In this document: one piece after another, positions 1 to 64,000 of the stretch
How the letters are laid out: each line of letters starts with the position of its first letter
Position numbering within the stretch: the first letter of the stretch is position 1
Source: Marinigracilibium pacificum
Lineage (GTDB): Bacteria; Bacteroidota; Bacteroidia; Cytophagales; Cyclobacteriaceae
Assembly (NCBI RefSeq): GCF_012926615.1
Contig: NZ_JABBNU010000006.1
Location: 186,001-250,000 of the forward strand
Reading direction: 5' to 3'
DNA length: 64,000 nt
Program-made: the position numbers and the translations under genes
Notes under the pieces: generated by a model
Databases searched by the model: none
What the model was told of the DNA's origin: nothing
Seen by the model: the letters and a program-made list of their open reading frames with translations, nothing else

Positions 1-74
1 CCTGTCTTTGATTGCTAGCACTTACTGAAATTTATTGTTTTTGAATTTCAGGTTTAGATTAAGTGTTAACAAAA

Positions 75-2078
75 ATGAAATACTCATTATCTTTAATAAC
101 TTTTTTACTATCGTGTAACCTGTTGGTATTTGGACAGGGAAATTTACTTTTAGTCGGTGGTGGTTCTGAAAAAGACGAATCATGGGGCTGGAGCAATGAG
201 CCATATAAATGGGCTATTGATAAAAGTTCGAATAAAACAGTCGCGATTTTAACTTACGAAACCCAACCATCTCAATGGTTGCCGGATTACTTTGTGTCTC
301 TTGGTGCTCAGAAGGCCTATAATGTATCGATTACAAATCAATCTGAAGCTAATAACGAATCAAATTTTGACTTGTTAAATGAAGCTGATGTTGTCTTTAT
401 TAAAGGTGGTGACCAATCTGTTTATTATCAGGAATATAATGACACCCGGGTTGAAGACGCCCTGCAAACTATTTTTGACAGAGGAGGGGTGATATGTGGT
501 ACCAGTGCAGGAATGGCAATTTTAGGCGGCACTGACTATACTGCTGAAGCCGGAAGTGTTTACCCTGATGAAACTTTGAGTGATATTAGGCTATCCGATA
601 TTACTCTGAAAGATGATTTTCTTTCTTTCAAACCTGGTTATTTGTTTGATACTCACTTTACAGAAAGAGGAAGGTTTACCCGTCTTATTCATTTTATTTC
701 GAGATATTATTTGGATAATGGAACCTTGATATCAGGTATTGGTGTAGATGATCAAACTGCCTTAGCAATTGATGAAAACAACCAGGCAACAGCATTTGGT
801 ACCGGTGGAGCTCATTTTTATTATTTTGAAAATAATCCTCAAATAACAAATGGTCAGCTTGTAGGAGGTGACGTAATGACATTTTCTATAGTTGATGGCC
901 AGTCTGTTAATTTAGATGATTTAAGTAATCGTCCTCAATATTCAAATCAGGTAAATGCTGGCAGTGTAAGCCTTAATAAAACATTGCTTATTCAAAAGAA
1001 GAGTGAATTTACAGAACTTGAACCTCTTTTAAATGAAATGCTTTCTATTGGTGATTCAGATAGCCTTGTTTTGATTTCAAATTCAAATAACTCAAAAGCT
1101 GGTTCAGTGGTAAATAGCATAAGGACTGAAAAAGGAATTATTGTAACCTGGTTGGAATTAACCGAAGCCAGTAATAGTTCATTACAAGTTGATCTTAGGA
1201 ATAAAATCCGTCAGGCAAATCATTTTATTTTGTTTGAAGTAACCCCGGCTGAGATTGAGGATTTTGCAAATGGTCAGACTGGTATACTATTAAAGAAAGC
1301 TATTAATAACGCTGGAGTAGTGCTGGCGCTAGTTGGTGAATCTGCTGAAATGGCTGGAGAGAAATATTGCACCAACTGTTCTGATGTTTCTTCAGCTTCT
1401 TATGATGGGTTACTCGACTTTTATGATGGATTTAACTTTCTGTCCTCTACAATGATAATTGCAAACACCTATGATCTGTCTACCGATTTTTATGAAAACA
1501 ATGCAAGTGCAGGTCATTGGGCAGCAATGAATTATGGTTTGAAAAATACTGTGTTTGTTCAAGATGAAACATTCATCAAGGCTTCTGAAAATGATGGTAA
1601 AATATCTATCACCGTTCATGGAGAAGTGCCAGGAATAGTTTTTACTAATAATTCAACATCATATCAGAATGTATCTTTTGGAAATGACGCTTCTGGTACG
1701 ACACGTCAGATTGTGGGCTTTGAAAATGGAACTTATTTCTTTTCTGATGAGACAAACAAATATTATGCTGGGCAGTTTTCAGTTGAAGTTCCGGAGGATC
1801 TTGGATGGGAGAGCATCGATGAACCTATAACAGGAATTGAAATTGAAAAATCAAAAATTGGTTTCCGTACAAATGGAAAAGATTTTTGGTTTGTCTCAGA
1901 TGAATACTGGGAACTTGATGTTAAAGTATTTGCAACAAATGGTCAGATATTAGACAATTGCAAATTGTTGAGTGGGCAAAAGTTTCCGATAAAAAATAAT
2001 AGTTCCAACATGGTGTTGGTTTTATTGTCAGATATTGAAAATAATATTATTTTAACAAGGAAAGTAATACTTCAATAG
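75..2078 (+). CDS. Secreted cyanophycinase-like S51 peptidase with T9SS tail
   Basis: Predicted to cleave cyanophycin or related isoaspartyl polymers outside the cell. An N-terminal signal peptide ends near LLVFGQ. Residues about 20-290 form an S51 (cyanophycinase/dipeptidase E) domain with GGDQ (Gln114), the nucleophile elbow GTSAGM (Ser144) and DTHF (His194). Residues about 300-580 look like a second, degenerate S51 copy: the elbow becomes GESAEM (Ser423) while the GGDQ and DTHF equivalents are lost. The last ~75 residues resemble a type A T9SS sorting domain. The 667-residue length is about twice that of a plain cyanophycinase. I chose the ATG at 75 because it puts the signal peptide at the N-terminus; an in-frame GTG lies at 63. 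It opens a susCD-containing locus. S51 membership is firm; the exact substrate is inferred. Confidence 0.85.
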   Translation: MKYSLSLITFLLSCNLLVFGQGNLLLVGGGSEKDESWGWSNEPYKWAIDKSSNKTVAILTYETQPSQWLPDYFVSLGAQKAYNVSITNQSEANNESNFDLLNEADVVFIKGGDQSVYYQEYNDTRVEDALQTIFDRGGVICGTSAGMAILGGTDYTAEAGSVYPDETLSDIRLSDITLKDDFLSFKPGYLFDTHFTERGRFTRLIHFISRYYLDNGTLISGIGVDDQTALAIDENNQATAFGTGGAHFYYFENNPQITNGQLVGGDVMTFSIVDGQSVNLDDLSNRPQYSNQVNAGSVSLNKTLLIQKKSEFTELEPLLNEMLSIGDSDSLVLISNSNNSKAGSVVNSIRTEKGIIVTWLELTEASNSSLQVDLRNKIRQANHFILFEVTPAEIEDFANGQTGILLKKAINNAGVVLALVGESAEMAGEKYCTNCSDVSSASYDGLLDFYDGFNFLSSTMIIANTYDLSTDFYENNASAGHWAAMNYGLKNTVFVQDETFIKASENDGKISITVHGEVPGIVFTNNSTSYQNVSFGNDASGTTRQIVGFENGTYFFSDETNKYYAGQFSVEVPEDLGWESIDEPITGIEIEKSKIGFRTNGKDFWFVSDEYWELDVKVFATNGQILDNCKLLSGQKFPIKNNSSNMVLVLLSDIENNIILTRKVILQ

Positions 2079-2173
2079 AGGTTAAGATATGATATTCATA
2101 AATATCAATAAAAAAGAGATCCCTGTACAGGCTGCCAAGTCTTTACAGCAGATGGGATTACAGCCTATTTTCG

Positions 2174-2195
2174 ACTGTTAATAATTATTAACAGT
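2174..2195. promoter_or_regulatory. 22-bp perfect palindrome upstream of susC
   Basis: A perfect 22-bp palindrome (half-site ACTGTTAATAA) lies 92 bp before the susC start in the 209-bp gap after the cyanophycinase gene. Perfect symmetry of this length suits a dimeric regulator site. It has no GC-rich stem or following T-run, so a terminator is unlikely. No regulator gene is seen nearby, so the bound protein is unknown. Confidence 0.45.
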
Positions 2196-2205
2196 AATTT
2201 CAATT

Positions 2206-2232
2206 ATACACTCATTACCAATGAGAGTGTAT
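2206..2232. promoter_or_regulatory. Interrupted dyad ATACACTC / GAGTGTAT before susC
   Basis: Two 8-bp perfect inverted arms (2206-2213 and 2225-2232) are separated by 11 nt. They lie 10 bp downstream of the 22-bp palindrome and about 55 bp before susC. The dyad could be a second operator or a leader hairpin; the sequence alone does not decide. Confidence 0.35.
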
Positions 2233-2287
2233 GATACATTCTATTATCAAATTTTAGTTTCGCAATTAAAACCTAAACAATACACCT

Positions 2288-5200
2288 ATGAAGCAATTAG
2301 GATTACTATATCTGTTGCTTTTATCATTGATATCCGTTGGAAATATTAACGCCCAACAGGTAATTAGTGGTAAGGTCACAGATTTTCAGTCCGGAGAACC
2401 TGTTCCGGGTACTAACATTATAGTAAAAGGAACTTCCAGAGGAACGACTACAGATTTTGATGGTAATTATAGCCTTCAAATTCAATCAGGAGATTCGATA
2501 CTTGTATTTTCAAGTGTTGGATTTGACAGCCAGGAGATGAGAGTCAATGGCCGGTCAAAAATTGATATTTCTCTTATGCCCGATATTCAGGCACTTAAAG
2601 AGGTAGTGGTTGTTGGATACGGTACTCAGAAGAAACAAGATATTTCTTCTTCGGTTTCGACAATTGACCAGGCAGAGTTTAATCAGATTCCAACCAGTAG
2701 TTTTGATGCTGCTATTCAGGGTAGGGCATCAGGATTAAATATCTCTTCACCTTCAGGTACTCCCGGAGGGCAAACAAATATCAATATCAGGGGAGCAACA
2801 TCAATTTCAGCATCCTCACAACCGTTATTTATTATTGATGGAATACCGGTAGAAGTAAAGAATAACTCAGCACTTAATAGCAATATTCAGCCAATCAACC
2901 CATTAGCTGAATTGAACCCAAATGATATTGAGTCGATTACAGTATTAAAAGATGCATCTGCAGCAGCAATTTATGGTTCAAGAGGAGCCAATGGTGTGAT
3001 TTTAATTACAACCAAACGAGGATCGGCTGGTAGAGATAAATTGAACATCGGTTACTATGCCGGTTTTTCAAAAGCAACCAATGTTCCTGATATGATGTCA
3101 AGTTCAGAATGGATTGGCTTTTTAAATGCAGCTGCTGAGTTTGACGGACTAGGACAAAATTATTGGAATGAGATATTAGGTGATCCAAATGATGCAGATT
3201 TACCTAATTATAATGTTTATGATGATATTTTAAGAACTGGTGTTATCAATAATGCTGACATTAGTTATGCCGGAGGAGATGAGAAATTCAGTTATTATCT
3301 TTCAGGAAACTATTTTAACCAGACTGGTATTCAGATTGGCCAGGGATATGAAAGAATTTCGGGTAGAGTAAACGTTGATTACTCACCTAATGATAAAGTA
3401 AAGATCTCAACAACTACATTCCTTGCACGTGGATTTCACGATAGAACTATTGGTGAAAATGATGAATATGGAGTAGTTGTAAATGCCCAGGCCTGGGATC
3501 CGAGAGTTGAACTAACAGATCAAAATGGCGTTTATGTTAACCCATTTGATACTTACAGCTGGTGGGCATTAGAAAATCCACTACTAATCGCTCAGGAATA
3601 TGTGAATACTTCAAAAAATTCAAGATTACAATCGTCATTAAGTCTTGAATGGTATATAACTCCTAATCTTACCTTTAAATCAAGTGGTGGATTAGATTTT
3701 AATACATTGATTGATAAAGGTTTCGTGCCTAAAGGTTATAACCAAACTGATGTTGGTTTAGGTACCTATGGAACTTATGAAGCTTCGAGCTGGATTAATG
3801 AAAACACACTAAAGTATACTAATACATTTGATTCTAAGCATTTCATTGATGCATTGGTTGGTATTACATTTCAGGAATCTGTTGAAGAATTTTCTGTAAT
3901 TAATGCTTCAGGATATTCAACTAACCAGGTGATTTCTACATCAGCAGCAGGTCAAATTACTGGTGCTTCTGATGGTGGCTTTAGATATGGACTTGTGTCT
4001 TATCTGGGTAGATTAAATTATACCTATGATAATAGATATACTTTAACATTTACTGGTCGAGCTGATGGTTCAAGTAGATTCGGAGCAAATAATAAATATG
4101 GATTTTTCCCTTCAGGATCGATAGGATGGAATATGCATAATGAGTCATTCTTCCCTGACGATTCATTTATCTCTTTATTAAAGCTTAGAGGATCTTACGG
4201 TGCAATAGGTAATCAGTCAATTGGAAGCACAATTGCTCAGGCTACTTACAGAAGTTCTGCAGGTTATAACGGACAGGGAGGAACATCTGCTTTGCAGCTT
4301 GGTAACCCTAACTTGACTTGGGAAAAAACAATCCAGTCAGATATTGGAATTGATGTAGGGCTTTTTGATAACAGAGTTGAAATCACAGCTGATTATTTCA
4401 AAAAAGATACGGACGGACTTCTATTGAATGCCGATATTCCAGGCTCTACAGGTTTTAAATCATTGATTTCTAATAATGGTAAAATTGTAAACGAAGGAGT
4501 TGAACTTTCGATTAGTACTGTCAATATCGAAAGTGGTGATTTCAGATGGACTACAACTTTTAATATTACCTGGATTGATAATGAGGTAATTGATGTGATC
4601 AATGACGGTGAAATTCTTAGCCGTAACTTTATCTTAAAAGAAGGAGAACCACTAAGTACATTTTATTTGATAAAATTCCTTGGTGTTGACCCTCAAACCG
4701 GTGATGCTGTATTCCTTGATGCTAACAGTGATGGAATCATTAATCTTGATGACAGAGTGGTAGCAGGAAATGCTCAACCGGATTACTTCGGTGGATTCAC
4801 CAATAATTTTAGCTGGAGAGGCTGGAATTTGAGCGTATTCTTCCAGTACCAACACGGAAACCAGATTTTTAACCAGAGTCGATATGCTTTTGAAAATTAT
4901 GGTACTCTTAAAGACGGACTGCCATTTGGTAATCAAAACAGAAGGTCGTTGGATTACTGGAAAAAGCCAGGTGATGTAACAAGTATCCCAAGACCAACTC
5001 ATGCAGATGAGTTCTCTTCCGATGCTCAATTCCAGCGTTTCTCAACACAATACCTTGAGGATGGTAGCTACCTGAGACTTAAGAATGTTCGCCTGGGATA
5101 TACATTCCCTTCAAACATGCTTGATCGAATGAAGCTTCAGTCGCTTACAATCTATGGTCAGGCTCAAAACTTACTGACTTTCACGAATTATTTAGGTTTT

Positions 5201-5320
5201 GATCCGGAGGTAAGTACAAACACATCCGGTGATGGAGACTTGAATACACTACAAGGTGAGGACTTTGGTACTCTAGGTCAGGCCAGAACTTTTACAATCG
5301 GTTTAAACATTGGATTATAA
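2288..5320 (+). CDS. SusC-type TonB-dependent outer-membrane transporter
   Basis: Energy-dependent importer of the SusC/RagA family in the outer membrane. The 1010-residue protein has a signal peptide (residues 1-22), a carboxypeptidase-regulatory-like domain (about 24-100, with GTSRGTTTDFDGNY), the SusC-type EVVVVGYGTQKK segment, a plug domain (about 115-230, with NIRGATS and FIIDGIP) and a long beta-barrel. Length is normal for the family. It overlaps the region just before susD and is probably cotranscribed with it. The flanking cyanophycinase-like genes suggest that its cargo is a peptide (for example Asp-Arg oligomers or dipeptides) rather than a glycan. The family call is secure; the cargo is inferred from context only. 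Confidence 0.95.
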   Translation: MKQLGLLYLLLLSLISVGNINAQQVISGKVTDFQSGEPVPGTNIIVKGTSRGTTTDFDGNYSLQIQSGDSILVFSSVGFDSQEMRVNGRSKIDISLMPDIQALKEVVVVGYGTQKKQDISSSVSTIDQAEFNQIPTSSFDAAIQGRASGLNISSPSGTPGGQTNINIRGATSISASSQPLFIIDGIPVEVKNNSALNSNIQPINPLAELNPNDIESITVLKDASAAAIYGSRGANGVILITTKRGSAGRDKLNIGYYAGFSKATNVPDMMSSSEWIGFLNAAAEFDGLGQNYWNEILGDPNDADLPNYNVYDDILRTGVINNADISYAGGDEKFSYYLSGNYFNQTGIQIGQGYERISGRVNVDYSPNDKVKISTTTFLARGFHDRTIGENDEYGVVVNAQAWDPRVELTDQNGVYVNPFDTYSWWALENPLLIAQEYVNTSKNSRLQSSLSLEWYITPNLTFKSSGGLDFNTLIDKGFVPKGYNQTDVGLGTYGTYEASSWINENTLKYTNTFDSKHFIDALVGITFQESVEEFSVINASGYSTNQVISTSAAGQITGASDGGFRYGLVSYLGRLNYTYDNRYTLTFTGRADGSSRFGANNKYGFFPSGSIGWNMHNESFFPDDSFISLLKLRGSYGAIGNQSIGSTIAQATYRSSAGYNGQGGTSALQLGNPNLTWEKTIQSDIGIDVGLFDNRVEITADYFKKDTDGLLLNADIPGSTGFKSLISNNGKIVNEGVELSISTVNIESGDFRWTTTFNITWIDNEVIDVINDGEILSRNFILKEGEPLSTFYLIKFLGVDPQTGDAVFLDANSDGIINLDDRVVAGNAQPDYFGGFTNNFSWRGWNLSVFFQYQHGNQIFNQSRYAFENYGTLKDGLPFGNQNRRSLDYWKKPGDVTSIPRPTHADEFSSDAQFQRFSTQYLEDGSYLRLKNVRLGYTFPSNMLDRMKLQSLTIYGQAQNLLTFTNYLGFDPEVSTNTSGDGDLNTLQGEDFGTLGQARTFTIGLNIGL

Positions 5321-5330
5321 AATGGAAACC

Positions 5331-6656
5331 ATGAAGAAATTAATATATACACTCGGTACAGTAATGTTGTGTTTCAGCTGTAACCTGTTAGACCAGGAAT
5401 TACCAAATACGATTCCTGCCGAAAATGCAATAGTCGACAGAGTTTCAGCCGAAGCAGCAGTGATTGGACTTTATAATGAAATGCAGGCAGGGAGTTTGTA
5501 TGGCTCTGATGCTGTCTACGCTACAGAACTATTGGCTAAAAATATGAAAGCCGTTAAATTCCAGGCAGTGTGGCAGGAATTGGGTTCCGGAATAGTTCCT
5601 TCAGCTAATTTTCATGTTGAAGATAGCTGGATAGCTTGGTATAGTATTGTTAATAATGCGAACAATGTAATCTTAAAAGTTCCTGAGCTTAATGATGTCT
5701 CAGAATCAGATGCTGCTGAATTTACCGGAACAGCATTTTTTAGTCGTGCATTGGCCCATTTTGAATTGTTAAGACAATGGGGTGAGTATTGGAATACTGG
5801 CAGTGATTATGGAATTCCTTTACCAACAGAACCGGCTACAGCTCCTGTAGTAGTTCCTCGTTCAAGTGTAGCTTCGGCTTATGCTTTGATTGAAAGTGAT
5901 TTATTCAAAGCAATTGACAGACTACCAGATTCTGGTGATCCTGTTTATGCAAGTAAAGGAGCAGCAGAGGCTCTTATGGCAAGAGTGAAACTTTACAAAG
6001 GAGAGTATGATTCAGCATATTACTATGCGAATGATGTTATTGAAAACTTTGATTATTCCCTTCAGGATAATTATGAAGATATCTTTAATGAAGGCACTTC
6101 AGAATCAATCTTTGAAGTAGATTTTAATCAACAGGATTTCAGTAATTATACATTCCTGATGTTTGGTACCGAGGCTGAGATCGTAATGACCGATGAGGTA
6201 ATTGATCTTTATCAAAGCATTGATGAGCGTAGAAATCTTATTGAAGCATTTGGTAACTTTTATCGATGCACTAAGTACGGAACTAACCAGGATAATGGTG
6301 AGGGAAATGCATTTGTAATGAGATTAGCAGAAATGTACCTGATCAGAGCTGAAGCATTGTCTCGTAATTCTGGTCCTACTGCTGGTCTTGCTGATATAAA
6401 TGTGCTTAGAGAGCGTGCAGGGATAGGTCCGGTTGACGCAGCAACTGTAAATTCAATTAATGATTTTAGTAATGTTTTAATCAGAGAAGCCAGACTAGAG
6501 TTTCAGGCTGAGGGTGTTTATTGGTATTATCTATCACGTCTGGATAAAATCCAAGAGGTATTAAACAGAGATTCTTTCAGAAGAATTTATCCAATACCAT
6601 TGAGAGAATTAAATATTACTGATGATCAGGATATTTTTCAAAATCCAGGATACTAA
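5331..6656 (+). CDS. SusD/RagB-family surface substrate-binding lipoprotein
   Basis: Partner lid of the SusC transporter, anchored to the outer membrane and facing outward. The N-terminus MKKLIYTLGTVMLCFSC is a lipoprotein signal with its lipobox Cys at residue 17. The helical SusD fold is recognisable from the SRALAHFELLRQWG segment, the AEMYLIRAEALSR helix, LNVLRERAG-like spacing and the C-terminal YPIPLRELNITD motif. At 441 residues it is at the short end for SusD. The start at 5331 gives the cleanest signal peptide; ATG at 5322 and TTG at 5310 are in frame and the latter overlaps susC. It lies directly behind susC, as in nearly all such pairs. Confidence 0.93.
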   Translation: MKKLIYTLGTVMLCFSCNLLDQELPNTIPAENAIVDRVSAEAAVIGLYNEMQAGSLYGSDAVYATELLAKNMKAVKFQAVWQELGSGIVPSANFHVEDSWIAWYSIVNNANNVILKVPELNDVSESDAAEFTGTAFFSRALAHFELLRQWGEYWNTGSDYGIPLPTEPATAPVVVPRSSVASAYALIESDLFKAIDRLPDSGDPVYASKGAAEALMARVKLYKGEYDSAYYYANDVIENFDYSLQDNYEDIFNEGTSESIFEVDFNQQDFSNYTFLMFGTEAEIVMTDEVIDLYQSIDERRNLIEAFGNFYRCTKYGTNQDNGEGNAFVMRLAEMYLIRAEALSRNSGPTAGLADINVLRERAGIGPVDAATVNSINDFSNVLIREARLEFQAEGVYWYYLSRLDKIQEVLNRDSFRRIYPIPLRELNITDDQDIFQNPGY

Positions 6657-6668
6657 ACCAATCAAGAA

Positions 6669-8030
6669 ATGATCAAGAAAATTAAAATATATAGTTTACT
6701 GGTGCTGAGTTTGCTATTCGTGTTTACATCTTGTAAAGACGATGAAAATGTGCCAGCACCAAAAGCAGGTTTTACACTTGAATCGACTACAATCAAGGCC
6801 AGAGAAGTGATATCACCTAATAATACTTCAGAAAATGGAGTGACTTATCAGTGGTCGTTGGGTAATGGGAAATTAATTAATGGAGAGTCACCTTCTTTCT
6901 CATATGATACGGAAGGAAGTTATATCCTAACCCTTGTCGTTCAAAATGAGTCAGGATCTAGTAAAGTACAACAGACAGTAACTGTTTCTGGTATTTTACC
7001 AATTGCTGGCTTTGATGTTGAGAATTCTGACAGGCTGATAGCAAATGGTGACGTAGTCTTCGTCAATACTTCAGAAGATGGAGTTACCTATGAGTGGGAT
7101 TTTGGAGATGGAAATACTTCCACAGATGCTAATCCTGTACACCGATATCAGGCATCAGGAGTTTATACCGTTACATTAATTGCAACAAACGAAGATGGTA
7201 CAAACGAAATCTCTCAAGACGTAACGATTAGAACTAGGCCGAATGAGCTGTATTTTATGGATCCATCTGATTTCTACCTGAGAAGAACACTGTTAGGTAG
7301 TGATGTTGTTACCCAGGATGTTGTCGAAATGCCAGGCTGGGGTGTTGGAGTGTCGTTTAACCCAACAGATGGAATGGTTTATATCACAGATGCTGATAAC
7401 ACCAGTGAAAGTGTAAATAAAATCTGGAGACTAAACCCTGATGGAAGTGGTCTGGAAGAGTTGGTTGGCGGACTAACAGAACCATGGTTAATTGATGTTG
7501 ATGGTACCGCTGGGTATATGTTCTGGACTGATTTTTCTTCCGGAGATGTTATGAGAGCAAATCTTGATGGTAGTGATGCGCAAACAATAGCAACATATCT
7601 TGATGGGTTTGAATACCCAGAAGGAATTGCCGCATTTGATGGCTCTGTATATCTGAATGATCCTACATTAAATGGAATTTTGAAAGTATCATATGATGGT
7701 TCAACTGTTGAACAAATCATTACTGATATGGGTGGAATTGGAATTGGCATTGATAAAACAAACAGCATGATTTATTTCCATGATCAAAATTCCGGAGCGA
7801 TTAAAAGATCAGACTTAAGTGGAAATGTTGATACCGAATGGTCAATTGCATTGTCTGAAGCAGGCGACAGAGTATATGGTATAAGCGTAGATGTTTCTGC
7901 AGGTAAAATTTACTGGACCAACAGAGATAGTGGATTAATTGGAGCTGCTGACCTTAATGGTGAAAACATTGAAACACTAGCAGGGTCACTAAATAGTCCA
8001 AGAGGTTTAACACTCATTAAAAATCAATGA
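6669..8030 (+). CDS. Lipoprotein with two PKD domains and a YWTD-like propeller
   Basis: Predicted surface lipoprotein (lipobox ending VFTSC, Cys22). Residues about 30-105 and 110-190 are PKD-type Ig-like domains; the second has the typical YEWDFGDGNTS motif. Residues about 190-453 form a six-bladed propeller of low-density-lipoprotein-receptor YWTD type, with blades such as GKIYWTNRDSG and YMFWTDFSSGD. It sits 12 bp after susD, the position of SusE/SusF-like binding lipoproteins in glycan loci, and overlaps the next gene by 4 bp. I infer a polymer-binding or presenting role. No catalytic residues are evident. Confidence 0.85.
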   Translation: MIKKIKIYSLLVLSLLFVFTSCKDDENVPAPKAGFTLESTTIKAREVISPNNTSENGVTYQWSLGNGKLINGESPSFSYDTEGSYILTLVVQNESGSSKVQQTVTVSGILPIAGFDVENSDRLIANGDVVFVNTSEDGVTYEWDFGDGNTSTDANPVHRYQASGVYTVTLIATNEDGTNEISQDVTIRTRPNELYFMDPSDFYLRRTLLGSDVVTQDVVEMPGWGVGVSFNPTDGMVYITDADNTSESVNKIWRLNPDGSGLEELVGGLTEPWLIDVDGTAGYMFWTDFSSGDVMRANLDGSDAQTIATYLDGFEYPEGIAAFDGSVYLNDPTLNGILKVSYDGSTVEQIITDMGGIGIGIDKTNSMIYFHDQNSGAIKRSDLSGNVDTEWSIALSEAGDRVYGISVDVSAGKIYWTNRDSGLIGAADLNGENIETLAGSLNSPRGLTLIKNQ

Positions 8031-9181
8031 TCATGAAAGCAATAAAATTATTAATTCTATCTTTTTCAGTTCTGGTTTTTATTGCCGGGTGTAAAGAAGA
8101 AGATCCTTTGATACCGCCATTTACAATTGTGAAGGCCGATTTTTCTTATCAACTTGATAATGGTCTGTTTGCTCCGGCAACAGCTACATTTAATAGTGAT
8201 GTTGTTTTTACTGATGGTGATAATATAGAATATTTCTGGTCTTTTGGTGATGGTGCTTCTTCTACAGAGGCGAATCCTTCTCATTTATATACGTCACCAG
8301 GATTTTATGAAGTCACTCTTACAGTAGTTGGAAGTGGTGATACCGATAGTCATACTTCAACCCTTGAGGTAAGAGATCCGGGTCGTTCCTATTATCCGGT
8401 TATTATTGCTTCAGGCTCTGGAAAGCGAATTTATGATGCCCAAACTGGAGTTATTGATGTATCATTAGACGTTTCACCTTTTGATATTGCAATTGATTCT
8501 GTCAGAGAGAAGATATATTTCACAGCAAGTGATGCTGGTGCTGTTTATTCATTAGGGTTTTCTGATGATACTCCAGCTATGGTTGTTGACGGGTTGTCTA
8601 ATCCTCATGGAATTGCTATTGATGAAAGCACAGGAATGGCTTATGTAGCTGACCGTGGAGATAACGCGATATATGCTGTAGATGTTGAGGCCGGAACAAA
8701 GAGTGTGTTGTTCTCTGATGCAGATGAAGCTACATTCTCATTACCTGAAGGTCTAGATTATCACAATGGTTTTGTATATGTGACTGCTGTAGATTTTGAT
8801 GCAGAAGCAGTTTGGAAAGTGAATGTTTCTGATGGAGCTTTTGATCGTATTATTGGTTATTCTGCTGGTGGATATGGTTATTCAATCGTAGTAAATTCAC
8901 AAAGTGACAGGATCTATTTTCATAACGATGAAGGTCCGGAGTTTTTAAATGCATCACTAAGTGGTACAGATATTAGCACCCTGGTTTCTTCTGCAGGAAG
9001 TAATAATGGTGTTGACGGAAGAAGTTTCGGTGTTACAATTTCGTATGCCGAAGGAAAAGTTTACTGGACAGAAGCAGGTAATGGCTTGCTGAAACGAGCA
9101 AATCTGGATGGGACTGAGGTCCAGACGATTGCTTCTGGTTTGACTGATCCTCTAGGTGTGGAATTGGTTGGAATTCAGTAA
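8027..9181 (+). CDS. Lipoprotein with one PKD domain and a propeller
   Basis: Shorter paralogue of the preceding gene. It begins in an ATGA overlap with that gene's stop, so translational coupling is likely. ATG at 8033 is an alternative that gives MKAIKLLILSFSVLVFIAGC. After the lipobox Cys comes one PKD domain (about residues 32-118, with EYFWSFGDGASS) and a propeller (about 120-380) with blades like GKVYWTEAGNG and GMAYVADRGDN. It closes the susC-susD-propeller transcription unit, because a strong terminator follows at 9199. Its function is probably substrate capture on the cell surface, inferred from position. Confidence 0.83.
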   Translation: MIMKAIKLLILSFSVLVFIAGCKEEDPLIPPFTIVKADFSYQLDNGLFAPATATFNSDVVFTDGDNIEYFWSFGDGASSTEANPSHLYTSPGFYEVTLTVVGSGDTDSHTSTLEVRDPGRSYYPVIIASGSGKRIYDAQTGVIDVSLDVSPFDIAIDSVREKIYFTASDAGAVYSLGFSDDTPAMVVDGLSNPHGIAIDESTGMAYVADRGDNAIYAVDVEAGTKSVLFSDADEATFSLPEGLDYHNGFVYVTAVDFDAEAVWKVNVSDGAFDRIIGYSAGGYGYSIVVNSQSDRIYFHNDEGPEFLNASLSGTDISTLVSSAGSNNGVDGRSFGVTISYAEGKVYWTEAGNGLLKRANLDGTEVQTIASGLTDPLGVELVGIQ

Positions 9182-9198
9182 ATTAGGTTTATGTTGTT

Positions 9199-9239
9199 AG
9201 AGCGGTAGCCAGTAGATAGGTTGCCGCTCTATTTTTTTT
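9199..9239 (+). terminator. Rho-independent terminator after the propeller genes
   Basis: A 12-bp stem with two G-U pairs (arms 9199-9210 and 9219-9230) encloses an 8-nt loop and is followed by ATTTTTTTT. It separates the susC-to-propeller unit from the downstream cyanophycinase and transporter genes, which therefore probably have their own promoter or read-through. Confidence 0.85.
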
Positions 9240-9252
9240 AATATTTTTGTAT

Positions 9253-10140
9253 ATGAGAAATATCTGGATATTAATTGCAATCTCTTTGTGCCTTTCTTGT
9301 TCACAAGAAACAAAAGAGAAACCAATAAATGATGTTGAAGAGTCAAGTTTTGGGGACCAGCAAAATACTAATAAAGGTGGTTTGATAATTATTGGTGGGG
9401 GTAAAAGACCGCAATCTCTTTTGAAAAGAATAATAAAGGAATCAGGAATAGATAAAAAAGGGTATGGAATGGTTTTACCCATGTCTAGCATAGAACCGGA
9501 CTCGGCAAATTGGTATGCTATCAGGCAATTTGAAGAATTGGGTTATACTAATATTTTTGGTTTAGACTATGATTCGATAAATGGTTACAGACAACGACAG
9601 ATCGATTCATTAAAAGGAGCATCTTTAATTTATATATCCGGTGGCGATCAAAGGAAATTTATGGATAGAATATCCGGAACTTCCATTGGGAATATCATCA
9701 GAGAGAGGTATGCATCAGGCTCAATAATTGCTGGTACTTCTGCAGGTGCAGCTGTTCAAAGCAGGAGAATGATTACCGGTGATGAAAGGAAACACCCTGA
9801 ATATCACCCAACCTACAGGCATCTTGAAACAGAAAATTTTGATTGGACTGAGGGGTTAGCGTTGGTTGATGGAGTAATAATAGACCAGCATTTTGTGAAA
9901 AGGTCGCGTTACAACAGACTTCTAACAGCAATAATGACATTTCCTGATGAAATAGGTGCCGGTATTGATGAATCTACAGCTATGTATATTAGGGGAGATT
10001 CAGTTGAAGTTTTAGGAGAAAGTCAAGTGATTATTTTTAAAAATACTGCCAGAGAGTCAAATCAAAAAGATGGAAAGCTTGGTTCAAAAGGAATTACTCT
10101 TGATATTTACCTGCCAGGAGAAAAATTCCCATTGAAATAA
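9253..10140 (+). CDS. Cyanophycinase-like S51 peptidase, lipoprotein
   Basis: Single-domain S51 serine peptidase of 295 residues, a usual cyanophycinase length. It is anchored by a lipoprotein signal (MRNIWILIAISLCLSC, Cys16). Visible family motifs are IIGGGKRP near residue 43, GGDQ (Gln133), the nucleophile elbow GTSAGAA (Ser163) and IDQHF (His213). The acidic spacer after Cys16 suggests the mature enzyme is tethered by a flexible linker. ATG at 9253 is preferred over an in-frame TTG at 9247. A 30-bp gap separates it from the YfcC-family transporter. It probably cleaves imported or surface-bound polymer fragments to dipeptides. Dipeptidase E-like or other isoaspartyl specificity cannot be excluded. 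Confidence 0.88.
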   Translation: MRNIWILIAISLCLSCSQETKEKPINDVEESSFGDQQNTNKGGLIIIGGGKRPQSLLKRIIKESGIDKKGYGMVLPMSSIEPDSANWYAIRQFEELGYTNIFGLDYDSINGYRQRQIDSLKGASLIYISGGDQRKFMDRISGTSIGNIIRERYASGSIIAGTSAGAAVQSRRMITGDERKHPEYHPTYRHLETENFDWTEGLALVDGVIIDQHFVKRSRYNRLLTAIMTFPDEIGAGIDESTAMYIRGDSVEVLGESQVIIFKNTARESNQKDGKLGSKGITLDIYLPGEKFPLK

Positions 10141-10170
10141 AAATAAAATTTAATCGACCAATAACCCAAA

Positions 10171-11550
10171 ATGATAAAAATTAGAAAAGTTCCAGATACT
10201 CTGGTTATAATTTTTTGCTTCCTCATACTTTTTACGCTATTAACATGGCTAATTCCGGCAGGTGAATATGAAAAGGAGGTAGTTAAATTATCGAATGGAA
10301 GTGAAAGGGAGGTGCTAGTTCCAGGAACTTATCACCACGTTGAAGAAAACCCACAAAGCCTGCTAGATTTTTTAATGGCTCCAATCAAAGGGTTTATCGG
10401 TGGAGCCGAAATTATTGGTTTCATTCTGATTGTTGGAGGGGCATTTTCTGTATTTAATAAAACCGGAGCTGTAACAGCTTCACTACAGTCATTAGTTAGA
10501 TTCTGTGAGAAATATCCCTCGGCAAAAGGGATAATCATCCCGATGATTATCGTTTTCTTTTCGATCATGGGAGCCACTTTTGGTATGAGTGAGGAGGTTT
10601 TGGTATTCGTTTTATTAACCATTCCAATGGCCAGATCATTAGGTTATGATACCATTACCGGCATAGCGATTCCATTTGTTGGGGCGGGTGCAGGATTTGC
10701 CGGAGCAATAACTAATCCGTTTACAATAGGTATTGCTCAGGAAATTGCCGAAGTGCCCATGTTTAGTGGGTATCAATACAGAATGGTTGTTTGGGTAGTA
10801 CTAACTGTAGTCGCAGTTATCTATATAATGCGTCATGCCAAGAAGGTGTTTAATCCGGTTCAAGTCGAATTGGAAAATGATATTGACGTTGAACAGGTTT
10901 CCTTTACTACTGTAAGAAAAATAACTTTGTTTTTACTGTTTGGTGGACTTGCAATAATTTTAGTTGGGGTAACCAAATTTGATTGGTACATAGCAGAAAT
11001 TGCTGCTGTATTTTTCGGTATGGGACTATTGTCAGCTATCATAAATAGAATGGAATTGCAATCTACTGTTGATGCTTTTAAAGTTGGAGCTTCAGATGTG
11101 TTAACTGCCGGGTTGGTGGTTGCACTCAGCAAAGGTTTGCTTATTCTGGCTGAAGACGGAAGAATAATCGAAACAATTTTGCATGGTCTGGCTTCGTTGG
11201 CAGAAGGATGGCCAAAAGCAATTTCAGTGGAAATGATGTTTGTAGTGCAGAGTCTTTTGAATTTCTTTCTTCCAAGTGGTAGCGGACAGGCGGTATTGAC
11301 TATGCCTATAATGGCTCCTCTTAGTGATTTATTAGGATTGTCCAGACAAACAGCAGTATTGGCTTTTCAATTTGGTGATGGATTGTCTAATATGATAATT
11401 CCTACCAGTGCTGTTACTATGGGAGTTCTGTCAATTGGAAAAGTTTCTTATGAAAAGTGGTTAAAATGGATGATGCCACTGTTTTTAATATTGGTTTTGA
11501 TCTCAGGAATACTATTACTTCTTCCGGCAGTAGTATTTGGATGGAATTAA
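10171..11550 (+). CDS. YfcC-family inner-membrane transporter
   Basis: Polytopic protein of 459 residues with about 11-12 membrane segments. The N-terminal VPDTLVIIFCFLILF and TWLIPAGEYEKE segments are typical of the YfcC/C4-dicarboxylate-type anaerobic carrier family (ion transporter superfamily). Other family features are the EEVLVFVLL and FLPSGSGQAVLTMPIMAPLSD stretches, the latter a re-entrant-loop-like signature. Members are annotated as basic amino-acid, dipeptide or dicarboxylate carriers, with few tested. Its place directly after a cyanophycinase-like gene suggests uptake of arginine, aspartate or Asp-Arg dipeptides into the cytoplasm. Specificity is inference. Confidence 0.8.
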   Translation: MIKIRKVPDTLVIIFCFLILFTLLTWLIPAGEYEKEVVKLSNGSEREVLVPGTYHHVEENPQSLLDFLMAPIKGFIGGAEIIGFILIVGGAFSVFNKTGAVTASLQSLVRFCEKYPSAKGIIIPMIIVFFSIMGATFGMSEEVLVFVLLTIPMARSLGYDTITGIAIPFVGAGAGFAGAITNPFTIGIAQEIAEVPMFSGYQYRMVVWVVLTVVAVIYIMRHAKKVFNPVQVELENDIDVEQVSFTTVRKITLFLLFGGLAIILVGVTKFDWYIAEIAAVFFGMGLLSAIINRMELQSTVDAFKVGASDVLTAGLVVALSKGLLILAEDGRIIETILHGLASLAEGWPKAISVEMMFVVQSLLNFFLPSGSGQAVLTMPIMAPLSDLLGLSRQTAVLAFQFGDGLSNMIIPTSAVTMGVLSIGKVSYEKWLKWMMPLFLILVLISGILLLLPAVVFGWN

Positions 11551-11572
11551 TTTTTAAACAAAGTATAAAAGG

Positions 11573-11605
11573 AAAAAGGTCTTGGTAGTTAACCAAGACC
11601 TTTTT
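11573..11605. terminator. Bidirectional terminator between convergent units
   Basis: A 14-bp perfect stem (11573-11586 and 11592-11605) with a 5-nt loop has an A-tract on the left arm and a T-tract on the right arm. It can therefore stop transcription from both the YfcC-family gene (+) and glpF (-). Confidence 0.92.
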
Positions 11606-12340
11606 TTATATCATTAGAAAGATTAAGGTGGCTAATCCTGCGCCCAATAAAGGGCCAATAATTGGAATTAATCCATAGCCCCAGTCTGTTTTTGCTTCAT
11701 TTCTGATTGGTAGAATTGAATAAACCAGCCTCGGACCAAAATCTCTTGCCGGGTTAATAGCATAACCTGTTGTTCCTCCAAGGCTCATTCCGATACCAAA
11801 TACGAGTAAGCCTACAGGTAAGGCATCAAGTGCACCAAGTCCAACTTTAGCTTCTCCAAGTCCTTCAATTTCAATTAAAGGTTTGCTCATATATAAAACA
11901 GCAAATACAAGTACGAAAGTTCCTATTAGCTCAGAAAACAGGTTGTTTTTGTTATTTCTAATAGCCGGTGTAGTACAAAAGCAAGCCTTTTTAAGTTCTC
12001 CGTTGTTTGTGTTTTTAAAGTGATCCAGATAGAAAATATAGACAACATAAGCTCCCAGCATAGCACCTGTTATTTGTGCGAGGATATAGGGAACTACTTT
12101 TATCCATTCAAATAAGCCGGCAAGGGCAAGGCCGAAAGTAACCGCCGGATTGATATGTGCCCCGCTGAACTGTCCGACAATGAAAACAGCGATAAATACT
12201 GCAATACCCCACCCGAAGGTGATGACTATCCAGCCACTGTTATTTCCTTTGGTTTCATTTAAAACTACATTTGCAACCACTCCATTTCCTAAAAGGATGA
12301 GTAAAAAAGTACCGATAAATTCTGCTAGATATTCGTTCAT
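11606..12340 (-). CDS. glpF: Glycerol uptake facilitator (aquaglyceroporin)
   Basis: Channel for passive glycerol entry through the inner membrane. The 244-residue MIP-family protein has both NPA motifs, GAHINPAVTFGLA and YAINPARDFGPRL. The Asp after the second NPAR is a hallmark of glycerol-conducting GlpF rather than water-only aquaporins. Six membrane segments are evident. The start overlaps the end of glpD by 4 bp, so the gene is the last of a translationally coupled glpK-glpD-glpF operon. It ends directly at a bidirectional terminator. Confidence 0.95.
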   Translation of the reverse strand: MNEYLAEFIGTFLLILLGNGVVANVVLNETKGNNSGWIVITFGWGIAVFIAVFIVGQFSGAHINPAVTFGLALAGLFEWIKVVPYILAQITGAMLGAYVVYIFYLDHFKNTNNGELKKACFCTTPAIRNNKNNLFSELIGTFVLVFAVLYMSKPLIEIEGLGEAKVGLGALDALPVGLLVFGIGMSLGGTTGYAINPARDFGPRLVYSILPIRNEAKTDWGYGLIPIIGPLLGAGLATLIFLMI

Positions 12341-13914
12341 TCCTGAATATAATATTGTGAAGCTAATTTTGTATAAGTTTCTATCTGATTTTCAATCCAT
12401 GCCTGATCCTGGTCAAGCTCTTTCGCCATAATTTTTGCAGTTTCAGGAGCCATTTTGATACTCTCTCTAGCATCAAGTAATAATGCACGTGTTCTTCTGG
12501 CTAATACATCTTCAACTGTTCTGGCCATTTCTTCACGTACAGCCCAAACAACCTGTACCTTTCTTATTTGTAGCTCCTCACTCAACCACCCGGAGTATTC
12601 TGGTTCTTTTTTTTCTATTTCCAGTAGGTCTTCCTTGTTTCGACCATAAACAGACATTGGATTACTTCCTGGTACAGTGTTTCTATCATAACCGGCAATT
12701 GGTAATCTTTCGGTAATACACTTTCTATCTGGTAGGCCAGCGATCATAACTGCATTGTTGACAGCATCCTCAGCCATTTTGCGATAGGTTGTCCATTTAC
12801 CTCCAATAACTGTGATCAATCCGGAGAGTGAAATCAGGACTTTATGGTGACGGGAAATTTCTTTGGTGCTCATCGAATCACCATCTTCCGGTGCTGCCAA
12901 GGGTCTAAGTCCAGCGAAAATGCTTTTAATATCCTTTTTAGTAGGTTTTTTGGACAGATACTTTCCTGCCGTTTCAAGAATGAAATCAATTTCTTCCTCC
13001 AATGCCCTTGGTTCCAGGTCAATGTTATCAATTAATGTGTCAGTAGTACCAACCACAACTCTGTTATACCATGGAACAGCAAACATAACCCTTCCATCAG
13101 ATGTTTCGGGAACCATTATGGCATAACTCTCCGGTTGAAAACTCTGATCAAAAACAAGGTGAATTCCCTGACTTGGCCTGATCATTGGTTTTACTTCAGG
13201 CTCATCCATTTGCTTTATTGAATCAGCAAAAACTCCGGTAGCATTGATAACTGATTTAGCATAAATTTTAAATTCTTCCCTGGATTCAACTTCTCTGGCT
13301 ATTACTCCCCTGATCATCTGATTTTCATCATCCTTTATTAAACCGGTAACTTCCATGTAGTTCATCAATACAGCATTGTACTCTTCTGCAGTTGTTGCAA
13401 GACTTATTGCCATACGGGCATCATCAAACTGCCCATCCTGATAAACTATTCCACCTCGAAGATCATCTTTTGAAATTGTTGGTAACGCCTTAATTGTTTC
13501 TTCTTTTGAGATACTTTTTGATGGACCCAACCCAAGTTTTCCAGCCATCAAATCATAAACTTTTAGTCCGATCGTATAAAATGGACCGTTCCACCATTCA
13601 TAAGATGGAATTACAAAAGATAGGTTCCTGACAAGATGAGGTGCATTTTGCATCATCAATCCTCTTTCTTTAAGTGCTTCAAGAACGAGTGATATATCAC
13701 CTTGTTGTAAATATCTGACACCGCCATGGACAAGTTTGGTGCTACGGCTTGAAGTGCCTTTTGCAAAATCGGCTTGCTCGAGAAGAAGTGTTTTAAAACC
13801 TCTGGAAGCTGCATCAACGGCAATTCCCAAACCTGTGGCCCCACCTCCGATAATTAATATGTCCCAGGGTTCGTGATTATTTTTTAGCTTTTCAAGCTGT
13901 TTTATTCTTTTCAT
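12337..13914 (-). CDS. glpD: Glycerol-3-phosphate dehydrogenase, FAD-dependent
   Basis: Oxidises sn-glycerol-3-phosphate to dihydroxyacetone phosphate and passes electrons to the quinone pool at the inner membrane. The 525-residue protein has the FAD-binding Rossmann motif DILIIGGGATGLG (about residues 19-31), the GTSSRSTKLVHGGVRYL signature and the KWTTYRKMAEDAV motif of the C-terminal part. Length is normal. It lies 12 bp after glpK and overlaps glpF by 4 bp, which places substrate entry, phosphorylation and oxidation on one transcript. Confidence 0.96.
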   Translation of the reverse strand: MKRIKQLEKLKNNHEPWDILIIGGGATGLGIAVDAASRGFKTLLLEQADFAKGTSSRSTKLVHGGVRYLQQGDISLVLEALKERGLMMQNAPHLVRNLSFVIPSYEWWNGPFYTIGLKVYDLMAGKLGLGPSKSISKEETIKALPTISKDDLRGGIVYQDGQFDDARMAISLATTAEEYNAVLMNYMEVTGLIKDDENQMIRGVIAREVESREEFKIYAKSVINATGVFADSIKQMDEPEVKPMIRPSQGIHLVFDQSFQPESYAIMVPETSDGRVMFAVPWYNRVVVGTTDTLIDNIDLEPRALEEEIDFILETAGKYLSKKPTKKDIKSIFAGLRPLAAPEDGDSMSTKEISRHHKVLISLSGLITVIGGKWTTYRKMAEDAVNNAVMIAGLPDRKCITERLPIAGYDRNTVPGSNPMSVYGRNKEDLLEIEKKEPEYSGWLSEELQIRKVQVVWAVREEMARTVEDVLARRTRALLLDARESIKMAPETAKIMAKELDQDQAWIENQIETYTKLASQYYIQE

Positions 13915-13926
13915 ATTAGCCGGATT

Positions 13927-15414
13927 TTATTTATTCCAGTGTTTAGCTCTTTCTAATCCTTTGTTCCAGTTTACAATCAATTGGTCAGTGTTGCTATTCT
14001 CTTTTGGTTCAAAGACTTTATCTACTGACCATAGTTTTTGGATTTCATCTACGTCAGACCAAAAACCGGTAGCCAAACCTGCCATGTAGGCAGCGCCTAA
14101 TGCTGTAGTTTCAGTTATTGCCGGTCTGACAACTTTCTGTTCAATCAAATCTGACTGGGTCTGCATTAACAGATCGTTGGTTGCAGCACCTCCATCAACT
14201 CTAAGATCGATAATATCTATCCCAGAGTCTTCGGTCATGGTTTTAATTACATCCATCGATTGAAGGGCTATACTTTCAAGTGCTGCCCGGGCAATATGAG
14301 CTTTACCTGTTCCTCTTGTTAGTCCAATAATAGTGCCGGTTGCATATTGATCCCAGTGAGGAGCTCCTAAGCCCACAAATGCAGGAATAAGCACCACACC
14401 ACCATTATCTGGTACAGAAAGCGCTAAAGACTCAACTTCCGGTGCACGACTAATAATCTGAAGCTGATCTCTTAGCCACTGGATAACGGCACCTCCCATA
14501 AATATGCTGCCTTCGAGGGCATAGTTTACTTCATCATTTAATTGCCAGGCGATGGTTGTTAGTAGATTGTTTTTTGAAATGATGGCCTCTGTTCCGGTAT
14601 TCATTACTACGAAACATCCGGTGCCATAAGTGTTTTTGGTCATGCCCTTTTCTATACACATCTGACCGAATAAGGCCCCCTGCTGATCACCAATAATACC
14701 TGAAATCTTAATAGCTCCTCCAAAATGTTCTTTTACTGTCGTTCCGTATACTTCACTACTCTGTTTTACTTCGGGAAGTAGGCTTTCGGGAATTTCAAAT
14801 ATATCCAATAGCTCCTTATCCCATTTTAGTTCATGGATATTATAAAGCATTGTTCTTGAGGCATTGGTAACATCAGTAGCATGTATATTACCATGCGTCA
14901 ATCGCCATATTAACCAAGAATCTACAGTTCCGAAGGCAAGCTTTCCTTGTTCTGCTTTTTCTCTTGCTCCTTCAACATTATCCAGAATCCATTTGATTTT
15001 TGAAGCTGAAAAGTAGGCATCAATCAATAACCCGGTTTTCTCATGAATCTTTTTTGTAAGTCCTTTGTCTTTGAGTTCATCACAGTATTTAGCTGTCCTT
15101 CTATCTTGCCAGACAATCGCATTATATATTGGCTCACTCGTTTCTCTATCCCAGACAATGGTAGTTTCTCTTTGGTTGGTTATTCCAATTGCATTTATAT
15201 CCGAAGCATTGATTTTATGTTTTTTGATAACATCTCGAATGACAAATTTTTGAGTTGCCCATATTTCTTCCGGATTGTGTTCTACCCATCCATTTTGAGG
15301 GAATATTTGTTCAAACTCCTTGGCAGAAATACGCTCAATTTTACCTTCGTGGTTAAAAAGTATTGCTCTGTTGCTAGTTGTGCCCGCATCAACAGCTAAA
15401 ATGAATTTACTCAT
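13927..15414 (-). CDS. glpK: Glycerol kinase
   Basis: ATP-dependent phosphorylation of glycerol to glycerol-3-phosphate in the cytoplasm. This 495-residue FGGY-family kinase has the N-terminal phosphate-binding loop [13 protein letters not shown], the GNNQRETT-like [11 protein letters not shown] segment, and [11 protein letters not shown] and [13 protein letters not shown] in the C-terminal half. The N-terminal motif is usually written DQGTTSSR; here Ala and Asn replace Gln and Ser, a mild variation. It is the first gene of the glp operon, after an 82-bp gap from the DUF2141 genes. No glp repressor gene is adjacent. Confidence 0.95.
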
Positions 15415-15496
15415 GAATTTGGGTTTGGTTTCCTTCTAAGATAGAAATTAACCATTAATTTGACGAGTAAAATCTTTTATTATATTATAAATACCA

Positions 15497-15937
15497 CTAA
15501 TAGTTGCTAAGATGTAAACTGATTTTTTTTACTTCACCCTTTTGAATATCAATCATACATTCTTCAAAAAGTGGAGCTCTGAACTTGGGTAAAATATTGT
15601 TTGAAAAACCAAATGGTTCTTTAGGTATTCCGATGAAATTTTTATCTAATGAACCATTAGAATTAACATCATGATGTACAGCAATGGCATAATTGCCATC
15701 TGGTAGGTCGAATGATAATTGCTGAATATTACCTTCTATTTTTTTTATCTGATAAGTGTATAAATCTGTTTCAGACAAAAACTCATTTGATGGAGTATAA
15801 ACTGAAATTCTCAGATTTCCGGAATTAGATTTTATATTATCTACATTGATAATCAGAGTTCCGTTATCTTTTTCAACTGGCGCCTTTCCGAAAGGAAGGT
15901 AGAGTAAAAAACTAAGTATAATTAATTTTGCTATCAC
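15497..15937 (-). CDS. DUF2141 family exported protein
   Basis: Small (146-residue) protein with a hydrophobic N-terminus that probably acts as a signal peptide, followed by one DUF2141 beta-sandwich domain. The family signature is visible: YAIAVHHDVNSNGSLDKNF, then GIPKEPFGFSNN, then FEECMIDI. The HDvNsNGxLD stretch resembles a calcium-binding loop. It is the second of a tandem pair, 44 bp downstream of its paralogue. Biochemical function is unknown for the family; extracytoplasmic location is likely. Confidence 0.85.
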   Translation of the reverse strand: MIAKLIILSFLLYLPFGKAPVEKDNGTLIINVDNIKSNSGNLRISVYTPSNEFLSETDLYTYQIKKIEGNIQQLSFDLPDGNYAIAVHHDVNSNGSLDKNFIGIPKEPFGFSNNILPKFRAPLFEECMIDIQKGEVKKISLHLSNY

Positions 15938-15981
15938 AAAAAGTATAAGAGAAATCAGGTAGGTTTTGTTTAGAAATTCTC

Positions 15982-16428
15982 TCAGTAATTTTGGAGAAAT
16001 ATTTCAATTCTGTGAGTTTGGTTCTCTTTAACCTCAATTTGACAATCTTCAAATTTTGGAGCAGATAGTTTCAGTTTGAAGTTATTTGAGAACCCATAGG
16101 GCTCTTTAGGAATCCCAAGAAGGTTTTTATCCATTTTACCATCATCATCAAGGTCGTGATATGTTGCGACAGCGTATTTACCAGGAGGGACTGAAAATGA
16201 GATTCTTTCTAAGCTATTTGATGGATTAAAAGCTTTAAACCGGAAGGTGTCAGTCAGCGAAAGAAACTTGTTTTGTAGGGAATAGATGGAAATATGGATT
16301 TTGCCACTGGTAGAATTGATTTCTTTAATTTCTATTGATAAGTTTTCAGTTTGTGCTAGAATGACAATATTTGAAAATGACATTAAAACTAGTGAAAGAA
16401 TATAATTCTTGAAGACTAAAAGCATCAT
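15982..16428 (-). CDS. DUF2141 family exported protein (tandem copy)
   Basis: 148-residue paralogue of the next gene, with the same layout: signal peptide to about FSNIVILAQ, then a single DUF2141 domain carrying YAVATYHDLDDDGKMDKN, GIPKEPYGFSNN and FEDCQIEV. A second in-frame Met one codon on could be the true start. The pair probably arose by tandem duplication and is cotranscribed. Function is unknown. Confidence 0.85.
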   Translation of the reverse strand: MMLLVFKNYILSLVLMSFSNIVILAQTENLSIEIKEINSTSGKIHISIYSLQNKFLSLTDTFRFKAFNPSNSLERISFSVPPGKYAVATYHDLDDDGKMDKNLLGIPKEPYGFSNNFKLKLSAPKFEDCQIEVKENQTHRIEIFLQNY

Positions 16429-16443
16429 ACAATAATTTACAAA

Positions 16444-16473
16444 AAAACAGGCTAAGATTTTTTAGCCTGTTTT
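16444..16473 (-). terminator. Terminator after the lipoprotein at 16505-17764
   Basis: A 12-bp stem (16444-16455 and 16462-16473) with a 6-nt loop is followed on the minus strand by a T-run. It isolates the lipoprotein gene from the DUF2141 pair. A T-run also follows on the plus strand, so it may work both ways. Confidence 0.85.
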
Positions 16474-16504
16474 ATTTTTTGTACTAATAAAATAGAATTA
16501 ATAG

Positions 16505-17764
16505 TTACCTTCCGTAATAGTTCTGTGGGGTAACACTTTGACGATTATGGGTTAGGGTTCTTTGGATCCAGGAAGGAAGTTCTTCATAAGGAACATATCC
16601 TTCGCCATTTGCCTTAAACACACTAAAGGCGTTAGAGCTAATATTTACCCAATAAATTTTATTGCCAGATTTGTCTAATATATCTGCTTTATAAATTTGA
16701 TTACCATTAAATTCAGTTGGAATAAAATACCCTCTTAGATTTTCTTCAGATTCATATGATTCATAATATTTCACTTCATAAATATTTTCATTCTGATCAT
16801 TTAAATATTTATATACAAATAAATAATCCATGTATTTTAGACCTTGTATATAGAAGTTTACAGGCCTGTGATATTCATAAAGCTTATGGTCTAATGTAAA
16901 TTTGACTGTATGATCCAGATAATAATTATCCGTTTTGTATTGCTTAATTAAACTAATACTGAAAATATTATTTTCATATTCATAGGTGTTAGACTCATAA
17001 AGTTCTCTTTCTCCATTAACTAATCGTAATTTATGGAATCCTGTTGCTCGATTATTTTCAAAATGCCATTGGTATTCATTAGTTATTACCGAATCGCTAT
17101 TGTAATTATAAATAACCAAAATATCCTTATTTGCACTTCGGGCAAATTTGGTGAAGGTATTATCTTCTCTCGTAATACCGGTAATTTCAAATTCTTGATT
17201 ATAGAAGTAATTTTTTTCGTAATATCCATCTACTGAAGATGATGTGATATATTTATTTTCATCAAATTCGAAATTATAGGTATATGTACTATTGTTTTGA
17301 GTAAACGTAAGATCAAAATTCTTTATCATACCAACCTTGTCGTAGGTTATGTTTCTAACTTCAAAATGACTTTGAGATGCTTTGTTTTTGGTGTAACTGA
17401 AAGATGTTATAATACTGTCTGAATTATAGATATAGTCATATCCCCCTAAAGTAAGGCTGAATTCACCAAATGATGATTCATGTAATATTGTCTTTCTTGC
17501 TATTTTCCCATCAAAAATGTGTTCAAATCTACTCTCTGGATTTCTTTCACTTGGGAATAGTTGCTCAATACTTACTAAGAAATTATTAAGATTAAATGAT
17601 TCATCTTCACTTATTTTAATAGTTGTTGTATCAGCTCCTTCAACATACTTTGCATCCGGATTAGTATTGTTGTTAGAATTAGGAACAATTGTTTCTGGTT
17701 CTGTACAAGAAAAAATAGATAGAATTATGCATAATAATATGCACGCAAATTTAAATTGCTTCAT
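16505..17764 (-). CDS. Lipoprotein of a local four-member YD-repeat-like family
   Basis: 419-residue predicted lipoprotein (signal ending LSIFSC, Cys20). After a short Asn-rich linker it has the head motif EGADTTTIKISEDESFNL, almost identical to the heads at 29848 and 31152. The body is a string of short Tyr-rich beta repeats such as TYDKVGMIKNFDLT and YNSDSVITNEYQWH, in the style of YD/RHS-like repeats. It ends in ANGEGYVPYEELPSWI, and a related vPxWI tail occurs in the paralogues. No catalytic motif is seen. It is a single-gene unit with its own terminator. Function is unknown; a surface structural or binding role is a guess. Confidence 0.75.
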   Translation of the reverse strand: MKQFKFACILLCIILSIFSCTEPETIVPNSNNNTNPDAKYVEGADTTTIKISEDESFNLNNFLVSIEQLFPSERNPESRFEHIFDGKIARKTILHESSFGEFSLTLGGYDYIYNSDSIITSFSYTKNKASQSHFEVRNITYDKVGMIKNFDLTFTQNNSTYTYNFEFDENKYITSSSVDGYYEKNYFYNQEFEITGITREDNTFTKFARSANKDILVIYNYNSDSVITNEYQWHFENNRATGFHKLRLVNGERELYESNTYEYENNIFSISLIKQYKTDNYYLDHTVKFTLDHKLYEYHRPVNFYIQGLKYMDYLFVYKYLNDQNENIYEVKYYESYESEENLRGYFIPTEFNGNQIYKADILDKSGNKIYWVNISSNAFSVFKANGEGYVPYEELPSWIQRTLTHNRQSVTPQNYYGR

Positions 17765-17862
17765 TGCGATTAATTGTTTGGTTGATAATTAAAAAATCAA
17801 ATAGTTGATGGTGCGAATTAAATAAGAGATATTTCTAAATGCAAGAAGATGTAAAAAAAAAT

Positions 17863-17911
17863 GGCTTCAAATACGATTGATCTAACTGTTGACCAAAGTG
17901 TATTTGAAGCC
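17863..17911 (-). terminator. Terminator after the vWA-domain gene
   Basis: A 12-bp perfect stem (17863-17874 and 17900-17911) encloses a 25-nt loop and is followed on the minus strand by a run of nine or so T residues. It lies 24 bp beyond the stop of the gene at 17935. The long loop is unusual but the stem and T-run are strong. Confidence 0.78.
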
Positions 17912-17934
17912 TTATTTATAATTTAAATAGCTAA

Positions 17935-19833
17935 TTAATCGTTCTGTGCTACATACTTGGATGATCTGACTAATTTTAAAAATTCATGGCGATAGCCATA
18001 CTCATCATCTCCTAATGCATCCTTTGCGATTTTGACCACTTCTTCCGGAGTGCTATTTCCTTTAAACTCACTATCTCTCAACCATAATCCGAATGAAGCA
18101 ACTGCTGCAGAAAATCTGAAGTTATCAGATGTATCCTCAAATGAGTTGATTTTATCATTGATTGTTTTAGTCATTAAGATACTCTTGAGACCATCTGGCT
18201 TTTTGTATCTGAATTTAACTGTCGCCCATTCTTTTGAGTACTTTTGACCATTAGATTTTTCTTTTTGATACTTTAAATCATCAACAGATTTTAAAAATCC
18301 TTCGGTTGATGCTCCAACAGGGATGACTTGGTAAATTGCAGTAACCGAATGCCCTGATCCAAGCTCTCCGGCATCTTTTTTGTCATCATTGAAGTCTTCT
18401 GCATTAAGTTTTCTGTTTTCATACCCGATGAGTCTGTAGCCTGCTACTTTTTCAGGGTTAAATTCAATTTGTATCTTAACATCTTTTGCAATGGTAAACA
18501 TCGTTCCACCGAATTCATTTACAAAGACTTTTCTGGCTTCTGAAATATCATCTATATAAGCATAGTTTCCATTTCCTTTGTTGGCCAAAATTTCCATCTT
18601 ATCATCTTTATAATTACCCATTCCAAAACCTAATGTAGTCAGGTATACACCACTTTCTCTTTTTTCTTCAATTAGTCTTTCAAGGTATCCATTGCTACTT
18701 TGACCAATATTAAAATCACCGTCTGTAGCTAGAATGATTCTGTTGTTTCCTTCTTCGATGAAGTTCTCTTCTGCAATTTTATAAGCTAGCTTTATACCGG
18801 CTCCACCAGCAGTAGAACCTCCTGCATTTAATTGATCAAGGGCGGCAATGATTTTGCTTTTTTCACTACCACTTGTAGAAGGGAGGACTGTTCCTGCAGC
18901 ACCTGCGTACACTACAATAGCCACTCGATCTTCTGGTCTTAATTCTTCTACAAGCATTTTAAATGCACTTTTTAATAGTGGTAATTTATTAGCATCACTC
19001 ATAGAGCCACTTACATCTATTAGGAATACAAGGTTTGAAGCTGGTAGATCTTCAGTAGGAATTCTTTTGCCTTGAAGGCCTACATGTAGCAAGTAGTGGT
19101 CGCTTTGCCATGGACAATCAGCAATTTCTGTGGTGATACTAAATGGATGTTCATCAGTTGGCTCTTCATAATCATAGTTGAAATAATTAATCATTTCTTC
19201 GATTCTGACAGCATCAACAGGTGGCTTAATGCCCATACTTAAAAATCTGCGAACATTGCTATAAGATGCAGCATCAACATCAATGCTGAAAGTTGATAGT
19301 GGCTGGTCTTCAGGTTTGTGAAACTGATTTTCATGGATGGTTGAATAATCTTCTGTGTTATGATTTTCACCTAAATCAATATCGAGATTAAAATTGATTG
19401 TTTCTTCATATTCCATAGAGGCTTGATCCATAGCAGGTGCTAGTCCAATTGTTTCAACACTTTTGGCAACCTTTGATTTTGAAAACTCTGCTTTTTTATC
19501 TTTTCGTAAACCAGTTACAACAACTTCAGTTAGCTCAGAAATATTTTCTTTTAACCTTACATTTATTTCCGTTTGACCATTAATTTGTATTTCTTGAGTT
19601 AAATACCCAACAGAGGTAAATGTTAAAGTTCCCTTTGAATCTTCAAGAGTAAGCGTATAAGCACCTGATATATCAGTAACTGTTCCTTTTGTTGTTCCTT
19701 TTAATAAGACATTAACCCCGGGAATACCAATTCCTTCCTCATTAGTAACAACTCCAGAAACTGTATGAGTAGCTTGTGCTGAAAAAGCAACTATAAATAG
19801 TGCGGCGAATAATATTGGAAAAATATGTTTCAT
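17935..19833 (-). CDS. vWA (YfbK-type) protein with carboxypeptidase-regulatory-like domain
   Basis: 632-residue exported protein. Domains in order: signal peptide (1-21), carboxypeptidase-regulatory-like domain (about 24-105, with GVNVLLKGTTKGTVTD and a SusC-like TEVVVTG tail), the YfbK-type N-terminal domain (about 165-265, STFSIDVDAASYSNVRRFL), a von Willebrand factor A domain (about 265-430) with the MIDAS motif DVSGSMS, and a C-terminal DUF3520-like region. An intact MIDAS implies metal-dependent ligand binding. It is divergent from an ECF sigma factor gene. The anti-sigma-like protein encoded beyond that gene carries the same kind of regulatory-like domain, which suggests one functional module. 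The molecular role is not known. Confidence 0.88.
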   Translation of the reverse strand: MKHIFPILFAALFIVAFSAQATHTVSGVVTNEEGIGIPGVNVLLKGTTKGTVTDISGAYTLTLEDSKGTLTFTSVGYLTQEIQINGQTEINVRLKENISELTEVVVTGLRKDKKAEFSKSKVAKSVETIGLAPAMDQASMEYEETINFNLDIDLGENHNTEDYSTIHENQFHKPEDQPLSTFSIDVDAASYSNVRRFLSMGIKPPVDAVRIEEMINYFNYDYEEPTDEHPFSITTEIADCPWQSDHYLLHVGLQGKRIPTEDLPASNLVFLIDVSGSMSDANKLPLLKSAFKMLVEELRPEDRVAIVVYAGAAGTVLPSTSGSEKSKIIAALDQLNAGGSTAGGAGIKLAYKIAEENFIEEGNNRIILATDGDFNIGQSSNGYLERLIEEKRESGVYLTTLGFGMGNYKDDKMEILANKGNGNYAYIDDISEARKVFVNEFGGTMFTIAKDVKIQIEFNPEKVAGYRLIGYENRKLNAEDFNDDKKDAGELGSGHSVTAIYQVIPVGASTEGFLKSVDDLKYQKEKSNGQKYSKEWATVKFRYKKPDGLKSILMTKTINDKINSFEDTSDNFRFSAAVASFGLWLRDSEFKGNSTPEEVVKIAKDALGDDEYGYRHEFLKLVRSSKYVAQND

Positions 19834-19907
19834 GACAATTATTATTTAGTGTTCATAGTCATGATGACCCAGTTCATATTATTCCATAAAAAAAGTTTAG
19901 ATTTTTT

Positions 19908-19938
19908 TTGTAATGGTCATAAAATGGTTCAAATTTTG
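19908..19938 (+). promoter_or_regulatory. Bacteroidota-type promoter before the ECF sigma gene
   Basis: TTG (19908-19910) is followed after 20 nt by AAATTTTG (19931-19938), 7 of 8 matches to the Bacteroidota -7 consensus TAnnTTTG. It gives a leader of about 15 nt before the TTG start at 19959. An 11-bp dyad (GTCAT-G-ATGAC, 19858-19868) lies upstream between the divergent genes. Confidence 0.4.
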
Positions 19939-19958
19939 AGACTGGATATTTTTTAATC

Positions 19959-20561
19959 TTGTTCTTCAAAAGAAAAAACATATCGTCATTAACTGATCTG
20001 GAGATCATTGCAGCCTATCGTCAAAATAATGATAGTGAGTATATTTCGGTATTATACAGCAGGTATATTGATAAAGCTTATGGTGTGGCTCTGAAGTATC
20101 TAAGTGATCGAGAGATGGCTAAAGATATTGTAATGGAGGTTTATGGTCAATTAGGTGAAGATGTCGTTCGATATGAGATTTCCAATTTTTCTTCCTGGTT
20201 ATATGTTAAGGTAAAGAATTCTGCTCTGATGCGAATTAGAAAGGAAAAGCCTCAATTGTTTGTCAATGGAGAAAAAAAAGATCAGGTTTTTATGGAAATT
20301 CATGATGATGGGCATCATATGGTTGAGGAGAAAGTTCGTCTTGAGGATGATCTGGATCAGTTAAAGCAATGTATAGATAGGTTGAAAGAAGACCAAAAGA
20401 GATGCGTGACATTGTTTTTTTTGGAAGAAAAAAGTTATGATCTGATTCATGAAGAACTTAAAATAGATTTGAAAAAAGTTAAAAGTTATATTCAAAACGG
20501 TAAAAGAAACTTAAAGATTTGTATGGAGGCTGCATTAGGCAAAAAAGACCATGCGCATTGA
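19959..20561 (+). CDS. ECF-type RNA polymerase sigma factor
   Basis: 200-residue sigma-70 family protein. Region 2 spans about residues 25-95 (LYSRYIDKAYGVALKYL, REMAKDIVMEVYGQL, SSWLYVKVKNSALMRIRKE) and region 4 about 125-190 (IDRLKEDQKRCVTLFFLEEKSYDLIHEEL). No in-frame ATG precedes the conserved region, so the TTG at 19959 (MFFKRKN) is the best start. The 3' end overlaps the next gene by 11 bp, which is typical of sigma/anti-sigma pairs. It is divergent from the vWA gene. Its regulon is unknown; autoregulation and control of the vWA gene are plausible. Confidence 0.88.
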   Translation: MFFKRKNISSLTDLEIIAAYRQNNDSEYISVLYSRYIDKAYGVALKYLSDREMAKDIVMEVYGQLGEDVVRYEISNFSSWLYVKVKNSALMRIRKEKPQLFVNGEKKDQVFMEIHDDGHHMVEEKVRLEDDLDQLKQCIDRLKEDQKRCVTLFFLEEKSYDLIHEELKIDLKKVKSYIQNGKRNLKICMEAALGKKDHAH

Positions 20562-21918
20562 TCTAAAAACCATATTAAAATATTTGAAGGGAGAATTATC
20601 CCACAAGGAAGAGCATCACATAGAAAGAGAAGCCCTTGATGATCCCTTTTTGTCTGACGCAATTGAAGGCTTTGAGAAATTCGAAGTTCAGGAGATTGAG
20701 TCTGATATTAAAGAATTAAAAGATGGTCTAAAGAAAAAAGATACAGCCTTTCCTTGGTACTCAATTGCTGCATCGATTCTTATAGTTTTTGTAGCAGGTT
20801 ATTCAATTTGGTTCTTATCAAATGAAAAAACTGATAATCTGGCTTTTGAAGAAATCCCTGTTGTCAACGAGGAAGTGATTATTCCTAACCAAGAATTTAT
20901 AAAGGATTCAATTCGAGAATTTAAATCAGATAGGGAGATTAATGAATCAAGAAATTCTGGAGTGGAAGACAAAATTGATGAAAGACCAGATGAAGTGGTT
21001 TCAAAACCTGAATTAGCTGAAATTAAAAATTCTTTGAAAGAGTCTAGGAATGAGGAGGTTGATGCTATTCCAGAAGTTGAAAATGAGCTTGATTTTGAAA
21101 TTGAAGTTGCAGATGTTCAATTAGAAGAAGAAGTAATAGAGTTGGGTATGCAATTATCTGAGGATATAAGTGAAAACGCAGCAGTAAAATCAATAAGTGG
21201 AGAGGAGATTGCCCAACGTTCAAAAAGAGAAATGACCAGGTCTTCTTATAATTTGCCAGAACCATCAGCTATGCCAAATATTGCTTCAAGTTATGATGCA
21301 GATGAAATTGATGATATTCGGGTTGAAGGTAAACAAGTAAGAATAATTACCGGTAAAATCACTGGTGAAAATGGAGAGGGTGTACCTGGAGTAAATATAT
21401 TGGTTGAAGGGACTACAAGAGGAGTGATGTCAGATGTTACTGGAGAGTTTTCTATTTCTTTATTCGAAGATGAAAAGGAATTACAAATATCTTCAATAGG
21501 TTATGTTTCTCAACGCATTGATCTTGATGAAGATAAAGATTATGTGATAGTTATGCTCTCAGAAGATGTTTCTACATTATCAGAGGTAGTAGTAACTGGA
21601 TATGCCAAAGCTCAAAGTTACCAACCCGTAGAAATTTTACCTCAACCAGATGGAGGGCTTAGGGCTTTGAGACAATATGTGAAAGAAAATCAGGTGTTTC
21701 CCGATGGAATAGATGAAGATAAAGCATTGGTTAAGTTATTGTTAACCGTATCTGCTTCGGGTAAAATAACTTCAATAGAAGTTGAGAAATCAGAAGGGGA
21801 ATTTTTCGATAAAGAAGCAATCAGATTATTAAAAGCGGGCCCATCCTGGAATCCCGGAACCGTTGACGGAAACCCTACAGAAATGGAGGTGAAAGTCCGG
21901 ATTAAGTTTAAAAAATGA
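20551..21918 (+). CDS. Membrane anti-sigma-like protein with regulatory-like and TonB-C domains
   Basis: 455-residue protein with an unusual layout. Residues 1-65 are a charged cytosolic segment in the position of an anti-sigma domain. Residues 68-90 are one membrane helix (WYSIAASILIVFVAGYSIW). Then come a long acidic linker, a carboxypeptidase-regulatory-like domain (about 262-350, GVNILVEGTTRGVMSD, ending SEVVVTGYAKAQ) and a TonB C-terminal-type domain (about 370-455, VKLLLTVSASGKITSIEVEK). The gene overlaps the sigma gene by 11 bp. I infer that it senses a periplasmic or outer-membrane partner and holds the sigma factor. A TonB energy-transducing role is less likely. Confidence 0.82.
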   Translation: MRIDLKTILKYLKGELSHKEEHHIEREALDDPFLSDAIEGFEKFEVQEIESDIKELKDGLKKKDTAFPWYSIAASILIVFVAGYSIWFLSNEKTDNLAFEEIPVVNEEVIIPNQEFIKDSIREFKSDREINESRNSGVEDKIDERPDEVVSKPELAEIKNSLKESRNEEVDAIPEVENELDFEIEVADVQLEEEVIELGMQLSEDISENAAVKSISGEEIAQRSKREMTRSSYNLPEPSAMPNIASSYDADEIDDIRVEGKQVRIITGKITGENGEGVPGVNILVEGTTRGVMSDVTGEFSISLFEDEKELQISSIGYVSQRIDLDEDKDYVIVMLSEDVSTLSEVVVTGYAKAQSYQPVEILPQPDGGLRALRQYVKENQVFPDGIDEDKALVKLLLTVSASGKITSIEVEKSEGEFFDKEAIRLLKAGPSWNPGTVDGNPTEMEVKVRIKFKK

Positions 21919-21930
21919 TAATTATCATTT
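21913..21930. other. 18-bp palindrome spanning the anti-sigma gene stop
   Basis: A perfect AT-rich palindrome (half-site AAATGATAA) covers the TGA stop. It could fold as a weak hairpin at the mRNA 3' end or be a protein site. There is no T-run, so it is not called a terminator. Confidence 0.3.
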
Positions 21931-22048
21931 GATTTACTAGTACTTTCTAGGTAGAATTAATTAAGTATCGTTATTGATTTCGATCTTGAATGGAAATAAT
22001 ATTAAAAAATATTATATTCCCCGCCTTTGAAATTATAACCTAAATAGC

Positions 22049-23434
22049 ATGAAAAGAATATTATTATTTGCTTCGGCGATTTCACTAATTATGACTTCGT
22101 GTGGAGGCAGTGGTTCTGGCGAACCTAATGAATATGTGAAAGTCGATGATAACGAAGCCATTGTTGAATCAACTTATCCTGAAAAAGCCGCTTCTGACAT
22201 CATCTATGAAGTGAATATCAGACAGCATACTCCTGAAGGAACTATCAAAGCTTTTATGAATGATCTCGAAAGACTTGATAAAATGGGAGTTGACATGCTT
22301 TGGCTGATGCCAATTCAACCTATTGGTTTTAAAAACAGAAAGGGATCATTAGGTAGTTATTATTCAATTCAGGATTATTCAAAAGTTAACCCTGAGTTTG
22401 GAACTCTTGAAGATTTTAAAGCTTTAGTCGAGAAAGCTCACGAATTAGGAATGAAGGTTATCCTTGATTGGGTGCCTAACCACACTGCCTGGGATCATCC
22501 ATGGATTACTGAGCATAAAGATTATTATGCTCAAAATGATAAAGGTGAAGTGATCTACGAAGCAGATTGGACCGATATTGCTTTACTTGATCATACAAAC
22601 CCGGCAACAAGAAGGGCTATGATTGATGAAATGAAGTTTTGGGTTGAAGAAACTGATATTGATGGTTTTAGATGTGACCACCCACTACATGAAATGCCAC
22701 TTTACTTCTGGGAAGAAGCTACAGATGAGTTAGATCAGTTAAAGGATCTTTTCTGGCTTGCCGAAGTTGATGAGCCTAGAGCACATACTGAGTTTGATGC
22801 AACATATTCATGGGGCTTCAAAGGTATTAGTACTGAGATTGGTGAAGGTCACAAAAAAGCTTCTGAAATTGCAAAATATATCGATGAGGATATAAAGAGA
22901 TATGGTATGAAGCCTTTTAGGCTGACAATGACAACTAATCATGATGTTAACTCATGGGAGGGAACAGTTTTTGAAAGATACGGAGAAGGAGATAAAACAT
23001 TTGCTGCTCTTGCATTTACCGTATATGGAGCACCAATGCTTTATAGCGGACAGGAAGTTGGTCTGGATAAAAGATTGAAATTCTTTGATAAAGACACTAT
23101 CGACTGGAGTGACCCTAAAGGTTATGAGGAGTTTTACACTAAGTTAATTGAAATTCACACTGATAATGTGGCATTACATGCCGGAGAGTTTGGTGGTATG
23201 CCAATCCAGATTAACAAAGACGAAAATGTTTATGCATTCAAGCGTGAAAAAGATGGTAATCAGGTGATCGGGATATTTAACCTGTCTGATTCAGAGCAAA
23301 ATATGAATTTGACCGATGCTTCGGTAGCAGGAACATATAAAGATGAAATGACCGGTAAGGAAGTAAATATTACAGTTGATCAGCCATTAAAGCTTGATGC
23401 CTGGGAATATTTGATTTTTGTATCGAATAAATAA
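22049..23434 (+). CDS. GH13 alpha-amylase-family lipoprotein
   Basis: 461-residue glycoside hydrolase that acts on alpha-glucans outside the cytoplasm. The signal ends IMTSC (lipobox) and a Gly/Ser linker follows. The (beta/alpha)8 barrel shows all four GH13 regions: DWVPNHT, GFRCDHP (Arg208, nucleophile Asp210), LAEVDEP (acid/base Glu239) and TTNHDVNS (Asp299). A C-terminal beta domain begins near VYAFKREKDGN. The enzyme looks active. It stands alone with its own terminator and has no susCD partner nearby. Exact specificity (alpha-amylase or maltodextrin-type) cannot be read from the sequence. Confidence 0.93.
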   Translation: MKRILLFASAISLIMTSCGGSGSGEPNEYVKVDDNEAIVESTYPEKAASDIIYEVNIRQHTPEGTIKAFMNDLERLDKMGVDMLWLMPIQPIGFKNRKGSLGSYYSIQDYSKVNPEFGTLEDFKALVEKAHELGMKVILDWVPNHTAWDHPWITEHKDYYAQNDKGEVIYEADWTDIALLDHTNPATRRAMIDEMKFWVEETDIDGFRCDHPLHEMPLYFWEEATDELDQLKDLFWLAEVDEPRAHTEFDATYSWGFKGISTEIGEGHKKASEIAKYIDEDIKRYGMKPFRLTMTTNHDVNSWEGTVFERYGEGDKTFAALAFTVYGAPMLYSGQEVGLDKRLKFFDKDTIDWSDPKGYEEFYTKLIEIHTDNVALHAGEFGGMPIQINKDENVYAFKREKDGNQVIGIFNLSDSEQNMNLTDASVAGTYKDEMTGKEVNITVDQPLKLDAWEYLIFVSNK

Positions 23435-23453
23435 GTTATGTTAACTTTTTAAG

Positions 23454-23486
23454 AAAGCCGCTCATGATTGAGCGGCTTTTTTATTT
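23454..23486 (+). terminator. Terminator after the GH13 gene
   Basis: An 11-bp GC-rich stem (23454-23464 and 23469-23479) with a 4-nt loop is followed by a T-rich run. It lies 20 bp beyond the stop codon. Confidence 0.93.
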
Positions 23487-23523
23487 TTGCGATTATATTT
23501 TTTAAACAATGAATTTATAAACT

Positions 23524-24477
23524 ATGAAGATTGCTAAGTATTTAGTGTTTTTTGTCTTGTTGACAGCATTCACTTGTGACAGAGATGAGGGTGATATAAC
23601 ACCTGAAACATGCCTGGCGGCAGGAGAATCAATCTCAATTGGAGATACAAGTGTTTTTAATTTTGAGGGGTTCAAAAAGTCTTTTGAACAAATTGTATTT
23701 ATTGACTCATTAAAGATGTTTACCAGCCATGTTAGCTTTGAACATGTTGTTGAGAATTGTAAAATTACAAAAACAATTATCAAAGAAAACTGGAAGGGAG
23801 AATTTGGTTTACAAACTGAATTTGTTCACGAATATGACCAATCAGGAGTTTTAGTAAAAAGTTCTGGAAATAAATTGGTTTATGATGAGCAGTTTGAAAT
23901 AGTGCAACGGCCACTTGAAATTGAATATGAGTATGATTCCAGAGGATTAATTGGAAAAACTAAAGTTTATTGGAATCCTGAATACTATAATATTTATGAA
24001 TATTCATACAATTCAGATTCTTTATTAGAAGTTAAAAAGGATTATGATACGGAAATTTACACATACGATGAGAATGGTAATATTATTACAATAATTGGTC
24101 TTTGGGGAGAAGTAAATAATACATATGATAATAGTGGAAGAATACTTACATCATATAAGACATCAGAACATGTACCATATAATTTTAATATGGATGTTGC
24201 ATATGATCAGGAAGGTCGTATTATTCAGATGAACTTTTTGATTAAGGATTATAAATACACAATTACGAAAAATACATTTGATTATAGTGGAGGAAGTTTA
24301 GTTCAGAATTTTAAATATGGATATAATACAACTACTGTACTTTCAGAGGTTTATGCAGATTATACAATAAATTATGGTTCCGGAGGTGTTGTAAGTTCAT
24401 TTTCAGAAGCTAGTGGTTTAACTTCAGGTCCTGGTTATTACGGTCCTTCTGTGTTTTTCGCAATACCTATTCCTTAA
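23524..24477 (+). CDS. YD-repeat-like lipoprotein, divergent family member
   Basis: 317-residue lipoprotein with lipobox LTAFTC. It has a weak version of the family head (GDTSVFNFEGFKKSFEQIVF, compare the FNLNNFLVCFEQIV type at 29848). At least four YD-like repeats follow: YEYDSRGLIGKT, YTYDENGNIITI, NTYDNSGRILTS and AYDQEGRIIQMN. These resemble RHS/YD repeats, but there is no RHS core or toxin domain. It is shorter than the other three members and lacks their vPxWI tail. Function is unknown. The N-terminal Cys suggests outer-membrane attachment. Confidence 0.75.
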   Translation: MKIAKYLVFFVLLTAFTCDRDEGDITPETCLAAGESISIGDTSVFNFEGFKKSFEQIVFIDSLKMFTSHVSFEHVVENCKITKTIIKENWKGEFGLQTEFVHEYDQSGVLVKSSGNKLVYDEQFEIVQRPLEIEYEYDSRGLIGKTKVYWNPEYYNIYEYSYNSDSLLEVKKDYDTEIYTYDENGNIITIIGLWGEVNNTYDNSGRILTSYKTSEHVPYNFNMDVAYDQEGRIIQMNFLIKDYKYTITKNTFDYSGGSLVQNFKYGYNTTTVLSEVYADYTINYGSGGVVSSFSEASGLTSGPGYYGPSVFFAIPIP

Positions 24478-24513
24478 AAAAATCACCAGTGCTACTCAAC
24501 CAGTAGCACTGGT
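24477..24513 (-). terminator. Terminator formed partly by the usp coding end
   Basis: A 12-bp perfect stem (24485-24496 and 24502-24513) with a 5-nt loop includes the last seven codons and stop of the Usp gene. It is followed on the minus strand by GATTTTTTT. It would end the porin/BCCT/Usp transcript, with no separate 3' leader needed. Confidence 0.85.
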
Positions 24514-25349
24514 ATATCTTTATCTGTTTGAATCATTTTTGCTGCTACTGATCCAATCAAATCATCATCATCATCAGTTTTTCCTTTTTTACCCATCAGT
24601 ACCATGTCTACCTGATTTGTTTTAGAAAAATCATAGATAACTTTCGAAATAGGTCTGTCTTCAGCATAAATCACATTTTTTTCAACTTCGTATCCTTTCA
24701 AGTTTTTTTCACAAAACGTATCAAGCTTTTTAGTTGCCTTTTTTTCTAAATCAGAAACTAATTTATCGGTCTTTTTACCAAAGAAGGGGAAGTAGGATGG
24801 GGGAACCCTAAAGACATGAAGCACTGCTACTATTTCAGGTCTGAATCCTCCGAACTCATCAAGTAATTGAGCTGCATGTTTTGAGTAAGAAGAAAATTCA
24901 GTAGTGATAAGGATTTTTCTGAGATTAAGCCTGGTTGATTCTGTAACAAACAAAACTGGCTCTTCAATCATCCTGGATAATTTAGCAGAAAATGCACCCG
25001 TGCCGGGGTGAATAGTTTTTTTTCCTAATACAAACAGATTGTATTCGCTTTTATTAAGTTTATTTAAAAGATCTTCTTTTCCTCCTTTATCATGTACTAT
25101 TGTTTCGCATTTGTCTATAGGTAAGTCAAACTCCTCGGCAAGATCCATTAATTCTTCAGAGATTAATTGTCTCAATGGTTTGTCAGTTTGATTGTAAAAT
25201 GACTCTTCAGTGTCAGTATAATCTTGAATTTCAACATAGTGACACAATCCGATTTTTGTGACATTTAGTTTTTTAGTTATGCGATAAGCATTTTGAAGAA
25301 TGGAAGCATCCATTTCACTCAAATCAAGGAAAAGTAGTAACTGTGTCAT
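24492..25349 (-). CDS. Tandem universal stress protein (UspA family)
   Basis: 285-residue cytosolic protein with two Usp domains. The first (about 1-140) starts MTQLLLFLDLSE and has LFVLGKKTIHPGTGAFSAKL. The second (about 145-285) starts LRKILITTEFSSYSKHAA and ends with the nucleotide-binding-type signature LMGKKGKTDDDDDLIGSVA. The Gly-rich ATP loop is clearer in the second half. It is the last gene of a three-gene operon, 3 bp after the BCCT transporter. Usp proteins next to osmolyte transporters are often stress modulators; a direct role on the transporter is a guess. Confidence 0.88.
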   Translation of the reverse strand: MTQLLLFLDLSEMDASILQNAYRITKKLNVTKIGLCHYVEIQDYTDTEESFYNQTDKPLRQLISEELMDLAEEFDLPIDKCETIVHDKGGKEDLLNKLNKSEYNLFVLGKKTIHPGTGAFSAKLSRMIEEPVLFVTESTRLNLRKILITTEFSSYSKHAAQLLDEFGGFRPEIVAVLHVFRVPPSYFPFFGKKTDKLVSDLEKKATKKLDTFCEKNLKGYEVEKNVIYAEDRPISKVIYDFSKTNQVDMVLMGKKGKTDDDDDLIGSVAAKMIQTDKDIPVLLVE

Positions 25350-25352
25350 TGC

Positions 25353-26984
25353 TTATTTGGCTTTTTCTTTTTTAGAAGATTCTTTCTTTTTATCAATTTC
25401 CTTTCTTTTAGAAATCAGTTTTTCTATACGCTCACTATACCTTCTTATATCAGATTCTTTAGAAAGTTGCTGAGATTTCGCATGTTCGTTTTGAAGACCT
25501 TTATATAAGCTAAACATCATAAGAATAAGTACAAAAGTAAAGGGTAACCCTGTTGTAATAGCAGCTGTTTGAAGAGCGCTTAAGCCTCCACCTATTAAAA
25601 GCACAGCTGCAACACCACCTTCAGAAATAGCCCAGAATATTCTTTGTCCCACAGGTGCATCTAATTTTCCTCCGGCGGTAATACTATCTATCACTAATGA
25701 CCCTGAATCTGATGAGGTAACAAAGAAGTTTATAACCAGAATAACACCTATTCCGGAAGCAATTCCTGACAGAGGAAATTGTTCAAGCAAGATAAACAGA
25801 GAGGTAGAAACATTGGTCATTACGCTTTCACTTATTATTCCGGGATTATTCATTTCAACCCAGATACCAGTGCCTCCGAATGCTGTCATCCAAAGAAAAG
25901 TAAGAAGTGAAGGTACAATAAGAACTCCTGTAACAAACTCCCTGACTGTTCTACCTTTGGAAACGCGGGCTATAAACATCCCCACAAAAGGAGACCAGCT
26001 GATCCACCATGCCCAGTAGAATACAGTCCAGCTATTTTGCCATCCTTGTGAGTCAGCAGGTTCATAAGCTTCGGTCCAGAAACTCACGTAGAAAAAGTCT
26101 TGAATATAAGATCCAAGATTTTCAATATAGCTATCAAGAATAAAAAAGGTAGGGCCTACTACAATTATAAACAATAGAAATATAGCACCAATTTTTATAT
26201 TTAATTCACTAAGAAATTTAACTCCCTTGTCTATACCCAGCACAACACTAGCTGTTGCAATTGCGGTGATTATGGCTATTAAAACAACCTGGGTCCAAAC
26301 ATTATCAGGAATATTGAATAAATAATTAACACCTGAACTAACCTGTTGTACGCCAAGGCCTAAAGATGTTGCAAGACCAAATAATGTAGCTATTACAGCA
26401 GTAACATCAATTACATCACCAATCCATCCGTGAATCTTTTCTTTTAGAATCGGGTAAAATACCGATCTGATTGTCAGAGGTAATTTTTTTGTGTAAGCAA
26501 AGAATGCAAGTGATAACCCCACAAGTGCATAAATCCCCCAGGCATGCAGACCCCAATGAAGGAAACTAAACGTCATTGCTTGCTCTGCTCTTGCAGAGGG
26601 TGTGGCCTGATCAATTGGTGGTTGAATATAATGAAACATAGGTTCTGCAACACCCCAGAAAATAATTCCGATTCCCATTCCGGCACTAAATAGCATTGCA
26701 AACCAGGCTGCCGTACTAAATTCTGGTTCGGCTTCAGGTCCACCAATTCTGATTTTTCCGTATTTACTAAATCCAATGACAATACTAAAAACCAGAAAAG
26801 CATTAGCTGCCAATATTAAGAACCAACCGGCATAATCTGAAATACCAGTTTGAATAGAGGTAAATACCTTTTCCATTGGCTCACCTACGATCAAAGTAAC
26901 AGCGATGAAAATTATAATTAATATGGATGCTGGCCAGAATACTGGTCCGTGAACGTCAAAGTACTTATTTTTTTTATTTCCCAT
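25353..26984 (-). CDS. BCCT-family betaine/carnitine/choline transporter
   Basis: Secondary transporter for quaternary-ammonium compatible solutes in the inner membrane. About 12 membrane segments are visible over 543 residues. Family signatures include the glycine-rich MLFSAGMGIGIIFWGVAEP segment (helix 3 region) and the aromatic-rich TVFYWAWWISWSPFVGMFIA segment (helix 8) that lines the substrate site in BetP-type carriers. The C-terminal tail is strongly basic (KKKESSKKEKAK), as in osmosensing BetP. ATG at 26984 is preferred to GTG at 26990, which abuts the upstream stop. It is cotranscribed with a porin-like gene and a Usp gene. Confidence 0.93.
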   Translation of the reverse strand: MGNKKNKYFDVHGPVFWPASILIIIFIAVTLIVGEPMEKVFTSIQTGISDYAGWFLILAANAFLVFSIVIGFSKYGKIRIGGPEAEPEFSTAAWFAMLFSAGMGIGIIFWGVAEPMFHYIQPPIDQATPSARAEQAMTFSFLHWGLHAWGIYALVGLSLAFFAYTKKLPLTIRSVFYPILKEKIHGWIGDVIDVTAVIATLFGLATSLGLGVQQVSSGVNYLFNIPDNVWTQVVLIAIITAIATASVVLGIDKGVKFLSELNIKIGAIFLLFIIVVGPTFFILDSYIENLGSYIQDFFYVSFWTEAYEPADSQGWQNSWTVFYWAWWISWSPFVGMFIARVSKGRTVREFVTGVLIVPSLLTFLWMTAFGGTGIWVEMNNPGIISESVMTNVSTSLFILLEQFPLSGIASGIGVILVINFFVTSSDSGSLVIDSITAGGKLDAPVGQRIFWAISEGGVAAVLLIGGGLSALQTAAITTGLPFTFVLILMMFSLYKGLQNEHAKSQQLSKESDIRRYSERIEKLISKRKEIDKKKESSKKEKAK

Positions 26985-26990
26985 AATCAC

Positions 26991-28253
26991 CTAAAAGTAG
27001 AATCCGACATTAATATTAAATCGTGTGTTAAACGGTGGACTGTCATCTAATCGATTGATCTCTCCCTGATCAGTTTCTTCACCAGGGGCAAATCCAATAT
27101 TTTCGCCTCGACCGGTGCTCAGGGCAGTTCCTCCAAAAGAATCACTTAACCAAGGTTGATTTATACCAGATGCAATATCAAAATATGCATAGACAAAGCC
27201 GGCGGTCACCAGAAAACCCAAAACATTATGTTGAGTATCTATGAATGAAAACTCCTGACCAGAGATGTTGATTTTTCCAGACTTAAACATATAACTGTAA
27301 TCTTCATAAAATGTTAAAGATTCGATTGGTCCCCAGTTTACCGGTTGATGAAATGAAAGACCTATTGATAGTATAGTAGCTTCTTTTGCAGCCTGGTATG
27401 TGCCAAATCCATAGGCCCCCATATTAATATAGTCAACGATCTTAGTGCCTTCATCATTTTTTATGTCTGTGTAATTATAATATGTGCCTTGAAGTTTTAT
27501 GTTCATTTTCTTTCCAAGGTCTATTGAAGAATGGGCTGAAAACGCATAATGTGGTGTGCTTTCGTCAATGTTTGAATTGTAAATTTGTCCCACTTCAAAA
27601 GATAACCCTCCAGTGATTGAATTTGTAATATCTGCTTCCATCCAGATATTTGCTTGATTCCTTTCCTTGTTACCATTATAACCGTCAAGAGGAATAACAT
27701 CATATGAATATCGGGCCGATGTATAACTTCCATATTCCGGGTCTGACTGGCCTCGCGGCTCTGCCATAATGAAGTATGCTATTTTCCATCTGAAATTACC
27801 GGAATCGGATATATGTGATAACTTAATTCCTGTATCATAATCATCTTCAAGTCCAACGTAGTAAGGTAATTGAAACCACCATGAATTCCCTAAATATGGA
27901 AGCATTCCAAATGGTTTTTGAGTGATACCTAATTCCAGACTATATTGACTGTTGAAATCATAGCTTAGGTATCCTTTTTTAAGAAAATGACAGTTAAAGC
28001 CCGGATAAACACGATATTCATAGTCAAATCCGATTCCTTTCGCTTTTCCATCAACTTCAAATCTTAATACATCCCAGAAAATGCCATTTCTATTTTCAGT
28101 AGGTAGTTTAAATGTATTACCCTCATAGATTGTGAACATAGTGTTAAACCGGACTGCACCACCAAGATTGATATAAGTTGTGTCTTTGTATTGACTAAAT
28201 ATCAATGATGGAATACAAAGCAATAAGATCATTACTGAATACAGATGCTTCAT
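26991..28253 (-). CDS. Outer-membrane beta-barrel, porin-like
   Basis: 420-residue exported protein: signal peptide ending LIFSQ, then many amphipathic beta strands and a terminal aromatic (GFYF) typical of barrel proteins. Segments such as LELGITQKPFGMLPYLG and LRFEVDGKAKGIGFDYEYRV resemble phosphate-selective porin O/P-like barrels. Its stop abuts the BCCT gene, so it is the first gene of the porin/BCCT/Usp operon. It probably provides outer-membrane passage for the BCCT substrate. The barrel call is firm; the named family is tentative. Confidence 0.78.
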   Translation of the reverse strand: MKHLYSVMILLLCIPSLIFSQYKDTTYINLGGAVRFNTMFTIYEGNTFKLPTENRNGIFWDVLRFEVDGKAKGIGFDYEYRVYPGFNCHFLKKGYLSYDFNSQYSLELGITQKPFGMLPYLGNSWWFQLPYYVGLEDDYDTGIKLSHISDSGNFRWKIAYFIMAEPRGQSDPEYGSYTSARYSYDVIPLDGYNGNKERNQANIWMEADITNSITGGLSFEVGQIYNSNIDESTPHYAFSAHSSIDLGKKMNIKLQGTYYNYTDIKNDEGTKIVDYINMGAYGFGTYQAAKEATILSIGLSFHQPVNWGPIESLTFYEDYSYMFKSGKINISGQEFSFIDTQHNVLGFLVTAGFVYAYFDIASGINQPWLSDSFGGTALSTGRGENIGFAPGEETDQGEINRLDDSPPFNTRFNINVGFYF

Positions 28254-28533
28254 TATATTATGTGTTTTATTACACCATAAGACTATATTTTATTGGCTAT
28301 GGAGTCTGATATTAGCCAAATTGTGGTGGTAAACTATGATGAATATGCTTCTTTATAATTTAACCCAAAAATGTGTGAAATGCCATTTAAAATAGCAGTA
28401 ATTGCTTTAAATGATTTGTTGATTTATCAAGTTTTGGATAGGTATGATTTCAATAATTAGTGGGTTACATCTGTTAGTAGTTGTTGTATTAACATGAAAT
28501 TCATTGATTATATTTTTTTACCGATTTACAACT

Positions 28534-29520
28534 ATGAATATTTCAAACAATAATCAAAAACTCGAAGATTTAAGTATATATGGTCTTGATTGGGGCGTAT
28601 TTCTCCGACATGATATGGAAGGTCCAATAAGTCCATTTATGTATCTTGAAGATAGTAATGGAAAAAAACTGACCCGAATGCTAATGGCAGAAGGCAATCC
28701 GGTAGAGTTTGCACAAAAGGTATTAGAAAAAGAAGAAAAACCATTCGAAAGGTTTGTTATTGGGTACGAAGGTTTTTTAAGAGATGATAATGATTCTCGA
28801 GTTGACGCAATTATTGTTGAAGCATATGATGTCACTCAAGAAAAAGGTATAAGGCTTGCTCAGCAATTTCAACCAAAGGAAAATGGAGGATTTAAGAAAA
28901 TTGATAAAGTCAATTTTTTGGGCAATCCGGATTTGATATTAGCTAAGAAAAGTATTGAATCGATTAATTATGAATCTGAGGATATTGGCTTTTCGGGTGT
29001 AAGCATGCAGGAAAAGGAGAGTCAGTTAACTTCATTTATGGGGGTATTTACTCATGTGAACCCTAGTTTAATTGCGAGTGGGATTAAAAGGTATATCAGG
29101 GCAAAAATTGCTGACCCAAAAAATATAGATTTTAGTGGGAAGTTTAGAGTTATTATTACTCCGGTAGAGAATATGTTTATGGATTTTCTAAAGTTTTTAG
29201 TTAGAAATTCTATATCTGAGGAACTAAATGTTGATGAATGCCTAAGGTGGAGTGAGTCCACAGGTCGAATTATTGAAGTGGAATGTAAATATGGGGAAGA
29301 AGAGTTATTTACAATTACTTCTCAAAATGATTTAAAACAGAAATCAGAATCGGAAGCAAATGATCAATCTGGAAATAAGGAGTTTGGATATAAACATTTG
29401 TCAAACGAAGATCTGGATAAGGAATTTGCAAGGATAATTTCAATAACAAATGCCAGGGCAAATACAGATGCTCTAATGAGGATGAGTGAACTGATGAAGG
29501 TTAATAAAGAGAGGGGTTGA
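28534..29520 (+). CDS. Hypothetical cytosolic protein, unrecognised
   Basis: 328-residue protein without signal peptide or membrane segment. ATG at 28534 gives a natural start; an upstream in-frame TTG would add a hydrophobic stretch that looks accidental. The sequence is acidic and lysine-rich. A region near residues 60-115 (GNPVEFAQKVL, FERFVIGYEGFLRD, RVDAIIVEAYDVTQ) reads as a mixed alpha/beta domain, and the C-terminal ~60 residues are helical and Asn/Glu-rich. I do not recognise a family. It stands alone, with poorly conserved-looking flanks of about 280 and 330 bp. Coding appearance (codon use, frame length) is good. Confidence 0.7.
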   Translation: MNISNNNQKLEDLSIYGLDWGVFLRHDMEGPISPFMYLEDSNGKKLTRMLMAEGNPVEFAQKVLEKEEKPFERFVIGYEGFLRDDNDSRVDAIIVEAYDVTQEKGIRLAQQFQPKENGGFKKIDKVNFLGNPDLILAKKSIESINYESEDIGFSGVSMQEKESQLTSFMGVFTHVNPSLIASGIKRYIRAKIADPKNIDFSGKFRVIITPVENMFMDFLKFLVRNSISEELNVDECLRWSESTGRIIEVECKYGEEELFTITSQNDLKQKSESEANDQSGNKEFGYKHLSNEDLDKEFARIISITNARANTDALMRMSELMKVNKERG

Positions 29521-29847
29521 GATACCATCAAACAGAAATAAAACTGGTAATTCTACTTATACAAAATCTTCTGATGATAAAAGTAAAGGTAAGGGTTGTA
29601 CAACTGTATAGTGGTTAATCTTTATTATAGAATTAATTTTGAGAATTGCAATTGCAGTTTTTAGCTAAACTAAATTTGAAATAAAATATTTTGCCTGGGA
29701 ATATTATCCAGACTTTTTTTTGTAAAAAGCTGAGTTTAAATTGAATATCAATTAGGATTCAGTTTTATGCATAATAAAGCTTTCGGATGGAGTTTAAATT
29801 GAATAATTTCGACCTACTTTTTTAGGAATTATTACGAATTAAGAGAC
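29521..29847. other. Intergenic stretch without a gene, contains a 16-bp direct repeat
   Basis: About 327 bp of AT-rich DNA with no convincing reading frame. A 16-bp sequence GAGTTTAAATTGAATA occurs twice, at 29732-29747 and 29790-29805, 58 bp apart. It probably holds the promoter for the lipoprotein genes at 29848 and 31152. I saw no terminator or RNA gene. Confidence 0.5.
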
Positions 29848-30057
29848 ATGAGATTTTTTTACTTTTTACCACTACTATTTATTCTTACGGCATGCCCGTT
29901 TTCATCTGATGAGGATATTGCACCTCAAGTAGACACACGGCCTGTCAGGTTTGTTGAAGGTGCTGATACCACTACTATTAAAATTAGTGATACAGAATCA
30001 TTTAACCTGAACAACTTTCTGGTGTGTTTTGAGCAGATAGTCGAGGATGATTATTAT
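29848..30057 (+). repeat. 210-bp gene-head repeat, copy 1
   Basis: Nearly identical coding repeat shared with 31152-31361. It covers signal peptide, lipobox and head (70 residues, two amino-acid differences), while the nucleotide differences are mostly at third codon positions. Similarity drops abruptly after it. Confidence 0.85.
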
Positions 30058-31083
30058 CAGATTTTAGCTCTTGATCATACTTATAACGGTAGCAAAATTC
30101 TTAATTCCCTTTACACTAATCAGTATTTAAAGCCATATATATTTAGTTATAATCAATTTGACTATGTATATCAAAATGAAATCATAACTGCGGTAAATAG
30201 TTCACATGATAATTTCTATAATTTTAAATTCGATATAGATGGATTGATCAAAGAATATACTCGTGGACTTAAGGGGAATGAATATAATTATAATGTAGAA
30301 TATGATAAATACAAAAATGTCATTTCTGAAACCGACGGTATAACTGATTATTTGCGGTTTTATGATGATTCAAATAATATTGTCAGATGGAATATGAATG
30401 GCGGAGCCTATATATTATATGAGTATTCAGATAACAGGCCAACTAAATCTACACGTTATGATCCACAGGATAAGCCATTTACAAAAACTGAAATGAATTA
30501 TAATGAAAGAGGTCAAATCATAGGAGAAGATCTATTCTGGTATTACGAAGATGGCACCTTTTCGTATAGTAAAAAGGAATTTGAATACTTAACCGATACA
30601 TTGATATTTATCACTTATGCTAATGATATAGCTGATAATAGTATAATTGTTGGAGTGTCAGGTAAAAAGAATTACAACCTGAATAGTGAATTGGTTAAAA
30701 AGGAAAGTTTTATAACTAACACCTATTATATTAAGGATAATTTACCTCTGGCATTATCAGAAACATACTTTACTCCTTCCGGTGAAAGTCATTATAAAAT
30801 GGAAATTCTTGAAATGGATGGAGAAAATAGAAGTTTACTAGGGTATGTGGAGGTGGATGTTCGTCAAAGTGGTAATGCGAATTATACAAAAACTGCGACT
30901 TTCAGGGATGCAAATGGAGAATTTATCAATACAATTGAATATTCAGATTCAGTTGATCCGAATAATTATACTTATCAGTTTAAAGATATTAAAGGTAGTG
31001 TAATAGATGAGACGAATGTCCCGTACTGGATAATTAGTTCAGTTAAAGAATTATTTTTTATTCCAGAATTTAATAAGCTATAA
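29848..31083 (+). CDS. YD-repeat-like lipoprotein, tandem copy 1
   Basis: 411-residue lipoprotein (MRFFYFLPLLFILTAC, Cys16). The first 70 residues differ from those at 31152 at only two positions (48 and 66). They include the head VEGADTTTIKISDTESFNL, also present at 16505. The remaining ~340 residues diverge strongly from the second copy but keep the layout: Tyr-rich repeats such as FDIDGLIKEYTRG and YNERGQIIGEDLFWY, then DANGEFINTI and a DETNVPYWI tail. No catalytic motif is seen. Function is unknown. The sharp change from identical head to variable body suggests recombination or strong selection on the exposed part. Confidence 0.78.
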   Translation: MRFFYFLPLLFILTACPFSSDEDIAPQVDTRPVRFVEGADTTTIKISDTESFNLNNFLVCFEQIVEDDYYQILALDHTYNGSKILNSLYTNQYLKPYIFSYNQFDYVYQNEIITAVNSSHDNFYNFKFDIDGLIKEYTRGLKGNEYNYNVEYDKYKNVISETDGITDYLRFYDDSNNIVRWNMNGGAYILYEYSDNRPTKSTRYDPQDKPFTKTEMNYNERGQIIGEDLFWYYEDGTFSYSKKEFEYLTDTLIFITYANDIADNSIIVGVSGKKNYNLNSELVKKESFITNTYYIKDNLPLALSETYFTPSGESHYKMEILEMDGENRSLLGYVEVDVRQSGNANYTKTATFRDANGEFINTIEYSDSVDPNNYTYQFKDIKGSVIDETNVPYWIISSVKELFFIPEFNKL

Positions 31084-31151
31084 TTTTACATATAAGCCAA
31101 CCGTATTTGATTATCAAAAATTAGTGATAAACTTTTTAGCAACAGAACATA

Positions 31152-31361
31152 ATGAGATTTTTTTACTTTTTACCACTACTTTTTATCCTTACTGCATGTC
31201 CTTTTTCATCTGATGAGGATATTGCACCTCAAGTTGATACCCGGCCTGTCAGGTTTGTTGAAGGTGCTGATACCACAACAATTAAAATCAGCAATACCGA
31301 ATCTTTTAACCTGAATAACTTTCTTGTCTGCTTTGAGCAGATAGTTGGTGATGACTATTAT
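31152..31361 (+). repeat. 210-bp gene-head repeat, copy 2
   Basis: Second copy of the repeat at 29848-30057, in the same orientation and 1304 bp away. The start codons coincide with the repeat starts. Confidence 0.85.
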
Positions 31362-32360
31362 ATGGTTTACGGGTTGGAGCATACCTTTGAAAATGAGAAA
31401 GTACTATCTTCACTGTACCTTCATCAGTATAAAAAGCCTTATAACAAGAAGGACAGAGTTTATGAATATACATATGATGAGTCCGGTGTAATTACGATGG
31501 CCTCTAACTCATATGAGAAGTATTATGATTTTGAATTTGATGAACAAGGGCTGATAACTTCTTATACAAAGCTTGGGCATAGTGGAAATGTAAGTACTTA
31601 TGATCTTGAATATGACAAATACTTAAATATAATATCAGATTACAACAGTGAGTATACTGGTCCTAAAAGCTATACTCGAATTTATGATGAAAATAACAAT
31701 CTGATAAAGTGGGGGGAAGAAGGATATTATATCTCAATTGAATATGACAATTATAACCGACCAATAATTGTAACAGTATTTAATAAAGAAGTAGCCCAAT
31801 GGAGAATAAACCTTAGTTATAACAATAATAATCAGTTGATTGAAGAAAAGGTGACTTATTTTGACAGGCCAGACAATGTTTCAAAATATGAATTCGAATA
31901 TTTAGAAGATCAGGCAAAAAGGATTTCTTATATATTTTTTGAAAATGAATTTTATATATCCACGGTGATTACCTATAATGTTGATTTGGAAGTTACATCT
32001 TATTCTAGCTATTCTGATAAATATATTTCTGAAAGTACTTTTTTTAACTCCTCTGGGGAAAGAGATTTTAAGGTAACTATCTATGATCGACAAAATGATT
32101 TGAATATTATAGGTTATGGAATTTCTACAGTCGATCAACAAGTTGATGCCAGGTACACTAAAGAAGGGAATATTTATAATGCAAATGGTGATTTGTTATA
32201 TAGGGTAATCTTTGATGATTTGCAGTTAGAAACTCCGAATCCATATCCAAAAGCTTATTATGATAGTAACAATGTGGAAGTTCCTTCTTGGGGTGTTTCA
32301 GAATGGGTTAGTGATTGTGCTGTTAATTTGTATATGAAGTTTGTCATTACAAATTTTTAA
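31152..32360 (+). CDS. YD-repeat-like lipoprotein, tandem copy 2
   Basis: 402-residue paralogue of the preceding gene, 68 bp downstream and probably cotranscribed. Signal, lipobox Cys16 and head are almost identical to copy 1. The body has its own Tyr-rich repeats (YTYDESGVITMASN, FDEQGLITSYTKL, YDENNNLIKWGEE, FNSSGERDFKVT) and ends NANGDLLYRVI, then NNVEVPSWG. Many repeats fit the pattern Y-D-x-x-x-x-I-x, like YD/RHS repeats. Outer-membrane attachment is expected from the lipobox. Function is unknown. The unit ends at the terminator at 32390. Confidence 0.78.
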   Translation: MRFFYFLPLLFILTACPFSSDEDIAPQVDTRPVRFVEGADTTTIKISNTESFNLNNFLVCFEQIVGDDYYMVYGLEHTFENEKVLSSLYLHQYKKPYNKKDRVYEYTYDESGVITMASNSYEKYYDFEFDEQGLITSYTKLGHSGNVSTYDLEYDKYLNIISDYNSEYTGPKSYTRIYDENNNLIKWGEEGYYISIEYDNYNRPIIVTVFNKEVAQWRINLSYNNNNQLIEEKVTYFDRPDNVSKYEFEYLEDQAKRISYIFFENEFYISTVITYNVDLEVTSYSSYSDKYISESTFFNSSGERDFKVTIYDRQNDLNIIGYGISTVDQQVDARYTKEGNIYNANGDLLYRVIFDDLQLETPNPYPKAYYDSNNVEVPSWGVSEWVSDCAVNLYMKFVITNF

Positions 32361-32389
32361 AAAGGAAAATGTATTACTCAAATAATACG

Positions 32390-32421
32390 AAGGTTCAATC
32401 AACTATGATTGAACCTTTTTT
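32390..32421 (+). terminator. Terminator after the tandem lipoproteins
   Basis: A 12-bp perfect stem (32390-32401 and 32406-32417) with a 4-nt loop is followed by T residues. It lies 29 bp after the stop. Confidence 0.92.
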
Positions 32422-32442
32422 ATTATATTAAATCAAAAACTC

Positions 32443-32823
32443 ATGTCACCATCACCAACACCACAATCATGGATCAGCTGGTTTGAAATACCAGTGGATG
32501 ACCTCCAGCGTGCAAAATCTTTCTACGAAGCTATTCTTGATATTTCCATTGAAATAGAAGACTTCGGTGATTTTAAAATGGGAATTTTCCCTCACGATAA
32601 AATAGGAGGGGCCCTTGTACAAAATGAATATTATAAAACCGGACCCGCAGGGCCTTTAATATATTTAAATGTCAATCCTGATTTGGAAATTGTTCAGGAA
32701 AGGATTGAGGCTGCCGGAGGCACCTTAATGATTCATAAAAGGCAAATTTCACCTGAGCATGGATATATGGCGGTGTTTTCTGATACCGAGGGCAACCGGA
32801 TTGCGCTTCATTCTGATAATTAA
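32443..32823 (+). CDS. VOC-family (glyoxalase-like) protein
   Basis: 126-residue cytosolic protein with the paired beta-alpha-beta-beta-beta modules of the vicinal oxygen chelate superfamily. Visible features are SWFEIPVDDLQRAKSFYEAIL at the start, GGALVQNE in the middle, LIYLNVNPDLE opening the second module, and GYMAVFSDTEGNRIALHS at the end, where a metal-ligand Glu or His would usually lie. The typical first-module His ligand is not evident, so metal binding is uncertain. Single gene with short flanks; substrate unknown. Confidence 0.85.
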   Translation: MSPSPTPQSWISWFEIPVDDLQRAKSFYEAILDISIEIEDFGDFKMGIFPHDKIGGALVQNEYYKTGPAGPLIYLNVNPDLEIVQERIEAAGGTLMIHKRQISPEHGYMAVFSDTEGNRIALHSDN

Positions 32824-32906
32824 ACTAAATGTTAAGTTTTTTAACTTAAACATTAGTTTTATTAATTAGGTTTTAGTTAGTTTATGGAAATAAATCTATC
32901 TAAACC

Positions 32907-33833
32907 ATGAAAAGAACATTATCTGTAATTTTATTATTTGCTGTTTTTATTCCAGTTTATTCACAATCTTTCAACGAGTTAATAGCTGATGCTGGTAAAA
33001 AGTATGATGATAAAGAGTATTTAGAGTCGGCTGACCTATATGCTAAAGCACTGGAGTTAGAAACAGGAACTTCATCTCATTATTATAATGCAGCTTGCTC
33101 ACATGCTCTTGCTGGGAAATCAGATAAAGCCATAAGTTTTCTTCTAAAGGCTATTGATACAGGGTGGAAGGATGCCTCCTGGATGAAGCGAGATGAAGAC
33201 CTGAAATCAATTCATGATCATGAAAAATGGGATTCAATAGTCGAAAAAGCCTTGGCTAATAAAGCTGAATACGAAAAGGACTTTGACAAGGAACTTCAGG
33301 CACAACTAGAAAGAATTTATGTTGAAGATCAAATGCTAAGACATCTTTTGGAACCTGCTGAAGAAAAATTTGGTACAGACTCAGATGAGATGAAATACTT
33401 TTGGTCATTAATGCAAGCAGAGGATAAGAAGCTTGAGAAGGAAGTAGTTGAAATTATTGAAAAACATGGTTGGGTTGGAAAAAGCCTGGTTGGAGGAAAG
33501 GCAAATACAGCTTTGTGGTTAGTGATTCAGCATGCTCCACTGGAAATTCAGGAAAAGTACATTCCCTTAATGACTGAATCGGTTAAAAAAGGTGAGTCAT
33601 CTGGGAGTCAATTAGCTTTGCTTGTTGATAGAATTGAAATGAGAAATGGACGCCCTCAAATTTATGGTTCTCAAATTACCACCAATAATGAAACAGGGGA
33701 AACTCAGGTTCATGAACTTGTCGATCCTGCTAATGTTAATAAGCGTAGAGCTGAGGTTGGATTGGGGCCATTAGAAGATTATGCCAGAAGATTTGGAATT
33801 GATTGGAGTCCTGAGTCTGATTCAAATGATTAA
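32907..33833 (+). CDS. Exported TPR protein with DUF6624-like domain
   Basis: 308-residue protein with a signal peptide ending VYSQ. Residues about 25-110 form TPR-like helices (KKYDDKEYLESADLYAKALEL, YYNAACSHALAGKSDKAI). Residues about 125-300 match the DUF6624 pattern, with DQMLRHLLEP, HGWVGKSLVGGKAN, FVIQHA-type LWLVIQHAPLE, and the closing VNKRRAEVGLGPLEDYARRFG. The function of the domain is unknown. It is a single-gene unit with a terminator close behind. Extracytoplasmic location is inferred from the signal peptide. Confidence 0.8.
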   Translation: MKRTLSVILLFAVFIPVYSQSFNELIADAGKKYDDKEYLESADLYAKALELETGTSSHYYNAACSHALAGKSDKAISFLLKAIDTGWKDASWMKRDEDLKSIHDHEKWDSIVEKALANKAEYEKDFDKELQAQLERIYVEDQMLRHLLEPAEEKFGTDSDEMKYFWSLMQAEDKKLEKEVVEIIEKHGWVGKSLVGGKANTALWLVIQHAPLEIQEKYIPLMTESVKKGESSGSQLALLVDRIEMRNGRPQIYGSQITTNNETGETQVHELVDPANVNKRRAEVGLGPLEDYARRFGIDWSPESDSND

Positions 33834-33875
33834 TTAATTGATTCCATCAAAAGGAATTTAAATAAATTGAATAAG

Positions 33876-33905
33876 CCCGATCATTATATTAATGATCGGG
33901 TTTTT
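33876..33905 (+). terminator. Terminator after the TPR/DUF6624 gene
   Basis: An 11-bp stem (33876-33886 and 33890-33900) with a 3-nt loop is followed by TTTTTG. Confidence 0.9.
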
Positions 33906-33947
33906 GTTTCATTTTATTTAAATTGGCATTTTTAAAATTACTCTGTA

Positions 33948-35141
33948 GTGCAAAAGAAGATTGGAATAGTAGTAGACAATGATTTTGATTATGATGTAAG
34001 AGTCCAAAAGGAGGTTCGAGTTCTGACTGAAGCTGGATATGATGTTTATGTGCTTTGTTTCTCCTTTGAAGGGAAAACGACTAAAAGTTATGATGAAATA
34101 ACTGTTGACAGGATCTCAATTTCTGACAAAAAGAAAAATATTTTGTATTTTTTTAATGTTCGACTTCCTTTTTACAGACAATTATGGTCAGTAAATATTC
34201 GTCGATTTATTGAGAAATATGAGCTTACCAAGCTTCATGTACATGATCTTTATTTAGCTATGCCTGCTCGTGATGCCATCAATAAAGCTGGCAAAGATGT
34301 TATGCTCGTAGTTGATCTACACGAAAATTATCCTGATGCCCTGGTTTCATATAATTGGACAAAAGGAACCTTAAGAAATTTTCTTTCTAACCCTGATAAA
34401 TGGAAGGAATGGGAATTTAAGTATTTGAAGGCAGCAGATAAAATTGTTGTTTTAAGTGATCATTACAGAGACCAATTAATAGAAAAATACCCATCACTTA
34501 ACAAAAAATCCTTTTATGTGTACCCAAATACTATTGATATAAAGAGATTTGAAGAATTTCCAGTTGATTACAATAAACCCAGAATATTTAGTGAAGTGAC
34601 TCTTTTTTATTTTGGGGTAGTAGCAGAACGAAGGGGTGTGTTTGATGCTATTAAAGCGACAAAACAAGCTAACGATAGAGGTGCAAACGTTAGATTGTTG
34701 ATAATTGGTCCGGTTGATAATGCTGATAAAATTAAATTCAACGATATTATTACTTCAGATACATATAGCTCAGTTGTAAAATATATACCTTGGATTGATG
34801 TGTCTGAATTGCCTGATTATTTAAATATTTCTGATATATGTCTTTCACCAATTCATAAAAATCCTCAACATGAATCAGGAATTGCTAATAAGATATTTCA
34901 ATATATGTTTGGTAAGAAGCCATTAATTGTTTCTAATAGTATACCACAAATGGAATTAGTTATTGATAATAATTGTGGGTTGCATTATACAAATCAAAAT
35001 GAATTTGTAGAAGCTATTCTTACTCTTGTGAATAATCCAAAACTGAGAGATGATATGGGAATGAATGGATACAAGGCATTGGTAAACAAATATGCGTCTA
35101 GTCAGAAAGACATGGCACTTCTGGATGTATATAATGATTGA
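33948..35141 (+). CDS. Glycosyltransferase, GT4-like
   Basis: 397-residue GT-B fold glycosyltransferase. The N-terminal domain starts IGIVVDNDFDYDVRVQKEVR, a pattern common in family 4 enzymes, and the LHVHDLYLAMPA and VVDLHENYPDALV segments follow. The C-terminal nucleotide-sugar domain contains YFGVVAERRGVFDAIKA and the acidic HESGIANKIFQYM motif (EX7E-like). The start is GTG at 33948; no better ATG is in frame nearby. It does not sit in a polysaccharide cluster, so its donor and acceptor are unknown. Confidence 0.88.
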   Translation: MQKKIGIVVDNDFDYDVRVQKEVRVLTEAGYDVYVLCFSFEGKTTKSYDEITVDRISISDKKKNILYFFNVRLPFYRQLWSVNIRRFIEKYELTKLHVHDLYLAMPARDAINKAGKDVMLVVDLHENYPDALVSYNWTKGTLRNFLSNPDKWKEWEFKYLKAADKIVVLSDHYRDQLIEKYPSLNKKSFYVYPNTIDIKRFEEFPVDYNKPRIFSEVTLFYFGVVAERRGVFDAIKATKQANDRGANVRLLIIGPVDNADKIKFNDIITSDTYSSVVKYIPWIDVSELPDYLNISDICLSPIHKNPQHESGIANKIFQYMFGKKPLIVSNSIPQMELVIDNNCGLHYTNQNEFVEAILTLVNNPKLRDDMGMNGYKALVNKYASSQKDMALLDVYND

Positions 35142-35142
35142 A

Positions 35143-35823
35143 TTATAAAATTATCACTCCTATACTAAGTTCAAAACCCGTAAAATCAAATATAGCATCC
35201 TTGTAGTCTACATTGATTGTTTGAAAAGTATCCCCGGAATTACCACCGGTGTATGATCCGCTTAATGGTATATTCGCTCCCCCAAGATAGTAAATTCCTT
35301 CAAGGGAAATTCCGTATTTATTATTGGGATAAAAAACTACCTCTGCACCTCCATGGAAACCCCATCCCGGCTTCTGCTTAAAATCGATATCGCTATTGGC
35401 AACTTCCCAGTTTTCATAATTTCTTATAGCTCTGTCAATATTACCTGTATTTAGTTTTTGCCAAATATTAAAAAAACCAAATACACCACCTTTAAAATTG
35501 AAGTCCATCTGCTGTGTTTGTAAAGAAAGCATTAATTCTACAGGGACCATAACTGTAAAAGATGGTCCTGATAATGGCTTTTTACTCTCTAAAGGGAGGT
35601 CTTTGATTTGCATTCCACTCAAAAGGTATAAAGTGCCTCCGGTTTGAATTGCAAAATAATCATTAAGATCAAAGCCAAGTCCTCTTATAGAAAACGGACT
35701 GACTGGTACAGATGGGTACCCTTCTTTAGGAAAGAAATATGAAAAGGATACAGCTACATTCTGGGCTTTAGACCCAATAGAAATAAATATTAAAAGTAGA
35801 AATGCAAATACCGTCTTCTTCAT
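35143..35823 (-). CDS. Outer-membrane beta-barrel-like protein, hypothetical
   Basis: 226-residue protein with a signal peptide ending IGSKAQ, followed by short amphipathic strands (VAVSFSYFFPKEG, YFAIQTGGTLYLLSG, YGISLEGIYYLGG) and a terminal strand FTGFELSIGVIIL. This suits a small outer-membrane barrel of the OmpA/porin-like type. The ATG at 35823 (MKKTVFAFLL) is preferred to an upstream in-frame start at 35850. It is convergent with the glycosyltransferase, one base apart, and follows the MFS gene. Function unknown. Confidence 0.72.
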   Translation of the reverse strand: MKKTVFAFLLLIFISIGSKAQNVAVSFSYFFPKEGYPSVPVSPFSIRGLGFDLNDYFAIQTGGTLYLLSGMQIKDLPLESKKPLSGPSFTVMVPVELMLSLQTQQMDFNFKGGVFGFFNIWQKLNTGNIDRAIRNYENWEVANSDIDFKQKPGWGFHGGAEVVFYPNNKYGISLEGIYYLGGANIPLSGSYTGGNSGDTFQTINVDYKDAIFDFTGFELSIGVIIL

Positions 35824-35854
35824 AACAAAAAATTTTGTTGAAGTTAACAAATAT

Positions 35855-37042
35855 TTAAGATTCGTAGTTTTCAGTTGCTAGTTTCCTTGATTTTCTAAAG
35901 TAATATATGCTAACAAATACAGCTATTAATGCTACAATTCCACCAGTCCAGAATGCATAACTGAAGTTTTTCGGGTTACTGTCATATATAGCTCCTGATA
36001 TAAATGCTCCGGATCCTATACCTATTTCTAGTGCAATGAATACCGTTGCCAGAGCTCGTCCACGGTATTTGTCTTCGGCAAGGTCTATTGTCCAGGCAAA
36101 GATTGTCGGGGAGTTGATACCTGCTGCAAAACCAAATATTACTGCAGCTATATATAGTAATTTAAGATTTGTACTTGCCCCAATTAGAAACATCGTAAAA
36201 CTCAACATTACCAGACCAGAAATCAGGACTGGTATTCTACCATATTTATCTGAAAGTTTTCCGGCAATAAGCCTGATCACTATTGAAGCACTCATAAATA
36301 TTCCGAAGAAAATCCCCTTGTTTTCTAATCCTAGGTGCTCACTTAAATCAGGAATTAATGTAAGTGCTATTCCAAAAGAGAAGACTGATAACCCCATAGT
36401 GATTGCAGCGGGCAATGCTCTTGGTTCATAAATGTCAATTAAACTTACTTTAAGTAATGAAAAATTGAATTTTTGTTTTTTCTCAAGTGTTTCCTTCATT
36501 CCAAACAGAACAAGAATTGAAGCCAACGCCAATCCTGAGCTTGTATAAAACATTGCATTTATGGAATAATTCATCACTATCCAACTTGAAATGGTATTAC
36601 CCATTGCCATTCCTAATCCACCAAACATACCCAGGATCCCCATTGCTTCACCTCTTCTATGGTCAGGACTAATGTCTGCCACATAAGCAGAAGTAGCTGT
36701 TGGTTTAAATCCGGTTGACATACCATGAACAAGTCGAAGTGCTAGCAATCCAAAAACAGTTGTTACATGTGAATATAGAATCCCTGCAATTATGCATACA
36801 AAAACGCCATAGATCATTATTGGGATTCTACCGATAGTATCAGTCAACTTCCCACTAAATGGGCGACTTAATCCTGCAGAAATTGTAAAAAGACCTATGA
36901 TCCAACCAAGATATTCTTCCCCGCCCATATCTGATAAATAACTAGGTAATTCAGGGATTAAAATATTGAAACTAGCAAAAAACAGAAAGGAACTAAAACA
37001 AAGTAACCAAAATTGACGTGTATATAACTGTTTGTTTTGCAT
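35855..37042 (-). CDS. MFS transporter
   Basis: 395-residue major facilitator superfamily protein with about 12 membrane helices in two halves. The loop 2-3 motif GKLTDTIGRIPIM and its second-half copy GKLSDKYGRIPVL are both present, which is diagnostic. The pattern of SRPFSGKL and RLVHGMSTGFKPTATSAYVAD is typical of drug or small-molecule efflux members. No adjacent regulator or substrate-specific gene gives a clue, so the substrate is unknown. Confidence 0.9.
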   Translation of the reverse strand: MQNKQLYTRQFWLLCFSSFLFFASFNILIPELPSYLSDMGGEEYLGWIIGLFTISAGLSRPFSGKLTDTIGRIPIMIYGVFVCIIAGILYSHVTTVFGLLALRLVHGMSTGFKPTATSAYVADISPDHRRGEAMGILGMFGGLGMAMGNTISSWIVMNYSINAMFYTSSGLALASILVLFGMKETLEKKQKFNFSLLKVSLIDIYEPRALPAAITMGLSVFSFGIALTLIPDLSEHLGLENKGIFFGIFMSASIVIRLIAGKLSDKYGRIPVLISGLVMLSFTMFLIGASTNLKLLYIAAVIFGFAAGINSPTIFAWTIDLAEDKYRGRALATVFIALEIGIGSGAFISGAIYDSNPKNFSYAFWTGGIVALIAVFVSIYYFRKSRKLATENYES

Positions 37043-37117
37043 ATCGGCTCAAATAGGTGAGGTAGAAAGATTAACAAACGTAATTAGAATATACAGGTTT
37101 TACATTTATAGAAAAAT

Positions 37118-37420
37118 ATGGCAAGTTTTAAAGAATTAGTGAACCAGGATATGCCTGTTTTAATCGATTTCCATGCTACATGGTGTGGTCCTTGTAAAAT
37201 GATGGAGCCAATAATTGATGAGGCTGCCAAACAGTTTAAAGGAAAGGCAAGGATTTTAAAAATCGATGTTGATAAAAATCAGGAGCTTGCTCAAAAGCTA
37301 CAGATTAGAGGGGTGCCTACAGTAATGATATTTAAAAATGGTGAATTAAAGTGGCGTGAATCAGGTGTTGTACAACTACCAGATATTGCCAGAAAATTAG
37401 CTGAAAATATTTCTGCTTAA
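37118..37420 (+). CDS. trxA: Thioredoxin
   Basis: 100-residue cytosolic disulfide reductase with the active site TWCGPCKMM (Cys23, Cys26), the cis-Pro segment [11 protein letters not shown] and normal family length. It is divergent from the MFS gene. In many Bacteroidota several thioredoxins exist, so this may not be the main one. A hairpin overlaps the convergent gene end after it (37449-37472). Confidence 0.93.
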
Positions 37421-37433
37421 TTGATTATATGAC

Positions 37434-37952
37434 TTATTGAAATCGAACAAGGGCGTTTTTTATAACGCCTTTTGTTATATATATAGAGTTGCCACTTTCG
37501 GTGCATACTTTGCCATCAAAGTATCCATCGATAGTTTTAGTTTCCTGATTGTAAGAGGTTATTGTAAGACTAAATTGTTTGTCATTACAAGTTTGAGAAG
37601 AAAGGCATTTTATAGCATTGTCATCATTGCATAATCCCATTCTTGAAACCCCAAATTTCTGGCCATATACATACTTTCCTATCAGATCATCCGTGTGGAA
37701 GAACATGAACAGGTTCTGATATCCCGGAGTTCCATTTTCTTTAACAAATGTATATGCGTTAAAATAAACTTCCATATATCCCTTGCTGTTCGGGTTAACT
37801 GATATGTCAACGTCTGAAGCTTTACTTTCAATCAATTTATCATCCAGGTAATAACTTACCGACCCGGAATTTTCCTTAAATACATTATCCTTGCATCCGG
37901 AAAATCCGATTACGATGAAAGTTAAAAGTATATATGAACAGAGTTTACGCAT
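37434..37952 (-). CDS. Hypothetical lipoprotein, ~170 residues
   Basis: 172-residue predicted lipoprotein (signal ending IGFSGC, Cys20). The remainder is a beta-rich single domain with four Cys residues in pairs (GLCNDDNAIKCLSSQTC and later GKVCTESGN). A DUF6252-like layout is possible (SVSYYLDDKLIES..., then KTIDGYFDGKV) but I am not sure. It is convergent with thioredoxin. Function unknown. Confidence 0.65.
   Translation of the reverse strand: MRKLCSYILLTFIVIGFSGCKDNVFKENSGSVSYYLDDKLIESKASDVDISVNPNSKGYMEVYFNAYTFVKENGTPGYQNLFMFFHTDDLIGKYVYGQKFGVSRMGLCNDDNAIKCLSSQTCNDKQFSLTITSYNQETKTIDGYFDGKVCTESGNSIYITKGVIKNALVRFQ
37449..37472. terminator. Hairpin between convergent trxA and lipoprotein gene
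   Basis: A 9-bp stem with one G-U pair (37449-37457 and 37464-37472) lies inside the last codons of the gene at 37434. It is followed by a weak T-rich stretch on the plus strand. It may end trxA transcription; the support is moderate. Confidence 0.45.
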
Positions 37953-37982
37953 ACCAACAATTTACTAAATTTTAAGTTTCAG

Positions 37983-39071
37983 TCATTCCTGATCAGTGAT
38001 TTTTTTTAATTCAACTCGTGTACGAGGTAAATGTTCAGAAAAATTTGTTTGAATATACTTTATTAGCTCCTCACGAACCTTTACTCTTAAATCCCATAAG
38101 GTAGGAGAATTAGCAGCACTCATCATGAATCTTAACTCAAGAGTATCTGAAGTTGCATTGGTGACCTGCAGGTTTTGAACTTTTCCATCCCATAAATCCT
38201 GTTTTTTGATCAAATCTGTATAGAATTTTCTGATTTCATCAATCGGAATTTTATAATCGGTATAAACAAATACCGTTCCCAATAAGTCTGCTGAAGTTTT
38301 GGTCCAGTTTTGAAATGGTTTTTCAAGAAAGTAAGGAGTAGGTAAAATGACTCTTCGTTGATCCCATACTTTTACAACTACATAAGTCAGGTTTATTTCT
38401 TCAACCCAGCCCCATTCTCCTTCAACAATCACCACATCGTCAAGTTTAATTGGTTGAGTAATTGCTATTTGAACTCCAGCAAGGAAAGATCCAATTACTT
38501 TTTGAGCTGCAAAACCAATGATAATTCCTCCTATACCGGCAGATGCAAACAAGCTTACTCCTAACTCCCTGACATTTTCAAAAGTCATTAATGAAGCGGC
38601 AAATGCAAGGAATAGTATTAGGAAAATTAATACCCTTTGAGCAACCTGAATTTGAGTATATATTTTTCTGGCTTTGTAGTTATCAGATTCAGTAATGTCG
38701 AATTTTGAAAGTAAGATCATCTTGGTAACCGCAATGATTTGAATCAATAGCCAGGCAATTGAAAATATCAAAATAACATTGAATATTGGCTTGAGATAGG
38801 CAAGGCTTTCAAATTCATTCTGATAGGCAACTATTGGAAATTGAGCTCCAATAATCATTAATGTTAGAATAAATGGAAACCTGATTATTTCTATTATCTT
38901 TTTTCCTGAAATATTCCTTTTCTTGTGTGTTATTTTACCTATGATTTTTATGATAATCAGGTAAATGATGACTCCCAAAAAGGCTGCCAAAGCTATTTTT
39001 AAGGCAACAGAAAGTCCCGGTGTATTTTTAAATATTTTATCTACTTGAAGTACAATATTCATACTCTTCAA
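37983..39071 (-). CDS. Mechanosensitive channel, MscS family
   Basis: 362-residue inner-membrane channel that opens under hypo-osmotic stress. Four or so membrane helices precede the pore-lining TM3 (FASAGIGGIIIGFAAQKVIGSFLAG, about residues 165-190), which has the Gly/Ala packing of MscS. The cytosolic beta domain follows (QPIKLDDVVIVEGEWGWVEEI, residues about 200-225) and RRVILPTPYF. Length is intermediate between MscS and MscM types. Single gene; it could relieve pressure after solute loading through the BCCT system, although it is not linked to that operon. Confidence 0.9.
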   Translation of the reverse strand: MKSMNIVLQVDKIFKNTPGLSVALKIALAAFLGVIIYLIIIKIIGKITHKKRNISGKKIIEIIRFPFILTLMIIGAQFPIVAYQNEFESLAYLKPIFNVILIFSIAWLLIQIIAVTKMILLSKFDITESDNYKARKIYTQIQVAQRVLIFLILFLAFAASLMTFENVRELGVSLFASAGIGGIIIGFAAQKVIGSFLAGVQIAITQPIKLDDVVIVEGEWGWVEEINLTYVVVKVWDQRRVILPTPYFLEKPFQNWTKTSADLLGTVFVYTDYKIPIDEIRKFYTDLIKKQDLWDGKVQNLQVTNATSDTLELRFMMSAANSPTLWDLRVKVREELIKYIQTNFSEHLPRTRVELKKITDQE

Positions 39072-39172
39072 TTTTATTTTTCAGAAAATTAACAGGGATT
39101 TCATGTTTGGGGTGTACTGCAATTTAATGGAATGTAATTGAACACGCTAACTTACCTTAATTTAATCCAGAT

Positions 39173-39202
39173 AAAAAAAGGTGTGATCATTATGACCACA
39201 CC
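39173..39202 (-). terminator. Terminator after the dps-ahpC-ahpD operon
   Basis: A 9-bp stem with one G-U pair (39180-39188 and 39194-39202) and a 5-nt loop is followed on the minus strand by seven T residues, 24 bp beyond the ahpD-like stop. Confidence 0.85.
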
Positions 39203-39225
39203 CTGATTTTCAAGCTATATACTGA

Positions 39226-39801
39226 TTAATAAATTACTTTTCCCAGACTTGTAATTACTGAAGCCAATCTAATAGATTCAAATATTCTTTTGGTATTAGA
39301 ACCCATTTTCAATAATGAATCTTCATGGGCTTTGACACATCGCTCACAACCGTTTACTGCTGAGACTGCCAAACTTATTAATTCGAAAAACTCTTTGCCT
39401 ATAACCGGTTTCATCATAATATTCATTTTGATTCTTGCCGGTTCATTTTCGTATTCATCTTTATCTGCAAAGTGTCTGAACCTATAAAGAACGTTGTTAC
39501 TCGCAAGAAGGCTTGAGCATGCTGCTGCCTCTGCTATTTCAGCTTCTTCAGCTCCGGCTTTCTCAGCTTTTCTACCAAAAATATCTGCCAGAATCTCGTT
39601 TTTTTCATTTATTGCAATTGCAAAAGCCATTAGCAAAGCCTCTTTTTCAGACATGTAATCTGTTTTAAGAGCATTTTTGATATTGATACGAAGGTCTTTC
39701 AGGTATCTCGTCTCACCAACTACCATTGCTTTTAATGCAATTCTTTCATTGAGATTATCTATTTCAAGGTCTTCAAAAAGACTGTTTTTTACTTCTTCCA
39801 T
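39226..39801 (-). CDS. AhpD-like alkylhydroperoxidase
   Basis: 191-residue all-helical protein of the AhpD/carboxymuconolactone decarboxylase fold. The redox centre GCERCVKAHE supplies Cys152, Cys155 and His159; Glu140 sits twelve residues before the first Cys, as in the AhpD catalytic layout (Glu, Cys, Cys, His). In known AhpD proteins this dithiol reduces AhpC. Here the gene directly follows ahpC on the same strand (24-bp gap), so the pair probably works as an AhpC/AhpD system in place of AhpF. The final gene of the dps-ahpC-ahpD operon. Confidence 0.9.
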   Translation of the reverse strand: MEEVKNSLFEDLEIDNLNERIALKAMVVGETRYLKDLRINIKNALKTDYMSEKEALLMAFAIAINEKNEILADIFGRKAEKAGAEEAEIAEAAACSSLLASNNVLYRFRHFADKDEYENEPARIKMNIMMKPVIGKEFFELISLAVSAVNGCERCVKAHEDSLLKMGSNTKRIFESIRLASVITSLGKVIY

Positions 39802-39825
39802 TGAATTAGGTGTATTTGGTTTTAA

Positions 39826-40383
39826 TTAGGCTGGCTGTAGAGTTTCTTCTCCTTTTTGCCAGTTACAAGGACATAATTCATCAGTTTGAAGTCCATCCAG
39901 AACACGGATAACCTCCTCGACATTTCGCCCGACATTTAAGTCATTTACAGAAACCCAACGGATAATTCCTTGTGGATCTACAATAAATGTAGCTCTGTAT
40001 GCAACTCCTTCTTTTTCTTCCAGGATGCCTAATTCAGAAGCTAGAGATTTATTTGTGTCGGCAATCATTGGGAACTTAAGACCTCTTAAATCTTCGTGAT
40101 CTTTTCTCCATGCCAGGTGTACAAACTCCGAGTCTGTTGAAGCGCCAACTAAAACTGTATCTCTGTCTCTAAACTCATCAAAGTTATTATTGAACTCAGC
40201 TATTTCCGTAGGACATACAAAAGTGAAATCTTTTGGCCACCAAAACATTACCATCCACTGATCTTCTTTTTGGTGATCGGTATTTGTTACTGTTTCAAAT
40301 TCTTTGCCTTTTTCCAGACTTACTGTTGCTAATTTTTCGAATTCAGGAAATCTGCTACCTACATTTAATACTCTGTTCTGCAT
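39826..40383 (-). CDS. ahpC: AhpC-type peroxiredoxin
   Basis: 185-residue peroxide reductase. The peroxidatic Cys57 lies in DFTFVCPTEIAEFN. A C-terminal DELCPCNW supplies Cys171 and Cys173, the three-cysteine arrangement known from mycobacterial AhpC, which is reduced by AhpD rather than AhpF. The neighbouring ahpD-like gene fits this. It lies 33 bp after dps and is likely transcribed from the promoter region shared with oxyR. Confidence 0.93.
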   Translation of the reverse strand: MQNRVLNVGSRFPEFEKLATVSLEKGKEFETVTNTDHQKEDQWMVMFWWPKDFTFVCPTEIAEFNNNFDEFRDRDTVLVGASTDSEFVHLAWRKDHEDLRGLKFPMIADTNKSLASELGILEEKEGVAYRATFIVDPQGIIRWVSVNDLNVGRNVEEVIRVLDGLQTDELCPCNWQKGEETLQPA

Positions 40384-40416
40384 TTTTTTAAATTTTTAAT
40401 GTTCAATTACCAAAAT

Positions 40417-40893
40417 TTATCTTAACCATGATTTTAACATCCAGGCTGTTTTCTCCTGATTTGCTATGTAATCACTTATTAATGTTATTGTTCCTTCATC
40501 ATCAGCTTCCTGGGCCTGACTCATTATTGATCGCTGTTTAGCAAGAATAATTTGAAAACCGTTAAGCGTGATTTCTACAGCTTCGCGACCATCTTCTATG
40601 TTTTTAGCTTCCTTAATTTCTGATATCTCACAATAGTCAGAAATTGTGTGAAGGGGCTGGCCATCAATAGTCAGAATTCTTTCGGCGATTTCATCAATCT
40701 TCTCTCTGATATCTTTGTATAATTCTTCAAATTTTTCATGAAGCTCAAAGAAATTCTCACCCTTGATATTCCAATGAAATCCTCTCAGGTTTTGATAGAA
40801 AATCTGATAATCAGCTAAGAGGTTGTTCAAATTCTTACTTAGTTTTTCAACCTTGTCTTTTTCTAATCCGATGAAGTTTAATGTGCTATTCAT
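40417..40893 (-). CDS. dps: Dps-type DNA-protecting ferritin
   Basis: 158-residue mini-ferritin that stores iron and consumes H2O2. Ferroxidase-centre residues are visible in YQNLRGFHWNIKGENFFELHEKFEELYKDI, which has the His and the downstream Asp/Glu pattern of Dps. The usual start is at 40893 (MNSTLNFIGLEK); an upstream in-frame ATG at 40953 would add a 20-residue non-conserved tail overlapping the promoter region. First gene of the dps-ahpC-ahpD operon, divergent from oxyR. Peroxide induction through OxyR is expected. Confidence 0.93.
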   Translation of the reverse strand: MNSTLNFIGLEKDKVEKLSKNLNNLLADYQIFYQNLRGFHWNIKGENFFELHEKFEELYKDIREKIDEIAERILTIDGQPLHTISDYCEISEIKEAKNIEDGREAVEITLNGFQIILAKQRSIMSQAQEADDEGTITLISDYIANQEKTAWMLKSWLR

Positions 40894-40974
40894 GATTGTT
40901 ATTTTCTTGTTTTGATATGTTGCAAAGGTGCTTAAGGTATGGTTATAAATCAAATCAATAGTTTCTATATTATG

Positions 40975-40989
40975 ATAGATAAAATCTAT
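40975..40989. promoter_or_regulatory. OxyR-type binding dyad in the dps/oxyR divergent region
   Basis: The 15-bp sequence ATAGATAAAATCTAT matches the classical OxyR half-consensus ATAG-n-t-nnn-a-n-CTAT at every fixed position. It lies 17 bp before oxyR and about 82 bp before dps. A partial second ATAG occurs at 40958, with off-register spacing. The position suggests control of both directions. Confidence 0.7.
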
Positions 40990-40993
40990 CTAT

Positions 40994-41001
40994 TATCTTT
41001 G
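40994..41001 (+). promoter_or_regulatory. TAnnTTTG -7 box four bases before oxyR
   Basis: TATCTTTG is an exact match to the Bacteroidota -7 consensus. It ends four bases before the oxyR ATG, so the transcript would be leaderless or nearly so. No clear TTG -33 element is seen; the OxyR dyad occupies that space. Confidence 0.5.
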
Positions 41002-41005
41002 TGCT

Positions 41006-41947
41006 ATGATTTCACTAGTTCAATTAGAGTATATCCTTGCCGTCGATACCTATCGACATTTTGCTACAGCTGCAGAAAAATGTTTTGTAACCCAACCTAC
41101 TTTAAGTATGCAGCTAAGAAAGCTTGAAGAACAGCTTGGGGTAAAGATATTTGATCGTACAAAGCAGCCTGTTGTACCTACAGAAGCCGGAAAGTTGATT
41201 ATCGAGCAGGCACGAAATATTATCCGTGAGCGTGATCGCTTAGAGTCAATAGTTGAAGAAGTGAAAGGTACTATTGCAGGTAAACTTAGAATTGGCGTAA
41301 TACCATCATTAGCCCCTTACCTTGTTCCATTGTTTATTGGAAAGCTCACAAAGAAATATCCTCTTCTGGAGTTAGAAATTAAAGAACTGGTTACGGAAGA
41401 TATAGTTGATCAGTTAAAAAGTGATAAGCTTGATGCGGGTATATTGGTGACCCCTCTACATGAAGGCGGGATAAAGGAAAAGCCATTATTTTATGAGGGA
41501 ATTAAGGCATATGTTAATCCTGATCATGAATTGAGCAAGAAAGAAGTGATAACAATCGAAGATCTTTCTTCTCCGAATATCTGGGTTTTAAGCCAGGGGC
41601 ATTGCTTTAGACATCAGGTGCTGAATTTATGTGCTATGAAGCAAAAAAATGACTCTCAGCTGCCATTTAAATATGAAAGTGGTTCATTGGAAACGTTAAA
41701 GAGGCTTGTAGTAAAGGAAGGTGGATTTACTTTATTGCCGGAATTAGCAGTAAATGATATAAATCCTAATGAAAAGGAATTTATCAGAAATTTTGGGGAG
41801 GTAAACCCATTGCGTGAGGTAAGTCTGGTTGTGGTTAGGAATTTTGCCAAAGAAAGACTCATAAGTCTTCTAGAAGCAAATATAAAAAGCCATATTCCTG
41901 AATATATGCTAGACAAGGAGCGTGGTCAAATTGTAGAATGGAAATAA
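41006..41947 (+). CDS. oxyR: Hydrogen-peroxide-sensing LysR regulator OxyR
   Basis: 313-residue LysR-type regulator. The winged helix-turn-helix (about 1-60) contains HFATAAEKCFVTQPTLSMQLRKLEEQLG. The regulatory domain has GHCFRHQVLNLC with Cys200 and Cys209, nine residues apart like Cys199 and Cys208 of E. coli OxyR, so it can form the activating disulfide. It is divergent from dps-ahpC-ahpD with an OxyR-type dyad between them. Start at 41006 aligns with other OxyR N-termini. Confidence 0.95.
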   Translation: MISLVQLEYILAVDTYRHFATAAEKCFVTQPTLSMQLRKLEEQLGVKIFDRTKQPVVPTEAGKLIIEQARNIIRERDRLESIVEEVKGTIAGKLRIGVIPSLAPYLVPLFIGKLTKKYPLLELEIKELVTEDIVDQLKSDKLDAGILVTPLHEGGIKEKPLFYEGIKAYVNPDHELSKKEVITIEDLSSPNIWVLSQGHCFRHQVLNLCAMKQKNDSQLPFKYESGSLETLKRLVVKEGGFTLLPELAVNDINPNEKEFIRNFGEVNPLREVSLVVVRNFAKERLISLLEANIKSHIPEYMLDKERGQIVEWK

Positions 41948-41980
41948 CTCGTAAAATTATCTTACGACAATTTTACGAGT
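41947..41980. terminator. Hairpin between convergent oxyR and the glycine-rich gene
   Basis: A 12-bp perfect stem (41947-41958 and 41969-41980) with a 10-nt loop spans the end of oxyR and the last codons of the gene at 41957. It has weak T-runs on both strands, so it may act as a short bidirectional terminator. Confidence 0.55.
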
Positions 41981-43816
41981 GATAGTTTCTTTATTGGTTT
42001 CTATAATCAAGCTATACATTCCTCTAGCAATTGAGTGTGTATTGATTGTAATTACTCCTGGAGTGTAGTTTGTATTGGGTTCAATTAGGGCTCCTGAAGT
42101 TGTAACCATGCTGATTCTTCCGATTTCAGTTCTACTATCGAATTTGATATAAAGATTATCTGTTGTTGGATTAGGATACACTAAAAAACTATGGTTGGTA
42201 TAAAATTCAACAGCAACAATTTCAGAGTATTCCATATCGCCATTATAATCAACTTGTCTAAGTCTGTAATAGGATTTGCCAATTATAGGGTCATCATCTA
42301 TTGTAGAGTAATGGATGATTGAGTTTGAATTACCATTACCTTGGATTGTTTGAATGCTTGTCCAGTTGATGCCATCAGCTGATCGTTCAATTATAAATTT
42401 CTCGTTATCAATTTCAACTGCCGTTCCCCATTTTAATTTGACAGCTTGTTCAGATTGTAGCGGTATTGCTTCAAAATAGATCAATTCGACAGGTAGAGGG
42501 CTTCCTGCCCCAACGAAAATACCATCAAGATCGGCTCCGCCAGCATTTAGTCCTGTTGAGGAACATGAAGTGTTATCACAGCCAGCTAATCCAACTATAG
42601 TTTCAGATACGACTTCTGCCGGATGAGCAGCCGAAAACATAATGACGCCCTGGCTACCACCGCCGCCGCCGCCATGTGCACTCGAATTATTAACATTTCC
42701 ACCATTTCCGCCATTAGCCCTTATATTGACACCCGAAGCGCCCAGAATATTGTATGTTAGAACATCCATAAGAATAGAGCCTGCCGCACCACCACCGCCT
42801 GCTCCGTCATTTCCTGCATCAGCAGCAGTTTCTCCGTTAGCAGAAATGTTCATGTAGTCATTCCCAACAGTTTTAAGCGTCTGAGCCTGTACGATAATGA
42901 TTCCACCACCATTTCCTCCATCAGTGTTTACATAATTATTTCCTTCACCGGCTCCGCCGCCGCCGCCCATAAACATCCTTGAAGAAGAAATATAAGTTTC
43001 AAGTCCCAGGCCACCAATTCCACCACCATTAGTTCCATTACAACTCCAACCGGCACCTCCATCTCCTCCGGAATTGAGATTTCCACCTCCGCCACCTCCG
43101 CCATTGTGTGTGTTTCCACCACCACCACCATTAAGGATTTTCCCCCTTCCGTTCAGGTAACTAGCATCTGTAACCTTATAAATTCCTTCACCTTTAGAGG
43201 CATATTCACTGGTTGATGAAGTATAGTACATGGTTTCATCACAAGCAGATGCGCTAAAGTTATCGTCTGTAGCTCCACCTCTGAATCCTTTGCCATCCAA
43301 ATTGATGTCATGATTAAGTGTTAAAACTCCACTAACTCTTAAAGCAACAACACCTCCGGTACTACCATCCCAGGCTTTTGAGGTTACATCTGCAGTGGTC
43401 GAATAATTTGTGCCTAAGTCAGGAAATGAAACTACTTGTACAGCACAGTTATTACATATATTAAAGTTGTTGCTGATCATGTCAACCTCGATTGAAACAG
43501 GAGATCCACCACTTTCATTTACAGAAATGATATCTACCATTTCAAGTAAACCTGCTGATCTGATGTTATTCATATCGCCAAAGGTTGCAGTGTTTGAAGT
43601 TTCTCCAATTATGTCATCCTGCATTTGCATGATTAATATTTTTTCACCCACTTCGAAAGTGTCAAAAGTTTCATCTACGTTAGTTAGAGAAAGTGTCGTT
43701 CCGGAAATTGCTGTGACTTCAGCAAAAGCATTGACTTGCTGAGCATTAGAATTGAAAATTAAAATAAAGGTTAATAACGATGCTATTACAACCTTTTTAG
43801 TTAAAAAATTAATCAT
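41957..43816 (-). CDS. Glycine-rich secreted protein with T9SS sorting domain
   Basis: 619-residue exported protein. Signal peptide to about SNAQQ. Residues about 20-200 are a beta-rich domain. Residues about 225-400 are very Gly/Asn-rich, with several GGGGG runs, which makes this stretch locally GC-rich and unlike its neighbours. Residues about 450-535 (ELIYFEAIPL, AVKLKWGTAVEIDNEKFIIERS, YYRLRQVDYNGD) are a fibronectin III-like segment common in T9SS cargo. The C-terminal ~75 residues are a type A sorting domain (FLVYPNPTTDNLYIKF). It is probably anchored on or released from the surface. Role unknown; an adhesive or matrix function is a guess. Confidence 0.85.
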   Translation of the reverse strand: MINFLTKKVVIASLLTFILIFNSNAQQVNAFAEVTAISGTTLSLTNVDETFDTFEVGEKILIMQMQDDIIGETSNTATFGDMNNIRSAGLLEMVDIISVNESGGSPVSIEVDMISNNFNICNNCAVQVVSFPDLGTNYSTTADVTSKAWDGSTGGVVALRVSGVLTLNHDINLDGKGFRGGATDDNFSASACDETMYYTSSTSEYASKGEGIYKVTDASYLNGRGKILNGGGGGNTHNGGGGGGGNLNSGGDGGAGWSCNGTNGGGIGGLGLETYISSSRMFMGGGGGAGEGNNYVNTDGGNGGGIIIVQAQTLKTVGNDYMNISANGETAADAGNDGAGGGGAAGSILMDVLTYNILGASGVNIRANGGNGGNVNNSSAHGGGGGGSQGVIMFSAAHPAEVVSETIVGLAGCDNTSCSSTGLNAGGADLDGIFVGAGSPLPVELIYFEAIPLQSEQAVKLKWGTAVEIDNEKFIIERSADGINWTSIQTIQGNGNSNSIIHYSTIDDDPIIGKSYYRLRQVDYNGDMEYSEIVAVEFYTNHSFLVYPNPTTDNLYIKFDSRTEIGRISMVTTSGALIEPNTNYTPGVITINTHSIARGMYSLIIETNKETITRKIVVR

Positions 43817-44013
43817 TGGTAAGGTGAGTTAAAAAATTGGTTTTGTATTATAGCAGGATTAAATTCTGAAAAATTTATATAATATCCAAATAGTGCAAAT
43901 AAATATTGGTTAAAGACCTGGTTTCCATTCACCTGTCTAAATAGTTCTTTTACCGATTTGGTCTGTGAGGAAATTGAAGTTTGAGTTACCTTGGTATCAT
44001 AAATCACAAGATC

Positions 44014-44748
44014 ATGAAAAATAGAAAAGCATACGTTGGAATTATCATACTCATTATTGGTTTTGCATTTTTATTGAGAAACCTGGGTATAGATATCATT
44101 CCTAGAGAGTTATTCGGATGGGAAATGATATTTATTGCAATTGGTACCATGTTACTTATTGGTGAAAGAAATAAAACTCCTGGTTTAATATTTTTGGGTA
44201 TAGGTTCAATCAGTTTATTAAATGATTTCATTGATTTCCCAAGAATTAGCTGGGCAATATTATGGCCGAGTATTCTGATTATAATCGGTACGAGTATCTT
44301 TGTCAGACATTCAGGGTTAGTTTCTTCAGGGAGTAAAAAAAAAGTGAATGGAGATACCCCGAGTCCTGATACCATAGATGATCTTTCCTTATTTGGAGGG
44401 GGAGACAGATATTATGACAGCCAGGCTTTTAAGGGAGGAAAGATGACAGCAATTTTTGGAGGATCTGATATAGATCTTACTGATTGTAAGCTTGCCCCTG
44501 GTGTACATGAATTGAATGTATTTGTGATGTTTGGAGGTATTGATTTGTCTATTCCACCAAATTGGGTTGTGAAAAATGAACTATCGGCTGCTTTTGGTGG
44601 GTATAGTGATAAGAGAATTAAAACGGATGGTTATATTGTAAGCGAAACCGGAGATACAGAAAGACCGGTTCTAAAAATAACTGGTATGGTTCTTATGGGT
44701 GGAATGGAGATCAGGTCATACCCTAAAAGACCTCGAACTAACTACTAA
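44014..44748 (+). CDS. LiaF-like membrane protein
   Basis: 244-residue protein with four predicted membrane helices in the N-terminal half (IIILIIGFAFLLRNLGI, MIFIAIGTMLLIGE, and two more), matching the DUF5668/LiaF transmembrane domain. The C-terminal half (about residues 125-235) has DRYYDSQAFKGGKMTAIFGGSDIDLTDC, the LiaF C-terminal-like beta domain. LiaF-type proteins inhibit or sense cell-envelope stress together with a two-component system. The next two genes are a LytS-like kinase and a LytTR regulator. The ATG at 44014 is preferred to the TTG at 43981. Confidence 0.85.
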   Translation: MKNRKAYVGIIILIIGFAFLLRNLGIDIIPRELFGWEMIFIAIGTMLLIGERNKTPGLIFLGIGSISLLNDFIDFPRISWAILWPSILIIIGTSIFVRHSGLVSSGSKKKVNGDTPSPDTIDDLSLFGGGDRYYDSQAFKGGKMTAIFGGSDIDLTDCKLAPGVHELNVFVMFGGIDLSIPPNWVVKNELSAAFGGYSDKRIKTDGYIVSETGDTERPVLKITGMVLMGGMEIRSYPKRPRTNY

Positions 44749-45792
44749 ATGTCAGACAAATTAAAGTCAACTTCAGGTTTAATCCTGATATATGTAATCC
44801 TTGGACTTTTGCTTTCTTATTTAGAATTATTGATTCTTAAAGAGCAAAAGTCCTTGGTGCTTTTATCGAATCTGAGCTTTTTTATTCTATCAGCTTTGTT
44901 TTTTTTACCTGTACCTCAGATTATAAGCTTTTTAAATCCCGGGTTTCAGAAGTTATTTCAACTCATTATATCCTATTTTTTACTTACAGCATTGATAATT
45001 TTTGTTGCTCATATGGGCTCAAGAGGACTTACTGAATTAGCCAGTGGTGAAAATATCCCTTTTTGGAGTGATTCCTTTTATCTTAAATTATTGATTGCAA
45101 TACCATCATTTATCGGGACTTTGATATTCTTTTATAGTAAGTATTATTATCAGGCATTTAAAGAACACGTTTTAGCTGAGGCTGACTGGAAGGCACAACG
45201 AACAGAAGTTGAATTAAATTTGTTAAAGGCAAGATTAAACCCTCATTTTTTATTTAACGCATTAAACTCCCTGGCTGCATTAAGTATTACACAAAGCGAT
45301 AAAATGCCTGCCTATCTGGGTAAATTATCCGCTTTTTTACGAACAATTCTTTCAAAACGCTCAGAAAAGATAGTTGAGATTGAAGAGGAAATGGAGCAAA
45401 TCAGAAGATACATAGCACTTGAGAAATTGAGATTTGGAGATAGACTCGAATGGATTGAGGAGCTGGATCCAAATAGCAAAAATGTAAAAATACCAGTATT
45501 TATTTTCCAGCCAATAATTGAAAATGCCATTAAACATGGTGTTAATGAAAGTGATCAGCCAATAAAGATTAGGTTTTCAGGAGAGGTGAAAAATGGCTTT
45601 TTCAATGTTTCAATTATTAATGATCTTGGTCAGATGCCAAGTCAGAAAAAAGGGACGGGATGGGGTCTGGAAAATGTCCGGAAACAATTAGCTTTAATAT
45701 ATGGAAGGTCTGATTTACTGGAAGTAATTAAAAACTCAAATAACTTTATAGTGAAAATTCACTTTCCTCTCGACCAACAATTTGATTTATGA
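44749..45792 (+). CDS. LytS-like sensor histidine kinase (HisKA_5/His_kinase family)
   Basis: 347-residue membrane kinase. Four membrane helices (about 10-135) precede a cytosolic kinase core. The phosphoacceptor box LLKARLNPHFLFNALNSLA holds His166, and the ATPase lid shows GTGWGLENVRKQL near the C-terminus. There is no large periplasmic sensor domain, so it probably senses within the membrane. Its start follows the LiaF-like stop directly, and its end overlaps the LytTR regulator by 4 bp, so all three are one operon. Confidence 0.93.
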   Translation: MSDKLKSTSGLILIYVILGLLLSYLELLILKEQKSLVLLSNLSFFILSALFFLPVPQIISFLNPGFQKLFQLIISYFLLTALIIFVAHMGSRGLTELASGENIPFWSDSFYLKLLIAIPSFIGTLIFFYSKYYYQAFKEHVLAEADWKAQRTEVELNLLKARLNPHFLFNALNSLAALSITQSDKMPAYLGKLSAFLRTILSKRSEKIVEIEEEMEQIRRYIALEKLRFGDRLEWIEELDPNSKNVKIPVFIFQPIIENAIKHGVNESDQPIKIRFSGEVKNGFFNVSIINDLGQMPSQKKGTGWGLENVRKQLALIYGRSDLLEVIKNSNNFIVKIHFPLDQQFDL

Positions 45793-46529
45793 ATGTATTA
45801 ATTATTGAAGACGAAAACCCTGCTATTGAGATACTCAAGTATTACCTTAAAAATATTGAAGGAATAAATATTGTCGGTATTGCACAAGACGGGTTCGAAG
45901 GCATCAAAATGATACGTGAGCTGTCTCCGGATTTGATTTTTCTTGATATACATATGCCAAAGTTAAATGGACTGGAAATGATCGAATTGGTAGATAACCT
46001 GCCTGAAGTGATATTTATTACCGCTTACGACCACTATGCAGTCAAAGCTTTCGAGCTGGAAGCAATTGATTATTTATTAAAGCCTGTTGAACAGGAAAGG
46101 CTTGTATCTGCATTATCTAAAGCTAGGAACAGAATGAATAGTGGTGAAAAGATGAATTATTCTAATCTTCAGGAAAGTGTAATGAAAGACCAGAATGAAG
46201 TTTTAAATAGAGTAGCCGTAAAGCAAGGGTCAAAAGTCTATGTATTTCCGGTTGATGAAATTGTTTGTTTTACTGCAGATGATGATTATGTTAACATCAT
46301 TCATGAGAGCGGGAAGTTTTTAAAACAAACATCTTTGAAGTATCTGGAAAGCGTTCTTCCGATTGATCAATTTTATCGTATTCATCGCTCAACTCTTGTA
46401 AATGCAGATTTTATTGACAGAATTGAGCCATTAGAAAAGCAGCAATATGTACTTTTTACTAAAACGGGAGAGAAACTTTCTGTATCCAAAAATGGATATA
46501 GCCTGCTACGTGAAAAATTAGGTCTCTAG
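45789..46529 (+). CDS. LytTR-family response regulator
   Basis: 246-residue regulator with an N-terminal receiver domain (phosphoacceptor Asp53 in FLDIHMPKLNG; acidic pocket Glu7/Asp8) and a C-terminal LytTR DNA-binding domain (about 145-246, with FPVDEIVCFTADDDYVNI and YRIHRSTLVNADFI). It is coupled to the upstream kinase by a 4-bp overlap. Targets are unknown; the TonB-C gene downstream, 74 bp away, is one candidate. Confidence 0.94.
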   Translation: MNVLIIEDENPAIEILKYYLKNIEGINIVGIAQDGFEGIKMIRELSPDLIFLDIHMPKLNGLEMIELVDNLPEVIFITAYDHYAVKAFELEAIDYLLKPVEQERLVSALSKARNRMNSGEKMNYSNLQESVMKDQNEVLNRVAVKQGSKVYVFPVDEIVCFTADDDYVNIIHESGKFLKQTSLKYLESVLPIDQFYRIHRSTLVNADFIDRIEPLEKQQYVLFTKTGEKLSVSKNGYSLLREKLGL

Positions 46530-46591
46530 CTTATTTATAATTTTTTAATTTAAAATTAATATTCTCGTTCAACCTGAAATCTGCTGTAAAA

Positions 46592-46599
46592 TAACTTTG
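46592..46599 (+). promoter_or_regulatory. TAnnTTTG -7 box four bases before the TonB-C gene
   Basis: TAACTTTG is an exact match to the Bacteroidota -7 consensus. It ends four bases before the ATG at 46604, the same spacing as at oxyR, so a leaderless transcript is likely. A TTC at 46568-46570, 21 nt upstream, is a weak -33 element. Confidence 0.5.
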
Positions 46600-46603
46600 C
46601 AGT

Positions 46604-47341
46604 ATGAGATCACAATTAATATTTTTCTCGGTTTTAGGATTGATTTTTATAACCGAAACCAGGCTCCTGGGGCAGGATAGTTACATATCTGCTGACAAAT
46701 TCAATTATCATTTTATTAACCAGGAATGGGAAAAAGCGGCTAAAGAGTTTGAGTCCAGACCGGCCGATTCCTTTTCTCAAAATGAACTTGAAAAGGCGAG
46801 GCTAGTATACAGGTTAATTTTAAAGGATATAGAAAAAGCTGAGATTAAAGAAGATTACAAGGAAAGAATAGCCTTATTAGATGGTCTTATAAAAAGGCAA
46901 TTTGAGTTGTTTACAGTGGAGAATAATGCACCCGGAGAAGTGAATATGTCAAATGTCGAAGCAAAGAGTGATCTGAAAGCAAATGATCTGCAGCATTCTG
47001 TTGATAACCGGATTTATGAACTATTTGACCTCGAGTCTGAACCAATTTTTGACGGAGGAGTAGTCAACCTGATTCAATTTATCTATGGTAATACAAAATA
47101 TCCTGATAAAGCAGTAGAACATGGAATTGAAGGGGTTGTTGTAGTTAAAGCTATAATCGAAAAGAATGGAGCACTGTCTAATATTGATGTTATTAAGTCA
47201 CCTGGTTATGGACTTGATGAAGAAGTTATCCGGGTATTGCTCGATTCTCCAAAATGGATCCCAGCCAAAAGAAATGGACTTCCTGTTCGCTCGTATATAA
47301 ACCTGCCTGTTAATTTTAAAATAAACTCATCTGATTTTTAA
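46604..47341 (+). CDS. Exported TonB C-terminal-domain protein
   Basis: 245-residue protein with a signal peptide ending RLLGQ. Residues about 160-245 form a TonB C-terminal-type domain (PDKAVEHGIEGVVVVKAIIEKNGALSNIDV, SPKWIPAKRNGLPVRSYINLPVNFK). It lacks an N-terminal anchor helix beyond the signal and a Pro-rich linker, so it is probably not an energising TonB. Such stand-alone domains are common in Bacteroidota. Function unknown. Confidence 0.8.
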   Translation: MRSQLIFFSVLGLIFITETRLLGQDSYISADKFNYHFINQEWEKAAKEFESRPADSFSQNELEKARLVYRLILKDIEKAEIKEDYKERIALLDGLIKRQFELFTVENNAPGEVNMSNVEAKSDLKANDLQHSVDNRIYELFDLESEPIFDGGVVNLIQFIYGNTKYPDKAVEHGIEGVVVVKAIIEKNGALSNIDVIKSPGYGLDEEVIRVLLDSPKWIPAKRNGLPVRSYINLPVNFKINSSDF

Positions 47342-47372
47342 GTTTATGATATTATGAGCATTTTCACATTTA

Positions 47373-47894
47373 ATGAAAAATGTTAATCAATTAGATCATT
47401 TCCAGACTCCTGTATACTCTCATAATATATCCTTGATTGTTATTTGTGACAGGGTTGAAAAACCAGCTAATATGGGGATGATATTGAGACTGTGTGATGC
47501 CTTTAATATTAGTAAATGTTATTTTGTTGGCAATGAAATTGAAGAGCTACCTCAAAAAGCCAGAAAGGTATCAAGAAGTGCATTCGAAAGGGTTAATTAT
47601 ACTTTTATAAAAAGTGTTGATGAGTTAATGAGCCAACTGAGAAAGGATAACTATAAGATAATAGGACTTGAATTAACAGATAGAAGTAAGGATCTCAGGG
47701 AATTTGATTTTTCAAAAGTTAGTAAAATAGCCTTTGTGATCGGGTCAGAGAAACACGGTTTGTCTAGAGAAATGTTAGGTATATTAGATGACGCAGTGAT
47801 GATTCCACTATTTGGCGGAGTTTCGTCTTTAAATGTTGTTAATTCTCTTTCTATTGGTTTGTTTGAAGTGATCAGACAGAAGACTAAAAATTGA
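47373..47894 (+). CDS. SpoU/TrmH-family RNA 2'-O-methyltransferase
   Basis: 173-residue SPOUT methyltransferase that would methylate a ribose in tRNA or rRNA using S-adenosylmethionine. The three family motifs are present: DRVEKPANMGMILRLCDAF, FVIGSEKHGLS, and MIPLFGGVSSLNVVNSLSI. It has no N-terminal substrate-recognition domain, so it is a minimal type. The target base is unknown. It is convergent with the pirin gene, touching base to base. Confidence 0.9.
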   Translation: MKNVNQLDHFQTPVYSHNISLIVICDRVEKPANMGMILRLCDAFNISKCYFVGNEIEELPQKARKVSRSAFERVNYTFIKSVDELMSQLRKDNYKIIGLELTDRSKDLREFDFSKVSKIAFVIGSEKHGLSREMLGILDDAVMIPLFGGVSSLNVVNSLSIGLFEVIRQKTKN

Positions 47895-48755
47895 TTACAT
47901 TCTTCCCATTTGGCCAGTTTCGAAATCTCGTATTGCTTCCATGATTTCGATTTCCCTGTTCATTACAAAAGGGCCATGTGCCACTACTTTCTCATCCCAT
48001 TGTTCTGCAGAGAGTAAAATGAGTATACCACTTTCTAAAACTGAAATCTTAATTTTCCCCTTACCAGGATCATAATACATTAAATTTCCTGATTCTACGA
48101 ACTCATTACCAATTCTTGAAATTCCTTCAAGTTGATAAATGACAACCTGGTGTCTTGCAGGAAGGTCAAAACATAGGTGCTCACCTTTTACACTATTTAT
48201 TGTGAATATGTTTATATCCTCGGTTCTTTTTTCAACACCCTTAATATCCTTGTAATTTCCGGATACTAGTTTAATTGTTGATTCTTTATTCTCTAAAGGA
48301 ATTGAAGGTATTTCGCTCTTATTTAAAGGTAGATAGGCCGGTTCACTTAATTTATCCTTTTCTTTCAGATTGACCCACAATTGAATTATCTGAAAGTCAC
48401 GGTATTTTTTATTGTCTTCGTTTAAAGCCTCTTTTTCACTATGAATAATGCCTTTTCCGGCCGTTATCCATTGAACACCCCCTTCTTTGATTATTACATC
48501 ATTACCGAGGCTGTCCTTGTGCTCGACCGCTCCGTTAAAAACAAGAGTTACAGGGCAAAAACCTCTGTGGGGATGTGGAGGTACAAAAAGCAACGGATAA
48601 TCACCAGTTGATCGGTTAATCTTTAAATGGTGTAATAATAAAAATGGATTGGCATGATCAATTCCCGGTTGAGGAAATGCTTGCAAGACCGGATGATTTC
48701 CGACTCGTGTTTTTAAAGCTGTAAGTCTGTATTCTGGCGACCTTTCTTTTTCCAT
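47895..48755 (-). CDS. Pirin-family cupin protein
   Basis: 286-residue bicupin. The N-terminal cupin has the pirin metal motif FVPPHPHRGFCPVTLVF and ITAGKGIIHSEKE (His ligands visible), and the C-terminal domain is a typical pirin C cupin (HQVVIYQLEG, GNLMYYDPGKG). Some pirins are quercetin dioxygenases and others bind regulators; no substrate can be assigned. Single gene. Confidence 0.92.
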   Translation of the reverse strand: MEKERSPEYRLTALKTRVGNHPVLQAFPQPGIDHANPFLLLHHLKINRSTGDYPLLFVPPHPHRGFCPVTLVFNGAVEHKDSLGNDVIIKEGGVQWITAGKGIIHSEKEALNEDNKKYRDFQIIQLWVNLKEKDKLSEPAYLPLNKSEIPSIPLENKESTIKLVSGNYKDIKGVEKRTEDINIFTINSVKGEHLCFDLPARHQVVIYQLEGISRIGNEFVESGNLMYYDPGKGKIKISVLESGILILLSAEQWDEKVVAHGPFVMNREIEIMEAIRDFETGQMGRM

Positions 48756-48924
48756 TCTATTATTAGATACAGTTTCTAATTTAATCAGATTTGTTTAAAC
48801 AATAAACATTTTCCTGTTTATAGTAATAGAATTATTGATTCTGTAGTGAAAAACTGATCAAATGATATAATATCAAACGGGAAAAACAGTAAAAGGTGTC
48901 TTTTATAAGGGGAATTTAATAAAA

Positions 48925-48947
48925 CAGGCATCCATTTTGGATGCCTG
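48925..48947 (-). terminator. Terminator after the isoaspartyl peptidase gene
   Basis: A 10-bp perfect stem (48925-48934 and 48938-48947) with a 3-nt loop is followed by TTTTATT on the minus strand. It lies 10 bp from the stop. Confidence 0.8.
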
Positions 48948-48956
48948 AAAAGTATT

Positions 48957-49898
48957 TTAAGAGTTATTTTTATAGATCATTGTTTCGGCAGGTAAGCCTT
49001 CAGTGACTTTTCCCCGATACATGCCTTCACAATTAAAAGAGAAGACTATATTTCCTTTTCCATCGATACCGATAATACCTCCCTCACCACCGAGTTCGAC
49101 CATCTTTTCCATGATGACCTTATCAGCTGCTTCCTGAAGTGAAACTTCTTTATACTGCATAATAGCAGCAATATCATAGGCTGTAACGGCTCGGAGGAAG
49201 TATTCACCATAACCAGTACAGCTAATTGCACAGGCATTATTATCAGCATAGACTCCACTTCCAATTACCGGACTATCACCAATTCTTCCATACTTTTTAT
49301 TTGTAAGTCCACCGGTACTGGTAGCACCTGCTATATTTCCTTCCTTATCAATGGCAACTGCTCCGACAGTTCCAAACTTCTTGTCACTGTCATGATCAAG
49401 TTTCATAGTGCCTTCATTTTTAACACTTTTGAGTTGTTCATATCTGAAATCAGAAAAGAAATAGTCATTACTTACAAGACTAAAGCCATTTTTTACTGCA
49501 TATTCTTCTGCGCCTTCTCCTGCAAGAAAGACAAATTCATTATCATCCAGAATTCTTCTGGATAATCTTACCGGGTTTTTAATATGTTTTACTGCGCATA
49601 TAGCTCCTGCATTTTTTGTTTTGCCATCCATAATAGAAGCCTCAAGCTCATGGTCTTCATTGTTGGTGAAAACTGAACCTTTTCCTGCATTAAAAAGGTC
49701 ACTATCTTCGAGGCAGGCCACAGCTTCTGTTACAGCATCAATAGCTGATCCATTTCTTTTTAGTATATATTCACCGGCTTTTAATGCAGCTTCAAGTGCT
49801 TTGTGATAGGCAGCCTCTTTTTCAGAGGTCATATGTTCTTTTAAGATTGTCCCTGCACCACCATGAATAGCCAGGGCATATTTTTGTTCTTTTGACAT
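48957..49898 (-). CDS. Isoaspartyl peptidase / plant-type L-asparaginase
   Basis: 313-residue Ntn-hydrolase that autocleaves to two subunits. The new N-terminal Thr177 is in FGTVGAVAID, with the flanking STGGLTNKKYGRIGDSP and SCTGYGEYFLRA segments typical of the family. It hydrolyses beta-aspartyl dipeptides, including beta-Asp-Arg from cyanophycin in characterised homologues, and L-asparagine more slowly. There is no signal peptide, so it is cytosolic. ATG at 49898 (MSKEQKYALAIHGGAGT) is preferred to one at 49910. It stands alone, 37 kb from the cyanophycinase-like locus, but would complete that pathway. Confidence 0.93.
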   Translation of the reverse strand: MSKEQKYALAIHGGAGTILKEHMTSEKEAAYHKALEAALKAGEYILKRNGSAIDAVTEAVACLEDSDLFNAGKGSVFTNNEDHELEASIMDGKTKNAGAICAVKHIKNPVRLSRRILDDNEFVFLAGEGAEEYAVKNGFSLVSNDYFFSDFRYEQLKSVKNEGTMKLDHDSDKKFGTVGAVAIDKEGNIAGATSTGGLTNKKYGRIGDSPVIGSGVYADNNACAISCTGYGEYFLRAVTAYDIAAIMQYKEVSLQEAADKVIMEKMVELGGEGGIIGIDGKGNIVFSFNCEGMYRGKVTEGLPAETMIYKNNS

Positions 49899-50091
49899 GT
49901 ATAATACCAATTAATAAATAAGAATATGAAAATTTATTAAGACCCGGAATGGTCTTTATCGAGGTGAGGTATTAACTAACAGTCAAATATTGGCTGCAGG
50001 TTTAATAAACCAATTGGTTTGCATGATATGAGCGAGAGTGCTTTCATATAGTTATTCGAATTGAACAAATATAAAGAAAACAAATAAAAAA

Positions 50092-50117
50092 AGGCAAGTA
50101 TCCGGAGACACTTGCCT
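50092..50117 (-). terminator. Terminator after the PurF-like gene
   Basis: An 8-bp perfect stem (50092-50099 and 50110-50117), extended by a wobble pair, has a 10-nt loop and a long T-run on the minus strand. Confidence 0.8.
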
Positions 50118-50138
50118 GTAATATTCTTATTAAAATTA

Positions 50139-52025
50139 TTAATATGCTCTGACAGTCTTTCCTTCCATAAAGAAAGTGAATGCTTTGTTTACCACATACA
50201 TGCCTCCAGGGGTAGGGAAGTCACCGGTAAAATACCAGTCTCCTAAGTGGTTTGGACAAGCTTTGTGAAGGTTATCTACCGTTTGATAAATAACTGATAC
50301 TTCAGCTTTCATATTTTCAGGAGTAACAATTTTTGCTATTCGGTCACTAATTTCTTCATCCGTAAATGGAGCATAAAGTTCTTTTACGTAATTGATATTA
50401 GTTCTCTCTTCAACTGCAGACTTACACTTTTCATAAACTTCGTCAATCAGATTTTCCATCCCTCTTTCTTTTAGAAGTTCCAGGGCTGCTCTGAATGCAA
50501 CGAATTCTTTCAATCTTGACATGTCGATACCATAACAGTCAGGATATCTGATTTGAGGAGCTGAAGATACGATTATGATCTTCTTTGGTTCAAGCCTGTC
50601 AAGTGTTCTTAAAATTGACTTTTCAAGAGTTGTTCCACGAACTATACTGTCATCAATTACCACGAGTGTGTCAACATTTTTATTAATCACCTCGTAAGTC
50701 GTATCATATACGTTTGAGACAAGATCATCCCTGGAATTATCGTCAGTAATGAAGGTTCTTAATTTAGCATCCTTCAATACTAATTTTTCTACCCTTGGGT
50801 GAAGCAGCATCAAGTCATGAAGCTCTTTATCGTCAAGATCTCCTTTTACAATTCTATCTTTACGATATTCGGCGAGATACTCACCAATACCTTCCATCAT
50901 TCCTAAAAACGAAGTCTCGGCCGTATTAGGGATATATGAGAAAACAGTATTTTTCAGATCATGATCGATCGATTCAAATATCTGAGGAAGTAACAGTTTT
51001 CCAAGATTTTTTCTTTCAGTGTAGATTTCAGGATCATTACCACGTGAGAAATATATTCTCTCGAAACTACATGATTTCTTTTCAAGCGGATCTCTGAAAG
51101 ATTTTTCAGAATATGATCCATCTTTTTCGATAATCAATGCATGACCAGGAGTGATTTCTTTTATTTCTGAATATTCAACACCAAAAGCTGTTTTGATTGC
51201 AGGTTTTTCTGAAGCTACAACTACTATTTCATCATCTGCATAGTAGTAAGCTGGTCTGATACCAGAAGGATCTCGAGCGACAAAAGATGTACCTGAACCT
51301 ATAAGTCCGGCCATGGCATAACCACCATCAAAATCTTTACATGCTCTCTGTAGAATACGTTGAACATCAAGCTCTGTTTCTATTCTTTCGGTGATTTCTG
51401 CGTTTGAAAGCTCACCTTTATATTTTTCAAATATTTTCTGATTTTCATCATCAAGAAAGTGACCGATTTTTTCAAGTACAGTTACCGTATCGGCTTTTTC
51501 TTTAGGGTGCTGTCCAAGTTTAACAAGGATGTCGAAAAGTTCATCGACATTGGTCATGTTAAAGTTACCGGCTACAGCTAGGTTTCTGCTTCTCCAATTA
51601 TTCTGGCGAAGTTTCGGGTGACAGTTTTCGATACTATTCACACCATGAGTACCATATCTTAAGTGTCCAAGCCATACTTCCCCTGAAAAGGCAACATTAT
51701 CCTTAAACCATTCAGAGTCATAAAATTTGTCTCCTCCAGTTTTAAGTCCTTTTCGGTATTTCTTTGTGATCTTTCTGAAAATGTCCTGGATAGGATTCGG
51801 ATCGATCGACCTGTATCTGCTTATATATCGCTGACCAGGCTTTGTATCAAGTTTAAAGTTGGCAATACCTGCACCATCCTGCCCTCGGTTGTGCTGCTTC
51901 TCCATTAACAAGTACATCTTGTTCATGGCATACATTGGAGTGCCGTACTTCTCAAAATAATATGAAAGTGGCTTTCGCAACCTCAACATTGCAATACCAC
52001 ACTCGTGTTTAATAGAATCGCTCAT
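50139..52025 (-). CDS. Long amidophosphoribosyltransferase-like protein (PurF family)
   Basis: 628-residue protein. It has an N-terminal class II glutamine amidotransferase domain (Cys9 as the catalytic nucleophile in HECGIAMLRL, and the HLRYGTHG and AVAGNFNM segments) and a C-terminal phosphoribosyltransferase domain with TLVVIDDSIVRGTTLEKS. The length exceeds classical PurF (about 470-500 residues) through several insertions, a variant often seen in Bacteroidota. It would make phosphoribosylamine from PRPP and glutamine. It follows nuoN by 12 bp, so cotranscription is likely. Whether it is the only PurF of the cell is unknown. Confidence 0.88.
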   Translation of the reverse strand: MSDSIKHECGIAMLRLRKPLSYYFEKYGTPMYAMNKMYLLMEKQHNRGQDGAGIANFKLDTKPGQRYISRYRSIDPNPIQDIFRKITKKYRKGLKTGGDKFYDSEWFKDNVAFSGEVWLGHLRYGTHGVNSIENCHPKLRQNNWRSRNLAVAGNFNMTNVDELFDILVKLGQHPKEKADTVTVLEKIGHFLDDENQKIFEKYKGELSNAEITERIETELDVQRILQRACKDFDGGYAMAGLIGSGTSFVARDPSGIRPAYYYADDEIVVVASEKPAIKTAFGVEYSEIKEITPGHALIIEKDGSYSEKSFRDPLEKKSCSFERIYFSRGNDPEIYTERKNLGKLLLPQIFESIDHDLKNTVFSYIPNTAETSFLGMMEGIGEYLAEYRKDRIVKGDLDDKELHDLMLLHPRVEKLVLKDAKLRTFITDDNSRDDLVSNVYDTTYEVINKNVDTLVVIDDSIVRGTTLEKSILRTLDRLEPKKIIIVSSAPQIRYPDCYGIDMSRLKEFVAFRAALELLKERGMENLIDEVYEKCKSAVEERTNINYVKELYAPFTDEEISDRIAKIVTPENMKAEVSVIYQTVDNLHKACPNHLGDWYFTGDFPTPGGMYVVNKAFTFFMEGKTVRAY

Positions 52026-52037
52026 TCGATACCCTTC

Positions 52038-53567
52038 TTAATTGGATGCAAAATTAATACTATTAATTACGTCGAACAACCAATCAGGTTGGAAGAATAG
52101 CAGAAAAATTGGTATCGTAAGAAATAGTAAGAAAATCAACTCAAATAAATTTAATGTAACAGGCTCCCTTCTTCCTTGATGTTCTTTGAAATACATGAAG
52201 TATGGAATCCTTAAATAATAGAATAATGCAACTACTGATGTTGCTAGTCCGATTAAAAGTAAAAAGAGGTATATATATTTCCCTGTAAGTTCAAAATTCT
52301 CCCAAACTGTGGTGAAAAGTATGAATTTAGCAGTAAAACCTGCAGTTGGAGGTAATCCGGTAAGTGAAAGCATTAATATTACAAGTGCTGTTGCAGCAAT
52401 TGGAGCTGCTTTGCCCATACCTTTAAAATCACTGATTTCGTCTGAACCAGTAGCTATTTCAAGTTTAATGAGAATAAAGAATACACCATAATTCATTAAC
52501 ATGTAAACAAAAAGATAGAATAGGAGTGCATAAAGTCCCATTTCTGTCAATGAAAGTATAGCTATCATCATAAAACCGGCATGGCTGATACTCGAATATG
52601 CCATCATTCGTTTACCACTGGTCTGCCATATTGCTGAAAAGTTTGAAATTATCAGCGTGAAAATTGCTGCAATACCCAGCATTTCATCCAATGTCAATGA
52701 AATAGCAGTGATTTCCAGATTGTTAATGCCCATCCGGTTTACGATGTTAAACATTAACATCAAACCTGCAATTTTTGGTACAATTGAGAAAAAGGCAGTA
52801 ATGCTTGTTGGAGCAGCTTTATATACATCAGGTACCCATACATGAAACGGGAAAATCGAGATTTTGAAAAATAGCCCTGATATAATCATTATAAGAGCAA
52901 AACCAAGACCAAAATCTATTTTGCCATTTGTCGCGGCTGTTTCTTTGAGGTTTACAAATTCAAAGCTATCAGTATATCCATATAATAAGCTGATTCCATA
53001 CAACATTATTGCCGATGCAAAAGCACCAAACAAAACATATTTCATGGCACCTTCTGAACCCTGTTTGTCAAATCTAAATCCTGCAATCAGGTAAGAACCC
53101 ATACTGACTGTTTCAATTGCTAGAAAGAACATCAAAAAATGATTGGCCTTTACCATCAGGATTGAGCCCAGTGTAATCATGCTAAGTAGCACAAAGTATT
53201 CACCTTCTCCTTTGTTATGGTCTTTGAAAGGCTTTTCAAAGGAGGTAATTAATATCGTGAGCAGGGTTGCTAAAATAAGCAGGATTGATAGAAATAAACT
53301 CAACCGGTTTACACGTATCATTCCGTTAAATATATCTGCAGGCTGTTCGAGTACATTCCAGTCTGATATTGACATAATCAATGCAACAAGAAGGCCAGCT
53401 GTTGCAGCCATATAAAGTAATTGGGGGTTCTGCTTACCAAAAAGTAGATCCATTACTATGATGGCAATAATTGATAAAACCAGAGTGTATTCCGTAGTGA
53501 GCCACGGCAATGACCTGATGATTTCATCAATATAAAGGGCTATATCATTCAGTAAAACTATATTCAT
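52038..53567 (-). CDS. nuoN: NADH-quinone oxidoreductase subunit N
   Basis: 509-residue antiporter-like membrane subunit of complex I with about 14 helices. Features include the core FPFHVWVPDVYKAAPTSITAFFSIVPK, the KMMAYSSISHAGFMM-like segment (Lys in the proton path) and LTGLPPTAGFTAKF. It overlaps nuoM by one base. Last nuo gene of the block; PurF-like follows. Confidence 0.95.
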   Translation of the reverse strand: MNIVLLNDIALYIDEIIRSLPWLTTEYTLVLSIIAIIVMDLLFGKQNPQLLYMAATAGLLVALIMSISDWNVLEQPADIFNGMIRVNRLSLFLSILLILATLLTILITSFEKPFKDHNKGEGEYFVLLSMITLGSILMVKANHFLMFFLAIETVSMGSYLIAGFRFDKQGSEGAMKYVLFGAFASAIMLYGISLLYGYTDSFEFVNLKETAATNGKIDFGLGFALIMIISGLFFKISIFPFHVWVPDVYKAAPTSITAFFSIVPKIAGLMLMFNIVNRMGINNLEITAISLTLDEMLGIAAIFTLIISNFSAIWQTSGKRMMAYSSISHAGFMMIAILSLTEMGLYALLFYLFVYMLMNYGVFFILIKLEIATGSDEISDFKGMGKAAPIAATALVILMLSLTGLPPTAGFTAKFILFTTVWENFELTGKYIYLFLLLIGLATSVVALFYYLRIPYFMYFKEHQGRREPVTLNLFELIFLLFLTIPIFLLFFQPDWLFDVINSINFASN

Positions 53568-55297
53568 TATTTGATATTACTGCTTGATGACATGACGTGC
53601 TCAATTAAACCCTGAATTGTAGGGGCAACATCATCTATAAAAACTTGTGGGAACAACCCGAAAAATAATATTGCTAAAGCTAATGGTGTAAACATAAGGT
53701 AGTCTACCGGCTCCAGGTCAGTCAATGTCTTTTCTTTTTCCTGATCCTGATAATAGAATTTTCCAAAGAACATCCGTTGGAGTGTCCATAGATAATATCC
53801 AGCTGTTAGAATTAATCCAAGTGCAGCAATGATTACTAAGGTTCGAGGAAGAATACCATTTTCTGTTGAAGAAACAAATCCTCCTAAAAAGACCATTATT
53901 TCGGCAATGAATCCCGAAAATCCAGGAAGTCCGAGTGATGCAAAAAATGCAATAACTACAAAGAATGTATATTTCGGCATTTTTTTAGCCAGTCCGCCAT
54001 AATGATCGATTGTTCTGTCATGTGTACGTGAATAAACAACTCCTGCAATAAGGAATAGCATTGCTGAAATTAATCCGTGACTAAATAGCTGATAATTTGC
54101 ACCCATCAATCCTTCATTGGTAAGTGAAGCAATACCTAATAAAAAGAATCCCATGTGGCTTACCGAACTATAAGCGATCATCTTTTTAAGATCTTTTGAA
54201 GCCAGTGCAACAAGGGCAGCATAAATAATTGAAATTACACCGATTACTCCTATAGTGTAACCATATTCTATTGCTCCTTCAGGAAAGATCGCATAGGCCA
54301 TTCTCAAGATTCCATACCCTCCGACTTTAAGCAATAAAGCAGCAAGTATTACCGAGATTGGCGTAGGAGCTTCAACGTGAGCATCTGGTAGCCATGTATG
54401 AAATGGTACACCAGGAAGTTTGATTAAAAAGCCAATAAATAGAGCTAAAAAGGCAAGAGATCGTGCTGGTTTCCCCCAAATTTTAAAGTCACTTGAGGAA
54501 AATATACTTCCAGGAAGATAATTACCTGTATCAGTCAGGTAAGCCCATTTAAAGGTTCTTACCCAGTTTTTCTCTTCGATTTGTCCCTCAGCAAGTTGCT
54601 GTTGAACTACTTCAACTTGTCCTGCAAGTGCTTGTTGGGTATCAATTAGTCCGGCTTTTACGCCAGTAGCAATTGGATCTATAGCCGAAACATAAAGTCC
54701 AATCATTACAACCAGGATCATCATACTTCCAGCTAATGTGTATAAAAAGAACTTTATAGCAGCATATTCTTTTCTCGGGCCGCCCCATAATCCAATCAGG
54801 AAATACATTGGTAGCAACATGAATTCAAAGAATAAAAAGAACAGGAACAAATCCATAGCTACAAAGCAACCAAAAATAGTTGTGCCCAATAAAAGGATTA
54901 AAACATAATAGCCTTTTAGTTTTTCCTTGATGGTATGACTTGCCAGAGTGGCAATAACCATAATAAATGAGGTCAGGATAATTAACCAGATGCTCAATCC
55001 ATCTATTCCAAGGCTATAGCTGATGTTAAGTTCACCCAAAACGCCCAAATCAAGACTAATCCATGGAAGTTCATCATAAAATGAAAGAGCCATCCAGTCA
55101 TAGATTAAATTTGGTGTGTTGACATCTCCGACAGGGTTAAAAGTATAAAGAGCAATGGCTGCAAGAAGAATTTCAATTCCAAAAATTCCGGCAACGAGTC
55201 TTTGCATTATATAACCACTGCGGTCGGGCAAAAGTAAAATTATCGGAATTCCTGCCAGTGGCAGAAAAATTAATAAGCTTATAAATCCGATATCCAT
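53567..55297 (-). CDS. nuoM: NADH-quinone oxidoreductase subunit M
   Basis: 576-residue antiporter-like subunit. The core is clear (FEFMLLPMYFLIGLWGG, PFHTWLPDAHVEAPTPISVILAALLLKVGGYG, KMIAYSSVSHMGFFLLG). An insertion of roughly 60 residues (around 200-265, including the Gln-rich VEVVQQQLAEGQIEEKNW) lies in an external loop; it makes the protein longer than E. coli NuoM (about 509). The end is 1 bp into nuoN, and 13 bp separate it from nuoL. Confidence 0.95.
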   Translation of the reverse strand: MDIGFISLLIFLPLAGIPIILLLPDRSGYIMQRLVAGIFGIEILLAAIALYTFNPVGDVNTPNLIYDWMALSFYDELPWISLDLGVLGELNISYSLGIDGLSIWLIILTSFIMVIATLASHTIKEKLKGYYVLILLLGTTIFGCFVAMDLFLFFLFFEFMLLPMYFLIGLWGGPRKEYAAIKFFLYTLAGSMMILVVMIGLYVSAIDPIATGVKAGLIDTQQALAGQVEVVQQQLAEGQIEEKNWVRTFKWAYLTDTGNYLPGSIFSSSDFKIWGKPARSLAFLALFIGFLIKLPGVPFHTWLPDAHVEAPTPISVILAALLLKVGGYGILRMAYAIFPEGAIEYGYTIGVIGVISIIYAALVALASKDLKKMIAYSSVSHMGFFLLGIASLTNEGLMGANYQLFSHGLISAMLFLIAGVVYSRTHDRTIDHYGGLAKKMPKYTFFVVIAFFASLGLPGFSGFIAEIMVFLGGFVSSTENGILPRTLVIIAALGLILTAGYYLWTLQRMFFGKFYYQDQEKEKTLTDLEPVDYLMFTPLALAILFFGLFPQVFIDDVAPTIQGLIEHVMSSSSNIK

Positions 55298-55310
55298 TCA
55301 ATAAATATGT

Positions 55311-57332
55311 TTAACTGTAAAACATTAACATTAAAAATACGATGGAGATTACAGCATACAAAATGTATAGCTGAATACGTCCACCCTGCATCTGCCGGGT
55401 GATTTTCCCAAGAAGACCTCCGGTATACGCCAGAAATCTGATAAATCCATCGACAATATATTTTTCAATAACTTTGGTTATCTGAGCCAGGATTACTGTT
55501 CCAAATGTTATGGAATGTAGCACCCCGTCTAATATTTTTGTATCCACAAACTCAAGTCCTTTTCCAATTTTTATTGTAGCCGGAACGATTGTCAGATTAT
55601 ATAAATCATTGAAGTAAAACTGTTCCCTGCTAAGTTTTAACAATGGAGTTTTAGAAGTAAATGTAGGAGAAGCATAGGTTATTTTTCTTCTACGCAATCC
55701 GAAAATAGCCCCTGCTATACCAATTACAGTTAATGAAATAGCTGCAACAGGTAGCCATATAGGAGCTGAATGTTCAATATTTTGAGGAAAGGAACTAAAT
55801 GTTGAAAATAGTTTCAGTTCATCAGCATGCAATGGATTAATTGAAAATGGTAACCAAAGTGAGAAGATAGCCAGAATTGCTATCGGAATTACCAGTAAAA
55901 GTGCTTTTGAATTTGTAAATTTTGGTAAATCACTACTTGATTTTTTATGTAATCTGCTTTCTCCCATAAAAACCAGATACCATTGCCTTCCCATATAGAA
56001 TGCTGTTAATCCTGAAGTAATCAATAGAGTTAGAGGCACTAAAAATTTGGCTGTACTTCCTTCAGAATATATTAAAGCATGTTTTAGAATGCTTTCTTTT
56101 GATAAGAATCCGGATGTAAAAGGCAATGCACAAAGTGATGCCGTTAGTATTGAATAACCAATAAATAAAGTTTTATTCACTTTTCGGATTCCCCCCATAA
56201 ACCTCATGTCCTGAGCGTCAAAGTATTTTGGCAGATCATCCGAATCATGCTCAATTTTATGCATGTAATAGATGACAGCACCTGCTCCCAGGAATAAACC
56301 AGCTTTGAAAAATGCATGAGTGAATAAATGAAACATAGCTGCACCTGCTGAACCAGTTCCTGCTGCTACAATCATATAACCCAATTGAGATATGGTTGAA
56401 AAGGCTAATACCTTTTTAATGTCGTTTTGTTTTATAGCAGAAAATGCCGCTATAAATGCAGTGATAGTACCAATGATTACAATAAAATCACTTACCCAGT
56501 CAATGTATAAAAATATGGTTCTTGATAGCATATAAACACCTGCAGCCACCATAGTTGCAGCATGTATCAATGCTGAAGCAGGGGTTGGCCCTTCCATAGC
56601 ATCGGGTAACCAGACTTGAAGTGGGAATTGTGCTGATTTACCCATAGCACCCATGAATATCCCAAGGCCAGCTAATGTTAACCAGAACACCTGTTCATTG
56701 TCAGGTGATATGTTTAAATACCCGGAAGCCAAATCGGTTATTGATAGATTTCCAAATACTGCAAACAATATTCCTATCCCGGCTACGAAACCAAAATCAC
56801 CAATTCGGTTCATAACAAAGGCCTTTAAACTGGCTTTTGCAGCTGATTTTTTAGTATACCAGAATCCAATTAGAAGATAAGAAGCTAAACCTACCAGTTC
56901 CCAGAAGATAAACATCATAAACAGGTTTTCACTCCAGACAATTCCCATCATGGCAAAAGTGAAGAAACCCAGAAAGGCAAAATAATGGTGTGCTCTGGAT
57001 TCTGCCTCCATATATCGAACTGAGAAAAAGGATACTAGTGAGGCAATGAATGACACCAGGGTAGCCATGTATAAGGAAGCACTATTAATCCATAGTGACA
57101 ATTCAATGTTCATTCCTCCGATAGAAATCCATTGAACTCCCTCAATAAGGTCTTTGCCATCATATATTGCAATTAATACAATAACATGTAAGAGAGTACT
57201 AATTACAAGTGAACCCGATAAAAGTGGTCCTGACGTTTTTCGGTTTTGTAAAGACAATCCGATAATGCCACTTATCAGAGGCAGGCCCCAGGCAGTTAAA
57301 AGTAATATGGTTATTAAACTATTTTGATTCAT
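55311..57332 (-). CDS. nuoL: NADH-quinone oxidoreductase subunit L
   Basis: 673-residue largest antiporter-like subunit, including the C-terminal lateral helix and terminal TM (VISIVFLMLMFYS). Hallmarks are FWELVGLASYLLIGFWY, FPLQVWLPDAMEGPTPASALIHAATMV and KKVLAFSTISQLGYMIVA. It is 3 bp after nuoK. Length is normal for the family. Confidence 0.96.
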   Translation of the reverse strand: MNQNSLITILLLTAWGLPLISGIIGLSLQNRKTSGPLLSGSLVISTLLHVIVLIAIYDGKDLIEGVQWISIGGMNIELSLWINSASLYMATLVSFIASLVSFFSVRYMEAESRAHHYFAFLGFFTFAMMGIVWSENLFMMFIFWELVGLASYLLIGFWYTKKSAAKASLKAFVMNRIGDFGFVAGIGILFAVFGNLSITDLASGYLNISPDNEQVFWLTLAGLGIFMGAMGKSAQFPLQVWLPDAMEGPTPASALIHAATMVAAGVYMLSRTIFLYIDWVSDFIVIIGTITAFIAAFSAIKQNDIKKVLAFSTISQLGYMIVAAGTGSAGAAMFHLFTHAFFKAGLFLGAGAVIYYMHKIEHDSDDLPKYFDAQDMRFMGGIRKVNKTLFIGYSILTASLCALPFTSGFLSKESILKHALIYSEGSTAKFLVPLTLLITSGLTAFYMGRQWYLVFMGESRLHKKSSSDLPKFTNSKALLLVIPIAILAIFSLWLPFSINPLHADELKLFSTFSSFPQNIEHSAPIWLPVAAISLTVIGIAGAIFGLRRRKITYASPTFTSKTPLLKLSREQFYFNDLYNLTIVPATIKIGKGLEFVDTKILDGVLHSITFGTVILAQITKVIEKYIVDGFIRFLAYTGGLLGKITRQMQGGRIQLYILYAVISIVFLMLMFYS

Positions 57333-57335
57333 TAA

Positions 57336-57641
57336 TCAACCGTTTAATTCTGTTATATCATCAACATCTGTAGTCTGGTAATGGCGGTATACTCTTAATA
57401 TAATTGCAAGAGCTACGGCTGCCTCAGCTGCTGCCATGACAATTAAAAATATACTAAACATGATGCCTTCCATCGCATCTGGTGATTTCATGGCAAATGC
57501 AACAAAGTTTATGTTCGCAGCATTGAGCATCAACTCGATACCCATGAGTATCATAATACCATTCTTTTTTATCAGAACGATCATTATTCCAAGGCAGAAT
57601 AATATTATGCTAACAAGAAAGTATAGTTCAATCTGCGTCAT
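57336..57641 (-). CDS. nuoK: NADH-quinone oxidoreductase subunit K
   Basis: 101-residue three-helix subunit. MTQIELYFLVSIILFCLG opens it, and the conserved GIELMLNAANINFVAF segment supplies the proton-pathway Glu. The start at 57641 overlaps the end of nuoJ by 14 bp; the longer in-frame extension upstream is nuoJ shadow. Confidence 0.94.
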   Translation of the reverse strand: MTQIELYFLVSIILFCLGIMIVLIKKNGIMILMGIELMLNAANINFVAFAMKSPDAMEGIMFSIFLIVMAAAEAAVALAIILRVYRHYQTTDVDDITELNG

Positions 57642-58152
57642 CTTCTTTTTTAGATATAAATAATGATCCAACCAGAATGACCAGCAGGATAACCGCAATT
57701 AATTCAAAAGGTAAAAGGTATCTTGTCATTGTTTCGATACCTAATTGTTCTACCGGATGTCCTGCTGATGGAATGTTATTTCCAGCATTTCTTAGCGAAT
57801 CACGAAAACTACTTTGAGAATAAATCTGGATAAATAATAAGAATAGTGCCAAGCCGGCAACTATACCAGGAAATACTCTGTGATTACCAGTTTTGATTGT
57901 TTTGCCATCCATCCGGTTTGTTAACATAATACCGAAGATTATCAAAACGAGTATTCCACCAGCATAAACTAGTAGCTGGGTTACCCCTAAAAATTCAGCA
58001 CCTGCCAAAAGATATAGCCCGGCAACTCCTAATAGACAAACTAGTAATCCAAAAGCAGCATAAAGAATATGCCTGGTTATTAGTACAAAAAATGCACCTA
58101 TGACTGTAATAACAGCAAAAGAATATACAGATATGGTTCCGATATCAGGCAT
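57628..58152 (-). CDS. nuoJ: NADH-quinone oxidoreductase subunit J
   Basis: 174-residue five-helix subunit with the LGVTQLLVYAGGILVLIIFGIML segment typical of NuoJ helix 3 (the pi-bulge region). It overlaps nuoI by one base (TAATG) and nuoK by 14. The C-terminal tail is acidic (KKEDDAD). Confidence 0.93.
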   Translation of the reverse strand: MPDIGTISVYSFAVITVIGAFFVLITRHILYAAFGLLVCLLGVAGLYLLAGAEFLGVTQLLVYAGGILVLIIFGIMLTNRMDGKTIKTGNHRVFPGIVAGLALFLLFIQIYSQSSFRDSLRNAGNNIPSAGHPVEQLGIETMTRYLLPFELIAVILLVILVGSLFISKKEDDAD

Positions 58153-58871
58153 TAGTTATCTGTGTTATTATTATCATCTTTTTTTCTATTCATTGGCTTG
58201 GGCCTGAATTTTGGTTTTCCCATTTTAGGCTTTGCCGGTTGTTTTTCTTCGCTTGATGAAGCGTCAGAATCAGAAGCTACTTGTCTGGGTTCAGATTTTG
58301 CAGCTTTTTCTGCTAATGCTTTATCCAGATCAGCTTTAGCATTTGCAATTTCCTGTTCAGTCATTTTGCTGAAAGGAAAATTATGATCGGTGATTTTAAA
58401 AGTACTGTAATCATATTCCGGAGTCATTGTCAGACACTCAGTAGGACATACAGTTGTACACAAACCACAAAAGCAGCATTTAGCCATGTCGATATCAAAC
58501 TTAGCTGCATGGATTCTTTTGGTAGTACCATCAGATGTTTTACCAATTTCTTCTACCGCCTTAACAGGTTCGATATCGATACAGTCAACAGGACATACCT
58601 TTGCACATTTGTCACAAACAATACAATCTTCAATCTCATTATGAAGTTTGTACCGCCCTTTTTCAGGAACAGGCATTTCAAACCTTGGGTACTGAACAGT
58701 AAACAGTCCTTCTTGTTTTTCGAAGTATTTTTCACTGTCTACATTTTCCTCACTTCGCTTTTTTGTAGCTGTAGGAATATGTTTCCAGGTAGTTTTAAGT
58801 CCGTTGATTAGTGTATCAAAGGCTTCGGATATATTTCCAAAATATGTATTGTTTGCTCCCTTCTTTTTCAT
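58152..58871 (-). CDS. nuoI: NADH-quinone oxidoreductase subunit I
   Basis: 239-residue peripheral arm subunit with two 4Fe-4S clusters (N6a/N6b): CIVCDKCAKVCPVDC and CCFCGLCTTVCPTEC. The start MKKKGANNTYF at 58871 overlaps the nuoH stop (ATGA). The C-terminal ~45 residues are a low-complexity basic/Pro/Ser tail (PAKPKMGKPKFRPKPMNRKK), absent from short NuoI proteins. The open frame upstream of 58871 is nuoH shadow and not part of the gene. Confidence 0.94.
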   Translation of the reverse strand: MKKKGANNTYFGNISEAFDTLINGLKTTWKHIPTATKKRSEENVDSEKYFEKQEGLFTVQYPRFEMPVPEKGRYKLHNEIEDCIVCDKCAKVCPVDCIDIEPVKAVEEIGKTSDGTTKRIHAAKFDIDMAKCCFCGLCTTVCPTECLTMTPEYDYSTFKITDHNFPFSKMTEQEIANAKADLDKALAEKAAKSEPRQVASDSDASSSEEKQPAKPKMGKPKFRPKPMNRKKDDNNNTDN

Positions 58872-59968
58872 CAGATTAATGCCAGTTTCCAAAGTCCAAC
58901 AATAAATATTACAATCAAGGCTGCCGGGGTAAGATATTTCCATCCCAGGTTCATTAACTGATCGACTCTCAACCTTGGGAAAGTCCATCTTATCCAGATC
59001 TGGATCATTACTAAAGTCATTGCTTTCAGACAAAGCCAGAATATTCCCCAAATATCTGCTGAAATAGATCCCGGAGTACCTGATGTCCAGTTAGCTAGTT
59101 TAAGGAAACCGATATTAGGTAGTGGTGTATTCCAGCTACCCAGAAATAACACTACTGCTAAAAATGATGTCAATAGCATCACACCGTACTCGGCAAGCAT
59201 GATTACTGCAAACCTGAAACCTGAGTATTCAGTATGAAACCCTGCGATTAGTTCAGATTCAGCTTCGGGCAAATCAAATGGAGCCCTGTTACTTTCAGCT
59301 AGGGATGTGATAAAAAATATCACCAGCCCAATAATAAGTGGAGGCATTCTAAAGATATTCCAGGTTAGAAAACCACCGTAATTGTTAAGGTTTATTCCGA
59401 GAAACTTCAAGCCTAAAAGATAGCTGTCAGCATTTTTTGTTGCCAGTTCGTGATGAATACTTTGCTGCAGGCTAATTTCCTGTAAATCAAGAGTTCCGCA
59501 AAGCATGATAGCTCCAAGTACTGATAATCCAAGAGGTATTTCATATGAAACTATCTGAGCTACAGATCGATAAGCACCGATGATTGCATATTTGTTATTT
59601 GAACCCCATCCGGCCATTAGTATTCCAAGGATATCCAGAGAGACTATTGCCAGGGCATAATAAACCCCGGTTGCAACCTCTGATCCGGTAATGTTTACAC
59701 TTAGCGGAATTACTGCAAAAGCAGCAAACATTGCCACAAAAATTATAATTGGGGCCATTGCAAATAATGGCTTGTCAGCAGCAACTGTAAATATATTTTC
59801 CTTTTGTAAAAGCTTAAGGATATCGGCAAAAGTCTGTAGAAGCCCCTTGTAGCCAACTTCCATAGGCCCATAGCGGTCCTGAATAAAAGCACTTATTTTA
59901 CGTTCAGCATATATGGCAATAAGCCCATATAGTACAAGGAAACCTAAAAAGAATAAAAAGCTTATCAT
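58871..59968 (-). CDS. nuoH: NADH-quinone oxidoreductase subunit H
   Basis: 365-residue membrane subunit at the quinone site. Signatures: YAERKISAFIQDRYGPMEVG, AESNRAPFDLPEAESELIAGF (with the conserved Glu/Asp run) and WIRWTFPRLRVDQLMNLGWK. It is the first gene of the nuoH-N block. No nuoG or nuoA-F lies upstream: murI begins 134 bp away. The peripheral arm genes must therefore lie elsewhere. Confidence 0.96.
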   Translation of the reverse strand: MISFLFFLGFLVLYGLIAIYAERKISAFIQDRYGPMEVGYKGLLQTFADILKLLQKENIFTVAADKPLFAMAPIIIFVAMFAAFAVIPLSVNITGSEVATGVYYALAIVSLDILGILMAGWGSNNKYAIIGAYRSVAQIVSYEIPLGLSVLGAIMLCGTLDLQEISLQQSIHHELATKNADSYLLGLKFLGINLNNYGGFLTWNIFRMPPLIIGLVIFFITSLAESNRAPFDLPEAESELIAGFHTEYSGFRFAVIMLAEYGVMLLTSFLAVVLFLGSWNTPLPNIGFLKLANWTSGTPGSISADIWGIFWLCLKAMTLVMIQIWIRWTFPRLRVDQLMNLGWKYLTPAALIVIFIVGLWKLALI

Positions 59969-60102
59969 ATTGCGCCATTAAAAAGGTTAAGGCGTTCAAC
60001 TTATATACTGATATTCCGGCAAACAGGTAATTGAGTAGTATGCAGACCGAAATCTAATACGAATGTAATACTGAAATGGTTAATTGACAATAAACTTAAC
60101 TG

Positions 60103-60912
60103 CTAATCATCCCAAAGAGGGTATTTTTCAAGATGTACTTCCTTTTTGAAGAAAAATCGGGTGCTATATTCGAAATTTGCCGTGTAATCTGAAACGTAAA
60201 ATTTGTCATCTTCTTGAGGAGACTCATTAAGAAGATTGTTGTACTCCAGATAGCCTCTTAATGCCTTGGCTGTAATTTCACTGCTATCGATGACATCTAT
60301 AGAGTCTCCAAGAAGCTTGCTGATTTCGGTTTTGATTACCGGGTAGTGGGTGCATCCCAAAATCAATGCTGAAATGTCTTTTAATACCGGCTTTTCAAGG
60401 TATTCAGAGATAATAGCTTCAGTTATTTCCTTTTTATGAAAACCTTCTTCAATCATTGGAACCAGCAATGGTGTTGCCAGAGCCTTGAAGTCAATATCAG
60501 CATGAAGGTCATCTATTTTCTTTTGATAAACACCAGAGTTAACAGTCTGTAAAGTGCCGATAAGTCCAACTTTGTTGTTTCTGTATTTTTCTCTCAAATG
60601 ATCAACCACAGGATTGATGACATCAAATACCTTGGCCTTTTTACCTGTATACTCTCTAATCAAGTCAAATGAAGCAGTACTGGCTGAATTACAAGCTATC
60701 AGGATAACCTTACATTTACGCTCAAGAAGCCACTGGCTTATTTTAACTGAGTAAGATTGTATTGCAGCGGTAGATTTATCTCCGTAAGGAAGGTGAGCGG
60801 TATCACCGAAATAAATGATCTGTTCATTTGGGAGCAATTCTTTAACTGCCCTGGCTACTGTAAGGCCTCCAATTCCACTGTCAAAGATTCCAATTGGTTG
60901 TTTAGCTTGCAT
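60103..60912 (-). CDS. murI: Glutamate racemase
   Basis: 269-residue enzyme that makes D-glutamate for peptidoglycan. The two catalytic cysteines are Cys74 (IACNSAST) and Cys187 (LGCTHYP), and the start IGIFDSGIGGLTVAR is canonical. Family length is normal. Same strand as the nuo block but separated by 134 bp, so probably a distinct unit. Confidence 0.96.
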   Translation of the reverse strand: MQAKQPIGIFDSGIGGLTVARAVKELLPNEQIIYFGDTAHLPYGDKSTAAIQSYSVKISQWLLERKCKVILIACNSASTASFDLIREYTGKKAKVFDVINPVVDHLREKYRNNKVGLIGTLQTVNSGVYQKKIDDLHADIDFKALATPLLVPMIEEGFHKKEITEAIISEYLEKPVLKDISALILGCTHYPVIKTEISKLLGDSIDVIDSSEITAKALRGYLEYNNLLNESPQEDDKFYVSDYTANFEYSTRFFFKKEVHLEKYPLWDD

Positions 60913-60942
60913 GCTGTGTTGTTTGAGACAAATTTGAAAAAA

Positions 60943-61491
60943 TTAGTTGGATTTCCTATTCGATTCGATAGCTGAATTTACAGATTTAACGGTTATAAGT
61001 TCATTTTCTTTATTAAAAAGGAATAGAAAATAGATAGTTTCATCATTGTCAGTCTTTTGTATCATGGCAGTTATTCGGTTGTTTTCAGGCTTTGAAAAAT
61101 ACAGGATATTACCAGACTGGTTTGTGTTTTCTACGCTGTGTGGAATCAAGCGATCAGTATAATCTTTAAAGTAGTAGTAGCTATCCAGAATCCTCAGTGA
61201 ATCATAGATGTCTTTTCTATTTTCAGAATCTGATAATTCGTACAAAAAAAGCTTTAGAGGGATAAATATCACACTGTCGCTGACAGAAAAAGATTCGTCC
61301 AGATCTTCAAAATAGAGCTGCATAAACTCATATGCCTTTTTCTCAAGCTTATATTTATTGTATTCTGCTCTTCCGACTACTATATCTGCAGCATAAACAG
61401 GATCATTTTTAGCACCACACATGCTCTGCGCAGACATCTGAAAGCTTAGAAATGTGAAAATAAAAAGTATTATGGTTCTTAAAATGATCAT
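60943..61491 (-). CDS. Hypothetical exported protein
   Basis: 182-residue protein with a signal peptide (MIILRTIILFIFTFLSFQMSAQ) and a mixed alpha/beta mature part with no recognised motif. It contains one Cys near the cleavage site (SMCGAKND), without a lipobox. ATG at 61491 is preferred to one at 61521, which would add a basic leader. It precedes murI by 30 bp and may be cotranscribed. Function unknown. Confidence 0.7.
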   Translation of the reverse strand: MIILRTIILFIFTFLSFQMSAQSMCGAKNDPVYAADIVVGRAEYNKYKLEKKAYEFMQLYFEDLDESFSVSDSVIFIPLKLFLYELSDSENRKDIYDSLRILDSYYYFKDYTDRLIPHSVENTNQSGNILYFSKPENNRITAMIQKTDNDETIYFLFLFNKENELITVKSVNSAIESNRKSN

Positions 61492-61564
61492 CAATTTTTT
61501 TAAACGCAATGGATAAACCAAAGTTAAAAAAGAATTGATGTCTTTTAATTTTTTCAGATAAGAA

Positions 61565-61599
61565 AAAATGCGTCTGCAGTTTAACTACAAACGCATTTT
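61565..61599 (-). terminator. Terminator after the endonuclease I gene
   Basis: A 9-bp stem (61565-61573 and 61591-61599) with a 17-nt loop has a T-run on the minus strand. It lies 11 bp from the stop of the gene at 61610. Confidence 0.72.
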
Positions 61600-61609
61600 A
61601 GAATGTTAT

Positions 61610-63526
61610 TTAGTACATGAATTTCATTGAGTGATTGATTTCTTCATTCTTGAAATTAAAGATGTAAACTTGCTTTGGCTGCAGATTAATTTTTATGTGT
61701 GTTTCTTGCTGGAATATTTTACGTGAAAGAACCTGTTGTCCTGTGGTGTTGTAAATAGATAGTTGACCGTCATATTCCTTTTTAATCTTTAATACAAGTT
61801 CATTTTGAGAACTAGAGTATACAACCTGGTAATTGTTGATGGTATTAGGTTCTGAAGATGAGTTAATATTTGATATTTTTTGATTAACCTCTCTTGAACC
61901 TGTCGAGGTCCATATTTGGGCTACTAACTCCGGATGATCAATATATGGGTTTCTGTTCCCCTGATGTTGATATGCTGCTTCATTTCTGGATATTTCTTTC
62001 TGACTTACCGGGTCATTATTATGCCATGATATTAGCATGTTCAGAATCCAAGGTTCAAATACTGTTGAACTAGTGCCATTAAGTACAGCATCAGAGTATG
62101 AACTCTTATTTTCCCAACCTGATATAATATCTTCATATCTGGTGGCCATATAAAAGTAAGCTCTGGCTATATCGCCCTTGAATTCATCAATTGGTTCAAA
62201 GACAGTTCCCGAATAGCCAAGTCCTGAACTTGCATTTCCTAATTTACTACCATTACCTGAAGTGTAGGATGCAGAGCCAACTTCACCATATGGATAGCTG
62301 CTTCTTTTACTATTAACATATCCATCTGTCAGGAAAATATGGTGTATATCTGATTCCATAGGTGCTGCAGATCCAAACCAGCTTTTAGGAAATGAATGCT
62401 CTCTATTGTAACAATCTCCTTCTCCACTGTAGTTTCCACATTGTTGACTAGTGCTTGTATAAGTATATGGGTCATTTCCATTTGGATTCTCACTATAAAT
62501 ATCAAGGAAGGAGTTATCATTTTCATAATATAAGTCTCTGCTATTCGAAGTATAAAACCCCCAGATTGAGCTATAAGACTTTGGAGTATGCGAATTTTTA
62601 ACGATTGTATGCAAAGCAGATTTTAATTGGAAACCAGTAAGTCCATTTGCATCGCTGTAATATCCGGTTAAAGGGTCCCCAGGTCCCGGGCCAGTATTTC
62701 CGATCGTAAAGTATGTTGTTTCAGAACTTCCAAAATCACCTCCCGTTACAATGGTTTGATTATTTGAATCAAGTGAATAGTTGCCATTTCCATAAAAACA
62801 ACAAATTCCATCGCCGTAGCTATCATATATAGTAAATGAATAGTCTCCTTCGCCAAGACAAAAGTCTGTAACAACAGTTTCATTGTTCTGGAAATCTGAA
62901 CCTGAATCAATTGTGTTGCCATTATCTTCATTTTTCAATACCCATGAAGTTTCTGCACCATAGTTGTCAGTAGTTATTGAAAGGGTTACTTGAGTATCGG
63001 TACACCCGCCACCAGTATCCGGGGGTGTTGAAGAATCACCAGGCTGGAAGTTGTCAACATAAACTATTTCATTACCGTCAAATCCTGGCTGGTCATAAAA
63101 CCTTAGTCCTATTTCAATTGATGATGTAACCGGAGCATATGTATATTCAATTTTTTGCCATTGTCCGGTTAGATTTTTATCAGAATAATTTCTGTAACCA
63201 TCAATGTATAATCTGGCCGAAACATTTCCTTCGGTATGATATACCCATACTGAAAAGGTATGGGCCTGGCCGGGTGTTACAGATATGGTTTGTCGAAAAT
63301 CAGTACTACTTTGAGTTGTGGTAAGAACTGTTATTTTTGCTGATTTTGAACCTGCCTGATTAGGGCTGGTAGCTGGGGCAATACTGATTCCGTTATCAAT
63401 TGTTGTCCAGTCTTGCGGGGTGTTGGAAGACCATGATTCAAAAGAACCGTTCAGTATTTGGGAATTTGCATAAAAAGATAGCGAGCTGAACAATAAAAAC
63501 AGCAGTTTAAGGCGAATTGTATTCAT
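61610..63526 (-). CDS. Secreted endonuclease I with T9SS sorting domain
   Basis: 638-residue extracellular nuclease. Order: signal peptide to about SFYANSQ; a carbohydrate-binding-like beta domain (about 24-165, NGSFESW...VYVDNFQPGD); a Cys-containing beta segment (about 175-285, with DSYGDGICC); the endonuclease I domain (about 300-545) whose NREHSFPKSWF and DIHHIFLTDGYVNSKRS stretches give the beta-beta-metal-type His and Asn residues; and a C-terminal T9SS type A sorting region (KIKKEYDGQLSIYNTTGQQV). It would degrade extracellular DNA/RNA as a nutrient or phosphate source. ATG at 63526 is preferred to 63568. Confidence 0.9.
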   Translation of the reverse strand: MNTIRLKLLFLLFSSLSFYANSQILNGSFESWSSNTPQDWTTIDNGISIAPATSPNQAGSKSAKITVLTTTQSSTDFRQTISVTPGQAHTFSVWVYHTEGNVSARLYIDGYRNYSDKNLTGQWQKIEYTYAPVTSSIEIGLRFYDQPGFDGNEIVYVDNFQPGDSSTPPDTGGGCTDTQVTLSITTDNYGAETSWVLKNEDNGNTIDSGSDFQNNETVVTDFCLGEGDYSFTIYDSYGDGICCFYGNGNYSLDSNNQTIVTGGDFGSSETTYFTIGNTGPGPGDPLTGYYSDANGLTGFQLKSALHTIVKNSHTPKSYSSIWGFYTSNSRDLYYENDNSFLDIYSENPNGNDPYTYTSTSQQCGNYSGEGDCYNREHSFPKSWFGSAAPMESDIHHIFLTDGYVNSKRSSYPYGEVGSASYTSGNGSKLGNASSGLGYSGTVFEPIDEFKGDIARAYFYMATRYEDIISGWENKSSYSDAVLNGTSSTVFEPWILNMLISWHNNDPVSQKEISRNEAAYQHQGNRNPYIDHPELVAQIWTSTGSREVNQKISNINSSSEPNTINNYQVVYSSSQNELVLKIKKEYDGQLSIYNTTGQQVLSRKIFQQETHIKINLQPKQVYIFNFKNEEINHSMKFMY

Positions 63527-63699
63527 TTGTTCTAAGTGTTTGGTTGATAGATGATTAATATTAGTCAAATGAAATAATTTTTACCCATAAATGAAATTAA
63601 GATTAATTAAATCATTGTTAAGCCAATAATAAATGATAAAAAACATTAGCCTTTTAGATGAATAATAAAAATCATTAAATTGCGAGCCGAATTTTAATC

Positions 63700-64000
63700 A
63701 TGAATATGAAATTAGAACAGATATATACGAGTTGTCTGGCACAAGGGGCCTATTATATTGAATCTGAAGGGGAGGTAGCTATAATTGATCCTCTGAGAGA
63801 AACCGAACCATATCTGGAAAGAGCGAATAATTCCGGTGCTAAAATAAAATATGTTTTTGAAACTCATTTTCATGCTGATTTTGTTTCAGGACACATGGAA
63901 CTGGCAGATAAAACCGGTGCTGAAATTATCTATGGACCTGGTGCAAAAACTGACTTTACGATTACTGAAGGCAAAGATGGCGATGAGTTTAAGGTAGGTA
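63700..64000 (+). CDS. MBL-fold hydrolase (persulfide dioxygenase-like), partial
   Basis: The first 100 codons of a gene cut by the window end. It begins MNMKLEQIYTSCLAQGAYYI. The metallo-beta-lactamase metal motif appears as ETHFHADFVSGHMELA, whose HxHxD-type arrangement with the following His fits the ETHE1/persulfide dioxygenase-type or rhodanese-fused MBL group (the HADFVSGH form). Without the rest, the call cannot be refined. No upstream partner is visible; it is divergent from the endonuclease gene with a 173-bp gap. Confidence 0.8.
   Translation, partial: MNMKLEQIYTSCLAQGAYYIESEGEVAIIDPLRETEPYLERANNSGAKIKYVFETHFHADFVSGHMELADKTGAEIIYGPGAKTDFTITEGKDGDEFKVG

What the first reader, a model, noticed from the sequence alone, without database searches (positions are those of the whole stretch)
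6669..9181. Tandem PKD plus YWTD-propeller lipoproteins in the SusE/SusF position
Surface lipoproteins after susD usually bind glycans. Here both are propellers with PKD stalks, coupled by a 4-bp overlap and ended by a strong terminator. YWTD-like propellers bind polypeptides in eukaryotic receptors, so polypeptide capture is plausible.
Basis: inference. Interest (0 to 1): 0.55.

Follow-up and report, generated by a model that had tools for sequence, protein, structure and literature searches.

The report
Tandem propeller lipoproteins for cyanophycin capture
Two neighbouring bacterial genes encode lipoproteins, built like the peptide-binding propellers of animal LDL-type receptors, that most likely grab cyanophycin, the nitrogen-storage polymer of cyanobacteria, at the cell surface so that neighbouring enzymes and an outer-membrane gate can digest and import it.

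Summary
Observation confirmed. PropA (6669-8030: lipoprotein signal, two PKD domains, YWTD propeller) and PropB (8027-9181: lipoprotein signal, one PKD, YWTD propeller) follow susCD, overlap by 4 bp if PropB starts at 8027, and end in a strong terminator. AlphaFold models match LRP4/LRP6 propellers (Z about 34). The locus reads S51 protein, SusC, SusD, PropA, PropB, cyanophycinase (over the NCBI cut-off), YfcC-type transporter; the genome has isoaspartyl peptidases but no cyanophycin synthetase over the cut-off, so scavenging is likely. Among the 80 best cyanophycinase loci of a named-genome scan, 44 have susCD and 12 of these the propeller (13 with one cut at a contig edge), on two SusC clades; 32 lack it. 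Most signals look surface-exported, and family-enriched residues, arginines among them, fall in predicted top-face loops. Binding is untested. SusE/SusF-like cyanophycin capture is the best explanation (0.65). The proteins are not SusE/F members; BtuG and PKD-stalked BtuH2 are the closest work-alikes. New variant of a known kind.

The parts
63..2078 (+). CphL: large S51 (cyanophycinase-like) protein, 671 aa, with a signal-peptide-like start (by eye); possibly secreted
   Evidence: PF03575 38.8 bits over cut-off; TIGR02069 83.1 bits, under cut-off 126.6; aligns to PDB cyanophycinases 7uqv and 3en0 through GGDQ, GTSAG and the HF..R.R..R motif. No T9SS tail model hit in this copy; a smaller S51 protein in L092 has one.
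2288..5320 (+). SusC-type TonB-dependent transporter
   Evidence: TIGR04056 892.6 bits over cut-off. 57% identical to SusC of the Fulvivirga kasyanovii cyanophycin locus and 51-53% to those of L096, L098 and L171, versus 36% for the best own-genome paralogue in the set compared (39% in the local match).
5310..6656 (+). SusD-type lipoprotein
   Evidence: PF14322 and PF07980 over cut-off; solved relatives are mostly SusD superfamily proteins.
6669..8030 (+). PropA: lipoprotein signal (Cys22, then KDDEN), two PKD domains (about 30-188), YWTD propeller (about 190-453)
8027..9181 (+). PropB: lipoprotein signal (Cys22, then KEEDP), one PKD domain, YWTD propeller (about 117-384)
9198..9231 (+). Intrinsic terminator-like hairpin between PropB and CphS
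   Evidence: 13 pairs, 7 G-C, T8 tail; MFE -23.2 kcal/mol, z -4.94
9247..10140 (+). CphS: cyanophycinase; probable start ATG 9253, lipoprotein-like N-terminus (by eye)
   Evidence: TIGR02069 140.7 bits over cut-off 126.6; GGDQ, GTSAGA and DQHF..R.R..R kept against 7uqv and 3en0
10171..11550 (+). YfcC/DcuC-family inner-membrane transporter, putative importer of degradation products
   Evidence: PF03606 345.7 bits over cut-off; best NCBIfam model PRK11588 (YfcC), 364.6 bits, under its cut-off 500
48957..49910 (-). IaaA-type isoaspartyl peptidase, putative last step (beta-Asp-Arg to Asp + Arg), 37 kb after the transporter gene
   Evidence: PF01112 351 bits over cut-off; PRK10226 beta-aspartyl-peptidase 356 bits, under cut-off 567; 63% identical to the IaaA of the Fulvivirga kasyanovii cyanophycin locus

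Best explanation
PropA and PropB are surface-exposed receptor lipoproteins of a SusCD-based cyanophycin-scavenging locus. Each is anchored by a lipidated cysteine, exported to the outer face, held off the membrane by PKD stalk domains, and presents a six-bladed YWTD propeller. The propeller's top face captures insoluble or high-mass cyanophycin from lysed cyanobacteria and holds it beside SusCD and the large S51 enzyme. Fragments pass SusCD and are cut to beta-Asp-Arg by the cyanophycinase CphS; products go inward by the YfcC-type carrier and are split by IaaA. Shown by computation: domains, fold, lipoprotein and export-type signals, gene order, cyanophycinase motifs, conserved co-occurrence. 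Inferred: ligand, binding face, compartments of the enzymes, order of steps.
For: Locus content: CphS over the cyanophycinase cut-off with motifs kept; no cyanophycin synthetase over the cut-off in the genome (best 111.5 of 850 bits); two PF01112 isoaspartyl peptidases. Association from the propeller side: of 20 of 395 genomes hit, the 3 with susCD in the locus are all cyanophycin loci. Association from the CphS side: the best 80 of 565 candidate loci, 44 with SusC and SusD, 12 of them with the propeller, plus L197 whose SusC is cut by the contig edge; the propeller is next after SusD in 10 of those 12. It accompanies two separate SusC clades in cyanophycin loci, so it seems to follow the substrate rather than one SusC lineage. 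Surface signal: of 26 propeller proteins, 24 have a recognised lipid-accepting Cys and 20 of these have at least two D/E at +2 to +6, versus 3 of 35 other lipobox ORFs of the 80 named loci, picked by a stricter pattern; PMC5080379 (passages) describes such acidic signals for surface export. Family-enriched residues G356, D/H371, Y403, R419, R445 and, more weakly, R401 lie at or next to strand ends (DSSP) that propeller topology (recalled) places on the top face.
Against: No binding data. 32 of the 44 susCD-bearing CphS loci lack the propeller; in the unnamed-genome set, 40 contexts of 96 CphS-bearing genomes were fetched, 15 of them show SusC and SusD and only 2 of these the propeller (L092, L109). 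So it is not essential to such loci. Propeller acidity is not distinctive: all 16 control YWTD domains over 200 residues are acidic too, pI 4.05-4.92. PropB keeps one of the three arginines. Identity within the family is low (22-37% to PropA). In three loci (L109, L227, L232) the propeller follows CphS rather than SusD, and these three lack the acidic export signal. The first propeller of L163 has no PKD stalk (sequence).
Confidence: 0.65

Rival explanations
1. The propellers are scaffold or lid subunits of the outer-membrane complex: they dock the S51 enzymes or cap SusCD and do not themselves bind the polymer.
For: YWTD propellers serve as protein-protein docking modules in many of the solved complexes matched (titles). 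In BtuB-BtuG a propeller lipoprotein caps the transporter, although it also binds the ligand (PMC10404256 passages). Low identity between homologues would suit co-evolving interfaces.
Against: The propeller accompanies two SusC clades and both tandem and single arrangements, which suits a shared ligand better than one fixed docking partner.
Confidence: 0.2
2. They bind another component met together with cyanophycin, such as a cyanobacterial surface glycan or peptide, and serve cell adhesion.
For: Surface SusE/F-position lipoproteins usually bind glycans (general knowledge). PKD lipoproteins with a CBM_4_9-like C-terminus (under its cut-off) or a PQQ-type propeller sit beside unrelated susCD (L143, L144).
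Against: Among the 20 genomes hit in the 395-genome search, the YWTD type is not seen beside a susCD that lacks cyanophycinase.
Confidence: 0.1
3. They are enzymes: propeller hydrolases or lactonases acting on the polymer or an end group.
For: Weak SGL and Arylesterase matches for PropB, under their cut-offs.
Against: The best curated propeller match (Ldl_recept_b) and the top structural matches are non-enzymatic YWTD receptor propellers.
Confidence: 0.05

Closest known systems
SusE/SusF and other surface glycan-binding proteins of SusCD utilisomes
   Same: Surface-type lipoprotein encoded directly after susD; tandem pair; Ig-like domains before a distal binding domain (levan SGBP architecture, PMC7618045 passages)
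   Different: No glycan-binding domain hit; distal domain is a YWTD propeller; the locus encodes S51/cyanophycinase proteins, and no CAZyme was hit in the 7 locus proteins scanned
BtuG, vitamin B12 surface lipoprotein of Bacteroides
   Same: Surface lipoprotein with a beta-propeller that captures substrate for a TonB-dependent transporter (PMC6143338, PMC10404256 passages)
   Different: BtuG2 is seven-bladed, joined to its lipid anchor by a linker, pairs with BtuB and binds corrinoids
BtuH2 of Bacteroides thetaiotaomicron
   Same: N-terminal PKD domains followed by a distal ligand-binding domain in a nutrient-uptake protein (PMC8941943 passages)
   Different: Ligand domain is the BtuH fold, ligand is B12
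YWTD propellers of LDLR, LRP4/6 and nidogen
   Same: YWTD propeller fold, Z about 28-34, 15-25% identity; several of the solved entries are complexes with polypeptides
   Different: Eukaryotic receptors and matrix proteins without PKD stalk or lipid anchor; a shared fold shows no shared ligand
Cyanophycin utilization locus of strain L21-Spi-D4 (Ben Hania 2017, known here only through PMC10206079 passages)
   Same: Cyanophycinase and transporter genes together, for scavenging cyanophycin from the environment
   Different: That locus includes iadA and the passages seen mention neither susCD nor propeller lipoproteins; here the dipeptidase is IaaA-type and lies 37 kb away
TonB-dependent transporter beside cyanophycinase in Citromicrobium sp. 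JLT1363 (PMC3400609 passages)
   Same: Outer-membrane TonB-dependent uptake predicted for cyanophycin from gene neighbourhood
   Different: No SusD or propeller lipoprotein mentioned in the passages seen

Membership tests
SusE/SusF family (starch-binding) | Lipoprotein gene directly downstream of susD | tested here: met
   12 bp after the susD ORF; lipobox
SusE/SusF family (starch-binding) | SusE/SusF or CBM-type glycan-binding domains | tested here: not met
   Pfam hits for PropA and PropB are PKD/Ig-like and propeller models only
YWTD / LDL-receptor class B propellers | Ldl_recept_b repeats over the gathering score | tested here: met
   43.2 and 32.1 bits, cut-off 21
YWTD / LDL-receptor class B propellers | YWTD propeller fold | tested here: met
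   Predicted models: Z 33.9 and 33.8 to LRP4 and LRP6 propellers
BtuG | Seven-bladed propeller beside a BtuB | tested here: not met
   Both models align best with YWTD propellers, which are six-bladed (blade number recalled); the neighbour is SusC by TIGR04056
Cyanophycinase (TIGR02069), CphS 9247-10140 | Score over the equivalog cut-off and motifs kept | tested here: met
   140.7 bits against 126.6; GGDQ, GTSAGA, DQHF kept
Cyanophycinase (TIGR02069), CphL 63-2078 | Score over the equivalog cut-off | tested here: not met
   83.1 bits against 126.6, motifs kept
Cyanophycin utilization (scavenging) locus | Cyanophycinase and transporter genes together, no cphA1 in the genome | tested here: met
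Cyanophycin utilization (scavenging) locus | Isoaspartyl dipeptidase gene inside the cluster | tested here: not met
   IaaA-type gene on the same contig but 37 kb away; it is in or beside the cluster in relatives such as L139, L157, L176, L178, L183. So it works like such a locus, without this clustering.
Surface-exported Bacteroidota lipoproteins | Acidic export signal after the lipidated Cys | tested here: inconclusive
   PropA C-KDDEN, PropB C-KEEDP. Acidic residues sit where Bacteroides fragilis SDDDD has them, but the optimal Capnocytophaga signal C-X-K-(D/E)2-X has K one place later (PMC5080379 passages); the signal of this organism is unknown.
Cyanophycin-binding protein | Binds cyanophycin | not testable with these tools
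   needs protein and polymer

The most novel reading that the evidence does not exclude
PKD-stalked YWTD propeller lipoproteins are a dedicated receptor family for a non-glycan storage polymer: the bacterial surface uses an LDL-receptor-type propeller, with a family-specific arginine/tyrosine patch on its top face, to capture cyanophycin for a SusCD 'peptidopolymer utilisome', spread across several Bacteroidota families on more than one SusC lineage.
Probability: 0.5. Interest if true: 0.68.

Novelty: new variant of a known kind. Interest (0 to 1): 0.55.

Why it matters
SusCD systems are mostly studied as glycan machines. A conserved SusCD locus for cyanophycin with its own surface receptors would extend the utilisome idea to a nitrogen-storage polymer, point to who recycles cyanobacterial nitrogen in mats and blooms, and give a concrete, testable ligand for bacterial YWTD propellers. 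It could also offer ready cyanophycin-binding modules for the biopolymer field.

Tried and rejected
Charge argument: the propellers are very acidic (pI 4.05-4.80), which would suit an arginine-rich ligand; the control set is equally acidic (16 domains over 200 residues of the 23 listed), so I dropped it as evidence. Poly-aspartate as ligand: I saw nothing in the locus that points to it.

PKD domain as marker: PKD lipoproteins after SusD also occur beside unrelated susCD (L141-L144), so only the propeller part was used for association.

Storage of home-made cyanophycin: no cphA1 over the cut-off in the genome, so rejected. IadA-type dipeptidase: none over the cut-off; IaaA type found instead. 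BtuG- or B12-type system: not pursued beyond the fold and neighbour tests.

Residue test: 59 columns tested, Bonferroni threshold about 8.5e-4; G356, D371, G227, G404, I350, Y403, R445, A427 and R419 pass, R401 (1.1e-3) does not. An earlier, shorter cut of the control domains gave R401 0 of 16; the wider cut gave 2 of 14. Sequences are related, so these p-values are optimistic.

The genome search scored at most 6 first-look candidates per genome. SusC/SusD around the hits were sought with single-sequence phmmer at E <= 1e-4, which could miss a very remote one; L273 begins near a contig end. In L272 my ORF picker lost the propeller ORF; no SusC/SusD was seen there.

Rows left out: L176:4502-5701 (divergent) from alignments A5-A7, though it is in the tree and the residue test; L183 (near copy of other Flammeovirga rows) from A5; A7 also leaves out the Flammeovirga, L165 and L197 rows. 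L140 is the same contig as L183 by length. L134, L137 and L138 were kept out of the propeller tree; L137 served as outgroup in the residue test, L134 and L138 were too short for it. In the SusC tree the row for L232 is probably its second, downstream SusC and is not used; that clade with the window also contains one own-genome paralogue (L283).

Literature: searched an open-licence PMC library only; none of the listings or passages I saw describes YWTD or PKD propeller lipoproteins in cyanophycin loci. All papers cited were seen as passages found by term, none in full. Ben Hania 2017 is not held. PMC11573002, PMC9723704 and PMC10100682 (passages) added nothing on susCD with cyanophycinase.
Full report
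What is there. The finding covers two ORFs directly after a susD gene: PropA (6669-8030, 453 aa) and PropB (8027-9181, 384 aa). Pfam places two PKD domains and LDL-receptor class B repeats in PropA, one PKD and the same repeats in PropB, all over the curated scores. AlphaFold2 with alignments of window and fetched-locus homologues gives mean pLDDT 90.5 and 84.7. Both propellers match solved YWTD propellers: PropA LRP4 3v64_C Z 33.9, rmsd 2.1, 250 residues; PropB LRP6 3sob_B Z 33.8, rmsd 1.7, 247 residues. Both begin with a lipoprotein signal whose mature N-terminus is acidic: C-KDDEN and C-KEEDP. The ATGA overlap holds for the listed PropB start; an ATG at 8033 is an alternative (sequence). 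The hairpin at 9198-9231 with T8 has 13 pairs and is far more stable than its shuffles.

What surrounds it. Gene order on the + strand is a large S51 protein (63-2078), SusC, SusD, PropA, PropB, terminator, cyanophycinase CphS (9247-10140), and a YfcC/DcuC-family transporter (10171-11550). CphS passes the NCBI cyanophycinase cut-off (140.7 against 126.6 bits) and aligns with solved cyanophycinases 7uqv and 3en0 through the GGDQ, GTSAGA and DQHF..R.R..R motifs (that these hold catalytic and substrate-binding residues is recalled). The large S51 protein keeps matching motifs but misses the cut-off (83.1 bits). PMC6243061 (passages) reports a similar pair of S51 proteins, one with a Por secretion domain and one without, in a Balneolaeota strain and in Salinivirga. 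The genome has no cyanophycin synthetase over the family cut-off (best 111.5 of 850 bits) and two PF01112 isoaspartyl peptidases; the one in the window (48957-49910) is 63% identical to the IaaA of the Fulvivirga kasyanovii cyanophycin locus. So this is most likely a scavenging locus of the kind that PMC10206079 (passages) mentions for strain L21-Spi-D4 and Flammeovirga pacifica, with the dipeptidase gene 37 kb away instead of inside.

A profile of 24 propeller domains was searched in 395 Bacteroidota genomes: 20 have a match at E <= 1e-15. Three (the window's own genome, G410, G452) have it in a locus with susCD, and all three are cyanophycinase loci. Those genomes contributed rows to the profile, so their high scores are by construction; a search with the single PropA propeller gives the same leaders (G410 2.4e-38, G452 1.1e-30). 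The contexts of the other 17 genomes, and of two more, show no SusC or SusD in the fetched stretches. Several of these proteins carry a type IX sorting tail (L134 and L137 by Pfam; others look alike by eye). One further YWTD lipoprotein lies in the window's own genome without susCD (C1, L274).

From the cyanophycinase side. SusC and SusD are both present in 44; 12 of these carry the propeller, and L197 carries it with a SusC cut by the contig edge. It is the next gene after SusD in 10 of the 12. Organisms of the 13: Gelidibacter algens, Fulvivirga kasyanovii, Chryseolinea lacunae and C. serpens, a Marinoscillum, two Flammeovirga, Sphingobacterium litopenaei, and assembled Cytophagales, Cyclobacteriaceae, Bacteroidales, Bacteroidetes and Chitinophagaceae genomes. 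A tandem pair is seen in seven of the 13 (L156, L157, L158, L160, L161, L163, L176), in G410 and in the window. Against the claim: 32 of 44 lack the propeller. Fifteen of those are Flavobacterium loci with a penicillin-amidase-like enzyme; in others IaaA, an S51 enzyme or a PKD-only lipoprotein follows SusD. In the unnamed-genome set, 96 of 395 genomes have a CphS relative; I fetched contexts for 40, of which 15 show SusC and SusD and 2 of these the propeller. Two Flammeovirga-type loci with it (L139, L140) came from the order-level search.

Does it follow the transporter or the substrate? The window SusC is 51-57% identical to SusC of four cyanophycin loci in other genomes, but 36% to the best own-genome paralogue in the set compared (39%). 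A SusC tree puts cyanophycin-locus transporters in at least three clades (quick method, SH-aLRT support only). Propellers occur with two of them: the clade that includes the window, and a clade with Sphingobacterium and Pedobacter (L109, L227). That favours a link with the substrate. The propeller tree shows separate first- and second-gene lineages in the Gelidibacter/Chryseolinea group, while the pairs of Fulvivirga and UBA9432 form their own group with PropB, so the tandem arrangement probably arose or was reshuffled more than once.

Surface exposure and possible binding face. Of 26 propeller proteins, 24 have a Cys that my rule accepts; 20 of these have two or more acidic residues at +2 to +6, against 3 of 35 other lipobox ORFs of the 80 named loci, picked with a stricter pattern. 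The four without are L109, L227, L232 and the second protein of L176. PMC5080379 (passages) reports K-(D/E)2 in Capnocytophaga, SDDDD in Bacteroides fragilis and SDDFE in Flavobacterium johnsoniae as surface-export signals. Comparing 26 locus propellers with 16 other YWTD propellers, 59 columns were tested; G356, D371 (H in PropA and PropB), Y403, R419 and R445 pass Bonferroni together with G227, G404, I350 and A427; R401 narrowly fails. In the PropA model, residues 371, 401, 419 and 445 sit at or next to strand ends (DSSP) that propeller topology (recalled) puts on the top face. PropA has all three arginines, PropB only one (R332). Charge is no evidence: control propellers are just as acidic.

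Mechanism. Best reading: PKD stalks hold two propellers above the membrane, where they capture cyanophycin near SusCD and the S51 enzymes; fragments are imported, cut to beta-Asp-Arg and then to Asp and Arg. Shown: domains, fold, signals, order, conservation, motifs. Inferred: ligand, face, compartments, sequence of steps. Work-alikes are SusE/SusF and the levan SGBP (PMC7618045 passages), the propeller lipoprotein BtuG (PMC6143338, PMC10404256 passages) and BtuH2 with its PKD domains (PMC8941943 passages). It is not a SusE/SusF or BtuG member: a defining feature of each was tested and not met. TonB-dependent uptake of cyanophycin was already predicted from gene neighbourhood in Citromicrobium (PMC3400609 passages), so the transport idea is not new; the conserved propeller receptors are what I did not find in print in the searches listed under Tried and rejected.

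Scores. That the locus serves cyanophycin: about 0.93. That the propellers capture it: 0.65. Novelty: new variant of a known kind.

Noticed in passing
L099-L103, L184, L186, L191-L194, L196, L198, L200-L202, L204, L206, L207, L222: Flavobacterium-type loci put a CphS relative beside susCD and an enzyme of penicillin-amidase type (PF01804 by Pfam in L101, by similarity to it in the named loci), in L101 also an M28 peptidase; the substrate may be a different isopeptide or N-acyl polymer.
   Followed up: partly
L114, L117, L124-L126, L128-L131: Another recurrent arrangement: CphS, often YfcC, a TonB-receptor-like protein of about 820-850 aa and a large S51 protein, no SusD detected. In L114 the genes between include an RpiR-type regulator, a PorV-like protein and a 922 aa protein without Pfam hit.
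   Followed up: partly
9198-9231: Strong terminator between PropB and CphS, which could set surface-protein to enzyme expression ratios.
   Followed up: yes
L274 8424-9548 (own genome, contig C1): A further YWTD-propeller lipoprotein without susCD nearby; its N-terminus looks like an IPT/TIG-type domain (by eye, no call).
   Followed up: partly
L002 (own genome, contig C23:110346-110930): A third S51-type match (718 aa open frame) away from the locus, 35% identical to CphL over residues 69-251.
   Followed up: no
L092 3090-4382: Small S51 protein with a type IX secretion tail downstream of CphS and an M20 peptidase, in line with extracellular cyanophycin cleavage.
   Followed up: yes
L144 8385-9866: PKD plus PQQ-type propeller lipoprotein after an unrelated SusD: propellers on PKD stalks are used in other susCD loci with a different propeller class.
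   Followed up: partly
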